A stretch of 42,449 nt of DNA, from positions 1-42,449 of the forward strand of contig JAFZVY010000032.1 in the NCBI GenBank assembly GCA_017617575.1, given 5' to 3'. Shown here one piece after another: positions 1-42,449 of the stretch; position 1 is the first letter of the stretch, and every line of letters starts with the position of its first letter. The notes under the pieces were generated by a model. It had not been told where the DNA came from and ran no database searches. It saw nothing but the letters and a program-made list of their open reading frames with translations. Source of the DNA: Bacteroidaceae bacterium (GTDB lineage: Bacteria > Bacteroidota > Bacteroidia > Bacteroidales > Bacteroidaceae). A program made the position numbers and the translations under genes.

Positions 1-75
1 ATCGACGGTGGTCTCATCGGTGGTGCTTCACTCAAGGCTGCTGATTTCAAGGGTATCATCGACGCTTGGAACTAA
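1..75 (+). CDS. tpiA: Triosephosphate isomerase, C-terminal end (partial)
   Basis: Only the last 24 codons are in the window. The translation contains IDGGLIGGASLKAADF followed by a short tail ending in DAWN and a TAA stop. The G-G-A-S-L-K stretch is the phosphate-binding loop near the C-terminus of triosephosphate isomerase, which interconverts dihydroxyacetone phosphate and glyceraldehyde 3-phosphate in glycolysis. The position of this motif about 15 residues before the stop fits the family. The start and catalytic residues lie outside the window. A hairpin terminator follows 14 bases after the stop. Confidence 0.9.
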   Translation: MDGGLIGGASLKAADFKGIIDAWN

Positions 76-88
76 TACACTACAATAC

Positions 89-125
89 GGGCAGGGGATG
101 GCAACATTCCCCAGCCCAATTTTTA
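89..125 (+). terminator. Intrinsic terminator after tpiA
   Basis: A G/C-rich stem pairs GGGC-A-GGGGA (89-98) with TCCCC-A-GCCC (108-117), and a T run follows at 121-124. It lies directly behind the tpiA stop and would separate tpiA from the SPOR gene. Confidence 0.7.
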
Positions 126-271
126 AGTTAAAGTTAAGAGTTAAGAGTTAAAAGTGGGGGATGACGAAACGACCGCTTCTGCTTAGCTTGGCGAAATACA
201 TGCTTCATGCTTGGCAAAGCTCACGCTTACGGATTGGTTGAACCTACTCTTTTAGCTTGGCAAAACTCACG
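126..271. repeat. Low-complexity GTTAAGAG/GTTAAAA tract and a 17-bp direct repeat
   Basis: Positions 126-155 are a degenerate run of GTTAAG units, a type that recurs at 20398-20430 and, inverted, at 42190-42225. Behind it the 17-mer at 209-225 recurs at 255-271 with one mismatch (core GCTTGGCAAA-CTCACG), and a weaker third copy starts at 185. These look like the degenerate intergenic repeats common in Bacteroidota spacers. No gene is seen here. An apparent reading-frame extension of the SPOR gene starting at 257 lies inside this repeat and is probably not translated. Confidence 0.5.
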
Positions 272-328
272 GTAACCTCCCACGTGGAGCTACCGACAAC
301 TTCAATCCATAAAACTACAATATACGAT

Positions 329-805
329 ATGCGTTTTCTCATAACACTCTCCTTATTCATCCTCAGCTCTTCATTCTCTATTCTCGGTGCACAATCATTC
401 ACTCAGAAGCTGACTTCCAAGACGAACGGCTCGGTAACGCTTCACCAAGACCAGAGACTGACCAACATCATTGATGGGGTTGCGACTACCCAGAGCAGCG
501 AGGACGAGCCTACAGCCGTCCAGACTGGCAAGAAGACAAAGGTCAAGGGTTGGAGAATCCAGATGTACAGTGGCGACAGCAGCGACAAGTCTCTTGCGGA
601 GGCTAAGAAGGCTGGCAATGCCGTCACTCGATTGTTCCCAGAACTTCAGTCCTACGTTGACTTTTACAACGTGTCACGCCGCTGCCGTGTGGGAGACTTC
701 CGCAGCAAGGAGAAGGCGGCTGAGTATCTCGAGAAGATTCGCGAGGCAGGCCTCGGCAAGGAGGCTATGATTGTCCGCTCCGAGATATTCATCTACGTGC
801 AGTAA
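329..805 (+). CDS. Exported SPOR-domain protein
   Basis: The predicted 158-residue protein starts at 329, where MRFLITLSLFILSSSFSILGA forms a clean signal peptide; an in-frame upstream ATG at 257 would bury it behind 24 residues encoded by repeat DNA. After a short linker rich in Thr/Gln, residues about 75-155 show a SPOR fold: WRIQMYSG opening strand, a helix with AEAKKAGNAV, then YNVSRRCRVGDFRSKEKAAEYLEKI and a final strand. SPOR domains bind septal peptidoglycan lacking stem peptides, so the protein is probably periplasmic and linked to cell division or envelope upkeep. It sits between tpiA and dnaG; in related genomes a SPOR gene is often next to tpiA. The precise role is not known. Confidence 0.75.
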   Translation: MRFLITLSLFILSSSFSILGAQSFTQKLTSKTNGSVTLHQDQRLTNIIDGVATTQSSEDEPTAVQTGKKTKVKGWRIQMYSGDSSDKSLAEAKKAGNAVTRLFPELQSYVDFYNVSRRCRVGDFRSKEKAAEYLEKIREAGLGKEAMIVRSEIFIYVQ

Positions 806-919
806 GGCACGCTGACGTTTAGGGTAGCACTGAGGCAAAGGGAATGTGGCGAAAGCCCGACCCGACCGAGCCTCGCTTCCCACCGATTCAGATACTATTA
901 AAACAAAACTCATAGAACC

Positions 920-3217
920 TTGATACCACAAGCCACCATTGAGCGTATCCTCGATGCTGCTAACATCGTGGATGTCGTTTCCGAGTACGTCACATTGCGC
1001 CGCGCTGGTGCCAACTATAAGGGGTTATGTCCGTTTCACGACGACAAGACCCCTTCGTTCTCCGTGTCCCCTTCTAGAGGAGTGTGCAAGTGCTTCTCGT
1101 GCGGCAAGGGCGGCAACGCGGTGCACTTCATCATGGAGCTTGAGCAGCTCACCTACTACGAGGCTCTGAAGTTCCTTGCCAAGAAGTACGGCATAGAGGT
1201 GGAGGAGAAGGAGATGACGGAGGAGCAGCGACAGTCCATCTCGGAGCGCGAGAGTCTCTTTGCGGTCAACGAGTGGGCTGCCGATTACTTCCACGACAAG
1301 CTCATCAACGACATCGACGGACGTACCATAGGCCTTGCCTATTTCCGCTCGCGAGGCTTCAGGGACGACATCATAGAGCGTTTCAAGCTGGGCTTCGCCG
1401 TCGATAAGTGGGACGACATAGCGCGTGAGGGCGTGAAGAAGGGATTCAAGGAGGACAACATCGTGAAGACGGGTCTCTGCTACCGCAAGGACGATGGCAA
1501 GCTGACCGACCGCTTCCGTGGGCGTGTCATGTTCCCTTGGTTCAACATAAGCGGCAAGGTGGTGGCGTTCGGCGGACGCGTGCTCGATGCACGTACCAAG
1601 GGCGTGTCGCAGAAGTACGTCAACTCGCCTGAGTCGAGCATCTACTCCAAGGGTCGTGAGCTTTACGGCCTCTATCAGGCCAAGAAGATGATTTCGAAGG
1701 AGGACTGCGTATATATGGTGGAGGGCTACACCGACGTCATCTCGATGCACCAGTGTGGCATCGAGAACGTGGTTGCCAATTCGGGCACGGCTCTCTCGCA
1801 CCAGCAGATAAGCCTCCTCCACCGATACACCAACAACATAACGCTCCTCTACGACGGCGACGCCGCGGGTATCCACGCGGCTCTCCGAGGAACGGACATG
1901 CTCCTCGCGGAGGGCATGAACGTCAAGATACTCCTGCTGCCCGACGGCGACGACCCTGACAGCTTCGCAAGGAAGCACAATGCCACGGAGTTCAAGGAGT
2001 ATGTGGAAAGAAACCAGACAGACTTCATCATATTCAAAGCGAACCTGCTCGCCGACGACGCTGGGCGCGACCCGCTCAAGCGCGCCAACCTCACGAAGGA
2101 CATCATCAAGAGCATATCGGTCATACCGGAAGAGATTTCCCGTTCGGTATATATCCATGAGTGTGCCGAGATGCTGGGCATCGACGAGGCCGTCCTGCTC
2201 CGTGAGACTCAGCGCGACCGCCTGAAGCACATCGAGGAGGTGCGCAAGGAGGCAGAACGCGAGATTGAGCGTGCCAAGTACCTTGCACAGAAGGAGGCGA
2301 CTGCCAAGGCTCAGGCCGAAGGTCAGACCCAGCCTGCCGAAGGTCAGCAGGGCACACCTGCCGCAACTGCCACTCCACAGGCTACGGCAACGACTGGCGC
2401 AACGACTACGGCTCCATCCGTGGCTCCTGCACCAGATGGCGACCCTCACGCACCGTCACCAGAAGAACTGGAGTACCTCGAGAGCCTGCATGCCGACACT
2501 CCCCCACCTTTCGGTGGCGAACCCGTGGCACCGACGTCCAGCGGCATAGCGGATGCGGTATATGACCTCCGCAGAACCACGGCGGAGGACAAGCATTTCT
2601 TCGGCCTCGAGCAGATGATTATGCGCCTCATCGTGCGCTATGGCGATAGGACAATTGACGGGGTCGATACCGACGGCAACCCTCTGAGCGTAACGCTCCA
2701 CGAGTTCGTGGCAAGCGAGCTGGCGATAGACAATCTGGCGTTCCGCACGCCTCTATATGCACGTATGCTACAGATGCTGGAGGAGCACGCAGGCGATGAA
2801 GGCATGACGCCTTCCAAGTTCTTCACGTGCAACCCCGACATCGAGGTGAGCCGCGAGGCTGCCGACCTCATGAGCGAACGCTACAAGCTCTTCGTCAAGA
2901 AGGAGCGCAAGCCCGAAGACGATGAAGCCGATGCCACCGACCTTGGCGGCTCCCCAGCCGACGAGGGCGAGAGCGAGCCAGACCTCGAGCAGCAGGCAGC
3001 CGACAAGGCACCCGACCAGGTGGTGCACCTCATGCTCGACTACAAGTATGCCGTGGTCAAGGCAGAGCTGAAGAAGGTGCGCGAGCAGCTGAAGGACAAG
3101 AGCCTGATGCAGGACATCGACCGCTGCATGGAGATAATGGAAAGGCACAAGGAACTTAACGAGACACAGCGACTCCTTGCCCAGAGGCTCGGAGACCGCG
3201 TGGTCAACAACGGATAA
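920..3217 (+). CDS. dnaG: DNA primase DnaG
   Basis: DnaG makes the RNA primers for chromosome replication. Residues 37-61 hold the CHC2-type zinc finger (C37-x2-H40 and C58-x2-C61). The catalytic core follows, and the Toprim domain has the metal ligands E268 in EGYTD and D312/D314 in DGDAAG, plus DGDDPD. Start: a TTG codon, chosen because an in-frame TAA lies seven codons upstream and the next in-frame ATG falls after the zinc finger. At 765 residues it is much longer than the roughly 580-660 usual for the family; the extra length is a Gln/Ala/Pro/Thr-rich linker (about 455-530) and an acidic linker (about 665-705) around the C-terminal helicase-binding region. The stop overlaps the recG start by one base (TAATG), so the two genes are probably translationally coupled. 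Confidence 0.95.
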   Translation: MIPQATIERILDAANIVDVVSEYVTLRRAGANYKGLCPFHDDKTPSFSVSPSRGVCKCFSCGKGGNAVHFIMELEQLTYYEALKFLAKKYGIEVEEKEMTEEQRQSISERESLFAVNEWAADYFHDKLINDIDGRTIGLAYFRSRGFRDDIIERFKLGFAVDKWDDIAREGVKKGFKEDNIVKTGLCYRKDDGKLTDRFRGRVMFPWFNISGKVVAFGGRVLDARTKGVSQKYVNSPESSIYSKGRELYGLYQAKKMISKEDCVYMVEGYTDVISMHQCGIENVVANSGTALSHQQISLLHRYTNNITLLYDGDAAGIHAALRGTDMLLAEGMNVKILLLPDGDDPDSFARKHNATEFKEYVERNQTDFIIFKANLLADDAGRDPLKRANLTKDIIKSISVIPEEISRSVYIHECAEMLGIDEAVLLRETQRDRLKHIEEVRKEAEREIERAKYLAQKEATAKAQAEGQTQPAEGQQGTPAATATPQATATTGATTTAPSVAPAPDGDPHAPSPEELEYLESLHADTPPPFGGEPVAPTSSGIADAVYDLRRTTAEDKHFFGLEQMIMRLIVRYGDRTIDGVDTDGNPLSVTLHEFVASELAIDNLAFRTPLYARMLQMLEEHAGDEGMTPSKFFTCNPDIEVSREAADLMSERYKLFVKKERKPEDDEADATDLGGSPADEGESEPDLEQQAADKAPDQVVHLMLDYKYAVVKAELKKVREQLKDKSLMQDIDRCMEIMERHKELNETQRLLAQRLGDRVVNNG

Positions 3218-5475
3218 TGACACCATCATTAGATCAGGACATCAAGTACCTGCAGGGAGTGGGACCTAACCGCGCCGCCCTGCTGGAGAAGGAGCTCGGC
3301 ATCAAGACGCTGGGCGACCTCCTCGTGTACTATCCCTTCAAATACATCGACAAAACACACATACACCGCATAGCCGAGATTGACGGCAACATGCCCTATG
3401 TCCAGCTCATCGGACAGGTACTGTCCACCGAGGAGATGGGCGAGGGACACAACCGCCGCATCGTCTCCCACTTCTCCGACGGCACGGGCGTGATTGACCT
3501 CGTGTGGTTCAAGGGACTCAAGTACGCAGCCAACTCCATCGTGGCACACAAGCCCATCATGGTCTTCGGCAAGCCGAGCCTCTTCAACGGCAGGTTCCAG
3601 ATAGCCCACCCCGAGATGGACGACGTACCTGAAGGACTCAGGAAGCAAGCCCGCACCACGGGCGACCTCTTCGAGGGAACGAAGCGGTCGTTGACCTATG
3701 ACGCGTCGGCAACATCCTTCGCGTTCAAGCCAGTATATAATACCACGGAAAAGATGAAGAAAGGCTATATGAACAGCAGTGCCGTGGCAAAGATTACCGC
3801 CAACCTGTTCAAGCAGCTCAGCACACCGTTTGCCGAGACCCTGCCAGCCTACATTACCGAACACTACAAGCTACTCTCCTACGACGAGGCGATACGCAAC
3901 ATCCACTATCCGCAGTCGCCCGACCTCCTGCGCCGTGCACAGGCACGCCTCAAGTTCGAGGAGCTGTTCTACATACAACTCAACATACTCCGCTACGTGA
4001 AAGACCGCCGACTCAAGTACAAGGGACTCGTCTTCGGAACCATAGGCGACACCTTCAACACCTTCTACCGCGACTACCTGCCCTTCCCCCTCACGGGAGC
4101 CCAGAAGCGCGTGATAAAGGAGGTCAGGGCTGACCTGAAGAGCGGACGACAGATGAACCGACTCCTGCAGGGCGACGTAGGAAGCGGCAAGACACTCGTA
4201 GCACTCATGTGCTCACTCATAGCACTCGACAACGGATGCCAGGCATGCATAATGGCACCGACGGAGATACTCGCCGAGCAGCACCTCGAGACACTGCGCA
4301 CGTTCCTACGCGACATGCCAGTGCACGTGGAACTCCTCACAGGCTCCGTCAAGGGCAAGAAACGGGAGACACTGCTCAGGCAACTCGCCGACGGCGACAT
4401 CGACATACTCGTAGGCACACACGCCGTCATCGAGGACAACGTGCGTTTCCATCGCCTCGGACTCGTGGTCATCGACGAGCAGCACCGCTTCGGAGTAGAG
4501 CAGAGAGCCAAGCTGTGGCAAAAGAATGACGTACCGCCCCACGTACTCGTGATGACCGCCACGCCTATACCGCGCACACTCGCCATGACACTCTATGGCG
4601 ACCTCGACGTAAGCATCATAGACGAGCTCCCACCAGGACGCAAGCCTATCAAGACCATACACAAGTTCGACGCACACCGCGAGCAGATATACTCCATGAT
4701 GCGCCACGAGCTATCCATAGGCCGACAGGTCTATATCGTCTATCCGCTCATACAGGACAAGGACCGCTACGCACCACCGGTCGAGGACGGCGACTACTCC
4801 TTTGAGAGCCGCGACGGTGCCAACGTACTCACGCCCAAGGCGCGCAAGAAACTCGAGAGTGCCGACATGAAGAACCTCGAGGACGGCTACGCCCAGATAT
4901 GCGCTGCCTTTCCTGAGTACCGTGTGAGCAAGGTACACGGCAAGATGAAGCCAGCCGAGAAGGATGCCGAGATGGAAGCCTTCGCCAGCGGAAGGACACA
5001 GATACTCGTAGCCACCACCGTCATCGAGGTGGGAGTCAACGTGCCAAACGCCTCCGTCATGATAATAGAGAACGCAGAGCGATTCGGACTAAGCCAGCTA
5101 CACCAGCTCCGCGGACGCGTAGGGCGAGGAGCCGATCAGTCATACTGCATCCTCGTGACCCGTTACGAGATATCGAACACCACACGCAAGCGCCTCCAGA
5201 TAATGGTCGATTCCACAGACGGCTTCGTCATTGCCGAGGAAGACCTCAAGCTCCGCGGTCCCGGTGACCTCGAAGGCACACAGCAGTCAGGCATGGCTTT
5301 CGACCTCAAGATAGCCAATCTTGCGCGCGACGGACAGATACTCACCTACGCCCGAACAGCTGCACAGGATGTCATCGACAACGACCCCGAGGAACGCAAC
5401 ACCCAGAACACCATTCTCTGGCGCCGTCTCGCCGAGATAAAAAAGGGAACCATCAACTGGGGAGCGATAAGCTAA
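3217..5475 (+). CDS. recG: ATP-dependent DNA helicase RecG
   Basis: RecG remodels stalled replication forks and branch-migrates Holliday junctions. The 752-residue protein has the N-terminal wedge/OB region (about 1-250) that grips branched DNA, then a superfamily 2 helicase core: Walker A GDVGSGKT at 319-326, DEQH Walker B box at 420-423, TATPIPRT motif III, and the HQLRGRVGRG motif VI in the second RecA-like domain. A Tyr/Asp-rich insert of about 50 residues (near 515-560) sits in the second helicase domain, and length is slightly above the usual 680-700. The ATG overlaps the dnaG stop. A strong terminator follows, ending the dnaG-recG unit. Confidence 0.95.
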   Translation: MTPSLDQDIKYLQGVGPNRAALLEKELGIKTLGDLLVYYPFKYIDKTHIHRIAEIDGNMPYVQLIGQVLSTEEMGEGHNRRIVSHFSDGTGVIDLVWFKGLKYAANSIVAHKPIMVFGKPSLFNGRFQIAHPEMDDVPEGLRKQARTTGDLFEGTKRSLTYDASATSFAFKPVYNTTEKMKKGYMNSSAVAKITANLFKQLSTPFAETLPAYITEHYKLLSYDEAIRNIHYPQSPDLLRRAQARLKFEELFYIQLNILRYVKDRRLKYKGLVFGTIGDTFNTFYRDYLPFPLTGAQKRVIKEVRADLKSGRQMNRLLQGDVGSGKTLVALMCSLIALDNGCQACIMAPTEILAEQHLETLRTFLRDMPVHVELLTGSVKGKKRETLLRQLADGDIDILVGTHAVIEDNVRFHRLGLVVIDEQHRFGVEQRAKLWQKNDVPPHVLVMTATPIPRTLAMTLYGDLDVSIIDELPPGRKPIKTIHKFDAHREQIYSMMRHELSIGRQVYIVYPLIQDKDRYAPPVEDGDYSFESRDGANVLTPKARKKLESADMKNLEDGYAQICAAFPEYRVSKVHGKMKPAEKDAEMEAFASGRTQILVATTVIEVGVNVPNASVMIIENAERFGLSQLHQLRGRVGRGADQSYCILVTRYEISNTTRKRLQIMVDSTDGFVIAEEDLKLRGPGDLEGTQQSGMAFDLKIANLARDGQILTYARTAAQDVIDNDPEERNTQNTILWRRLAEIKKGTINWGAIS

Positions 5476-5534
5476 AGCCCCCCACCCTCCCTAAATGGAA
5501 TGGGGCAAGGGAAAATCCAAGCTAAAAATGAAGT

Positions 5535-5584
5535 GAAGCGAACTCCAAAAGTTATTGTCTAACTTTTGGGGTTCGCTTCTTTTT
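5535..5584 (+). terminator. Terminator after recG
   Basis: A 20-bp stem (5535-5554 with 5560-5579, one mismatch, five-base loop) is followed by TTTTT. It lies between convergent recG and the leftward gene ending at 5653, so it may also limit read-through from the other strand. Confidence 0.85.
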
Positions 5585-5652
5585 GAGGGTACGACATCAT
5601 GTTATTAGTAATGATTATAGTTTCATTTTCCACACAAACACAAAGAGGAATG

Positions 5653-7785
5653 CTACTCTGTGGAGAGGCCTTGGAATGGTGCGGTGACAAGTCCTGCGTC
5701 ATTCCAGATATAGTTCTTGTGAAGGGTGATGAAGATGGTAATAGGCTTCTTCGATTCAAGTACGGAGCAACGGACGTATGGATGGAAAGCCGTCGGCTCT
5801 TCGGTGATGAACACGTTCCTTACCTCATCCACGAAGTTTGGCATGTGACGCTTACATGGACGAAGGACGTTGAAGTCGGTTATCTTCTTGTGAAGGCCTG
5901 TTACCATACGGTACTGACCGTCAATAATCCATACGATTGGACGTCCCTTGTATGTAGGGCCGTCAACAGCCACGGTGCGTGGGTCGTCGGATGACGTGCC
6001 GAAGAAGTTATAGTCAATATGCTTGTTGAATGCTGAGTCAGGGAGTATGTTTACAATCACGGGTGAAACGGCACCAATCATCTTACGAAGATTCTTGTTT
6101 TGCTGTCCAAGCCATCCGTAGAAGCTTTGAGAGATAAGTCCTTCTGCCACCCTCTGTTTTGTGAACTTATCGCAGTCATAAAGCACACCGTCCTTCCTAT
6201 CCACCTTAGGCGTGTACCATGTATTCTTGCCAAACAACCGAGGTTGAATCTCACAAGTACTTGCTATGGTTGCCTGTGGCGAAAAGTCCTCGTAAATCAA
6301 GACGTCATGGCGGGTCATATCGTCGCTATGATGTCCCATGAGCATCCACTCGCCATGGAGGTCAGGAAAGTAACTGCCGAAGTAGCCATGCTTGTCACAC
6401 ACTATCGTACTCTTGTATATCTTATCGCCCTGACTCAACGTGAGTGGGAATGTCCTTCCGTCAAGTTGCGCTTCTTCCTTCGTTGGGCGTAACGACTTTG
6501 GCAACACTTGACCAAACACCATGAGTGCCATCTCGGCTGGTTGTTGCAATGTGAGGCTTGGCTGCGAAGCCATGTAGTTCCATGGCGACACGTTGCAGCC
6601 ATCCACCATGAGTATGCAGTCAATCTCCTGCGGAGTAAGTTTCTTATAAGCACCACGTGGCACCATGTTCCTGCGTCTCAACTCTGAATTGAGCAACACC
6701 CATTGCTCTTCCTCGCTGTTTATTTCACCCACAAAGAAGCGTCGTCTTACCATCTGCACACCTTCACGGGAAAACACCACGAGTTCGTGGATGCCACGAC
6801 CAAGACATGACTTGTCGTACTGGTAATCCTTGACAATGGTGTCAACCACAAAGGAGTCACAACTGACGAGGTTGCCACGGTTAAGTATGATGGTACAAAA
6901 ACTCTTTCCAAGATTCTCACGAGAGAAGAACATCTTCGCAAGAACACGCTTCTTCGGTGTGGCGTCAACGATAGCAGAAACGCCCTTTGGCTTTACCATC
7001 GGAAACTCGAAGCCATGCTTTCCGCACTTACCCTTTGCCTTGACGCGCTTCTGACGTATTTGTGAAGCGTTAAAACTCAACACACCATTGCCATACTTGT
7101 CAAGCTTGCAAGTTGACTCCACTTCCTTAAAGGCATCTATGAGCTTGAACGAAGCATCGGCAGGTACACCTTCATCATTGACACAATGGATGGCAAGGCG
7201 TGAAGGATGAGACAAGACGAAAGAGCCACTTTCAATATAGAAGTAAGTATGGAAATCCTTCCTTTTCTTAGCTCTGTAAGCCGAATTGTCAAGATTGATG
7301 AATCCTGCACCCTTGTGCTTCTTCCGTTCCTTTCGACTTATCCAGTGGTCAGGGTAATACACAGGAACGACCTTGGTGAATATGTTTGCGTCAAGCCAAT
7401 TCGTCAGATATCTCGTGTAAGCCCTGAGGATATAGAATCCTGACTCATAAAGCGAATCGACAACCACGGCACCAGATGCACGTCCAAGGGAATCGAGTCG
7501 CAACTTGTGCGTAGCGACAATAACCTTTGAAGGACTTACAAGATCAACATACGCCACCCCACTCTTGTTCGTTGGACACAAGGAATCCAACCTCACTGCA
7601 TGAAGCGTGAAATGAATGGTGTCGCCAAGTGCGCAGCCATCAGGGCAATCCGTATCGAGAAACACTCGTTCCTGCGGTGAGTTCTTGCAAAACTCACGTA
7701 TGTTGTGTATGAAAGGTTCAAAACTCTGAGCCTCCCCCTGCAAACACAAGGTGAGGCAGAGAAGTATGCTTAACAATCGTTGCAT
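5653..7785 (-). CDS. Exported MG2-like surface protein, shorter paralogue
   Basis: Start 7785 gives MQRLLSILLCLTLCLQGEAQ, a signal peptide; an in-frame ATG at 7845 would add 20 residues ahead of it. The 710-residue protein resembles its upstream neighbour: an early F-L-D-T-D...GDTIHF strand pattern, then YESGFYILRAYTRYLTNW at about 105-125, matching YDTGFYEVRAYTRYMTNW next door. This is the macroglobulin-like MG2 domain typical of Bacteroidota exported proteins that often carry a plug-like domain near the C-terminus; here FVDEVRNVFITEEP is the matching stretch. It ends about 40 residues later and lacks the 'DYRRTVFWAPNVKTD..GKATVEFFNN' closing domain of the longer gene. Function unknown; probably outer-membrane or periplasmic. 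Likely co-transcribed, 67 bases behind the longer gene. Confidence 0.6.
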   Translation of the reverse strand: MQRLLSILLCLTLCLQGEAQSFEPFIHNIREFCKNSPQERVFLDTDCPDGCALGDTIHFTLHAVRLDSLCPTNKSGVAYVDLVSPSKVIVATHKLRLDSLGRASGAVVVDSLYESGFYILRAYTRYLTNWLDANIFTKVVPVYYPDHWISRKERKKHKGAGFINLDNSAYRAKKRKDFHTYFYIESGSFVLSHPSRLAIHCVNDEGVPADASFKLIDAFKEVESTCKLDKYGNGVLSFNASQIRQKRVKAKGKCGKHGFEFPMVKPKGVSAIVDATPKKRVLAKMFFSRENLGKSFCTIILNRGNLVSCDSFVVDTIVKDYQYDKSCLGRGIHELVVFSREGVQMVRRRFFVGEINSEEEQWVLLNSELRRRNMVPRGAYKKLTPQEIDCILMVDGCNVSPWNYMASQPSLTLQQPAEMALMVFGQVLPKSLRPTKEEAQLDGRTFPLTLSQGDKIYKSTIVCDKHGYFGSYFPDLHGEWMLMGHHSDDMTRHDVLIYEDFSPQATIASTCEIQPRLFGKNTWYTPKVDRKDGVLYDCDKFTKQRVAEGLISQSFYGWLGQQNKNLRKMIGAVSPVIVNILPDSAFNKHIDYNFFGTSSDDPRTVAVDGPTYKGRPIVWIIDGQYRMVTGLHKKITDFNVLRPCKRHMPNFVDEVRNVFITEEPTAFHPYVRCSVLESKKPITIFITLHKNYIWNDAGLVTAPFQGLSTE

Positions 7786-7852
7786 ATAACGATGATATTT
7801 ATATGATGGGAAAACAATCACACCGATTTGCTTTATCATCATCAACTAAGTT

Positions 7853-10735
7853 TTACTCATTAACCAATATTCGTCCGTTCTTTGTCATACCCTCCGCACT
7901 TATGTAGAGGTGTCGTGCAGAAGAGTTGTTGAAGAACTCAACCGTTGCCTTTCCGTCCATGTCAGTCTTGACGTTAGGTGCCCAGAATACTGTACGGCGG
8001 TAATCCTCCATTGGTGGAAGGACGCTGTAATCCTCCGTGTGGAATGTATCAACAGTATCGAATGCGTGATACATGGTAGACACATGTCCCTTCAGCTTGG
8101 CTGGATAATTAACGTGAGTGTAAACGTGAACCGTGACAGGGCTGTATGACCTGACAGTTGAAGACAAACCATATTTGCTGTACGCCTTAGGGCCTTCAGA
8201 TATGTAGATGGAGCTAACCTCGTCAATGAACGTTGGGAATGACTGGATGATTCTGCCATTGCCATAGCCTTCGAATGCTGCAATATTTATGTTCATATTA
8301 CGTTGCCTTGAACTTGTGACAGCAAAAGGTTGATTGTTGAGAACCCACAAAATAGGTCTCTCCTTATATCCCATTTCGTAATCATAGAACTCGCTCTCCT
8401 TCTTCTTGTCGAGTTGCACCTTAAGTTCGTCCAACTTGCCGACGAGGAACTTGCCTTTCTTCTTTGCCATTTTCTCCATCATCGCAAGCTTCTCCTCAGA
8501 GATGCCTTCGTCGTCATCCTGTTCCACGGCTGCATGTTCATCGTCAAGTTCGCCATCAGTCACGTCATCCACCTTCGTTGCCTCTTGGAAGTTGCCTTCC
8601 TCCTTTGTTGGCAAGAATCTTGTGCCCCTGCCAGTGAAGTTAGTATTGCGACCAAATAACCATTCAAACACCCCCGGTATGGTTCTTCCCTCGTCAGTCA
8701 CCTTCTGCGTTTCAGCAACCATGTCGTAGTAAATCCATGCGCCATATTCGCCCCATGCCTCGCTTTCCCATGCAGCACGAGCACCATCAAATATCCTGCG
8801 CTTTGCCTTCACCTTAACGTCTGGCAAAAGGTTCTCACGCTTGCGTAGAGGCATGTCGTTGAAATCCTTGTATAGTGAATCAGGAGTGTCCTTCAGGAAA
8901 TTGCTTATGTGAGCCGACAACTCGTCTGTCTCGTATGGTGACAGGTACTTAGTCATAGGTGAGAAGTTGCGGTCAACCGTCACGCGCATCCTTGACTTTT
9001 TGCCATTCACCTTTGTGACGAAATTAACGTTCCAGTTGCCATCCATGTTAGGAGCTGCAAAGGCGTAGTTGCCAAGCGAGTCGGTAGTGGTGCTTCCCTT
9101 TATCCATTCCTGCGTGTCAAAACGGAACATGTAAACGTCAAGCTCAGCATTAGGCATCATGTGCCTACCCAAGCGGTCAAGCACCTTACCACTTATATAA
9201 AGGCTATCCTCGACGAACTGAATCTTGCGAAATTCCTCCTCGCCTTCCATCAGTTGCCACCTATGCCTACGCCATCCCTGCACCATCATGAGCAAGTCGG
9301 CTGCACGACGATGGTTTACGTCATCTGCCTCAAAATAGTAGTCGGGATGCTCAATGAATCCCTTAACCTCACTTGACAGCAGCATCCATGTCCTTGCATT
9401 GCCCTCGTAACCGTTGGTGAGCGTTGCAACGTCCATTGCCGAAAGCGAAATGGAAGCATTAGGACGGCTCTGGATGTCAAGCTTAACCTTGCCACAAGGT
9501 TGGATGACCTTCTGGTTTGTCGTAACAAAAATGCTGTCAGCTGCATCTGCAGGAGGACAGATGAAAAAGAGACGGTCGGAATGTACCTTGCCGTCGGAAT
9601 CGAAGACGACAAACTGATTAACTCCTGCTGGTATGCTCTTACGGTCAAACTTGATTGTCAACTTTTCCTCACAAGTAACCGTATCTGCATACGCTATCCT
9701 ACCATTGTTCATGAGCACATAGCCGAGAAGCCTTCCATCCAATGAGCGTGACACATTCAGTTGAGCCGTTACGGCATCGTCACGAAGAGTGTTCATCACA
9801 AGACCTACGCCCTCTGGCTCTGCCTCTGGCAACTGAAAATCCTGCGTCTTGCCGTCAGCCGTGGCGAGGCGCAAGTACATTGGTTCGCCATCGCTCGTAA
9901 CGTCAAGGAAGCCACGTCCCTTCTCAAGGGTGATGGTTGCACCCACCGTTTCCTTGCGTGAATTGAGTATCGTACCTTCCGTGTCGAAGTGTCTTCCCTC
10001 CGAATCGACCACATTGAAAGCCACACGGCAAGGGACGTTCTCAATCAGGTTTCCACCCTCTGGATAGAAACTGACGTTAATCTTACCCTTTGGCAATGTC
10101 TTAGCCGTGGCAATATTCTCATTCCTACCTTTTTTATTATTATCCTTGTCAAGCATCTCCTCAGGAATCTCACGGTAGCTTGGCATTCGCGTCTTGAAGT
10201 TGTGGACGTTCATCAACCTAACAGAGTAATCGCCCTCCGTCTCAGGTTCCTCAAAGACAGGGAACACACGTGAGAAGATGGCAGCATTACCCCAGTTGGT
10301 CATGTACCTTGTGTAAGCCCTCACCTCATAGAAGCCCGTGTCGTAAATCTTCTCAAGCCTTATACTGCCCTCTGCCTCGCCATTGTCAACATACAGCTTC
10401 TGCGTCTGGACAACGTCGCCACCAGGAGTAACAAGCTCGACGTAAAGCACACGACTCATGTCTGTTGGCTTCATGTCGCCAGCATTCACGACGTAAGCCT
10501 TGAACCACATCGTCTCACCCTTGAAATAACCTGTATTGTCGAAATGGAGATACACCTTCTCTTGCGGCACATCCGCATTGAAACGCATGGCACGTTTCAT
10601 GTAGTTAAGAATACTTGCATATTCCGCATTAGCTCCGGTAATGAACTTCACAGAGTCATTAATATTTATTTGTGCCTCTGCCTGAGGGACGGACAACAGC
10701 ATAGCTGCTAAAGTTGCAAAAATCGTTTTCTTCAT
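7853..10735 (-). CDS. Exported MG2/plug-domain surface protein, longer paralogue
   Basis: Start 10735 gives the signal peptide MKKTIFATLAAMLLSVPQAEAQ; the frame is open to 10804 but that would place the start at or upstream of the promoter element. The 960-residue protein has an MG2-like strand domain (KVYLHFDNTGYFKGETMWFK ... YDTGFYEVRAYTRYMTNW, about 50-150), further Ig-like domains, a carboxypeptidase-regulatory-like segment (about 520-600), an acidic Asp/Glu stretch followed by a Lys-rich helix (about 735-800), a plug-like segment (FPTFIDEVSSIYISEGPKAY) and a final beta-domain ending with the pattern YRRTVFWAPNVKTDMDGKAT. Proteins of this type are widespread in Bacteroidota and are thought to be cell-surface or periplasmic; substrate and partners are not known. 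No TonB-dependent barrel is present, so it is not itself a receptor. Confidence 0.65.
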   Translation of the reverse strand: MKKTIFATLAAMLLSVPQAEAQININDSVKFITGANAEYASILNYMKRAMRFNADVPQEKVYLHFDNTGYFKGETMWFKAYVVNAGDMKPTDMSRVLYVELVTPGGDVVQTQKLYVDNGEAEGSIRLEKIYDTGFYEVRAYTRYMTNWGNAAIFSRVFPVFEEPETEGDYSVRLMNVHNFKTRMPSYREIPEEMLDKDNNKKGRNENIATAKTLPKGKINVSFYPEGGNLIENVPCRVAFNVVDSEGRHFDTEGTILNSRKETVGATITLEKGRGFLDVTSDGEPMYLRLATADGKTQDFQLPEAEPEGVGLVMNTLRDDAVTAQLNVSRSLDGRLLGYVLMNNGRIAYADTVTCEEKLTIKFDRKSIPAGVNQFVVFDSDGKVHSDRLFFICPPADAADSIFVTTNQKVIQPCGKVKLDIQSRPNASISLSAMDVATLTNGYEGNARTWMLLSSEVKGFIEHPDYYFEADDVNHRRAADLLMMVQGWRRHRWQLMEGEEEFRKIQFVEDSLYISGKVLDRLGRHMMPNAELDVYMFRFDTQEWIKGSTTTDSLGNYAFAAPNMDGNWNVNFVTKVNGKKSRMRVTVDRNFSPMTKYLSPYETDELSAHISNFLKDTPDSLYKDFNDMPLRKRENLLPDVKVKAKRRIFDGARAAWESEAWGEYGAWIYYDMVAETQKVTDEGRTIPGVFEWLFGRNTNFTGRGTRFLPTKEEGNFQEATKVDDVTDGELDDEHAAVEQDDDEGISEEKLAMMEKMAKKKGKFLVGKLDELKVQLDKKKESEFYDYEMGYKERPILWVLNNQPFAVTSSRQRNMNINIAAFEGYGNGRIIQSFPTFIDEVSSIYISEGPKAYSKYGLSSTVRSYSPVTVHVYTHVNYPAKLKGHVSTMYHAFDTVDTFHTEDYSVLPPMEDYRRTVFWAPNVKTDMDGKATVEFFNNSSARHLYISAEGMTKNGRILVNE

Positions 10736-10773
10736 AAGGTCAGTATTTTTGACTTGGTTTGTTTTTTCATGCA

Positions 10774-10781
10774 CAAAGATA
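10774..10781 (-). promoter_or_regulatory. Promoter -7 element for the MG2-like gene pair
   Basis: The minus strand reads TATCTTTG, matching the Bacteroidota TAnnTTTG -7 box, about 38 bases upstream of the 10735 start. A TTGG about 19 bases further upstream could serve as the -33 element. The rest of 10800-11029 is A+T-rich spacer in which I see no gene. Confidence 0.5.
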
Positions 10782-11029
10782 AAAACGATGTACCAAACCA
10801 CCAAGGTACCAAATCCTATTTAATGGTAGGGAAATCCCTATTAGACATTTTTCTTTAGCAAGGTATACAAAAAACGATACTTCGTTCGCTATCATATCAA
10901 CCAAATAAAAAATATTTTCGAAGGCCGCTCCTCCATTACTTCCTCACAATTCCCAAGCCAGATGGAAGGTAAAAGGCAAGCACATAAACTTTACGGCTAT
11001 TTTATATGCGTCACGTCCACTTTTTTTGC

Positions 11030-11037
11030 TACCTTTG
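11030..11037 (+). promoter_or_regulatory. Promoter -7 element for the UPF0237 gene
   Basis: TACCTTTG lies 41 bases ahead of the ACT-domain gene and matches the TAnnTTTG consensus. No clean -33 TTTG is visible at the expected distance. Confidence 0.5.
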
Positions 11038-11077
11038 CGGTGATTAACTTCAAGTAACATCTAACATAAACAAAGAT

Positions 11078-11350
11078 ATGACAAGAGCAATAATAACAGT
11101 GGTGGGAAAAGACACAGTGGGCATCATCGCCAAGGTGTGCACCTACCTCGCAGACAATCAGATAAACATTCTCGACATCTCACAGACAATCGTGCAGGAG
11201 TTCTTCAACATGATGATGATCGTGGATATGACTAAGTCCGTCAAGCCTTTCGACGTCATCAACGACGAACTGGCAAAGATTGGCGCCGACACTGGCGTAC
11301 AGGTAAAGGTTCAACTTGAGGATATTTTTAACAAGATGCACAGAATCTAA
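11078..11350 (+). CDS. ACT-domain protein, UPF0237 family
   Basis: This 90-residue protein is essentially one ACT domain: MTRAIITVVGKDTVGIIAKV as first strand and helix with the G-D/T-x-G-I ligand-binding turn, then the NINILDISQTI second strand and an FNMMMIVDM third strand. ACT domains bind small ligands, usually amino acids, and regulate enzymes. The family is a stand-alone relative of GcvR. Stand-alone UPF0237 genes are classically found directly before UPF0210 (DUF711) genes, as here, which suggests the pair works together. Ligand and target are not established. Confidence 0.85.
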   Translation: MTRAIITVVGKDTVGIIAKVCTYLADNQINILDISQTIVQEFFNMMMIVDMTKSVKPFDVINDELAKIGADTGVQVKVQLEDIFNKMHRI

Positions 11351-11353
11351 ACT

Positions 11354-11516
11354 TAAGAAGTAAAAAGGAGTAAAAGGAAGTTTAAAGGAGTAAAAAGATG
11401 AATGATTATTTGACCAATAATCACACCCGTTTTTCTGAGAAAATCGGACGTGTACATTTTACATATCGACTTTAGCCATTCGTATCTTTACTCCTTTTTT
11501 ATTACTATTTACTCCC
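11354..11516. repeat. Inverted AGTAAAAGG array between UPF0237 and UPF0210 genes
   Basis: The left arm (11354-11404) repeats GGAGTAAAA-type units three to four times; the right arm (11476-11516) holds the complement, CTTTACTCC-type units. Between them a smaller hairpin (CCG-T-TTTTC...GAAAA-T-CGG, about 11428-11450) can form. The same arrangement recurs at 25123-25357 and 36908-37016. It fills the spacer inside what would otherwise be a simple two-gene operon, so it could act as an attenuator, RNA-stability element or inert repeat. Confidence 0.6.
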
Positions 11517-11531
11517 ACAAAAAGCAAGAAT

Positions 11532-12923
11532 ATGATAAATATGTCCGAAGTGTTCGAGACGAACAAGATGATTGAGCAGGAGAATCTTGATGTCCGAACG
11601 ATAACAATGGGTATCAGTCTTCTTGACTGTGCCGATACAGACCTTGATGTCACTTGCGAGAAGATATACAAGAAGATTACCACTCTCGCCAAGAACCTCG
11701 TAAAGACGGGTGAGGATATCGCCAAGGAGTTTGGCGTGCCTATCGTCAACAAGCGCATAAGCATCACGCCTATATCACTTGTGTGCGGTGCTTGTTGCAA
11801 GATTCCGGGCGACTACGTCAAGGTGGCAAAGACGCTCGACAAAGCAGCCAAGGAGGTGGGAGTCAATTTCCTCGGTGGCTACAGCGCCATCGTGAGCAAG
11901 GGTATGACAGAGAGCGACGAGCTCCTCATACGCTCCATCCCTATGGCAATGGCTTGCACTGAGCGCATCTGCTCAAGCATCAACGTGGGCAGCACCAAGA
12001 CGGGAATCAACATGGATGCGGTACGCCTCATGGGCGACATCATAAAAGACACGGCAGAGCAGACAAAGGCTAACGACTCGCTCGGATGCGCCAAGCTCGT
12101 GGTGCTGTGCAACGCTCCTGACGACAACCCATTCATGGCAGGTGCATTCCATGGTGTGAGCGAGGCTGACGCCATCATCAACGTGGGCGTAAGCGGCCCT
12201 GGTGTGGTGAAGTATGCCCTTGAACAGATGGACAAGAACGCAATGACTGAGAATGGCAGCAACGCCAACTTCGAGGTGCTTTGCGAAACAATAAAGAAGA
12301 CGGCATTCAAGATTACTCGCGTAGGTCAGCTCGTGGCACAGGAGGCAAGCAAGCGTCTCGGTATCCCATTCGGAATCATCGACCTGTCACTTGCACCAAC
12401 ACCTGCCATTGGCGACTCCGTGGCAGACATCCTCAAATGCATCGGCGTGGAGCATCCAGGCGCTCCTGGTACTACAGCCGCACTTGCCATGCTCAATGAC
12501 CAAGTGAAGAAGGGCGGCGTGATGGCAAGCTCATACGTGGGAGGCCTCTCAGGTGCATTCATCCCAGTGAGCGAAGACCAAGGCATGATTGATGCCGTGG
12601 AGGCTGGCGCACTCACCATCGAGAAGCTGGAGGCAATGACTTGCGTATGCTCCGTAGGTCTCGACATGATTGCCATCCCTGGCGACACACCAGCCACTAC
12701 CATCGCTGGCATAATAGCTGACGAGAGTGCCATCGGCATGGTGAACCAGAAGACGACAGCCGTGCGCATCATACCAGTTGTAGGCAAGACAGTGGGCGAA
12801 ACGGTGGAGTTCGGAGGACTTCTCGGCTATGCACCAATCATGCCTGTAAACACATTCTCAAGCGAGCGTTTCGTCAATCGTGGAGGACGCATACCAGCAC
12901 CTATCCACTCTTTCAAGAACTAA
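11532..12923 (+). CDS. UPF0210 (DUF711 / PFL-like) family protein
   Basis: The 463-residue protein matches the UPF0210 family: the [20 protein letters not shown] opening, [14 protein letters not shown], and the Gly-rich [17 protein letters not shown] and [18 protein letters not shown] stretches. Its fold has been compared to glycyl-radical enzymes, but I see no glycyl-radical (R-V-x-G-Y) motif near the C-terminus and the biochemical activity is unknown. No signal peptide, so cytoplasmic. The start could be 11532 or the ATG three codons later. It follows the UPF0237 ACT protein and precedes a NigD-like lipoprotein by 13 bases, so at least the last two genes are one operon. Confidence 0.9.
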
Positions 12924-12936
12924 TACATCAGCAGAA

Positions 12937-13620
12937 ATGAGCAAATCACGTTTCACACACATCAAATGCGGCGCCATCGCCCTCCTCTCACTACTCTCCC
13001 TCCATGCCTGCAACAACAAGGACGACGGAGAGTTGTACCCACGCCTGCGCTCCGAGTTCTTCGACGTATATGTGAACGAGGACACCACCGTGCAAAGCGT
13101 CACACTCGACAATGGCAGGACGTTTCTCATGAACGATGGACACACCATCAAGGCACAGGTGGCAGATACCATCATCCGATGCTACGGAACACTGGAGATT
13201 GCGAATGACAGCTCGTTTGTCACCGTGTATGAAATACATCCAGCACTGTGCTTTGCTCCTACCCCACGTAAGCAATACAAGCCAGAGGTGTACTACAAGA
13301 ACCCTGTTGACGTTGTCACCGTGTATAAGGCTCGCCACTACATCAATGTCATCATCAAGAGCAAGATTAGCGGTATCAAGGACCATGCCTACGACTTTGT
13401 CAAGGATAGCATCTCCACCAGTCATGCGACTCACAAGCGAACCATGCACCTCACCTTGTTCCACTGGAAGCCTGAGGAAGAGCTTGAGGGCTACACTCAG
13501 AAGCAATATTTGAGTGCCCCGATGGACGAGAGTCACTATGACCCATCCGAGGTATTCGACTCCGTGGCGCTCCACATTCACACCTACGACGGAATAAGGG
13601 TTTACACATACGGAAAGTGA
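12937..13620 (+). CDS. NigD-like lipoprotein
   Basis: Starting at 12937, 13 bases after the UPF0210 stop, the 227-residue protein begins with a Lys-rich n-region, a hydrophobic core and a lipobox, LSLHAC, so it is probably lipidated on Cys25. An earlier in-frame ATG at 12880 lies inside UPF0210 and spoils the signal. The body has two beta-rich parts: an OB-like domain (about 45-110) and a C-terminal domain with YINVIIKSKI, LTLFHW, TQKQYLSAPMD and VALHIHTYDGIRVYTY, as in NigD proteins first named in Prevotella. Their function is not settled. The linkage to UPF0210 is notable since a surface lipoprotein has no obvious tie to a cytoplasmic enzyme. Confidence 0.65.
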   Translation: MSKSRFTHIKCGAIALLSLLSLHACNNKDDGELYPRLRSEFFDVYVNEDTTVQSVTLDNGRTFLMNDGHTIKAQVADTIIRCYGTLEIANDSSFVTVYEIHPALCFAPTPRKQYKPEVYYKNPVDVVTVYKARHYINVIIKSKISGIKDHAYDFVKDSISTSHATHKRTMHLTLFHWKPEEELEGYTQKQYLSAPMDESHYDPSEVFDSVALHIHTYDGIRVYTYGK

Positions 13621-13663
13621 CTCTTTTGAGCGAAGTTAGCTGACAATTGATATTTTAACGAAT

Positions 13664-13706
13664 AGCGAGAACCATTCGACTACGGTTGGATTGTTCTCGC
13701 TTTTTT
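13664..13706 (+). terminator. Terminator after the NigD-like gene
   Basis: AGCGAGAAC (13664-13672) pairs with GTTCTCGCT (13693-13701), and six T residues end at 13706. It closes the UPF0237-UPF0210-nigD unit. Confidence 0.8.
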
Positions 13707-13771
13707 ATTGCTGTACCTTGTCTTTCGCGCTCATTTTCGCTATATGTTGCTATATGTCGGCTATATGTTGA

Positions 13772-13785
13772 ACGTCAATTGACGT
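13772..13785. other. 14-bp perfect palindrome
   Basis: ACGTCAATTGACGT is its own reverse complement. Just before it, CTATATGT recurs three times at about 9-10 base spacing (13740-13770). The pair could be a regulator site, but no gene start is near; significance is unclear. Confidence 0.35.
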
Positions 13786-13940
13786 GGAAGATGAAGAAGA
13801 AGTGTCATCTTGGCTTGATGGGGCTATGTGGTGGCGTAGTAACAATAGCTTGGTAATATTTATGACGGTGTGACGTTTGGTGTGACGATGGCTTAGCAAC
13901 TGTATGGCTGTGACACAGAGCTGTTTTCAAAATCACGGTG

Positions 13941-13948
13941 CAAAGGTA
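13941..13948 (-). promoter_or_regulatory. Orphan leftward TACCTTTG promoter box
   Basis: The minus strand reads TACCTTTG followed by CACC, the same -7 signature as in front of real leftward genes here. No reading frame lies downstream on that strand; transcription would run into the back of the NigD-like gene. Confidence 0.35.
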
Positions 13949-14595
13949 TGAATATCCCATTGCGCATTTCGAATGTTTTGTCAACTTTTTTGAAAAATTT
14001 TCGAACTAACGTTAGGGCATGGAGGGAAAACCTGAAAAGAATAAAACTCCGTCCTTTGCATTGTGTCACCCCAAACCATGAAAACGTGTTCTTTGTGTAA
14101 CAGAAAAGCAACACGAGGGATTGAGGAACCATTGAGAAGTCATTGAAGACGAATTGGAGAATAACGGACAATTGCATTATGCAAGAATATCCTGCATATT
14201 TGCAAACAAAAAGATTTTGAGCTGTACAGTTGAAAACGTTCTGTAATGAAAGCCCAAAATGGCAGAAAGAACACAGGCAGGGTGTGAAACTTTGGAAGTT
14301 GGTATTCCGTCAGGAAAATCCACCCTACACTCATTGGCAAAAATCAAAATGTGCTACAGCGCTACAGTGCTACAGTTTTTTTTGCCTATTACACACAAAA
14401 ACTTCTTATTATATAATTATAATAAGACCTATTTAGATTATCCTTTAAATTCTAACTATAGCACTGTTGCTGTGTAGCATTTTGAAAATTTATATTGTTG
14501 TTATTCGGTGTACAAGAGAAACACAACTGTAGCACTAATGGAGTGAAAAACGAATGAATACATGAGGGCGATTTTGCCAAAATTGGTACAAATAC

Positions 14596-14925
14596 TTGAC
14601 ATTTTTGAGCAAAAAGAAAGGAATGCCATCAACCAGCGTCTGGGATAAAAATGAAAAAAGTCTTCTGCATTTCTACAGAAGACCTTTTCGGGAAAACATG
14701 AACATTAAATTTTTTTGGAAAGAACTAAACATTTTAACTAATGGATTAACCATTGCTACGGGAATTTTTGAACAATTAATTTATAGCCCCTAAGTTATAA
14801 ATGAACAAGAAAAACCAATTAGGGAAGATGAACTTGAACAAGAAAGTAATGAACATTTATATTGTAAACTTATTTGTTGCTATGTTTTGATATGTCATTA
14901 TTTTGTTTTGACGTTGCAAAGGTAA
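14596..14925 (+). pseudogene. Possible decayed reading frame with one in-frame stop
   Basis: An open frame of 65 codons from 14596 stops at TAA (14791-14793), and the same frame then continues for 43 sense codons to 14925. The second part starts VINEQEKPIREDELEQESNE and uses purine-rich GAA/CAA codons in a way that looks coding, while the first ends KELNILTNGLTIATGIFEQL. Together they would make one roughly 108-codon frame. I do not recognise any family. Chance open frames in A+T-rich DNA are the main alternative, and a leftward RNA candidate overlaps it. Confidence 0.25.
14654..14911 (-). ncRNA. Candidate leftward RNA of about 255 nt
   Basis: A leftward TACCTTTG box lies at 14917-14924. Downstream on the minus strand an 8-bp stem (14676-14683 with 14660-14667, eight-base loop) is followed immediately by six T residues (14659-14654), a textbook intrinsic terminator. 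No reading frame of note lies between them. This is a prediction from signals only; no known RNA family is recognised. Confidence 0.35.
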
Positions 14926-15525
14926 ATCATTTTTAGGTTACGATGCTAATAATTTTAGCAGTATTTTGTCCATATCCCCACTCTGCCTACCAATTGAGAC
15001 ATAATTACGGCTTAAAAGTGATAAAATGTCAAAAAAACACCAAAAAACGGCTTTTTTTAAACTTTTAGCGCATTTTTTGCACTCAGAACGCAAAATTTGG
15101 ACTTTTCTTGCATTTTCAACGCAATTTTAAGAGAATTTTTACATTCAAAACACAAAAATGAGACTTAAAACAATGTAAAATTACAAAAAATGATATGCCA
15201 CGAAAAATTCTTGTTAAAAGCGTTACAATGGAATGATATTGGCTGTTTACATAATTTTTATTGGTATGATACGATGATTATAGCGTCAAAATCGGGATGA
15301 TTTGACGGGAATTTAGCGTAAAAAGCACAGGAATGGTGACCGAAGGAATGCAGAAATAGAGGGTAATTTTCATCTTTCACGACGGAGTAAGTAATGTTTT
15401 CGTAATGACGCATGAAATGGCAGTTTTACGTTTTTACAGTAAAACACGTTAATTGTATAGCAAAAAGTTCAAGAAATAATGAATAAGAGGAAAAATGAGT
15501 CAAAGAAAGTAGTTGAGGTATGTTT

Positions 15526-15627
15526 AAAAAAAATCGACCCCCCTATGAATCTATCACCGGAGGAGTCGGGAATGAATGAATAAAATATAGTGAACAAAAT
15601 TCTCTCAGGAGCAATAGCTTCCAAAAG
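15526..15627 (-). ncRNA. Candidate leftward small RNA of about 100 nt
   Basis: A TACCTTTG box reads leftward at 15634-15641. On the minus strand a stem of about 9-10 bp (CGACTCCTCC paired with GGGGGGTCG, including two G-U pairs) ends at 15534 and is followed by eight T residues. The size and the promoter-terminator pairing suit an independently transcribed sRNA. No reading frame is present and I do not recognise the family. Confidence 0.4.
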
Positions 15628-15863
15628 CGAGTGCAAAGGTAACAGATTTTATTCAAACGAGATGCAAGTTTTTTGAAGAATTTGAAATAAAAATTGAATA
15701 ATTTTAAATAAAAAACAATTTCTGCTACCATTTGGTTAAGTTATCGACCAAAATGAACAACACAATATACCAGTTTTTTGACACATAAATTATGTAAAGT
15801 AATTTTTTACAACGTAACATAATACTCACAAATGAGTACCAAATGCAGAAAGTAGGTATTATT

Positions 15864-15908
15864 TATCTTTGTTTTTCTTGGAGGGATGAATAATCTTTCA
15901 TATCTTTG
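15864..15908 (+). promoter_or_regulatory. Two TATCTTTG boxes upstream of the ferredoxin gene
   Basis: TATCTTTG occurs at 15864-15871 and again at 15901-15908. The second leaves a leader of about 105 nt before the ferredoxin ATG and is followed by CAC as at other promoters here. The tandem arrangement suggests two start sites. Confidence 0.45.
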
Positions 15909-16018
15909 CACAGTCAGAAAGACGTTCCTTAGTGCTGGCAAGAGGCTAATACCGCAATGACACGAAGGAGAGGACAAAAGACAAAAAACTATTTTAAACA
16001 ATAAACTAAACAAACATT

Positions 16019-16192
16019 ATGGCTTACGTAATTAGCGACGATTGTGTAATGTGTGGAACTTGTGCAGGCGAGTGTCCATCAGGTGCTATCTCTGAGGGCG
16101 ATAGCAAGTATGTAATTGATGCAAACGCATGCGTTGACTGCGGTACTTGCGCTGACGCTTGTCCAGCTGGTGCTATCAACCCAGGTGAATAA
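16019..16192 (+). CDS. 2x[4Fe-4S] ferredoxin
   Basis: A 57-residue clostridial-type ferredoxin, MAYVISDDCVMCGTC at the start. Two cluster motifs are complete: C9-x2-C12-x2-C15-x3-C19-P and C38-x2-C41-x2-C44-x3-C48-P, each donating its fourth Cys to the other cluster. Such proteins carry low-potential electrons in anaerobes, for example from pyruvate:ferredoxin oxidoreductase to hydrogenases or Rnf. The gene stands alone with its own promoter region and terminator, and strongly biased codons (GGT, GCT, AAC, TGC) suggest high expression. Confidence 0.95.
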   Translation: MAYVISDDCVMCGTCAGECPSGAISEGDSKYVIDANACVDCGTCADACPAGAINPGE

Positions 16193-16218
16193 TCATCACA
16201 TACACATCGAAAAGAAAA

Positions 16219-16258
16219 GCCCCCTGACGCGAATCATCCGTCAGGGGGCATTTTCTTT
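16219..16258 (+). terminator. Terminator after the ferredoxin gene
   Basis: An 11-bp perfect stem, GCCCCCTGACG (16219-16229) with its complement at 16239-16249, followed by a T-rich tail to 16258. Confidence 0.9.
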
Positions 16259-16259
16259 T

Positions 16260-16381
16260 AAATTAGGAATGTGGAATGAGGAATGAGGAATTATTACTCT
16301 GATTCATAATTTCAACCATCAATTCCTAATCCTTTCATTATCATTTTAATCTATCCATTCCTAATTCCACATTCCTAATTT
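16260..16381. repeat. 18-bp inverted repeat bounding an AGGAATGAGGAATT tract
   Basis: The 18-mer at 16260-16277 (core AATTAGGAATGTGGAAT) is the exact inverse of 16364-16381. Between them are more GGAATGAGGAATT and ATTCCTAAT units in both orientations. The element lies between the ferredoxin terminator and the stop of the leftward GH2 gene. Similar ATTCCTCATT units occur at 19908-19936. Confidence 0.6.
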
Positions 16382-16396
16382 CTAATTATTATTTAT

Positions 16397-19300
16397 TTAT
16401 TTCAGTTTCGGCTTCAGTTCATCAGGACTGTCGTTGGTGAACATATTCACGTCACCGGCAACCTTGGTGAAGAGGTCGGCAATACGTTCCTTGTCAATCG
16501 TCCATGCAGGACGGAACTTGTCAGAGCGCATGTAATTAAGGATGGAAAGACGCATCTGACGTGCCACGCAACGCTTGTCGAGAGCTGAATTGATGTCCAT
16601 CGTAGTCATCACGAGCTTACCTTTGCCTACGTTTGCCTCAAAAAGCATACCAATCTTACGAGACACGAACCATGTGTCAATGCTCTGTACAAGTGGCTGG
16701 AAATCCTTTGGGAAATCCGTGAACTGCATCACCTGCGCACGATTCACGAGTTCCCACCACTGCATGTCAGAGTGGTAATCCGTAGGGAATAGGTCAAAGA
16801 TGCTATGCTTGTCCTCCACCAAGATACCTGTAGTGTGAGGTGGACGCATCTTGAACCATGACGTGTTCCAGAAGACAGGAGTGAACTGCTGTACTACCTC
16901 CTTGCCGTAACTTACCTTGCCCGCAGCACAGATAAGCACCTTACCACCCTTCTTAAGCACCTTCTGTGCCTGCTCATCAAGCGAGTCGGTGAGGTAGATG
17001 CCATCAATCCAGAGTGACCCCTTGCGCTTGCCATCCTTCACATTTGAAGAACCATTGACTGCCTCAAGCCTTTTACGATTAAGGATTTTATTATATTTCT
17101 TTCCATGTGTTCTATAACCATAATCGTTAACCCCGAATAGGTTTGCATACGCATAGCCATTAGCCGAAGGATTATCCAAGTCATGGACAGTAACACTCAA
17201 ATCTGCCTTTGGGTAAACCCAGAAACTCCAATGGTTACGTGCGTCCGTTCCCGGGATTGTAAGCTCAAGGGTGAGCTTTGCTGGCTCTTTGATGTCCTTC
17301 AAACTGAACGATACAAATCCAGCGTCATTGTTTGGTCCTATAGGAATATCCACCGCAGGGAGGTCGTTTTCAGCCAACAACTCACCATATCCGTTTACAC
17401 TTTCATCATCCTGATTACCTGTAGATTTATATATGGACGCATGAATGCTTACAGATTTCAAATCTTGGTCGGAGAACTGGTTCACCTCAATAGCCGCCTT
17501 GAACGTTTCGTCATTCTGATACGTGAACTTAGGGATACGTGCAAGAGGCACGATAGGTGAGCAGAACTCACGGAACTCGTCATTGGTGATGTAACCCTTG
17601 TCGTCGAAGAACACGTCTGTGACACCAACAAGAGCCGTTCCCTGACCCGAATAATCATTGAGCGAAAGAAGCTGGAATCCTGCATAGTGTGGTGTGCGGA
17701 GCGTGCGCTCTATCTCTGCCTTATAGCAAAGTGCCTGAAGCTTACCACTCGCCATCATGAAGTCATGAGCACGTGAACCCATGCCATTGTCATTAAGTAT
17801 GTCACGGAATATCTCGAAGTTCTTTGCCTTGTTCACACCTGTGTACTTACCTATCTCGTCAAAGTTAGGGAAAGCGCACCACTGACCTGTCTCGTGTGAC
17901 ACATAAGGCATGTCGATAGGCGTGTTTGGCATGTCCTTACCATTGTATAGGGATATGTTGTTGCGGAAATTAACGGTTGCCTCAGGAGCTTTCTTCTCCC
18001 ACTCGTTCAATCCGCGCGCACCAGCCTTGACGGCAAACTCGCTCTTTGGCTGCCATGCCCATCCACCACCAACGCTAAATCCTGGGTAGAGGTGTCGTGA
18101 GTCGTACTTCTTGAACTTCTCCACCTTATCGCCCGACCACTTGACCCAGTTGCCAGCAGGTTCGTTGCCGAATGCCATGAAAGTGAATGAAGGGTGATTA
18201 CCGTAAGTGTCGCAAATAGCCTTCACCTCAGCGTCGAGATAAGTATCAATGAACTCGCCACGACCAAGCTTCACACCATGGTTTGGCCATGAAGGACCTT
18301 CTGGCTGAATGTAGAAACCAGTCATGTCGGCTGCAATGAATGCCGCCTCAGGAGGACAGTAAGAGTGGAAACGAACATGATTAAGTCCGAAGCTCTTCAT
18401 GCGTTTGAACACCTTGAGCCATGATTCCACATCCATAGGAGCATAACCAGTGTTAGGGAAATCACAGTTCTCCACTGTTCCGCGGAGCTGAATCATCCTA
18501 TTATTAAGGTAGAACATCTTATCCTTAATCTCAATCTTACGCATACCGAACACTGTCTCAGTAGATGACGTGCCTGTCTTTGTTTTCACATCCACATGGA
18601 GGCGATAGAGTTGAGGGTTGAACTCATCCCAAAGCAACATGCCGTCGCCCATATCGAGGGTGATGTCCGTCTCCACTGCACCAGTGTCTGCAAGGGTGAT
18701 GTCAACAGGCTTTGCCTCCACCGAATGCGAAGCACTCGTATTGAACGCCTCGGCACGAAGCGTGACGGTGGCATTCTCCTTTGCACCAAGGGCACGAAGG
18801 TTAAGATGCACGCGTGCCGTCTTGCTGTCAATGTCGGCATAAACCTTGCAAGCCTTGATGCGGTTGCAAGGACGAAGCTCCATCTTGCCCACGATACCGT
18901 TCCAGTTGCCCTGCGTCTGGTCGGTAACTGAGTGGGAATCCTGTCCCACCTTGACCGTCTCAGGGTCGTTGTTCACACAGATGGCGATGGTATTATCACC
19001 TGCCTTGAGCACTCCCCTACATATATTATATATATGTGGAACGCAAAGAGAGTTATGCGTCACGTCATGTTTAATGCCGTTCACCCACACCTCCGACACG
19101 ATGTGTGGACGTTCAAGGTAGAGCACATACATAGGATTCTTCTCATCCTGACCGATATGTATAGTACGCTTGTACCACGCCTTTCCCACATAATGCTTGT
19201 CAGGGGTAAGGAAGAACTGAAGCTTCATGTCCTTACCCGGGTTGCGATACTTCTTCATGTAAGGATTGAAGAAATAGCTGGAGTCATAGAGTGAGCCGAC

Positions 19301-19528
19301 CCACTTGGTATTCACGCTGATGTCATCGCCCTTGAGTCTCTGGAGCATGGAAGCAGGAAGCAGAATCTTGTCGTCAAACCTATAGTCAGGCTTGAACCAT
19401 CCTTCCGCTTCTCCCTTGTTGTCCCTGTCAATACGGAACTGCCATTCGCCGGCAAGGTCAATCACTTTCTGCGCACTCGCACAGAGTGCAGAAAGACATA
19501 GAACCGAGATAGTTAGTAATTTACGCAT
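16397..19528 (-). CDS. Secreted glycoside hydrolase family 2 enzyme
   Basis: The 1043-residue protein opens with a signal peptide, MRKLLTISVLCLSALCASAQ, and then the GH2 order: sugar-binding jelly-roll (about 20-230), immunoglobulin-like domain (about 235-340), and a TIM barrel with RFHSYCPPEAAFIAADMTGF. The acid/base is E456 in FGNEPAG and the likely nucleophile E546 in SHETGQW. A long C-terminal beta-rich region (about 700-1043) may be an accessory domain or a degenerate glutamine-amidotransferase-like domain. GH2 enzymes include beta-galactosidases, glucuronidases and mannosidases; the sequence alone does not settle which, and SHETGQW departs from the usual nucleophile motif of LacZ. It is a single gene with its own promoter and no SusC/SusD partners nearby. 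Confidence 0.85.
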   Translation of the reverse strand: MRKLLTISVLCLSALCASAQKVIDLAGEWQFRIDRDNKGEAEGWFKPDYRFDDKILLPASMLQRLKGDDISVNTKWVGSLYDSSYFFNPYMKKYRNPGKDMKLQFFLTPDKHYVGKAWYKRTIHIGQDEKNPMYVLYLERPHIVSEVWVNGIKHDVTHNSLCVPHIYNICRGVLKAGDNTIAICVNNDPETVKVGQDSHSVTDQTQGNWNGIVGKMELRPCNRIKACKVYADIDSKTARVHLNLRALGAKENATVTLRAEAFNTSASHSVEAKPVDITLADTGAVETDITLDMGDGMLLWDEFNPQLYRLHVDVKTKTGTSSTETVFGMRKIEIKDKMFYLNNRMIQLRGTVENCDFPNTGYAPMDVESWLKVFKRMKSFGLNHVRFHSYCPPEAAFIAADMTGFYIQPEGPSWPNHGVKLGRGEFIDTYLDAEVKAICDTYGNHPSFTFMAFGNEPAGNWVKWSGDKVEKFKKYDSRHLYPGFSVGGGWAWQPKSEFAVKAGARGLNEWEKKAPEATVNFRNNISLYNGKDMPNTPIDMPYVSHETGQWCAFPNFDEIGKYTGVNKAKNFEIFRDILNDNGMGSRAHDFMMASGKLQALCYKAEIERTLRTPHYAGFQLLSLNDYSGQGTALVGVTDVFFDDKGYITNDEFREFCSPIVPLARIPKFTYQNDETFKAAIEVNQFSDQDLKSVSIHASIYKSTGNQDDESVNGYGELLAENDLPAVDIPIGPNNDAGFVSFSLKDIKEPAKLTLELTIPGTDARNHWSFWVYPKADLSVTVHDLDNPSANGYAYANLFGVNDYGYRTHGKKYNKILNRKRLEAVNGSSNVKDGKRKGSLWIDGIYLTDSLDEQAQKVLKKGGKVLICAAGKVSYGKEVVQQFTPVFWNTSWFKMRPPHTTGILVEDKHSIFDLFPTDYHSDMQWWELVNRAQVMQFTDFPKDFQPLVQSIDTWFVSRKIGMLFEANVGKGKLVMTTMDINSALDKRCVARQMRLSILNYMRSDKFRPAWTIDKERIADLFTKVAGDVNMFTNDSPDELKPKLK

Positions 19529-19576
19529 GGTTATTTTAAGTTTGAATTAATTCTGAATTTATTACGCTATGCGTTG

Positions 19577-19584
19577 CAAAGATA
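19577..19584 (-). promoter_or_regulatory. Promoter -7 element for the 16397-19528 GH2 gene
   Basis: The minus strand reads TATCTTTG, followed by CAACGC, 49 bases upstream of the start. A second leftward TACTTTTG box near 19700 could be an alternative. Confidence 0.5.
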
Positions 19585-19748
19585 ACAGCTCTGTTTTTAC
19601 ATTCCAGAGCAAAATTCCTATTCTTGCGAGAGGATTTCCTATAATTTAAGTTATCCGTTTTCCCATCTTATTGCAAGGCGCATAAGCATTTGGCGAATGC
19701 AAAAGTACAAAGATTTAGTGAAATTTTTCTTCTGTCACTCAAAATAAC

Positions 19749-19756
19749 TATCTTTG
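19749..19756 (+). promoter_or_regulatory. Promoter -7 element, rightward
   Basis: TATCTTTG followed by CATC, about 190 bases ahead of the DUF2156-like gene. The 416-base spacer 19530-19945 otherwise holds this divergent promoter pair, a G-rich run (GGGGGGG near 19823) and an ATTCCTCATTACTA direct repeat at 19908-19936. Confidence 0.45.
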
Positions 19757-19907
19757 CATCGTAAAATTATCCATATTCATAGAGTGAAAAGTTATGAGAA
19801 ACGAGTTATGAGGGACGTATCGGGGGGGACAGTGCCGTTCATGGCAACTGTTTTTCATACAATCAATTCCTCTTTACTTCCCGTTGGTCTGTGAGACCCG
19901 TTGCTTC

Positions 19908-19936
19908 ATTCCTCATTACTAATTCCTCATTACTAA
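19908..19936 (+). repeat. Two tandem 14-bp ATTCCTCATTACTA units
   Basis: The unit occurs twice in direct succession just before the start of the gene at 19946. It belongs with the ATTCCTAATT/GGAATGAGG family at 16260-16381. Confidence 0.6.
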
Positions 19937-19945
19937 TTTAAAGCC

Positions 19946-20374
19946 ATGGTACCATTCAAGAAAATAACACAGGGCGAACGTCAAACGATAGAGACGTTCC
20001 TTGCAAGTCAGGAAGCGAAACAGCTGTTGCCAGCCATCAAGGCATTCTACGACAACGGAGAGACATACTACACCATAGTGGAGAACATGCTCGTGATGCG
20101 CCAGCAAAGGGAGGATTGCTATTACTTCACTATGCCTTACGGCCGTGGACAACTCCGCTACGTCCTTATGCAGGTTCTTGAAAATGCAAAGATAATGGGA
20201 TGTAAGTGCATCATCGTACTTGCCGACGAAGACGACACCCACGCCATTGAATCATCCATGCCAGGACACTTCACCATCACCAGCAATGGCAATGGTTCCT
20301 TCACAGCTCACGCAACAAAGGACTTCTCTGACTCCGTGTTCAACAACAACGAGAGCATGGTGCCAGCATGGTAG
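19946..20374 (+). CDS. DUF2156-like N-terminal domain protein, short
   Basis: The 142-residue protein opens MVPFKKITQGERQTIETFL and has YYTIVENMLVMRQQREDCYYFTMPYGRGQLRYVLMQVL, which resembles the N-terminal GNAT-like half of Bacteroidota DUF2156 proteins (usually about 290-300 residues; the family includes the phosphatidylglycerol lysyltransferase C-terminal domain). The second half with the acyl-transfer site is missing, and the DNA after the TAG is repeat-like, not coding. It may be a truncated relic or a stand-alone domain. Sense codons are normal, so it could still be expressed. Function not known. Confidence 0.5.
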   Translation: MVPFKKITQGERQTIETFLASQEAKQLLPAIKAFYDNGETYYTIVENMLVMRQQREDCYYFTMPYGRGQLRYVLMQVLENAKIMGCKCIIVLADEDDTHAIESSMPGHFTITSNGNGSFTAHATKDFSDSVFNNNESMVPAW

Positions 20375-20397
20375 CCATTAACGGCGGAGCGTTGGCG

Positions 20398-20480
20398 AAG
20401 TTAAAAGTTATAAGTTAAGAGTTAAAAGTGGAGTGAGGAGTGAGGAGTGGGAAGAGAGAAATGAGGAGTGAGAAAACAGA
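20398..20480 (+). repeat. GTTAAAAG and GGAGTGAG degenerate repeats
   Basis: A run of GTTATAAGTTAAGAGTTAAAAG units followed by GGAGTGAGGAGTGAGGAGTG units, similar to the tract at 126-155 and, inverted, 42190-42225. No gene is seen. Confidence 0.6.
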
Positions 20481-20501
20481 AGATAGAAGTTAGAAGTTTA
20501 G

Positions 20502-20535
20502 AAGGCAAGTTAGACATGAAAATACTTGCCTTTTT
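20502..20535 (+). terminator. Terminator after the DUF2156-like gene
   Basis: AAGGCAAGT (20502-20510) pairs with ACTTGCCTT (20524-20532) and is followed by a T run to 20535. Confidence 0.75.
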
Positions 20536-20691
20536 ATATCATTACACCACCATGAATGTACTACAATTTAGAGCATAGAGGTTCGGTGGCAAATACTATG
20601 ATAACATTTCCTATGCACCAACATACAGTCACACATTTATGGTATTTTTCAACAAATAATAACTTTTTTGCATAAAAAAGTGATAAAAATA

Positions 20692-20722
20692 TTTGTCAAT
20701 TCAAATATTTGGTATAATTTTG
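20692..20722 (+). promoter_or_regulatory. Consensus promoter of the S8 protease gene
   Basis: TTTG (20692-20695), a 19-base spacer and TAATTTTG (20715-20722) match the Bacteroidota -33/-7 promoter exactly. It is the best promoter in the window and lies about 375 bases ahead of the start codon. Confidence 0.65.
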
Positions 20723-20728
20723 CCACGA

Positions 20729-21097
20729 ATTATTACAAAAGGACACTTCAACAAGGAATAAAACACCGACATCAACTGGCAGCCAACGCGTTTTGGCTAA
20801 AGACATTTATTTAGGTACACAAACTAAAACAAGACACGGAAAGTTTAGATAAGTGATTATACAAAAATAGGCGTGACACAAAGTTCGACACAAAAAAAAG
20901 TACGACACTTAATTTTAGACAAACTACCTGATGTTTTTTGCAAGCAAATGTATTGAACGGCGCAAAAAAGTTATTCCATAATGTTGTTTTTCCTCAGTAT
21001 TCATCTTGAAAAAGAACGATTCATTCTTGCGGTTATCTACAAGAACAGATATTAACTAATTTTTAAACCAACATTATTAAACAACCCAAAGAACTCT
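20729..21097 (+). other. Long 5' leader of the S8 protease gene
   Basis: If transcription begins just after the consensus promoter, about 370 nt of A-rich, gene-free leader precede the ATG. It contains three GACACAA/CGACAC units near 20875-20910 and several short stems (for example GCCAACGCGTTTTGGC at 20783-20798). No known riboswitch is recognised. The final 40 bases are A/C-rich and unstructured, as is usual before Bacteroidota starts. Confidence 0.4.
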
Positions 21098-24000
21098 ATG
21101 GTGAAGAAATCATTACTTTTTGGATTGATGATGTCATCAAGCACATTCATGCTTGCACAGTCAGACATCAACAGTAAGTTGTCGTTGACAACCCAGATGT
21201 TCCTCAACGAACGTGACGGCAAGGAAGTTACTCGCCGCAAGGCTCCAACAGTGGAAAGAGACCTCGGATTGAAGCTCGACGAGACCTTCAGAAACAAAAT
21301 CGCACAGGGCGGCGACCGTCTCTATGCCGCACCAGAGGTACAGAACGGCGTGACTTACATCTCAACATTCATTCGCGTGAAGAACGACGCAGAAATCAGT
21401 GAACTTGAAGCTAAGGGCGTACAGATTCAGTGTAAGTTCGACAACGGACTTGTCACTGCCATCGTACCTGTCGATTCACTTGAGTCAGTTGCAGGACTTG
21501 ACAACGTGGCAAGGCTTAACGTGTCACCACTCATGCACAAGGCAACTAACACTGCACGCACAGCAACTAAGGCTGGCGATGTGCTCACACAGTCAACTGA
21601 CGCCATCAGCGCAGGCCTTTCAAAGGTTTATGACGGTACAGGCGTAGTGCTTGGCGTTGTCGATACTGGTATCGACTTCCAGCACGTTGCATTCAAGGAC
21701 AAGAACGGCAACTCACGTATCAAGCGTGCATACGTATATAACGGTTCGTCTGCAAAGGAATACACAAGCATCACAAGCTCTGCTCCTACAACAGACGACT
21801 CTGGTGAGGACCACGGTACTCACACATCATCAACTGCTGGTGGTTCAAGCGTTATCATCAACGGTAGCAACGTTACCGTTACTGACAACCACGCAAGCGC
21901 AACATACGGAGGTATTGCTCCTGGTGCCGACCTCTACCTTGCAGGTATCAAGAGCCTCTCAAGCACATACATGGCTAATGCCTTCCAGAAGATTTGTAAC
22001 TACGCAGATGCTCAAGGCAAACCAGTGGTTGTGAGCAACAGCTGGGGTTCACAAATGGGTCCTCACGACGGAACTGGTGACTTTGCCGACATCACTAACC
22101 AGTACTTCGGCGACAACCACCCTAACCACATCTGTCTCTTCGCTGCTTCAAACGACGCTGGCAAGGGAATCGAGGGCGGCGGTTACCACGCTTCAGGCAC
22201 ATCTACAAGCTCTAAGCCATTCGGTACTGTACTCCGCAGCCACACTTACAGCAACACAGACGACGGTTACTACTACTATGGTACTGTAGCTAACGCTTGG
22301 ACACGCTCATCTATCAGTGGTAGCCTTGCTTGTAAGATTTACGTGCTCGACTCAAGCACAGGTGCTGTGAAGACTTCCGTAACTGTCACTAAGGGTAGCT
22401 CAAACTACAAGACAGTAAGCGGCCTCAGCAGCTACTACAGCGGTTCACTCACAGTTTACTTCGACTACATCAGCTCTACTAAGAGCCAGATTCTCCTCTA
22501 CTCTTCTGGTCTTACTACAAAGAGCTCTACAACTACAACTAAGAACGGAAGCACATACTACAAGAGTAAGTACACCCTTGCCATCCAGATTTACCCAACA
22601 AGCGGTAGCGCAACTATCGACGTATGGGGTGGCGACAACGGTTACATGACCAGCACTCCTGCCACAAGCGGCTACACATGGACATCTGGTTCCGACAACT
22701 CTTCTGTAAGCGACGAAGCTACTATGCCAAGCGTCATCGCCGTAGGTGCATACGTATCAAAGAACAGCGTAAAGGACTACAACGGCACTACTCATAGCCT
22801 TGCACACAAGTACACTGTAGGCGACATCGCTTACTTCTCAAGCTATCAGGAGGCAGGACAGGGTCCTACAGGTCAGCAGATTCCTTGGATTACTGCTCCA
22901 GGTGCAACAGTCGTTGCAGGTGTCAATGCCTACCACACAAGCGGCGGTTACCTTGACGACACATACGCAAGCTACGAGATGTACCGTGTCAACTCAAACA
23001 AGACAAATCCTTACGGAAGCATGGAGGGAACATCAATGGCAACTCCTGTTGCAGCAGGTGTTGTAGCACTCTGGCTTCAGGCTGCAAAGGAGAGCAACAA
23101 GTCAATGACTACTACCGACATCAAGAACGTGATGAAGAATACAGCCATCAACGACTCTTACACAACAACTGGTGCAAACGCTTCACACTTCGGTAACGGT
23201 AAGATTAACGCTCTCGCTGGTATCAAGGCAATCCTTGGCACATCTGGCGGTACAGTAACTCCTGACCCAGACCCAACACCAACACCTGACCCAGCAATCA
23301 CTGCGTCTAAGACATCTGTTTCTCTCGCTACTACAGTAGGCACTCCTGTATCAACTACATTCACAGTTACTGGTACTAACGTGACAAGCACAGCAACAGT
23401 AGCACTCACAGATGCAAGCGGCGTGTTCACAGTATCTCCAGCCACTATCTCTGCTTCAGCACTCACTTCAGGCAAGGCAGTGACAGTTACATTCAACCCA
23501 TCTGCTGCAGGTACATTCACAGGCAAGGTGACAGTAACAAGCGGTTCTGCAAAGGTAACAGTCAACCTCACAGCTACAGCAACAGCTCCACAGCAGGAGG
23601 AGACAGGCGGTACAGCATCAGACAACTACCTCAACCTTCGCAACTACGCAACTATCGACGATGCTAACTACTCAGGTGTAAACAACTTCTACACTATCAC
23701 TCAGAGCGGCAACAGCGCATGGATTTCAATCCCAGCTTACGGAGCATACTACTCAACAAGCTACCAGCGCTGGATTTCTGCAAGCAACATCTCAACTGTC
23801 CGCACTACATGGAGCAAGGCTGACGTATTCGGTGGCTACTCATCATTCTTCAACTCAAGCTCTAACGCACGTGCCATCACTTCAAGCTCATACGGCTCAA
23901 CAGCAGCTACAGAGACATTCTACGTATCTAACTGTACAGGCGTTAAGCTCTATGGCTACGGACGCAGCACATCAAGCTGGTGGAGCAGCTCAACAGGCTC

Positions 24001-24403
24001 AATCACAATTAAGGCTTACGAGTGCACTAAGTCATCTAACGGCTCACTCAGTGCTTCATCAACAGTTGCAGCATCTAACTCAAGCACAACAACAGGTGCA
24101 GTTGCTATTCCAATCTCAGGACTTGACGCAAACAAGATATACAAGATTGTCGTAAGCGTATCTAAGTCTTACCTCTACGAGGTTGCATTCCAGACACCTC
24201 TCACATCAATTAACAGCAACAGCTTCAACAACGCTCTTGGTGAACTCTCAAGCGACGAAGCAACAGCAATAGACGATGCAGAGGTTGACGCTCCTGCTGA
24301 CAACAAGATTTACACAATCAACGGTCAGTATGTTGGCAACGACATCAACGCCCTTCCAAAGGGATTGTACATCATCAATGGCAAGAAGGTTAACGTAAGA
24401 TAA
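21098..24403 (+). CDS. Secreted subtilisin-family (S8) serine protease
   Basis: The 1101-residue protein has a signal peptide (MVKKSLLFGLMMSSSTFMLA), a propeptide-like region (about 22-165), and a complete catalytic set: D189 in VVDTGIDF, H239 in DHGTHTS, oxyanion N314 in VVVSNSWGS and S646 in GTSMATPVAAG. The N-to-S distance is 332 residues against 66 in BPN', because a beta-rich, Ser/Thr/Tyr-rich domain of about 250 residues is inserted. After the catalytic domain come a Pro/Asp/Thr linker (DPDPTPTPDP), an Ig-like domain (about 730-825) and a Ser-rich beta domain (about 840-1030). The C-terminus, IYTINGQYVGNDINALPKGL plus IINGKKV, looks like a type IX secretion sorting signal of the Prevotella type. 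Heavy codon bias suggests high expression. Probably released or surface-bound, degrading protein. Confidence 0.9.
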   Translation: MVKKSLLFGLMMSSSTFMLAQSDINSKLSLTTQMFLNERDGKEVTRRKAPTVERDLGLKLDETFRNKIAQGGDRLYAAPEVQNGVTYISTFIRVKNDAEISELEAKGVQIQCKFDNGLVTAIVPVDSLESVAGLDNVARLNVSPLMHKATNTARTATKAGDVLTQSTDAISAGLSKVYDGTGVVLGVVDTGIDFQHVAFKDKNGNSRIKRAYVYNGSSAKEYTSITSSAPTTDDSGEDHGTHTSSTAGGSSVIINGSNVTVTDNHASATYGGIAPGADLYLAGIKSLSSTYMANAFQKICNYADAQGKPVVVSNSWGSQMGPHDGTGDFADITNQYFGDNHPNHICLFAASNDAGKGIEGGGYHASGTSTSSKPFGTVLRSHTYSNTDDGYYYYGTVANAWTRSSISGSLACKIYVLDSSTGAVKTSVTVTKGSSNYKTVSGLSSYYSGSLTVYFDYISSTKSQILLYSSGLTTKSSTTTTKNGSTYYKSKYTLAIQIYPTSGSATIDVWGGDNGYMTSTPATSGYTWTSGSDNSSVSDEATMPSVIAVGAYVSKNSVKDYNGTTHSLAHKYTVGDIAYFSSYQEAGQGPTGQQIPWITAPGATVVAGVNAYHTSGGYLDDTYASYEMYRVNSNKTNPYGSMEGTSMATPVAAGVVALWLQAAKESNKSMTTTDIKNVMKNTAINDSYTTTGANASHFGNGKINALAGIKAILGTSGGTVTPDPDPTPTPDPAITASKTSVSLATTVGTPVSTTFTVTGTNVTSTATVALTDASGVFTVSPATISASALTSGKAVTVTFNPSAAGTFTGKVTVTSGSAKVTVNLTATATAPQQEETGGTASDNYLNLRNYATIDDANYSGVNNFYTITQSGNSAWISIPAYGAYYSTSYQRWISASNISTVRTTWSKADVFGGYSSFFNSSSNARAITSSSYGSTAATETFYVSNCTGVKLYGYGRSTSSWWSSSTGSITIKAYECTKSSNGSLSASSTVAASNSSTTTGAVAIPISGLDANKIYKIVVSVSKSYLYEVAFQTPLTSINSNSFNNALGELSSDEATAIDDAEVDAPADNKIYTINGQYVGNDINALPKGLYIINGKKVNVR

Positions 24404-24425
24404 TCTCCCCACGCCTAATAACGAC

Positions 24426-24462
24426 AAAGGTCAGCCTTGCACACGCAAAGCTGACCTTTTTT
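24426..24462 (+). terminator. Terminator after the protease gene
   Basis: AAAGGTCAGC (24426-24435) pairs with GCTGACCTTT (24450-24459); an inner TTGC/GCAA stem extends it, and six T residues follow. It lies between convergent genes. Confidence 0.9.
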
Positions 24463-24492
24463 ATTTGTCTTATGTTACCTTAAATCCTTACC

Positions 24493-24981
24493 TTATGCTT
24501 TCCTCTCCTTCTTTGCCCTTTCCACCACATCGGTGCGCATAAGGCTTGCTTCTGTCTGCAACTGCTTTATGAACTTATGCTGACACTCCGCCTTGATGCG
24601 TACGCTCACACCAGCTTTCGACACGAGTTCACCGGCGTTGTCCTCTGTCAGTTCTGCCACTGACGGGTCAAGCTCCCGTGCCCTGTCAATGTTGATGTTT
24701 CCACCGTTGATGTTTACGTCAGGATAGATTCTTATGGCAACATCATCTCCGTTTTTCAGATAGACAGAGTACCCCATTGACATAAGGTTGATAGCTGCCT
24801 TGCAAAAGTTGTCGAGAACGGACTTTGCCACCTGTTCTGGTATGAGAGGGTTCTCATGGTTTATCTCACGAGCAAGTGCATTCTCGTCGCACTTCTTCAG
24901 TTCTTCACAGACTGTTATGGTCTTATGGTCAATACCGAAAGCCTCGATGCCATTGTTAATACAAATCTTGTAGCGTATCAT
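24493..24981 (-). CDS. Small HU-like (histone-like) domain protein
   Basis: A 162-residue protein beginning MIRYKICINNGIEAFGID. The first 110 residues resemble the Bacteroidota HU-type domain: an RYK opening strand, a helix-turn region (ALAREINHENPLIPEQVAKSVLDNFCKAAINLMSMGYSV) and VYLKNGDDVAIRIYPDVN where the DNA-binding arm would be. The C-terminal 50 residues are charged and helical. Members of this group are divergent, so the HU assignment is tentative. The gene is alone; its upstream DNA holds three regularly spaced palindromes, which makes a DNA-binding role attractive. No signal peptide. Confidence 0.4.
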   Translation of the reverse strand: MIRYKICINNGIEAFGIDHKTITVCEELKKCDENALAREINHENPLIPEQVAKSVLDNFCKAAINLMSMGYSVYLKNGDDVAIRIYPDVNINGGNINIDRARELDPSVAELTEDNAGELVSKAGVSVRIKAECQHKFIKQLQTEASLMRTDVVERAKKERKA

Positions 24982-25044
24982 GGTTCCTATGACGATTACC
25001 TTTACATCGCGAGGTTCTGAATAACCGAGATTCTTTTACTAACG

Positions 25045-25103
25045 ATTACCTCGTAATTATTGAAATGATTACCTCGTAATTGCCGAAACGATTACGAAGT
25101 AAT
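25045..25103. promoter_or_regulatory. Three ATTAC-N3-GTAAT palindromes at 23-bp spacing
   Basis: ATTACCTCGTAAT at 25045-25057, the same at 25068-25080, and ATTACGAAGTAAT at 25091-25103: identical 5-bp half-sites, a three-base centre and start-to-start distance of exactly 23 bp. A related half-site (GATTACC) lies at 24994-25000. The array is 64-122 bases upstream of the HU-like gene, where an operator or cooperative binding array would be expected. Regulator unknown. Confidence 0.6.
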
Positions 25104-25122
25104 TGTTTCTTTTCTTTTAAGG

Positions 25123-25357
25123 GAAGTAAAGAGGAGTAAAAGAGAGTAAAAAGAAGTAAAGGGACGATAGTCTGTATGAACAATAGCACCTGAATCTATC
25201 CCTTTCACATCTTTACCACAAAAGGGAAAGCTCCGATAAGCTATCGTCTCTTTACTCCTTTTTACTTCCTTTTAATACTCTTTACTTCAAAAAGGAAAGC
25301 TCCGACAAGCTATCGTCCCTTTACTCCTTTTTACTCCCTTTTACTCCTCTTTACTTC
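25123..25357. repeat. Large inverted GGAGTAAAA array with an internal 69-bp direct repeat
   Basis: The left arm (25123-25170) is the inverse of 25310-25357 with about two mismatches in 48, and a second, more diverged right-arm copy lies at 25241-25288. The two right-arm copies are preceded by the same GGAAAGCTCCGA-AAGCTATCGT block, making a 69-bp direct repeat. The arms are built of GGAGTAAAA/GAAGTAAAG units and a GACGATAG end. The last copy overlaps the stop codon of the GH2 gene, so the repeat supplies the end of that protein. Confidence 0.7.
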
Positions 25358-27954
25358 AAAAAAGAAACAACAGAGCTTGCTTCCTTCAATCCCTCGCTCG
25401 TTACTTTCAGCGTGGCAGCACCAGCCTTGCCATTGTTCTGGAGTACCACGAGGCACTTGCCATTGAAGGCATGGCGACGTGTGTCGGCAAAGCGTTCGAG
25501 GGAGGTCTGGAGTCCGTTGTCCACTCCTGCTATGAAGGCAGAGCCTGTCACGTCGAAGGAGACGAGGTTGTCAGCCCACGGGCAGAGGTTGCCGTCCTTG
25601 TCGAGTACCTCGACCGTCACGAAGGAGAGGTCAGTGCCGTCGGCACGGAGTTCGGTGCGGTCAGGCGTGAGGCGTATCTGTGCTGGTGCACCAGCTGTGC
25701 GGATGGTCTGTACCTTCACGACCTTGCCGTCCTTGCGCGAGATGGCTTGCACCTCGCCTGCCTCATACTTCACTCGCCACACAACGTGGAGGCAGTCATC
25801 CGTCTTATGGCGAGTACCCTGGCTCTTGCCGTTGACGAACAGCTCCACCTCGTCGGCGTTGTTGTAGTAAGCCCAGAGGTCAATCATGCCGTCGGCTGGG
25901 AGCTGGTCTGGCGTCCATGTCCAGTGAGGGAAGAGGTGAAGCACGTCATCATGGGTCAGCTCAGCCTTGTAGAGGTAATATACGTCCTTAGGGAAACCTG
26001 CCAGATCAACGATGCCGAAGTAGCTGCTTCGTGCAGGCCATCCGTATGGCGTAGGCTCGCCGATGTAGTCGAAGCCTGTCCAGACGAACTGGCCGCATAT
26101 CCAAGGGTAACGGCGCATGAGCAAGAGGTTCTCCTCGTTGGTGTTGCCCCAAGGCACGTGGCAGTTCTCGTAGCTTGAGCAGGCGAAGCTCTCATCGTGG
26201 AACGGGATGTCCCACCTCTTAGGGAAGATGTACATGCTGTCGGAAGGCATGCGGTAGTATCCTCGGGTCATGAGGGCAGAGTTGCTCTCGGTTATGATGA
26301 ACGGCTTGCCGGGGAAGCGGCGTGGCACGTCAGGAATGTTCTGGTTGTGGTAGTTGAAGCCGATAACATCGAGTGCATCAGCCTTGAAGAGGTGGTTGTA
26401 CTCGTTCGGTTCGTTGCATCCAGCCGTGATTGGTCGGTTGTCGTACTCCTTCATCAGAGCCACGAGCTTGCGGGTGAGGAGGGAGTTGACGCTCATTGTG
26501 CCGTCGTCCTTAGCCAGCTGATCGGCACTGTGTCCGAAGTTGAGCAGTAGGTTAGCCTGTTCGAGGGTGAGCGTGTCGGCATCAGCGTCCGTCCATTGCT
26601 CCAGCACCTCGTTGCCCACGCTCCATATCACGATGGATGGGTGGTTGCGGTCGCGGAGCATGAAGTCACGGAGGTCACGCTCGTGCCACTCGTTGAAGTA
26701 GCGCGCATAGTCGTGCTTCGTCTTAGCCTTACGCCACATGTCGAAGGCTTCGTCCATGACGAGCATTCCAAGGCTGTCGCACACGTCGAGCAGTTCCGGT
26801 GCAGGTGGATTGTGCGAGCAACGGATGCCGTTGATGCCCATGCCCTTGAGTATCTCCACCTGACGTTCTATGGCACGGCGGTTCACTGCCGCACCGAGAC
26901 AGCCAAGGTCGTGGTGCATGCACACTCCCTGTATCTGCATAGGCTGACCGTTGAGGAGGAAGCCGTCGGGCGTGAACTGCGCCTTACGGAAGCCGACTTG
27001 GGTCGTGTAGCAGTCGATGTCCTCAGTCACGTTGTTAGACATCTTGGCACCAGCTATCGCTCCTCCCACGGCACCGAACATTAAGCCTAAGTAGGCTGAG
27101 TCGTCATTGGTACGGAAGGCGAGATGCGACTTGACCTTGTAGAGGCAAGGGTTGGTCACGCTCCACAGCTCCACGTTCTCAAGGGGAATGGATAGCTTGA
27201 CCACCGCAGTGTCATGTGCTGCAATAGTGACTGACTTCTTGGCAGAACTACGCATGAAGGGTGAGTTGTCCTTCGTAATAGTGTTGTAAAGCATCACGGT
27301 AGTCTTCTTGTTGCCATCATTGACCACGGTTGTATTGACCGTCAGCATACATCGCCTTGCAGCGCGCTTGCTGCCATTGGCATCCAAGTGGAGGTTTCTA
27401 AGCGTATATTTTACCTCCACGCCATCGTGGGCTATGTGGACGGCTGGGCTGCACGTCAGCCACACGTTGCGGTAGATGCCGCAGCCAGAATACCAACGTG
27501 AGTTAGGCTGCTCGGTGTTGTCCACCCGTACCTCTATGTCATTGTACTCCCCGAGAGGATTGAGATAAGGCGTGATGTCGAATCCGAACGACACGTAGCC
27601 GTATGGGCGACGCCCCACGAGGCTGCCGTTCACATACACCGAGGCATTCATATACACTCCGTCGAAGTCGAGGCGGTAGCGCATACCCTTGTCATGCTTC
27701 ATATCGGTGCAGAAACGCTTGCGATACACACCCATGCCGCCCGGGAGCGCACCGCCGCCAGTGCCGCTTGGGTTGGCAGGGTCGAAGTCGCCCTTTATTG
27801 CCCAGTCGTGCGGGAGGCGCACCTCCTGAGCCTCACCACCATTGAGGCTGAACGTCCAACCATCGTTGAACGAACGCCTCCATGTGCTCTGTGCCAATGC
27901 GCCTACAGATGAAAGTAGCATGGCTATGATGGCTAAAGCATAGTTTCTCTTCAT
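25351..27954 (-). CDS. Glycoside hydrolase family 2, beta-galactosidase-like
   Basis: The 867-residue protein has a signal peptide (MKRNYALAIIAMLLSSVGALAQ), a sugar-binding domain with WTFSLNGGEAQEVRLPHDW and GMGVYRKRF, an Ig-like domain, and a TIM barrel with NGIRCSHNPPAPELLDVCD. The acid/base is E449 in WSVGNEVLEQW and the nucleophile E556 in FIITESNSA. C-terminal domains (about 690-867) fit Bacteroidota beta-galactosidases. It follows the GH31 gene by 14 bases and is surely co-transcribed. The pairing suggests removal of galactose before xylose from a branched glycan. An insert rich in Gly/Ala (about 295-310) interrupts the Ig-like domain. The last codons lie in repeat DNA. Confidence 0.85.
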   Translation of the reverse strand: MKRNYALAIIAMLLSSVGALAQSTWRRSFNDGWTFSLNGGEAQEVRLPHDWAIKGDFDPANPSGTGGGALPGGMGVYRKRFCTDMKHDKGMRYRLDFDGVYMNASVYVNGSLVGRRPYGYVSFGFDITPYLNPLGEYNDIEVRVDNTEQPNSRWYSGCGIYRNVWLTCSPAVHIAHDGVEVKYTLRNLHLDANGSKRAARRCMLTVNTTVVNDGNKKTTVMLYNTITKDNSPFMRSSAKKSVTIAAHDTAVVKLSIPLENVELWSVTNPCLYKVKSHLAFRTNDDSAYLGLMFGAVGGAIAGAKMSNNVTEDIDCYTTQVGFRKAQFTPDGFLLNGQPMQIQGVCMHHDLGCLGAAVNRRAIERQVEILKGMGINGIRCSHNPPAPELLDVCDSLGMLVMDEAFDMWRKAKTKHDYARYFNEWHERDLRDFMLRDRNHPSIVIWSVGNEVLEQWTDADADTLTLEQANLLLNFGHSADQLAKDDGTMSVNSLLTRKLVALMKEYDNRPITAGCNEPNEYNHLFKADALDVIGFNYHNQNIPDVPRRFPGKPFIITESNSALMTRGYYRMPSDSMYIFPKRWDIPFHDESFACSSYENCHVPWGNTNEENLLLMRRYPWICGQFVWTGFDYIGEPTPYGWPARSSYFGIVDLAGFPKDVYYLYKAELTHDDVLHLFPHWTWTPDQLPADGMIDLWAYYNNADEVELFVNGKSQGTRHKTDDCLHVVWRVKYEAGEVQAISRKDGKVVKVQTIRTAGAPAQIRLTPDRTELRADGTDLSFVTVEVLDKDGNLCPWADNLVSFDVTGSAFIAGVDNGLQTSLERFADTRRHAFNGKCLVVLQNNGKAGAATLKVTSEGLKEASSVVSFLK

Positions 27955-27968
27955 ATCTTATTCCTTGT

Positions 27969-30900
27969 TTATATCTTTACCGTTACCTTCTTTCCAGTGT
28001 ACTTCACCTCGATGCCGCTCGCATCAGGGTCGTAAGGCTGTGCTTTGCCGCGTCCCACAGGAACGATGGTGAACTTCCGCTCACGCAGCATGCCCGGGTA
28101 CTCGCCCTCGCGGTCGTGGATGCAGAGAGTGCCAGCCTCATCGTCGTATGTGAAGCGGATAGTTGCATAGCGTCCAGCCTCGTAGCCGTAGTTCACGCCC
28201 TCGTCCTCATAGAGCGAGAACTCACCGTCGGCACCTTTATATATATATAGGCGGATGTTGTCGGCAGGCTTCTGACGTGTGTACTCAATCTGAGGGCCCA
28301 AAGGAATGATGCTTCCAGCACGCACGAACAGAGGGATATGCTCGTAAGGCGCACCGACGAACTTCTCCTCGCCTCCCTCGCTCACAACCTTGCCGGAGAA
28401 GAGGTCGTACCATACGTTGTCCTTAGGGAAATAGACCTTCCTTGCCCGTGCGCCGTACTGATAGACAGGGCAGACCATGAGCGAAGGACCGAACATGAAC
28501 TGATAGCCCACTCCGAGGGCGCGCTTGTCACTGCCAAAGTCCATGACGAGCGGACGCATCATAGTGTAGTCGCTGAAGTGAACCGCAGCCGTCAGGGAGT
28601 AGATGTAAGGCATCAGTCGGTAGCGCATCTCCATGCAGGCACGTATGGCATCATAGGCTGGGTGACCCTCAGGTGCTATGTTCCATGGCTCACGGAATGG
28701 GAACTGACCGTGCGAACGGTACATAGGTGCGAACATGCCCAGCTGGTGCCAGCGCACGTTAAGCTCACGCCAGTCCTTGAGGTCGGCATCCTCAACGCCT
28801 GTGGCATCCCACTTCGCCTGCGCCATCTGGTACCTCCTCTCGACAGAGAAGCCACCGATGTCCTGACTCCAGAAAGGCACTCCCGAGATGGAGAAGTTAA
28901 GACCAGCGGTAATCTGAGCCTTGAGGTCCTCCCATCGAGTGCCGATGTCTCCGCTCCACGTAGCCGTGCTGTATCGCTGCTCGGCAGCAAAGCCGTTACG
29001 TGTGAGCAGGAACACGCGTCGGTTGTTAGGCGAGAAGTCATTGCCGAAGCCACGCTCATCCCACTTGGCAGCCGCATCGAGAGCCTTGCCGTCCATAGGG
29101 TCTATGCCCTTGCGCTCCACGGCAGTCTCGTAGCCACGCTGACCGTCATATATAGCCTCGGCATTCACGATGCTGTAGGCATTGAAGTATTCGTCCGACG
29201 AACCGAGGGCTGTAGGGCCGCAAAGCAGCTTGCGGTAAGCCATGTCCGTACAGTCGCGCACGTTAGGCTCGCTGGCATCCATCCACCATGCATCCATTCC
29301 GATGGTGCCAAGGTTTTCGTAGAGCTGTCGCCAGTAGATGCGGCGAGCCTCAGGCGCATAGGCATCGTAGAAGGCGTACTTGAATCCGAGCCAGTCCTGC
29401 AGGCTGTCGCGGACACTCTGCTGGTAGATGTACCCCTTGTCGCGAAGCTCACGATAGTTGTCCGTTGCGAAGTAGTACTTAGGCCAGCAGCTTATCATGA
29501 TTCGGGCATTCTGACCATGGATGCTGTCAATCATCGCCTTAGGGTCGGCAAATCGGGCAGGGTCGAACTTAAAGGCACCCCACTGGTCATCGACCCAGTA
29601 GTTCCAGTCCATCACTATATTGTCGATAGGCAGGTGGCGACGGCGGAAGCCATCAAGCGCACCCAGTATCTCATCCTGCGTCTTGTAGCGTTCGCGCGAC
29701 TGCCAGTAGCCGAGCAGCCACTCAGGCATGATAGGAGCCTTGCCCGTGAGGGTGCGGTAGCCGGATATGACCTCGTCCGCATTGTCGCCGGCAATGAAGT
29801 AGTAGTCAAGCTGCTGCGTCATCTCGCTCCACCATGACATCTTCCTCTGCTCAGCCTCATCCACAGGCTCGAGGACACGCAGTCCGCAGTATGCCTCACC
29901 GCCGTCTGGTCGCCACTCGATGCGGATAGGATACTCCTTCCCAGCCTCGAGGTCAACGGCAAACTTACGGGCATTCGGGTTCCACGCAGTCCTCCATATC
30001 TCCTGCTCCTCAGAGCCCTTGCCCATCACGTCCTCGGTATAGACCGAGCGACCTCCGATGAACACTTTCTGATAACCCGAATAGTAATGGCTGAACCTGT
30101 ACTGACCCGTCTTGTTCGGTATAATGGTACCCTCATAGACCACGCTCGCATTGTCGAGGCGGAAACCACGAGGCAGGTTCTTAGCCGACTTCAGGTTCTC
30201 AAAGTATATGCTGTCCTCACGCCTCACCAGGGTCTGCTGGCGTGGCGCGGTATATGTTCCCGTGAGTGCACCATCCTTGCCTTCCTTGTCCTTGAGACGG
30301 AAGACACGGTGCAACTGGCTGTAGTCATTAGGATTGCCAAAGCGACAGAGGCTATAGCTGTCGAGCAGGATGCCATAGTTGTTGCTGGACACCACGAACG
30401 GGATGCTCACCTTGGTGTTGTACTGGAACAGCTCCTCGTTCCTTCCCTTGTAGTTCCACTCATCTGCCTGATGCTGTCCAAGACCGTACAGGGCTTCATC
30501 ATCGTCAAGGTTCTCAAACACCTGACGCACCGTCCAGCCCTTGTACCTCTCATCCTTTCCGTCAGCATGAGTCTGCACACACTCGTAAGGGTGGAACGTC
30601 TTGCCACCGCCCTCTTGCTCCTTCACTATGAGCCTGCCCACGGAGTCGGTGAACCACACCTCACCCGTGGAGCACAGCACGTTAGCCCTTATGTCACGGG
30701 TGCTAACCACGATGGTATCCCCATGCTCCTCAACATTATAATCAGAGGTCCTCGCACCACCGTCCACGACAATAAGGCTCTGCTTGTCAGCAAAAGCCTT
30801 CTCCGCCGTAGCCGAGACGCGCACTATCTTATCCCCCAGTACCTGCAAGCGCACGTACCGAGGAGCCGTGGCGCACGTATCCGCCATAGCCACCTTGACC

Positions 30901-30992
30901 ACTACGCCCTGCTCCGTCCTTTCGTAACGAGCAGAGCATCCAATCATTACCGAAGCCACCATTAGGCTTACAAATATAGACTTACCTGCCAT
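27969..30992 (-). CDS. GH31 alpha-xylosidase/alpha-glucosidase-like lipoprotein
   Basis: The 1007-residue protein starts with a lipoprotein signal (VSLMVASVMIGC, Cys19), so it is probably anchored in the outer or inner membrane. After an N-terminal beta-sandwich, a PA14 domain is inserted (about 290-380, NKTGQYRFSHYYSGYQKVFI ... PIRIEWRPDGGEAY), then a TIM barrel with nucleophile D572 in WWMDASEPN and acid/base D682 in WSGDIGTRW, followed by C-terminal beta domains. A PA14-carrying GH31 lipoprotein is the architecture of the xyloglucan alpha-xylosidases of Bacteroides, so alpha-xylosidase is the favoured activity; alpha-glucosidase is the alternative. It is first in an operon with the GH2 gene. 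Confidence 0.8.
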   Translation of the reverse strand: MAGKSIFVSLMVASVMIGCSARYERTEQGVVVKVAMADTCATAPRYVRLQVLGDKIVRVSATAEKAFADKQSLIVVDGGARTSDYNVEEHGDTIVVSTRDIRANVLCSTGEVWFTDSVGRLIVKEQEGGGKTFHPYECVQTHADGKDERYKGWTVRQVFENLDDDEALYGLGQHQADEWNYKGRNEELFQYNTKVSIPFVVSSNNYGILLDSYSLCRFGNPNDYSQLHRVFRLKDKEGKDGALTGTYTAPRQQTLVRREDSIYFENLKSAKNLPRGFRLDNASVVYEGTIIPNKTGQYRFSHYYSGYQKVFIGGRSVYTEDVMGKGSEEQEIWRTAWNPNARKFAVDLEAGKEYPIRIEWRPDGGEAYCGLRVLEPVDEAEQRKMSWWSEMTQQLDYYFIAGDNADEVISGYRTLTGKAPIMPEWLLGYWQSRERYKTQDEILGALDGFRRRHLPIDNIVMDWNYWVDDQWGAFKFDPARFADPKAMIDSIHGQNARIMISCWPKYYFATDNYRELRDKGYIYQQSVRDSLQDWLGFKYAFYDAYAPEARRIYWRQLYENLGTIGMDAWWMDASEPNVRDCTDMAYRKLLCGPTALGSSDEYFNAYSIVNAEAIYDGQRGYETAVERKGIDPMDGKALDAAAKWDERGFGNDFSPNNRRVFLLTRNGFAAEQRYSTATWSGDIGTRWEDLKAQITAGLNFSISGVPFWSQDIGGFSVERRYQMAQAKWDATGVEDADLKDWRELNVRWHQLGMFAPMYRSHGQFPFREPWNIAPEGHPAYDAIRACMEMRYRLMPYIYSLTAAVHFSDYTMMRPLVMDFGSDKRALGVGYQFMFGPSLMVCPVYQYGARARKVYFPKDNVWYDLFSGKVVSEGGEEKFVGAPYEHIPLFVRAGSIIPLGPQIEYTRQKPADNIRLYIYKGADGEFSLYEDEGVNYGYEAGRYATIRFTYDDEAGTLCIHDREGEYPGMLRERKFTIVPVGRGKAQPYDPDASGIEVKYTGKKVTVKI

Positions 30993-31025
30993 ACACGTAA
31001 TTTATTAGGTATTAGTATCCGTGCG

Positions 31026-31033
31026 CAAAGATA
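31026..31033 (-). promoter_or_regulatory. Promoter -7 element for the GH31-GH2 operon
   Basis: The minus strand reads TATCTTTG followed by CGCACG, 34 bases upstream of the GH31 start. Confidence 0.5.
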
Positions 31034-31130
31034 CAAAACTTTCCGCACATCCAACAGATACTTTCATATCTTATAATGCCACAATCATGCAAAAAGCACA
31101 CAAAGTCCTCCCCGTTACGATAATTATGCC

Positions 31131-31138
31131 TACCTTTG
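31131..31138 (+). promoter_or_regulatory. Rightward TACCTTTG box ahead of a tiny reading frame
   Basis: TACCTTTG followed by CCAC, divergent from the GH31 promoter. No proper gene follows; only the 23-codon frame at 31171 and a hairpin at 31278-31319. Confidence 0.4.
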
Positions 31139-31170
31139 CCACATGAATCAAAACATACCAGATTAGAGAC

Positions 31171-31242
31171 ATGAACCACCATAGAAAAGAAAACATACTA
31201 ACCCTGAGCTTCTATGCTATTTCACTCATGGCACTTGCTTAG
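31171..31242 (+). CDS. Possible small hydrophobic peptide
   Basis: An ATG 33 bases behind the TACCTTTG box opens a 23-codon frame, MNHHRKENILTLSFYAISLM plus ALA, ending at TAG. It has a charged start and a hydrophobic tail like a small membrane peptide. The frame continues after the TAG for ten hydrophobic codons (SVWLFLCICF) before TAA, so a C-to-T change could have cut a slightly longer transmembrane peptide, or the frame is chance. No family is recognised. Confidence 0.25.
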   Translation: MNHHRKENILTLSFYAISLMALA

Positions 31243-31277
31243 TCTGTTTGGCTATTTTTATGTATTTGCTTTTAAAC

Positions 31278-31319
31278 TATTTAACGGTTGTTTAACACGA
31301 GTTAAACAACCGTTAAATA
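31278..31319. terminator. 19-bp perfect hairpin between divergent/convergent transcripts
   Basis: TATTTAACGGTTGTTTAAC (31278-31296) is the exact inverse of 31301-31319 with a four-base loop. It lies 24 bases behind the stop of the ABC transporter gene and behind the small rightward frame, so it could end either. No strong T run follows on either strand, so function as a Rho-independent terminator is uncertain. Confidence 0.5.
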
Positions 31320-31342
31320 TATTCTTTAAGCTTGGGAATCCA

Positions 31343-33025
31343 CTACCCTTTCGCTTCCTCCTTTTTCTTCTCATTCTTCTTAATCGTGATGGAGTCGGTG
31401 GTGAAATCGACTACGGCAAGGCGATGGGTAACGAAGATGATGGTAGTATCGGCATAGTGAGTCTTAATGTTCTGAAGCACCTCACGCTCGGTGTCGATGT
31501 CAAGAGCCGAGGTAGCCTCATCAAGCAAGAGGATGCGACAAGGGTGAATGATGGCACGTGCAATGGCAATGCGCTGTGCCTGTCCCTCGGACAGTCCGCC
31601 TCCACCTTCACCGCACACTGTGTCGAGGCCATCGGGAAGGTCGAACACGAAGTCAGCAAGCGCAATGCGTAGAGCCTTGTTCATGTCCTCGGTGGAAGCC
31701 TCGGGATTACTCATTCGAAGGTTATCGCGTATGGTGCCTGAGAAGAGCGAATTGCCCTGCGGCACGTATGAGAAGTTACAACGCAAGTTAGGCGTAGCAG
31801 TCTCGCACTGCGTTTCCGTATATGCCTTGACATCGCCCTCGGAAGGGTTGATGAGCGACAACATAAGACGTATGAGTGTAGTCTTTCCTGCACCCGTGGC
31901 ACCAAGTATGGCAGTGAATGACCCTGGCTTAAAGTCATGGGTGAAGTTCTCAAGCACGAGACGTCCATTGTCCGTGTACCGATAGGACACGTTGTCGAAG
32001 CGGATACCCACAGGCGAATCGAACATGGTAGGATTGTCGATGTCCTCCTGTTCCAGTTCCTCAAGCTCTATGAGACGCTCGGCAGACGTGAGGCTGTTGA
32101 CAAACACTGGGAGAAGGTGAGTCATGCTCTCCATTGGTCGCTGAATGCGGAAGATGAGTTGCTGGAAAGCCATGAACATACCTATGGTGATGAGTCCGTC
32201 ATGCAACTCGTATATTGCCCAAGAGAGGGCTATGAGATAAGCACCAGAGAAGCCCGTGAAGCGAATGACGGACGACAGGACGGAGAAGCGTGCCCGTCCC
32301 TTGGTCTGTGCACGAAGCAACTGCTGACGCTTGCCAAGGTTCTTCACCATCGTTGCGCTCTGCCCAAGCACCTTTATGACCATCTTGTGCTGAATGCTCT
32401 CCTGTATGATGGCCTGCAAGGCGCTGTTGCTGTCCTTTATCTTACGAACGATGCGACGCATGCGACGGAGATAGTAACGTGCCACGAGCAGGAACACAGG
32501 AGTCACGCATACGATGATGATGGCAAGGCTGCGATCCATGATGTAGAGGTAACAGAACGATGCCACGAACTGTACGGCAATGACGAGCGTGTTAGGCACG
32601 ACGTCGGTCATAAGACGCACGATATCGTTCACATCACCAAAGAGGCGGTTGAGAACGTCACCACTATGGAAACGACCGATACCACTCCAACGGCTGTTGA
32701 GGATGCGAGCAAAGAACTGTTGCTGCATCATGTTCTGCACTTTGACGCCGAGTATGGCAGAAGTCCATGTATAGGCGATGCCAAGGAGAAGATCAAAGAC
32801 GTATAGTGCCACGATAATGACGAGAGCCAAAGCGAGCGAGCCACTGATATTGCCCACGGCGATATCAGTGAGTCGGCGCATCATCTCAACGAAGGCAAGG
32901 CTTATACACACCTGTGCCAAGCCTATACACATATTGATGATGGCACGCGAACGGCATGGAGCGTGATGACTCCACAGCCATGCGAGGATATGACGAGTTG
33001 TGTATTTAGTCTTGTTTAGTTTCAC
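31343..33025 (-). CDS. ABC transporter, fused membrane and ATPase domains
   Basis: The 560-residue half-transporter has an exporter-type membrane domain (about 25-320, six predicted helices) and a C-terminal ATPase: Walker A GATGAGKT at 375-382, Q-loop Q423, signature LSEGQ at 478-482 (Glu in place of the usual Gly), Walker B with LLLDE at 499-503, H-loop H534. Such proteins dimerise and export lipids, peptides or drugs. The C-terminus is a Lys/Glu-rich tail. It is the last gene of a leftward run behind nadK, about 200 bases apart, and may have its own promoter. Substrate cannot be told. Confidence 0.85.
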   Translation of the reverse strand: MKLNKTKYTTRHILAWLWSHHAPCRSRAIINMCIGLAQVCISLAFVEMMRRLTDIAVGNISGSLALALVIIVALYVFDLLLGIAYTWTSAILGVKVQNMMQQQFFARILNSRWSGIGRFHSGDVLNRLFGDVNDIVRLMTDVVPNTLVIAVQFVASFCYLYIMDRSLAIIIVCVTPVFLLVARYYLRRMRRIVRKIKDSNSALQAIIQESIQHKMVIKVLGQSATMVKNLGKRQQLLRAQTKGRARFSVLSSVIRFTGFSGAYLIALSWAIYELHDGLITIGMFMAFQQLIFRIQRPMESMTHLLPVFVNSLTSAERLIELEELEQEDIDNPTMFDSPVGIRFDNVSYRYTDNGRLVLENFTHDFKPGSFTAILGATGAGKTTLIRLMLSLINPSEGDVKAYTETQCETATPNLRCNFSYVPQGNSLFSGTIRDNLRMSNPEASTEDMNKALRIALADFVFDLPDGLDTVCGEGGGGLSEGQAQRIAIARAIIHPCRILLLDEATSALDIDTEREVLQNIKTHYADTTIIFVTHRLAVVDFTTDSITIKKNEKKKEEAKG

Positions 33026-33226
33026 GTTGAATCAAGAAATAAAGCCCCTTTCCCATAGGGGGGCGTCAGTTTGAATTATGGGAGGCTTTCGGCCAAAGAC
33101 GGACGAAAGGTCGGGAGTGTGGTTGCAGACCAAATATAGTCGGAAAGGATAGAGTGACATTGCATTAGTCACCCTTCCATCGGGGAAGGCTAATTATGCA
33201 TTATGAATTATTAATTATGAATTAAG
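33026..33226. other. nadK-ABC transporter spacer with repeats and a promoter box
   Basis: The spacer holds a leftward TATATTTG box (33131-33138), about 105 bases ahead of the ABC gene, a GTGAC/GTCAC hairpin (33151-33169), a CCTTCC/GGAAGG hairpin (33172-33189), and an A+T-rich ATTATGAATTA repeat at 33191-33225 of the kind seen again at 42405-42440. No gene is seen. Confidence 0.4.
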
Positions 33227-34111
33227 TCACTCCCTCCTATCCGCTCCCCACATCATCTTCTTGCGAAGTGTGGAGAAGAAGCTCTGCGTTGGTCGCGTCA
33301 CGACATTAACCATGTAAGGAGCCTTACGGATGCGGAGATGTATGTTCTCAGGATAGCTTGCACTTCGTCCGTCGAGAGAGATAAGGAACTTGGTGCTACG
33401 GCTTTCAACCTTGAGAGTTATCTCTGCATCGTCGCAAAGCACGAGAGGTCGCATATTTAAGCTATGCGGAGCAACTGGAGTGAGCGAGATAGTGGATGAC
33501 TGAGGCACGATGATAGGGCCTCCAACGCTGAGCGAGTAAGCCGTGGAGCCTGTAGGCGTACCTATGATGAGACCATCGGCTTGGTATGTCGTCAGGTATT
33601 CATCATTGATGCTCGTATGTATGCTAATCATAGAGGATATGTCATGCTTCAGAATGGCTACCTCGTTGAGAGCATAAGGATAGTCGTTGAGTTCCATCTC
33701 ATCGCACGAGATATGCAACACGCATCTCTTCTCCACGCTGTAGTTGCCCTGATAGATATCCTCCATCGTGTCCTCCATTTGGTCAGGGGAGAACGCGGCA
33801 AGAAAACCGAGCCTGCCAGTATTCACACCGATAATAGGTATCTCCTTGTTGCCCACCTTACTTGCGACATCAAGGAAAGTACCGTCGCCACCCATGCAAA
33901 TGACGAAGTCGGCATCGAAGTTGTCATCCTTAATTATCTCGCATGGTGGGATGTTTATCTTTAGATTATCCCTCAGAAACAAATAGAATGTCTCTGGTAT
34001 AGCGATGCTTGCCTCTCGTTCCAATGCTATTGCAAAGAACTTCTGGACGGCAGCACACTTTCGCTCTTGGTACACATTGCCAAAGAGGGCAAATTTGAGT
34101 TTATTATTCAT
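33227..34111 (-). CDS. nadK: NAD kinase
   Basis: NAD kinase phosphorylates NAD to NADP. The 294-residue protein has the family's GGDGT loop (74-78, D76 being catalytic), NTGRLGFLA at 97-105, and later the glycine-rich GLIIGTPTGSTAYSLSVGGP motif that shapes the active site. Length suits the family. The start ATG at 34111 gives MNNKLKFALFGN, a typical first strand. A leftward promoter box at 34275-34282 lies upstream. It is divergent from exbB. Confidence 0.95.
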   Translation of the reverse strand: MNNKLKFALFGNVYQERKCAAVQKFFAIALEREASIAIPETFYLFLRDNLKINIPPCEIIKDDNFDADFVICMGGDGTFLDVASKVGNKEIPIIGVNTGRLGFLAAFSPDQMEDTMEDIYQGNYSVEKRCVLHISCDEMELNDYPYALNEVAILKHDISSMISIHTSINDEYLTTYQADGLIIGTPTGSTAYSLSVGGPIIVPQSSTISLTPVAPHSLNMRPLVLCDDAEITLKVESRSTKFLISLDGRSASYPENIHLRIRKAPYMVNVVTRPTQSFFSTLRKKMMWGADRRE

Positions 34112-34183
34112 TGAAAAGTCAATATTCTGTGTTTCAAAATGAGAAATCCACGGCTTGGAGTTATAATATTCAATAAATATTAT

Positions 34184-34191
34184 TACTTTTG
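34184..34191 (+). promoter_or_regulatory. Rightward promoter box of the exbB operon
   Basis: TACTTTTG followed by CGG, about 160 bases ahead of exbB. A matching -33 TTTG at the usual spacing is not clear. Confidence 0.35.
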
Positions 34192-34274
34192 CGGTGGAAT
34201 TCCGTGTTAGTGTTCTCGCGTGACTTAATAGTCACAAATGATATAGAGCCTTTGCACTATGTTTTTTCATCGTG

Positions 34275-34282
34275 CAAATATA
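34275..34282 (-). promoter_or_regulatory. Leftward promoter box of nadK
   Basis: The minus strand reads TATATTTG followed by CACG, about 165 bases upstream of the nadK start. It overlaps the leader of the divergent exbB transcript. Confidence 0.35.
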
Positions 34283-34352
34283 GGAATAAACACTGGAATA
34301 TCCACCCGATAACGGAAAAATTCTAATCTAAACAAATTATATCTTATTTTTT

Positions 34353-34973
34353 ATGAAGGAACTTAGTATTCTTGAACTCGCCGAAAAGGGCGGTTGGATC
34401 ATGCTGGTTTTAGCAATCCTTTCCATCGTTGCAATCTACATTTTCACAGAACGTTTTATCGTTATTCATAATGCTGGCAAGACAGACAAGCTCTTCATGG
34501 ACCGCATCCGCGACTACGTGAAGAATGGTGACGTGACTTCAGCCATCAACTTCTGTCGTAACACTAATACAGCATACGCACGCATCATCGAGCGCGGTAT
34601 CACTCGTATGGGTCGCCCAGTGGCTGAGGTGCAGTCTGCAATCGAGAACACAGGTAACCTTGAGGTAGCTGAGATGGAGCGTCGTCTCCCTGTACTTGCT
34701 ACCATCGCCGGTGGTGCTCCAATGATTGGATTCCTCGGAACGGTTATCGGTATGGTCGAGGCATTCTGGCAGATGTCAAACGCTGGTGGTAACATCGACA
34801 TCAGTCTTCTCTCAAGCGGTATCTACCAAGCAATGATTACTACTGTCGGCGGCCTTGTCGTTGGTATCATCGCACTCTTCGGCTACAACTACCTCGTGGC
34901 TAAGGTTGACGGTGTAGTGAACGAGATGGAGGCAAAGTCAATGGCATTCATGGACCTCTTGAACGAGAAGTAA
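34353..34973 (+). CDS. exbB: ExbB/TolQ-type proton channel protein
   Basis: The 206-residue protein has the MotA/TolQ/ExbB pattern: an N-terminal transmembrane helix (about 15-38, WIMLVLAILSIVAIYIFTERF), a cytoplasmic helical part, then two helices (GGAPMIGFLGTVIGMVEAFW and MITTVGGLVVGIIALFGYNYL) that line the proton path. With ExbD it uses the proton gradient to drive TonB, powering import through outer-membrane receptors; TolQ is the alternative. Strong codon bias suggests high expression. First of an exbB-exbD-tonB operon. Confidence 0.85.
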   Translation: MKELSILELAEKGGWIMLVLAILSIVAIYIFTERFIVIHNAGKTDKLFMDRIRDYVKNGDVTSAINFCRNTNTAYARIIERGITRMGRPVAEVQSAIENTGNLEVAEMERRLPVLATIAGGAPMIGFLGTVIGMVEAFWQMSNAGGNIDISLLSSGIYQAMITTVGGLVVGIIALFGYNYLVAKVDGVVNEMEAKSMAFMDLLNEK

Positions 34974-35030
34974 GGAATAAGGGCTAATGACTTGCCGATT
35001 TCGGCAAGCCACCTATAATCAAGCAAAGCA

Positions 35031-35444
35031 ATGTTAAAGAGAAGAACAAGAATAACGCCAACATTCAGTATGTCGTCAATGACCGACATCATCTTCTTGT
35101 TGCTCATATTCTTTATGATCACAAGTACAATGGTGGCGCCTAACGCAATAAAGGTACTTCTACCACAGGGCAAGAAGCAGACAACAACCAAGGCTATCTC
35201 ACGTGTTGTCATAGACAAAGACCAAAACATCTATGCTGCAAACGGAACAGAGGATGAACGTCCAGTGACACTCGAAGAACTGCCAGCTGTGCTCAGCGAG
35301 GCTGTCACAGACTCCACAGACCTCTATGTTTCGCTTTATGCTGACGAGATGGTACCTTACAAGAAAATCGTAGAAGTGTTGAGCCTTGCCAATGAGCACC
35401 ACTTCAAGATGGTGTTGGCAACAAGACCTCCAGAACATGAGTAA
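35031..35444 (+). CDS. exbD: ExbD/TolR-type protein
   Basis: A 137-residue protein with a single N-terminal transmembrane helix (about 17-34) that carries the essential proton-relay Asp, D19 in SMTDIIFLLLIFF, and a periplasmic domain behind it. This is the ExbD/TolR pattern. It follows exbB by 57 bases, and its stop lies inside the start of the TonB-like gene (8-base overlap), so the three are translated together. A second exbD copy, often present in Bacteroidota, is absent here. Confidence 0.85.
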   Translation: MLKRRTRITPTFSMSSMTDIIFLLLIFFMITSTMVAPNAIKVLLPQGKKQTTTKAISRVVIDKDQNIYAANGTEDERPVTLEELPAVLSEAVTDSTDLYVSLYADEMVPYKKIVEVLSLANEHHFKMVLATRPPEHE

Positions 35445-36285
35445 CAAGAATCAGAAAATAATATCAGCACTCGTAACGGCTATATTCCACGGCTTGCTCA
35501 TTCTTATCCTCTGCCTGCTTACTCTCACAGTGGCTGACAAGGATGAGACCATTGAGGATGGTGTGCCAGTTATGCTGGGCGAACTTGAGGATGCTGGTGG
35601 CATGGACATGGGTGGCTTCCCTACTCCCGACGGAGCAGAGCCAGCCGAGCCTGTTGCACCAGAGGCATCACAGTCGCCTGATGAGCCACTCGTCACTCAG
35701 GAGTCTGAGCCAAGCATCTCTGTAGAGGATGCCAAGGCAAAGGCTGAAAAGGCAAAGAAGGCTGCTGAGGAAGAGGCTCGCAAGAAAGCTGAGGAAGCCG
35801 CACGTAAGAAGGCGGAAGAAGAGCGAAAGGCTGCTGAGGAGGCTGCACGCAAGAAGGCTGAAGCAGAAGCTGCTGCCAAGGCTGCTGTAAACAACAAGGT
35901 TGCAGGTGCTTTCGGTAACTCAAAGAACAAAGGTAGCAGCGGTAACGGAACAGGTGACGGTGCACAAGGTTCGCCTACTGGTAATGCCAACTATGGTGCT
36001 ACATCAGGCGTAGGTGGAACAGGAAACACACCTTCATACTCAGGTTCTCGTACATATAAATACCTTCATAAGCCTAAATATGACGATGCTTCAAGCGAAG
36101 GAACGATTGTCGTTGAAATCGTAATAAACGAAGCAGGAAAGGTTACAAGTGCATCCATAAAGAGTAGCACAACTACTTCTGCTGCCCTTCGCAATGCTGC
36201 TTTAAGTGCAGCTCGTCAATCGGCGTTTACAGCAGGCACGTCTATGGACAACGGAACTATTACTTACAAGTTTAAGTTGAAATAA
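35437..36285 (+). CDS. tonB: TonB-family energy transducer
   Basis: From the ATG at 35437, which overlaps the exbD stop, the 282-residue protein has one N-terminal transmembrane helix (about 8-30, IISALVTAIFHGLLILILCL), a Pro/Ala/Glu linker, a long Ala/Lys/Glu-rich coiled-coil (about 88-155, repeats of KKAEEEARKKAEEAARKKAE type), a Gly/Asn/Ser linker and a C-terminal domain with GTIVVEIVINEAGKVTSASI ... AALRNAALSAARQSAF, the TonB/TolA-type fold. It spans the periplasm to energise outer-membrane receptors. The long KA-rich helix resembles TolA, so TolA is a reasonable alternative and exbB/exbD could then be tolQ/tolR. Confidence 0.75.
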   Translation: MSNKNQKIISALVTAIFHGLLILILCLLTLTVADKDETIEDGVPVMLGELEDAGGMDMGGFPTPDGAEPAEPVAPEASQSPDEPLVTQESEPSISVEDAKAKAEKAKKAAEEEARKKAEEAARKKAEEERKAAEEAARKKAEAEAAAKAAVNNKVAGAFGNSKNKGSSGNGTGDGAQGSPTGNANYGATSGVGGTGNTPSYSGSRTYKYLHKPKYDDASSEGTIVVEIVINEAGKVTSASIKSSTTTSAALRNAALSAARQSAFTAGTSMDNGTITYKFKLK

Positions 36286-36355
36286 TACTAATCTACTGCT
36301 TGGCATCTTCCCTTTTGGGGATAGAATGCCATGCAGTATTTTTTTTCTAAAGATT

Positions 36356-36901
36356 ATGATTTACGCATTTTTTGCTGATGGCTTTGAAGAAGTAGAGGCC
36401 ATCGCTCCAATAGATGTCTGCCGCAGAGCAGGCCTTACAGTCAAGACTGTTAGTATCACATCATCAAACGTCGTTACAGGTGCACGTGGCATCCCAGTTG
36501 TTACAGACTCTTTGTTTGCAGACAACGACTACAGCGACGCTGACCTTCTCTTCCTTCCGGGCGGAATGCCAGGTTCAACAAACCTTGATGCTCACGAAGG
36601 ATTACGTGCCGTCATCATGTCGCACTTCAAGGCAGGCAAGATGCTTGCTGCCATCTGTGCTGCCCCACTCGTTTACGGTCACCTCGGCATCCTCGATGGT
36701 GTCAAGGCTACTTGCTATCCAGGCACAGAACCTGAGTTGAAGGGTGCAAAGACAACAGGCGCACTTGTTGAAAAAGATGGTCAGTTCATGACAGGCAAAG
36801 GTCCGGGTGCTGCTCTTGCCCTTGGCTACACGATGGTAGAGCATTTCAGCGACAAGGCTACAGCAGACGCACTCAGAAAGGGAATGATTTATTCTTTGTA
36901 A
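36356..36901 (+). CDS. DJ-1/PfpI family protein
   Basis: A 181-residue protein of the DJ-1/YajL branch. Starting at 36356 gives MIYAFFADGFEEVEAIAPID; the earlier in-frame ATG at 36326 adds an unlikely Phe-rich leader. The nucleophile elbow is AAICAAPLVYG with C101, and the partner acid is E11 or E12 in DGFEE. DJ-1 proteins protect against oxidative or carbonyl damage; some were called 4-methyl-5(beta-hydroxyethyl)-thiazole phosphate enzymes (ThiJ) by mistake. It lies 70 bases behind tonB and ahead of ispD. Confidence 0.85.
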   Translation: MIYAFFADGFEEVEAIAPIDVCRRAGLTVKTVSITSSNVVTGARGIPVVTDSLFADNDYSDADLLFLPGGMPGSTNLDAHEGLRAVIMSHFKAGKMLAAICAAPLVYGHLGILDGVKATCYPGTEPELKGAKTTGALVEKDGQFMTGKGPGAALALGYTMVEHFSDKATADALRKGMIYSL

Positions 36902-36907
36902 TAACAC

Positions 36908-37016
36908 AAAGGAGTTAAAGAGGAGTTAAAAAGTAGTTATAGCGAAGTTAAAAAGACGATACTCATTCGTCTCTTTAGCTACCATTTAACTCCTTTTTAA
37001 CTCCATTTTTACTCCC
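36908..37016. repeat. Inverted GGAGTTAAA array between the DJ-1 and ispD genes
   Basis: The left arm (36908-36944) has GGAGTTAAAGAGGAGTTAAA-type units, and the right arm (36983-37016) the complement, TTTAACTCCTTTTTAACTCC. In the middle, GACGA...TCGTC (36955-36971) makes a small stem. The design matches 11354-11516 and 25123-25357, but the units carry an extra T (GTTAAA for GTAAA). Confidence 0.6.
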
Positions 37017-37033
37017 CAACACAATAAAGGAAA

Positions 37034-37696
37034 ATGAAGAAATCCATAGTAATCGTAGCAGGCGGCAAGGGATTGAGAATGGGTGGTGACATTCCAAAGC
37101 AGTTTCTGCCAATCAAGGGAATGCCCGTGCTTATGCGCACCTTACAGCGTTTCCACGACTACGACAATACAATGCAGATAGTGCTCGTGTTGCCTGAGGC
37201 ACAACAAGATTACTGGCAACAGCTATGCGAACAATATCACTTCAACGTGCCATATACTCTCGCCAATGGTGGTGAGACCCGTTTCCACTCCGTGAAGAAC
37301 GGAATAGACAAGGTAAACGACGACGTTGAGTATATCGGAGTGCATGATGGTGTACGTCCATTTGTAAGCATCGACACCATCACGGCTTGTTATGACGAAG
37401 CTTCCCGTAGCGGTGCAGTAGTACCAGTAGTCGATGTGGTCGAAACTGTCCGTCATCTTGAGGCATCAGGTTCAGTCACCGTACCACGTTCCGAATACAG
37501 ACTCGTACAGACTCCACAGGTGTTCGATGCACAGCTTCTGCGCCGTGCCTACAAACAACCTTATACAGACTTCTTTACCGACGATGCCTCAGTCGTTGAG
37601 CGTTTCGGTCACGCCGTCACTCTCGTGCAGGGTAACCGCGAGAACATAAAGATTACCACTCCATACGACATGAAAATCGCTGAAGTATTGGAATAA
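37034..37696 (+). CDS. ispD: 2-C-methyl-D-erythritol 4-phosphate cytidylyltransferase
   Basis: IspD joins CTP to methylerythritol 4-phosphate in the non-mevalonate isoprenoid pathway. The 220-residue protein opens [20 protein letters not shown] with the Gly-rich CTP loop (GGKGLRM), K21 in PKQFLPI, and the [11 protein letters not shown] and VVEDVV-type stretches (here [11 protein letters not shown]), and ends with [14 protein letters not shown], all characteristic. It is the last gene before a strong bidirectional terminator. Confidence 0.95.
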
Positions 37697-37719
37697 GGCT
37701 ATAAAAAAAGTCCTAGGTG

Positions 37720-37772
37720 AAAAATAAATTGAGCTAGCTCGTTTTGGAAACGAGCTAGCTCAATTTATTTTT
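37720..37772. terminator. Perfect 25-bp bidirectional terminator
   Basis: The 25-mer at 37720-37744 is the exact inverse of 37748-37772 with a three-base loop; an A run on one end and a T run on the other make it work in both directions. It serves the convergent genes ispD and the GNAT gene. The middle of the stem is GAGCTAGCTC, itself a palindrome. Confidence 0.9.
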
Positions 37773-37840
37773 TTACCTTGGAACTATAAAATCCGAATTA
37801 CTACCATTTATTCAGTGAGGTCGCTTCGCTTAGTTCCTTA

Positions 37841-38980
37841 TTATATTCCGATATGGTAGCACCTGCGGCGCTTAGGAATCTCTGGATTGAAGTACTGCCA
37901 CTGAGCCTGTCCCTTTGAGTTGCTCTCAAGCTGAGGGTTAGTCTCTGCCCACTTGAAGCCCATCTGCTGATAGACTGGTATGAGGTCGGCAAAGAGAAGT
38001 GAGTTGACACCCTTGTTCTGGTACTCAGGCTTCACGGCAACGAGAAGAAGCTCCACACCATCCTCATGCTTCCACTTGAGCGACTTGAGCAGATGGAACC
38101 AACCGAATGGGAACAGTTTGCCACCAGACTTTTGCAACGCTCTCACGATGGATGGCATTGACACGCCAACTGCAACCACCTCATTGGTGTTGCAATCCTC
38201 AACCAAGGTCACCATGCGAAGGTCGAGCATTGGGAGGTATGAATTAGTATATTGCTTAATCTGGTTCTGCGTAAGTGCAGAATATCCAAAGAGAGGAGAA
38301 TAAGCCTCGTTGATGAGGTCAAATATCTTCTGGCCATATCCATTGTCAAAGATATCCTTCTTTCCGTTAAGCTTCTTGATGCGCAAGTTATAACGCTGAA
38401 GCGTAAGCTCGCTCACGCGACGGAACTTCTCAGGTATCTCGTCTGGCACGTCCATCTTCATCTCTATCCAGTCTGCTTCCTTCTCCATGCCATAGCTGTC
38501 CATGTGCTCTGGATAGTAAGGATAGTTGTATATCGTAGCCATTGTACCCAACTGGTCGTAACCCTCAATGAGCATTCCCTCTGGGTCCATGTCCGTGATG
38601 CCAAGAGGTCCCTGCATGGAAGTCATTCCACGCTGCTTACCCCACTCCTTCACAGCGTCAAGCAAAGCCTTGCTCACATCCTTATCATCTATAAAGTCAA
38701 TCCAGCCGAAACGAACGTTCTTTACGTTCCATGTCTCGTTGGCATGATGATTGATGAATGCACCAACACGACCAACTACCTTGCCATCCTTGTAGGCAAG
38801 GAACAACTGAATGTCGCTAAACTCAAGTCCAGCATTCTTCTTTGGGTTGAAAGTGTCCAGCATATCCTGATAAAGGTCTGGAACAGCATACTTGTTACCC
38901 TTATATAATTCGTAGTTGAAGCATATAAATGCATCGAGGTCCTTCTTTCCGGATACCTCCTTGATAATTATTTCTGACAT
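37841..38980 (-). CDS. GNAT-fold acyltransferase-like protein
   Basis: The 379-residue cytoplasmic protein has an N-terminal GNAT-like half (FLAYKDGKVVGRVGAFINHH at about 65-85) and a C-terminal GNAT domain with the acetyl-CoA loop VAVKPEYQNKGVNSLLFADL (about 305-330) and a following helix and strand (MGFKWAETNPQLESN). It resembles large GNAT-like proteins of Bacteroidota and E. coli YghO; the acyl donor and acceptor are not known. The central QGPLGITDMDPEGMLIEGYD is the most conserved-looking part and may form the acceptor site. Promoter box 20 bases upstream. Confidence 0.6.
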   Translation of the reverse strand: MSEIIIKEVSGKKDLDAFICFNYELYKGNKYAVPDLYQDMLDTFNPKKNAGLEFSDIQLFLAYKDGKVVGRVGAFINHHANETWNVKNVRFGWIDFIDDKDVSKALLDAVKEWGKQRGMTSMQGPLGITDMDPEGMLIEGYDQLGTMATIYNYPYYPEHMDSYGMEKEADWIEMKMDVPDEIPEKFRRVSELTLQRYNLRIKKLNGKKDIFDNGYGQKIFDLINEAYSPLFGYSALTQNQIKQYTNSYLPMLDLRMVTLVEDCNTNEVVAVGVSMPSIVRALQKSGGKLFPFGWFHLLKSLKWKHEDGVELLLVAVKPEYQNKGVNSLLFADLIPVYQQMGFKWAETNPQLESNSKGQAQWQYFNPEIPKRRRCYHIGI

Positions 38981-38999
38981 ATCGGTTTTAATTTGCTTG

Positions 39000-39007
39000 C
39001 AAATATA
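39000..39007 (-). promoter_or_regulatory. Promoter box of the GNAT gene
   Basis: The minus strand reads TATATTTG followed by CAAGC, about 20 bases upstream of the 38980 start, implying a leader of about a dozen bases. Confidence 0.45.
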
Positions 39008-39027
39008 GCCATTTTATACCATTCACG

Positions 39028-41997
39028 CTATGCGTTTTCATTATTTTCACGCATAATGACACCTTCTTGCTTCATTCCATCTATTTTTATGCACATTGGC
39101 TTGTCCAAACGGACATGACGAACATGCTCCGTCTCCTCAACGGCAGGAAGACTGTCAAGGAAGGCATGGTCGTACACACCATCACCGATGTAGTCATTGA
39201 CAGTGAAATATCCCACGCCGAAGCTCGTAAGGTTCTGGAAGAAGTGCGTTCCCTGACTTGGATCGACACGATAGTCTGTAAGACCAGCCTCCACGATGAC
39301 CTTTGCACCGGAGATATGTGGCCACTTGACAGGAACACCAAGCCATGAGTCGCTTGAACCCCAGCGTCCAGGACCGACAAGCACGTAACCGTCACCCCTC
39401 TCAAGGAAACCACGGTTAATCCTTTCCACTTCATCTGCAATGGCAGGGTTGTTTGAAGCAGAATAGCCTTCAGTCTTTATATAAACGATGTCGGAAATGT
39501 CCGTGATTATTCCGTGACCAATGGCATTATGGCTACGGATGATGCAGTCGGAGTCAGGAATAGTGGTGATGTCCTCGTCAAGCTGCATCTTGTTATCAAC
39601 CATAGGACGTATCTGCAACAGGTAGAACTCACCTGTCTTGTCCTGATGAAGGTTGACGGCAAACTCAATCTCCACAGGGCGTCCCATCTCTTCCTGTCCG
39701 TACGTAAGCACCTTCTGAAGAAGTTCTGGCAATGGGAACACACCATGCTGCAACACTCCTGCAAAGGATATAATCTTACGGTTCTTACCCTCGTAATAAC
39801 CATCATAGATGCACTGATCCATTGGGTCGAACGTAGAGACAATCCATCGGAGCGAGTCGTCCTTCTCGGCATCACGCACCGTAACCTTCAGGAGATTGAA
39901 GTCATCTGCCACCTCCATCTGGTCAACCATATTATTCATGTCAAGTGCATAGAACCTTGTCTGTGTCTCTCGCAGGGCAATCTCCATCTCACTTGTCTGA
40001 AGCACCTTGTCAGGATGGAACGGACACACGCGGAGGCTCAATCCACCATCCACGATGTACTTACCAAGTCCAAGAGCCAACTGCACAGTACCTTCCTCTG
40101 CCGTTTCGTCACCTATAGGATAGTAGTTGATTGAACGTCCCACACCTGATATCGTTGGATAGAAACGATTGTCGTAAGCCTGACCAACGACCTCCTGAAG
40201 TATCACCGCCATCTTTTCCTGGTCGATGACATTAGACGTAGCCGTCATATAATCCTTTGACGCCTTGTAGAACACGCTCGCATACACACTCTTTATCGCA
40301 TTGGATAGCATGGACAGACGCAGGTACTTGTCGTCTACGAAAGGAATCATATATGTAGAGTATATTCCTGCAAACGGCTGATAATGGCTGTCCTCAAGCA
40401 ATGACGAAGAACGAATGGCAATAGGTCCGTGAACAACGTCCATGAACGTCATGAGGTCGTCAACCAACGTCTCTGGCAAACGTCCGTGAAGGAAATACTG
40501 CAATATCTCTTCATCCGGGAGATTGCTCAATGCAATCTCGTACAAGGCATTTGTCTCCATGAACTCATCAAAGATATCCGTACATAGCACGACAGTCTTT
40601 GGAATGAGCACCGCAGCATTGTCATAGTCATTGAGGTCAACACGCCTCTTGATGATATTATCGAGGAAAGCAAGTCCTCTACCCTTTCCACCAAGTGAGC
40701 CTTCACCAATACGTGCAAACTGGCTGAAACTATCGAACCTGTCACGATGGAACACGGCAACGACTCCCTGATTCTTCATCCTACGATAGCTGACAATGGC
40801 ATCGTATATATACTGGCGATGTACATCCACATCTGCCTCCTTCTTCCATGTAATCTTCTTCAAGAACTCTGCTATTGGGAACAAAGCTCGTGAAGAAAGC
40901 CAACGACTCACGTTGTTACGCTTCAAGTGGTAGCTGAGCGAATCAGCAGGAAGAGTGAAGATATTACTCTGAAGGTCCTTCAGGTTTCTTACACGTGCAA
41001 TCTCCTCCAGCGTGTTAGGGTCACGGAAGATGAAGTCACCGAAACCGAAATGCTTTGTGAGCACATCCTTCAAGTCCTGATTAAGTTTCTTGGAGTTCTT
41101 GTCAATGAAACTTGCACCGCACTCCCAAGCCTTTTCCCTCTTATCGGACTCACTCGAATCCATGACAAGAGGCACGTACTCGTCCACCTCATGCACGGCA
41201 TTGAGGAACTTGAAACCAGCCATCTCGTCCTTCTCGCCATCCGTAGTCAATGGGAAACGACAATCGCTGATTACTCCAAGCACATTATCACTATACTTGG
41301 TATAAAGACTCCATGCCTCCTCATAGTTACGCGCAAGCACAATCTTTGGACGTCCACGCATACGAAGCATCTCCAACTGGGAGTTCAACGCCTCTGAGGC
41401 AAATGCAAGGCTCTGCTGGAGCACGAAATGATAAAGTATAGGGAGCAAGGAAGAATAGAAACGAATACTATCCTCCACAACAAGAATCATCTGAACGCCA
41501 GCCTCAAGGTCGCGTTCAAGATTCATCTTGTCCTCAATAAGCTTGATGATACTAAGCAACAGCTCTGTGTTACCAAGCCAACAGAACACATATTCAAATG
41601 CGCCCAAATCCTCATTCTCCATACGGTGAGTAATACCGTGAGAGAAAGGAGTAAGCACGACAATAGGAATGTTTGGCACAATCGTCTTCAGTTCACGAGC
41701 AATGTCAAACACATCATTATTATCCGTACCAGGCATACAGATGATAAGGTCAAAGCTATGGTCGCTCATCAAATCCTTCACCTTATCCTGCGAAGAAGCC
41801 TGAAAGAAGCGAGGAGGATATCTCAAACCAAGCTTTGCATACTCATCAAAGATCTTCTCATCAACACGTCCATCATCCTCAAGCATGAACGCATCGTATG
41901 GATTAGCGATTATAAGCACATTAAAGATTCTTCGTTTCATCAAGTCAACAAACGAAGTATCTCTCAGCTTTAACTTAGTATTATAATTAGTTGGCAT
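39028..41997 (-). CDS. Two receiver-like domains fused to a PEP-synthase-type ATP-binding domain
   Basis: Start 41997: the frame is open to 42072, but the promoter box at 42020-42027 lies within that extension. The 989-residue protein has a receiver-like domain (about 25-155) lacking the usual acidic pocket, then a more complete receiver domain (about 170-315): E175/D176 acidic pair, D245 as possible phosphate acceptor, S281 and K300. From about 430 follows the PEP synthase/PPDK N-terminal ATP-grasp domain, opening IGEGSLGGKGRGLAFL and including IAIRSSSLLEDS and a C-terminal GPGRWGSSD stretch. The PEP-binding TIM barrel is missing and I see no clear catalytic-His swivel motif. It may be a regulated ATP-dependent phosphotransferase or a signalling protein; conserved in Bacteroidota but of unknown function. 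Confidence 0.7.
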   Translation of the reverse strand: MPTNYNTKLKLRDTSFVDLMKRRIFNVLIIANPYDAFMLEDDGRVDEKIFDEYAKLGLRYPPRFFQASSQDKVKDLMSDHSFDLIICMPGTDNNDVFDIARELKTIVPNIPIVVLTPFSHGITHRMENEDLGAFEYVFCWLGNTELLLSIIKLIEDKMNLERDLEAGVQMILVVEDSIRFYSSLLPILYHFVLQQSLAFASEALNSQLEMLRMRGRPKIVLARNYEEAWSLYTKYSDNVLGVISDCRFPLTTDGEKDEMAGFKFLNAVHEVDEYVPLVMDSSESDKREKAWECGASFIDKNSKKLNQDLKDVLTKHFGFGDFIFRDPNTLEEIARVRNLKDLQSNIFTLPADSLSYHLKRNNVSRWLSSRALFPIAEFLKKITWKKEADVDVHRQYIYDAIVSYRRMKNQGVVAVFHRDRFDSFSQFARIGEGSLGGKGRGLAFLDNIIKRRVDLNDYDNAAVLIPKTVVLCTDIFDEFMETNALYEIALSNLPDEEILQYFLHGRLPETLVDDLMTFMDVVHGPIAIRSSSLLEDSHYQPFAGIYSTYMIPFVDDKYLRLSMLSNAIKSVYASVFYKASKDYMTATSNVIDQEKMAVILQEVVGQAYDNRFYPTISGVGRSINYYPIGDETAEEGTVQLALGLGKYIVDGGLSLRVCPFHPDKVLQTSEMEIALRETQTRFYALDMNNMVDQMEVADDFNLLKVTVRDAEKDDSLRWIVSTFDPMDQCIYDGYYEGKNRKIISFAGVLQHGVFPLPELLQKVLTYGQEEMGRPVEIEFAVNLHQDKTGEFYLLQIRPMVDNKMQLDEDITTIPDSDCIIRSHNAIGHGIITDISDIVYIKTEGYSASNNPAIADEVERINRGFLERGDGYVLVGPGRWGSSDSWLGVPVKWPHISGAKVIVEAGLTDYRVDPSQGTHFFQNLTSFGVGYFTVNDYIGDGVYDHAFLDSLPAVEETEHVRHVRLDKPMCIKIDGMKQEGVIMRENNENA

Positions 41998-42019
41998 AGT
42001 GTTTCCATTATTTACGGTG

Positions 42020-42027
42020 CAAAGGTA
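42020..42027 (-). promoter_or_regulatory. Promoter box of the receiver/PEP-synthase-like gene
   Basis: The minus strand reads TACCTTTG followed by CACCG, 23 bases upstream of the ATG at 41997. Transcription from here excludes the longer reading frame that starts at 42072. Confidence 0.55.
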
Positions 42028-42222
42028 TGAATTAAAATTAAGAATTAAGAAACTTTTGTTCGACGAAGTCAATGAAGAGTTAAGATTTTATATAGAAGCA
42101 GCGCACGCATGCATTCCAAGCCTATCAAGAGCCGTCCTTGGCTCTTGCCAAGCAGATAAGTGCGGAAAGACAAAATGCTGCGTGCCAGCCCAACTTTTAA
42201 CTTATAATTTATAACTTTTAAC

Positions 42223-42273
42223 TTTTCTTTGTGCAAGCACAAAGAAAAAGCCTCCAGCATTTCTGCTGAAGGC
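42223..42273 (-). terminator. Two-hairpin terminator of the rRNA operon
   Basis: Leftward behind the 5S gene a 10-bp stem with one G-T pair (42273-42264 with 42259-42250) is followed by a T run, and directly after comes a 12-bp perfect stem (42248-42237 with 42234-42223). The second stem's arm holds the T run of the first, so two overlapping terminators are formed. Confidence 0.75.
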
Positions 42274-42281
42274 TTCCCAAG

Positions 42282-42391
42282 AAGGCGGCGACCTACTCTC
42301 CCACATTGCGGTGCAGTACCATCGGCGCGCTCGGGCTTAACTTCTCTGTTCGGGATGGGAAGAGGTGGAACCCCGAGGCTAAAACCACCCA
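42282..42391 (-). rRNA. rrf: 5S ribosomal RNA
   Basis: The minus strand reads GGGTGGTTTTAGCCTCGGGG near the 5' end, then CCACCTCTTCCCATCCCGAA, the conserved AGAAGTTAAGCCC and GATGGTACTGC, and ends GTGGGAGAGTAGGTCGCCGC. The 5' and 3' ends pair as expected. It is the last gene of an rRNA operon whose 23S and 16S genes lie beyond the right edge; the edges given are approximate to a few bases. The remaining bases to 42449 are A+T-rich spacer. Confidence 0.92.
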
Positions 42392-42449
42392 AGTATTTTG
42401 TTCAATTCATAATTAATAATTCAAAAATCATAATTATTATGAGCATTTA

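Follow-up and report, generated by a model that had tools for sequence, protein, structure and literature searches.

What purpose might be served by three short palindromes set at regular steps in front of a gene for a small HU-like protein? They lie in a contig of a Bacteroidaceae bacterium (JAFZVY010000032.1, assembly GCA_017617575.1), the whole 42,449-nt stretch of which we call the window. Two copies of ATTAC-CTC-GTAAT (25045–25057 and 25068–25080) and one of ATTAC-GAA-GTAAT (25091–25103), which as palindromes have no strand, occupy consecutive units (25041–25063, 25064–25086 and 25087–25109), each without a mismatch. A preliminary description had claimed three such sites at exact 23-bp steps, the first two sharing a centre and the third having another; direct-repeat search and TRF find the steps exact, and the centres read CTC, CTC and GAA in order. 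The dyad of the third unit reaches further out (AAC.ATTAC-GAA-GTAAT.GTT). The array stands far above chance, with 0.77 occurrences of ATTAC-N3-GTAAT expected across the window at up to one mismatch, and a tandem score of 26 in the 350 bp upstream of the gene, where 1000 dinucleotide shuffles reach no more than 13. The genome-wide count that had been proposed gave seven exact copies of the pattern in the 3.38-Mb assembly (G000) and four of a reversed control. Three of the seven are the array itself, one belongs to a longer array between glnN and gltB, and the remaining three lie within open frames of 238, 429 and 642 aa.

The remainder of the spacer was correctly described as simple sequence, and it also holds a 53-nt inverted repeat (92% complementary; 25123–25175 and 25305–25357) between the array and a GH2 gene. 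A 69-nt direct repeat of AGTAAAGG-like units (25210–25347) lies in the same interval, and these repeats overlap the end of the GH2 gene slightly. Short-period arrays are numerous in the window, with units of 7, 10 and 11 bp (e.g. AGTTAAG and AAGAAGTAAA) at 126–155, 11355–11398, 20397–20504, 36908–36955, 42029–42051 and other places.

The gene (24493–24981, minus strand) lies 64 bp from the first site and encodes 162 aa, both figures as first read. We take its product to be a diverged member of the HU-HIG group (clade A1), a group reportedly defined in a 2017 study. Members of the family (PF18291) carry an HU domain fused to a wHTH, Ig or Gly-rich motif (Pfam description). The Pfam model for PF18291 gave no match to the window protein and matched two of six clade members weakly (best E 0.099). 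A profile of 40 HU-HIG proteins matches all 12 clade proteins, at E values from 7e-7 to 3e-3 with the database size set to 1000, and all 12 score better than the best of 500 shuffles (0.19). Comparison of the clade by hhalign gave 91% with all 40 HU-HIG proteins, 72% and 28% with smaller alignments, 75%, 24% and 0.3% with three HU-HIG subgroups, and 1.6% with short HU. No wHTH was seen in the clade; a Gly-rich tail is present in four of the six clade proteins examined and absent from the window protein, for which a single-sequence AlphaFold2 model was not usable (mean pLDDT 37.7).

The 162-aa protein has few close relatives, which occur in four of 45 genomes of the genus, five of 399 of the family, and one of 19 and five of 139 in two further genera, these genome sets overlapping. 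A search of public genomes that started from the window protein gave 34 stretches matching a pattern, among which no relative was confirmed. One clade gene is split over two frames (L042/L043, G447:C16), and is thus broken or mis-assembled. On the minus strand of the window, the leader element CCTCGCGATGTAAAGGTAATCG (24993–25014) starts 33 nt before the ATG. Six of 12 clade loci (L009, L010, L030, L031, L037 and L038) have a similar element, near AACCTCNCGATGTATAGGNAATCG, that begins 32–34 nt before the ATG, and the element is possibly part of the control region.

The preliminary description had proposed that related upstream regions be aligned, expecting the half-sites to be kept. What is kept is the layout: in a lag test, tandem arrays at lags of 23–25 bp precede all 12 usable clade genes, ending 37–99 bp from the ATG, and 11 of the 12 are palindromic at p ≤ 0.035, the exception (L040) being cut by a contig edge. 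The sequence of the half-sites is not kept. Within 350 bp, none of the other 11 clade upstream regions comes closer to the site than two mismatches (range 2–4), which rules out an operator of conserved sequence; the sole exact match in the other clade loci (L038, position 2409) is far from that locus's array. All 12 regions have arrays whose letters differ, falling into at least six sequence classes, with units such as ATTAC-CTC-GTAAT, AACGAAATCTAGATTTCGTT, CCCCGATAGTAT.., CCTCGTTTTTATCACCAACAAAAA, ATCAATC-GAG-GATTGAT, CTTTCTTA-G-TAAGAAAG and AAATTA-T-TAATTT. Array class bears no relation to protein identity across the 12 loci (rho −0.007, p 0.96), and two proteins that are 85% identical (L041 and the first piece of L042) have arrays of different classes. 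A double-unit pattern, ACGA-N10-TCGT, was found in three of 45 genomes of the genus, as was its control pattern.

Might such arrays simply be tandem repeats that happen to contain a palindrome? Their palindromicity, summed and compared with position-permuted units, disfavours this reading, with z 18 for the clade and HU-HIG arrays and z 22.8 for a public set of HU-wHTH loci (best 80 of 116 relatives). Individually, at p ≤ 0.05, palindromicity holds for 11 of 12 clade arrays, 12 of 23 HU-HIG arrays and, among the best 80 of 116, 41 of 55 public arrays (one of the 56 having too few rows). The half-site columns are also better conserved than the remainder of the unit in three sets (0.154, 0.170 and 0.179, with permuted-column values of 0.085, 0.085 and 0.095; each p 0.024, the least possible), an excess that stands above the bias introduced by choosing the dyad. 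The earlier claim that half-sites rather than centres are kept stands within arrays and fails, as sequence, among relatives. Compensatory changes within arrays show no excess (5 observed, 5.2 in shuffles). Arrays comprise three to seven rows, and ten in one locus; some dyads have centres of 0–1 nt, and a spacing of 10.5 bp between dyad centres is frequent (64 of the listed steps, at a loose threshold of six of eight pairs), which would suit a chain of protein on one face of the helix.

The association of array and gene, which had been proposed for an operator-like set of sites at a single HU-like gene, is supported there and holds well beyond the window. Arrays at lags of 21–25 bp precede 23 of 38 long HU-HIG genes with 120 bp or more of noncoding DNA in front of them, and eight of 243 other genes (Fisher p 2.4e-17). 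The HU-HIG genes were drawn from 14 above the cut-off in G000 and from the 30 loci returned for 40 places in G006, G019 and G188; PF18291 has 12–16 matches in each of these four genomes, of which a few are short HU. The background genes come from 40 chunks (647 kb) of the same four genomes and G472, the chunks being the first 20 kb of listed contigs and not a random draw, after removal of one HU-HIG gene (in L074). Gene starts in this comparison follow a simple open-frame rule, and rows below the PF18291 cut-off (L098 and L099) were left out. We also dropped L087, L123 and L011 for contig edges, and L034–L036 and L043 as duplicates. Short HU genes, counted apart, have no array (0 of 4, one with only 70 bp of noncoding DNA).

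The association was replicated in public records from Bacteroides, Parabacteroides, Phocaeicola, Segatella, Prevotella, Mediterranea and MAGs, gathered by protein-sequence search only (294 stretches), from which we used the best 80 of 116 HU-wHTH relatives. Of these 80, 79 were usable (L149 had too short an upstream region) and 56 were positive, 50 at lag 21, five at lag 22 and one at lag 23; no other lag within 16–40 was best at threshold, and one of 48 neighbour genes was positive. Thinned below 60% identity, these best 80 of 116 leave 19 of 24 loci positive, and shuffles of the upstream DNA of the public set gave none in 790. Three records (L130, L131 and L133) repeat G019, two of them positive, so that the distinct array-bearing loci number 89 (12 + 23 + 56, less two counted twice). 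No array was detected at 15 of the 38 HU-HIG genes or at 23 of the 79 public genes (best 80 of 116).

These counts bear on the idea that the arrays are mobile or self-amplifying minisatellites that gather near HU-HIG genes and have no regulatory role. Such elements have a precedent in the 23-nt tandem repeats within a MITE of Porphyromonas gingivalis, as described in the accessible part of PMC4596501, and arrays do occur at unrelated genes (the eight of 243) and in the glnN–gltB spacer. The contrast between HU-HIG genes and both background and neighbour genes argues against this idea, as do the palindromicity, the link of the step to protein subfamily and the promoter phase in the HU-wHTH set, and we regard it as unlikely.

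The step goes with the subfamily of the protein: it is mostly 21 bp in the HU-wHTH group (lag 21 in nine of 11 in this comparison), 21–23 bp in other groups and 23–25 bp, mostly 24, in the window's clade. Between best hits it differs by 0.31 on average, as opposed to 1.41 for shuffled labels (none of 5000 as low), and without the window's clade by 0.35 as opposed to 0.92 (p 0.003). In the HU-wHTH group, across 50 lag-21 loci (best 80 of 116), arrays tend to be alike where the predicted recognition helices are alike (rho 0.31, p 0.003); the residue window of the helix we fixed beforehand from what we took to be the HTH layout. The correlation persists among pairs under 50% identity (rho 0.19, p 0.003; best 80 of 116). 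In the same best 80 of 116, the correlation with the whole protein lies below that with the helix (rho 0.17, p 0.007), and that with the HU part is weak (rho 0.14, p 0.03) and absent under 50% identity. A sliding scan of these best 80 of 116 peaks at residues 169–188 (family-wise p 0.005) and shows smaller maxima around 103 and 193; confined to pairs under 50%, it peaks at 103–122 with signal at 193 onwards and at 157–182 (p 0.03; best 80 of 116). The readout in the window's clade is less certain, because array class there ignores protein similarity and no promoter box was found.

An alternative is that the arrays are operators for unlinked regulators, another one for each gene. Array sequences that vary from gene to gene would fit this, as would the presumptive status of binding by the own product; the common factor of the 89 distinct loci, however, is the HU-HIG gene itself, and the dependence of the step on subfamily, with that of HU-wHTH motif similarity on the recognition helix, leaves unlinked regulators improbable in our judgement. 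The nine-unit array in the spacer between glnN (glutamine synthetase III) and gltB (glutamate synthase; L007 3068–3275, G000:C138) contains three palindrome types, two of which it shares with the arrays of the two G000 paralogues: one of its units is ATTACCTCGTAAT and four are of the AATCTAGATT type. We considered gltB as a target shared across a regulon and rejected it. In a survey of 25 genomes (four without a match; G020, with a contig edge only, left out), arrays were present at gltB in two of seven loci from genomes that have a clade gene and two of 14 from genomes that lack one, and G019 keeps an ATTAC unit there though its own clade array differs. Other arrays at gltB are found in G026 and G029.

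Arrays of ACTA-N-TAGT dyads at step 23 precede a gene that by eye resembles an alpha-amylase gene (L045 14840–14900) and an ECF sigma gene (L069 17637–17706); they resemble the arrays of two HU-HIG genes (L112 and L118), and are possible targets in trans. In G003, GTCGTTACTAACGAC-like palindrome arrays with 23-bp steps lie near other genes (L026 and L029).

The placement of the arrays relative to promoters is informative in the HU-wHTH set only. Across the 56 positive public loci (best 80 of 116), 42 copies of the −7 box TAnnTTTG fall between array and ATG (8.1/kb), two within the array and four in the 200 bp above it (about 0.4/kb for the latter two); the opposite strand has 15 copies 100–200 bp above the array (best 80 of 116), perhaps marking a divergent gene. 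Since any promoter would give box enrichment near the ATG, it is the phase rather than the enrichment that is informative. In more than half of the measurable loci the last dyad lies 31–32 bp, or that distance plus n × 21 bp, upstream of the box. The distance is 10–11 modulo 21 in 16 of 28 loci (those of 37 lag-21 loci with p ≤ 0.05 that have a box below the last dyad), and in six of ten after thinning (p 1e-4), in both cases among the best 80 of 116. The geometry is not uniform, because the box may also sit upstream of the array, as in L041 and L042 of the window's clade and in three HU-wHTH loci of the window's genus (L090, L091 and L125). Among 35 arrays outside the public set, ten boxes lie within 100 bp above the array and seven below it. 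For the window gene no consensus −7 box was found in 600 bp.

With the box upstream of them, the arrays of L041 and L042 could be transcribed, which would suit 5′ leader RNA hairpins controlling translation or mRNA stability. In an RNA of this kind G-T mismatches on the sense strand should outnumber A-C; there is no clear excess, the ratios being 15:12, where composition slightly favours A-C, and 35:49 (rows at least 60% paired in arrays with p ≤ 0.05, 23 of 35 and 41 of 55 arrays). Most boxes of the public HU-wHTH set (best 80 of 116) fall below the array, and dyad centres of 0–1 nt are too tight for a loop unless pairs open. A search of Rfam over 24400–25500 gave eight matches up to E 1, all below gathering scores. 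Leader hairpins thus seem to us quite improbable.

The array in the window is, in our view, probably a self-addressed operator of its HU-HIG-family gene. The association and the palindromic architecture are shown statistically, over sets of genes rather than gene by gene; we infer binding of the array by the gene's own product, its cooperativity and the sign of control from the arrangement of sites and genes. Many HU-HIG genes of Bacteroidales sit behind mostly three to six palindromes, at a step that goes with the subfamily, with letters that vary between loci while dyad and step persist. In the mechanism that we think likely, HU-HIG dimers would occupy one dyad after another in a cooperative manner, lying next to each other on the helix, and the array-bound dimers would control transcription of their own gene. 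In the HU-wHTH group, a phased last dyad before the −7 box would suit contact with, or occlusion of, RNA polymerase; in the window's clade, where a wHTH is not visible, recognition may rest on spacing and DNA shape more than on sequence.

More speculatively, HU-HIG proteins might make up a large collection of Bacteroidales regulators orthogonal to one another, each with a private array whose step is fixed by the protein's geometry and whose letters drift freely. The arrays would be read by the wHTH in the HU-wHTH group and mainly through dyad and spacing (DNA shape or cruciform) in the window's branch. This wider proposal is tentative, and we hold it to be possible rather than probable; a readout of symmetry and spacing in the clade would account for array classes that change there regardless of protein ancestry.

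We found no known targets of HU-HIG proteins, and no description of arrays upstream of their genes, in the open-licence literature, so that the wider array-family pattern is, as far as we have searched, undescribed. An array before over half of the tested genes offers a ready-made DNA target with a step predictable from the subfamily. If binding is confirmed, a large and uncharacterised group of regulators would gain an assay, and HU-type proteins, usually deemed poorly sequence-specific, would include privately addressed ones.

Three known systems come close to the arrangement proposed here. In Escherichia coli, hupA and hupB are under negative control by HU, and an inverted repeat that could form a cruciform overlaps the hupA promoter (accessible part of PMC3969353); the point in common is autoregulation by a protein of the HU fold. 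The hupA case involves one large inverted repeat, unlike the arrays described here, and that part of the paper mentions no run of short palindromes whose step is linked to subfamily. The same part of PMC3969353 describes PG0121 of P. gingivalis, a Bacteroidales HU linked, much as here, with a palindromic region where a transcription unit begins. PG0121, however, is an E. coli-like HU, and the region is a single 77-bp repeat before another operon, the capsule locus. It is described there as binding DNA structures without discrimination, though perhaps with some preference for the sequence of the 77-bp repeat. The BrickBuilt elements of P. gingivalis, so far as the accessible part of PMC4596501 describes them, resemble our arrays as intergenic 23-nt tandem repeats, one copy of which adjoins the gene of a PF00216 DNA-binding protein. 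BrickBuilt is one family with a leader and a tail and 1 to 22.8 copies of the repeat (same part of PMC4596501), whereas the arrays described here are short and specific to their loci.
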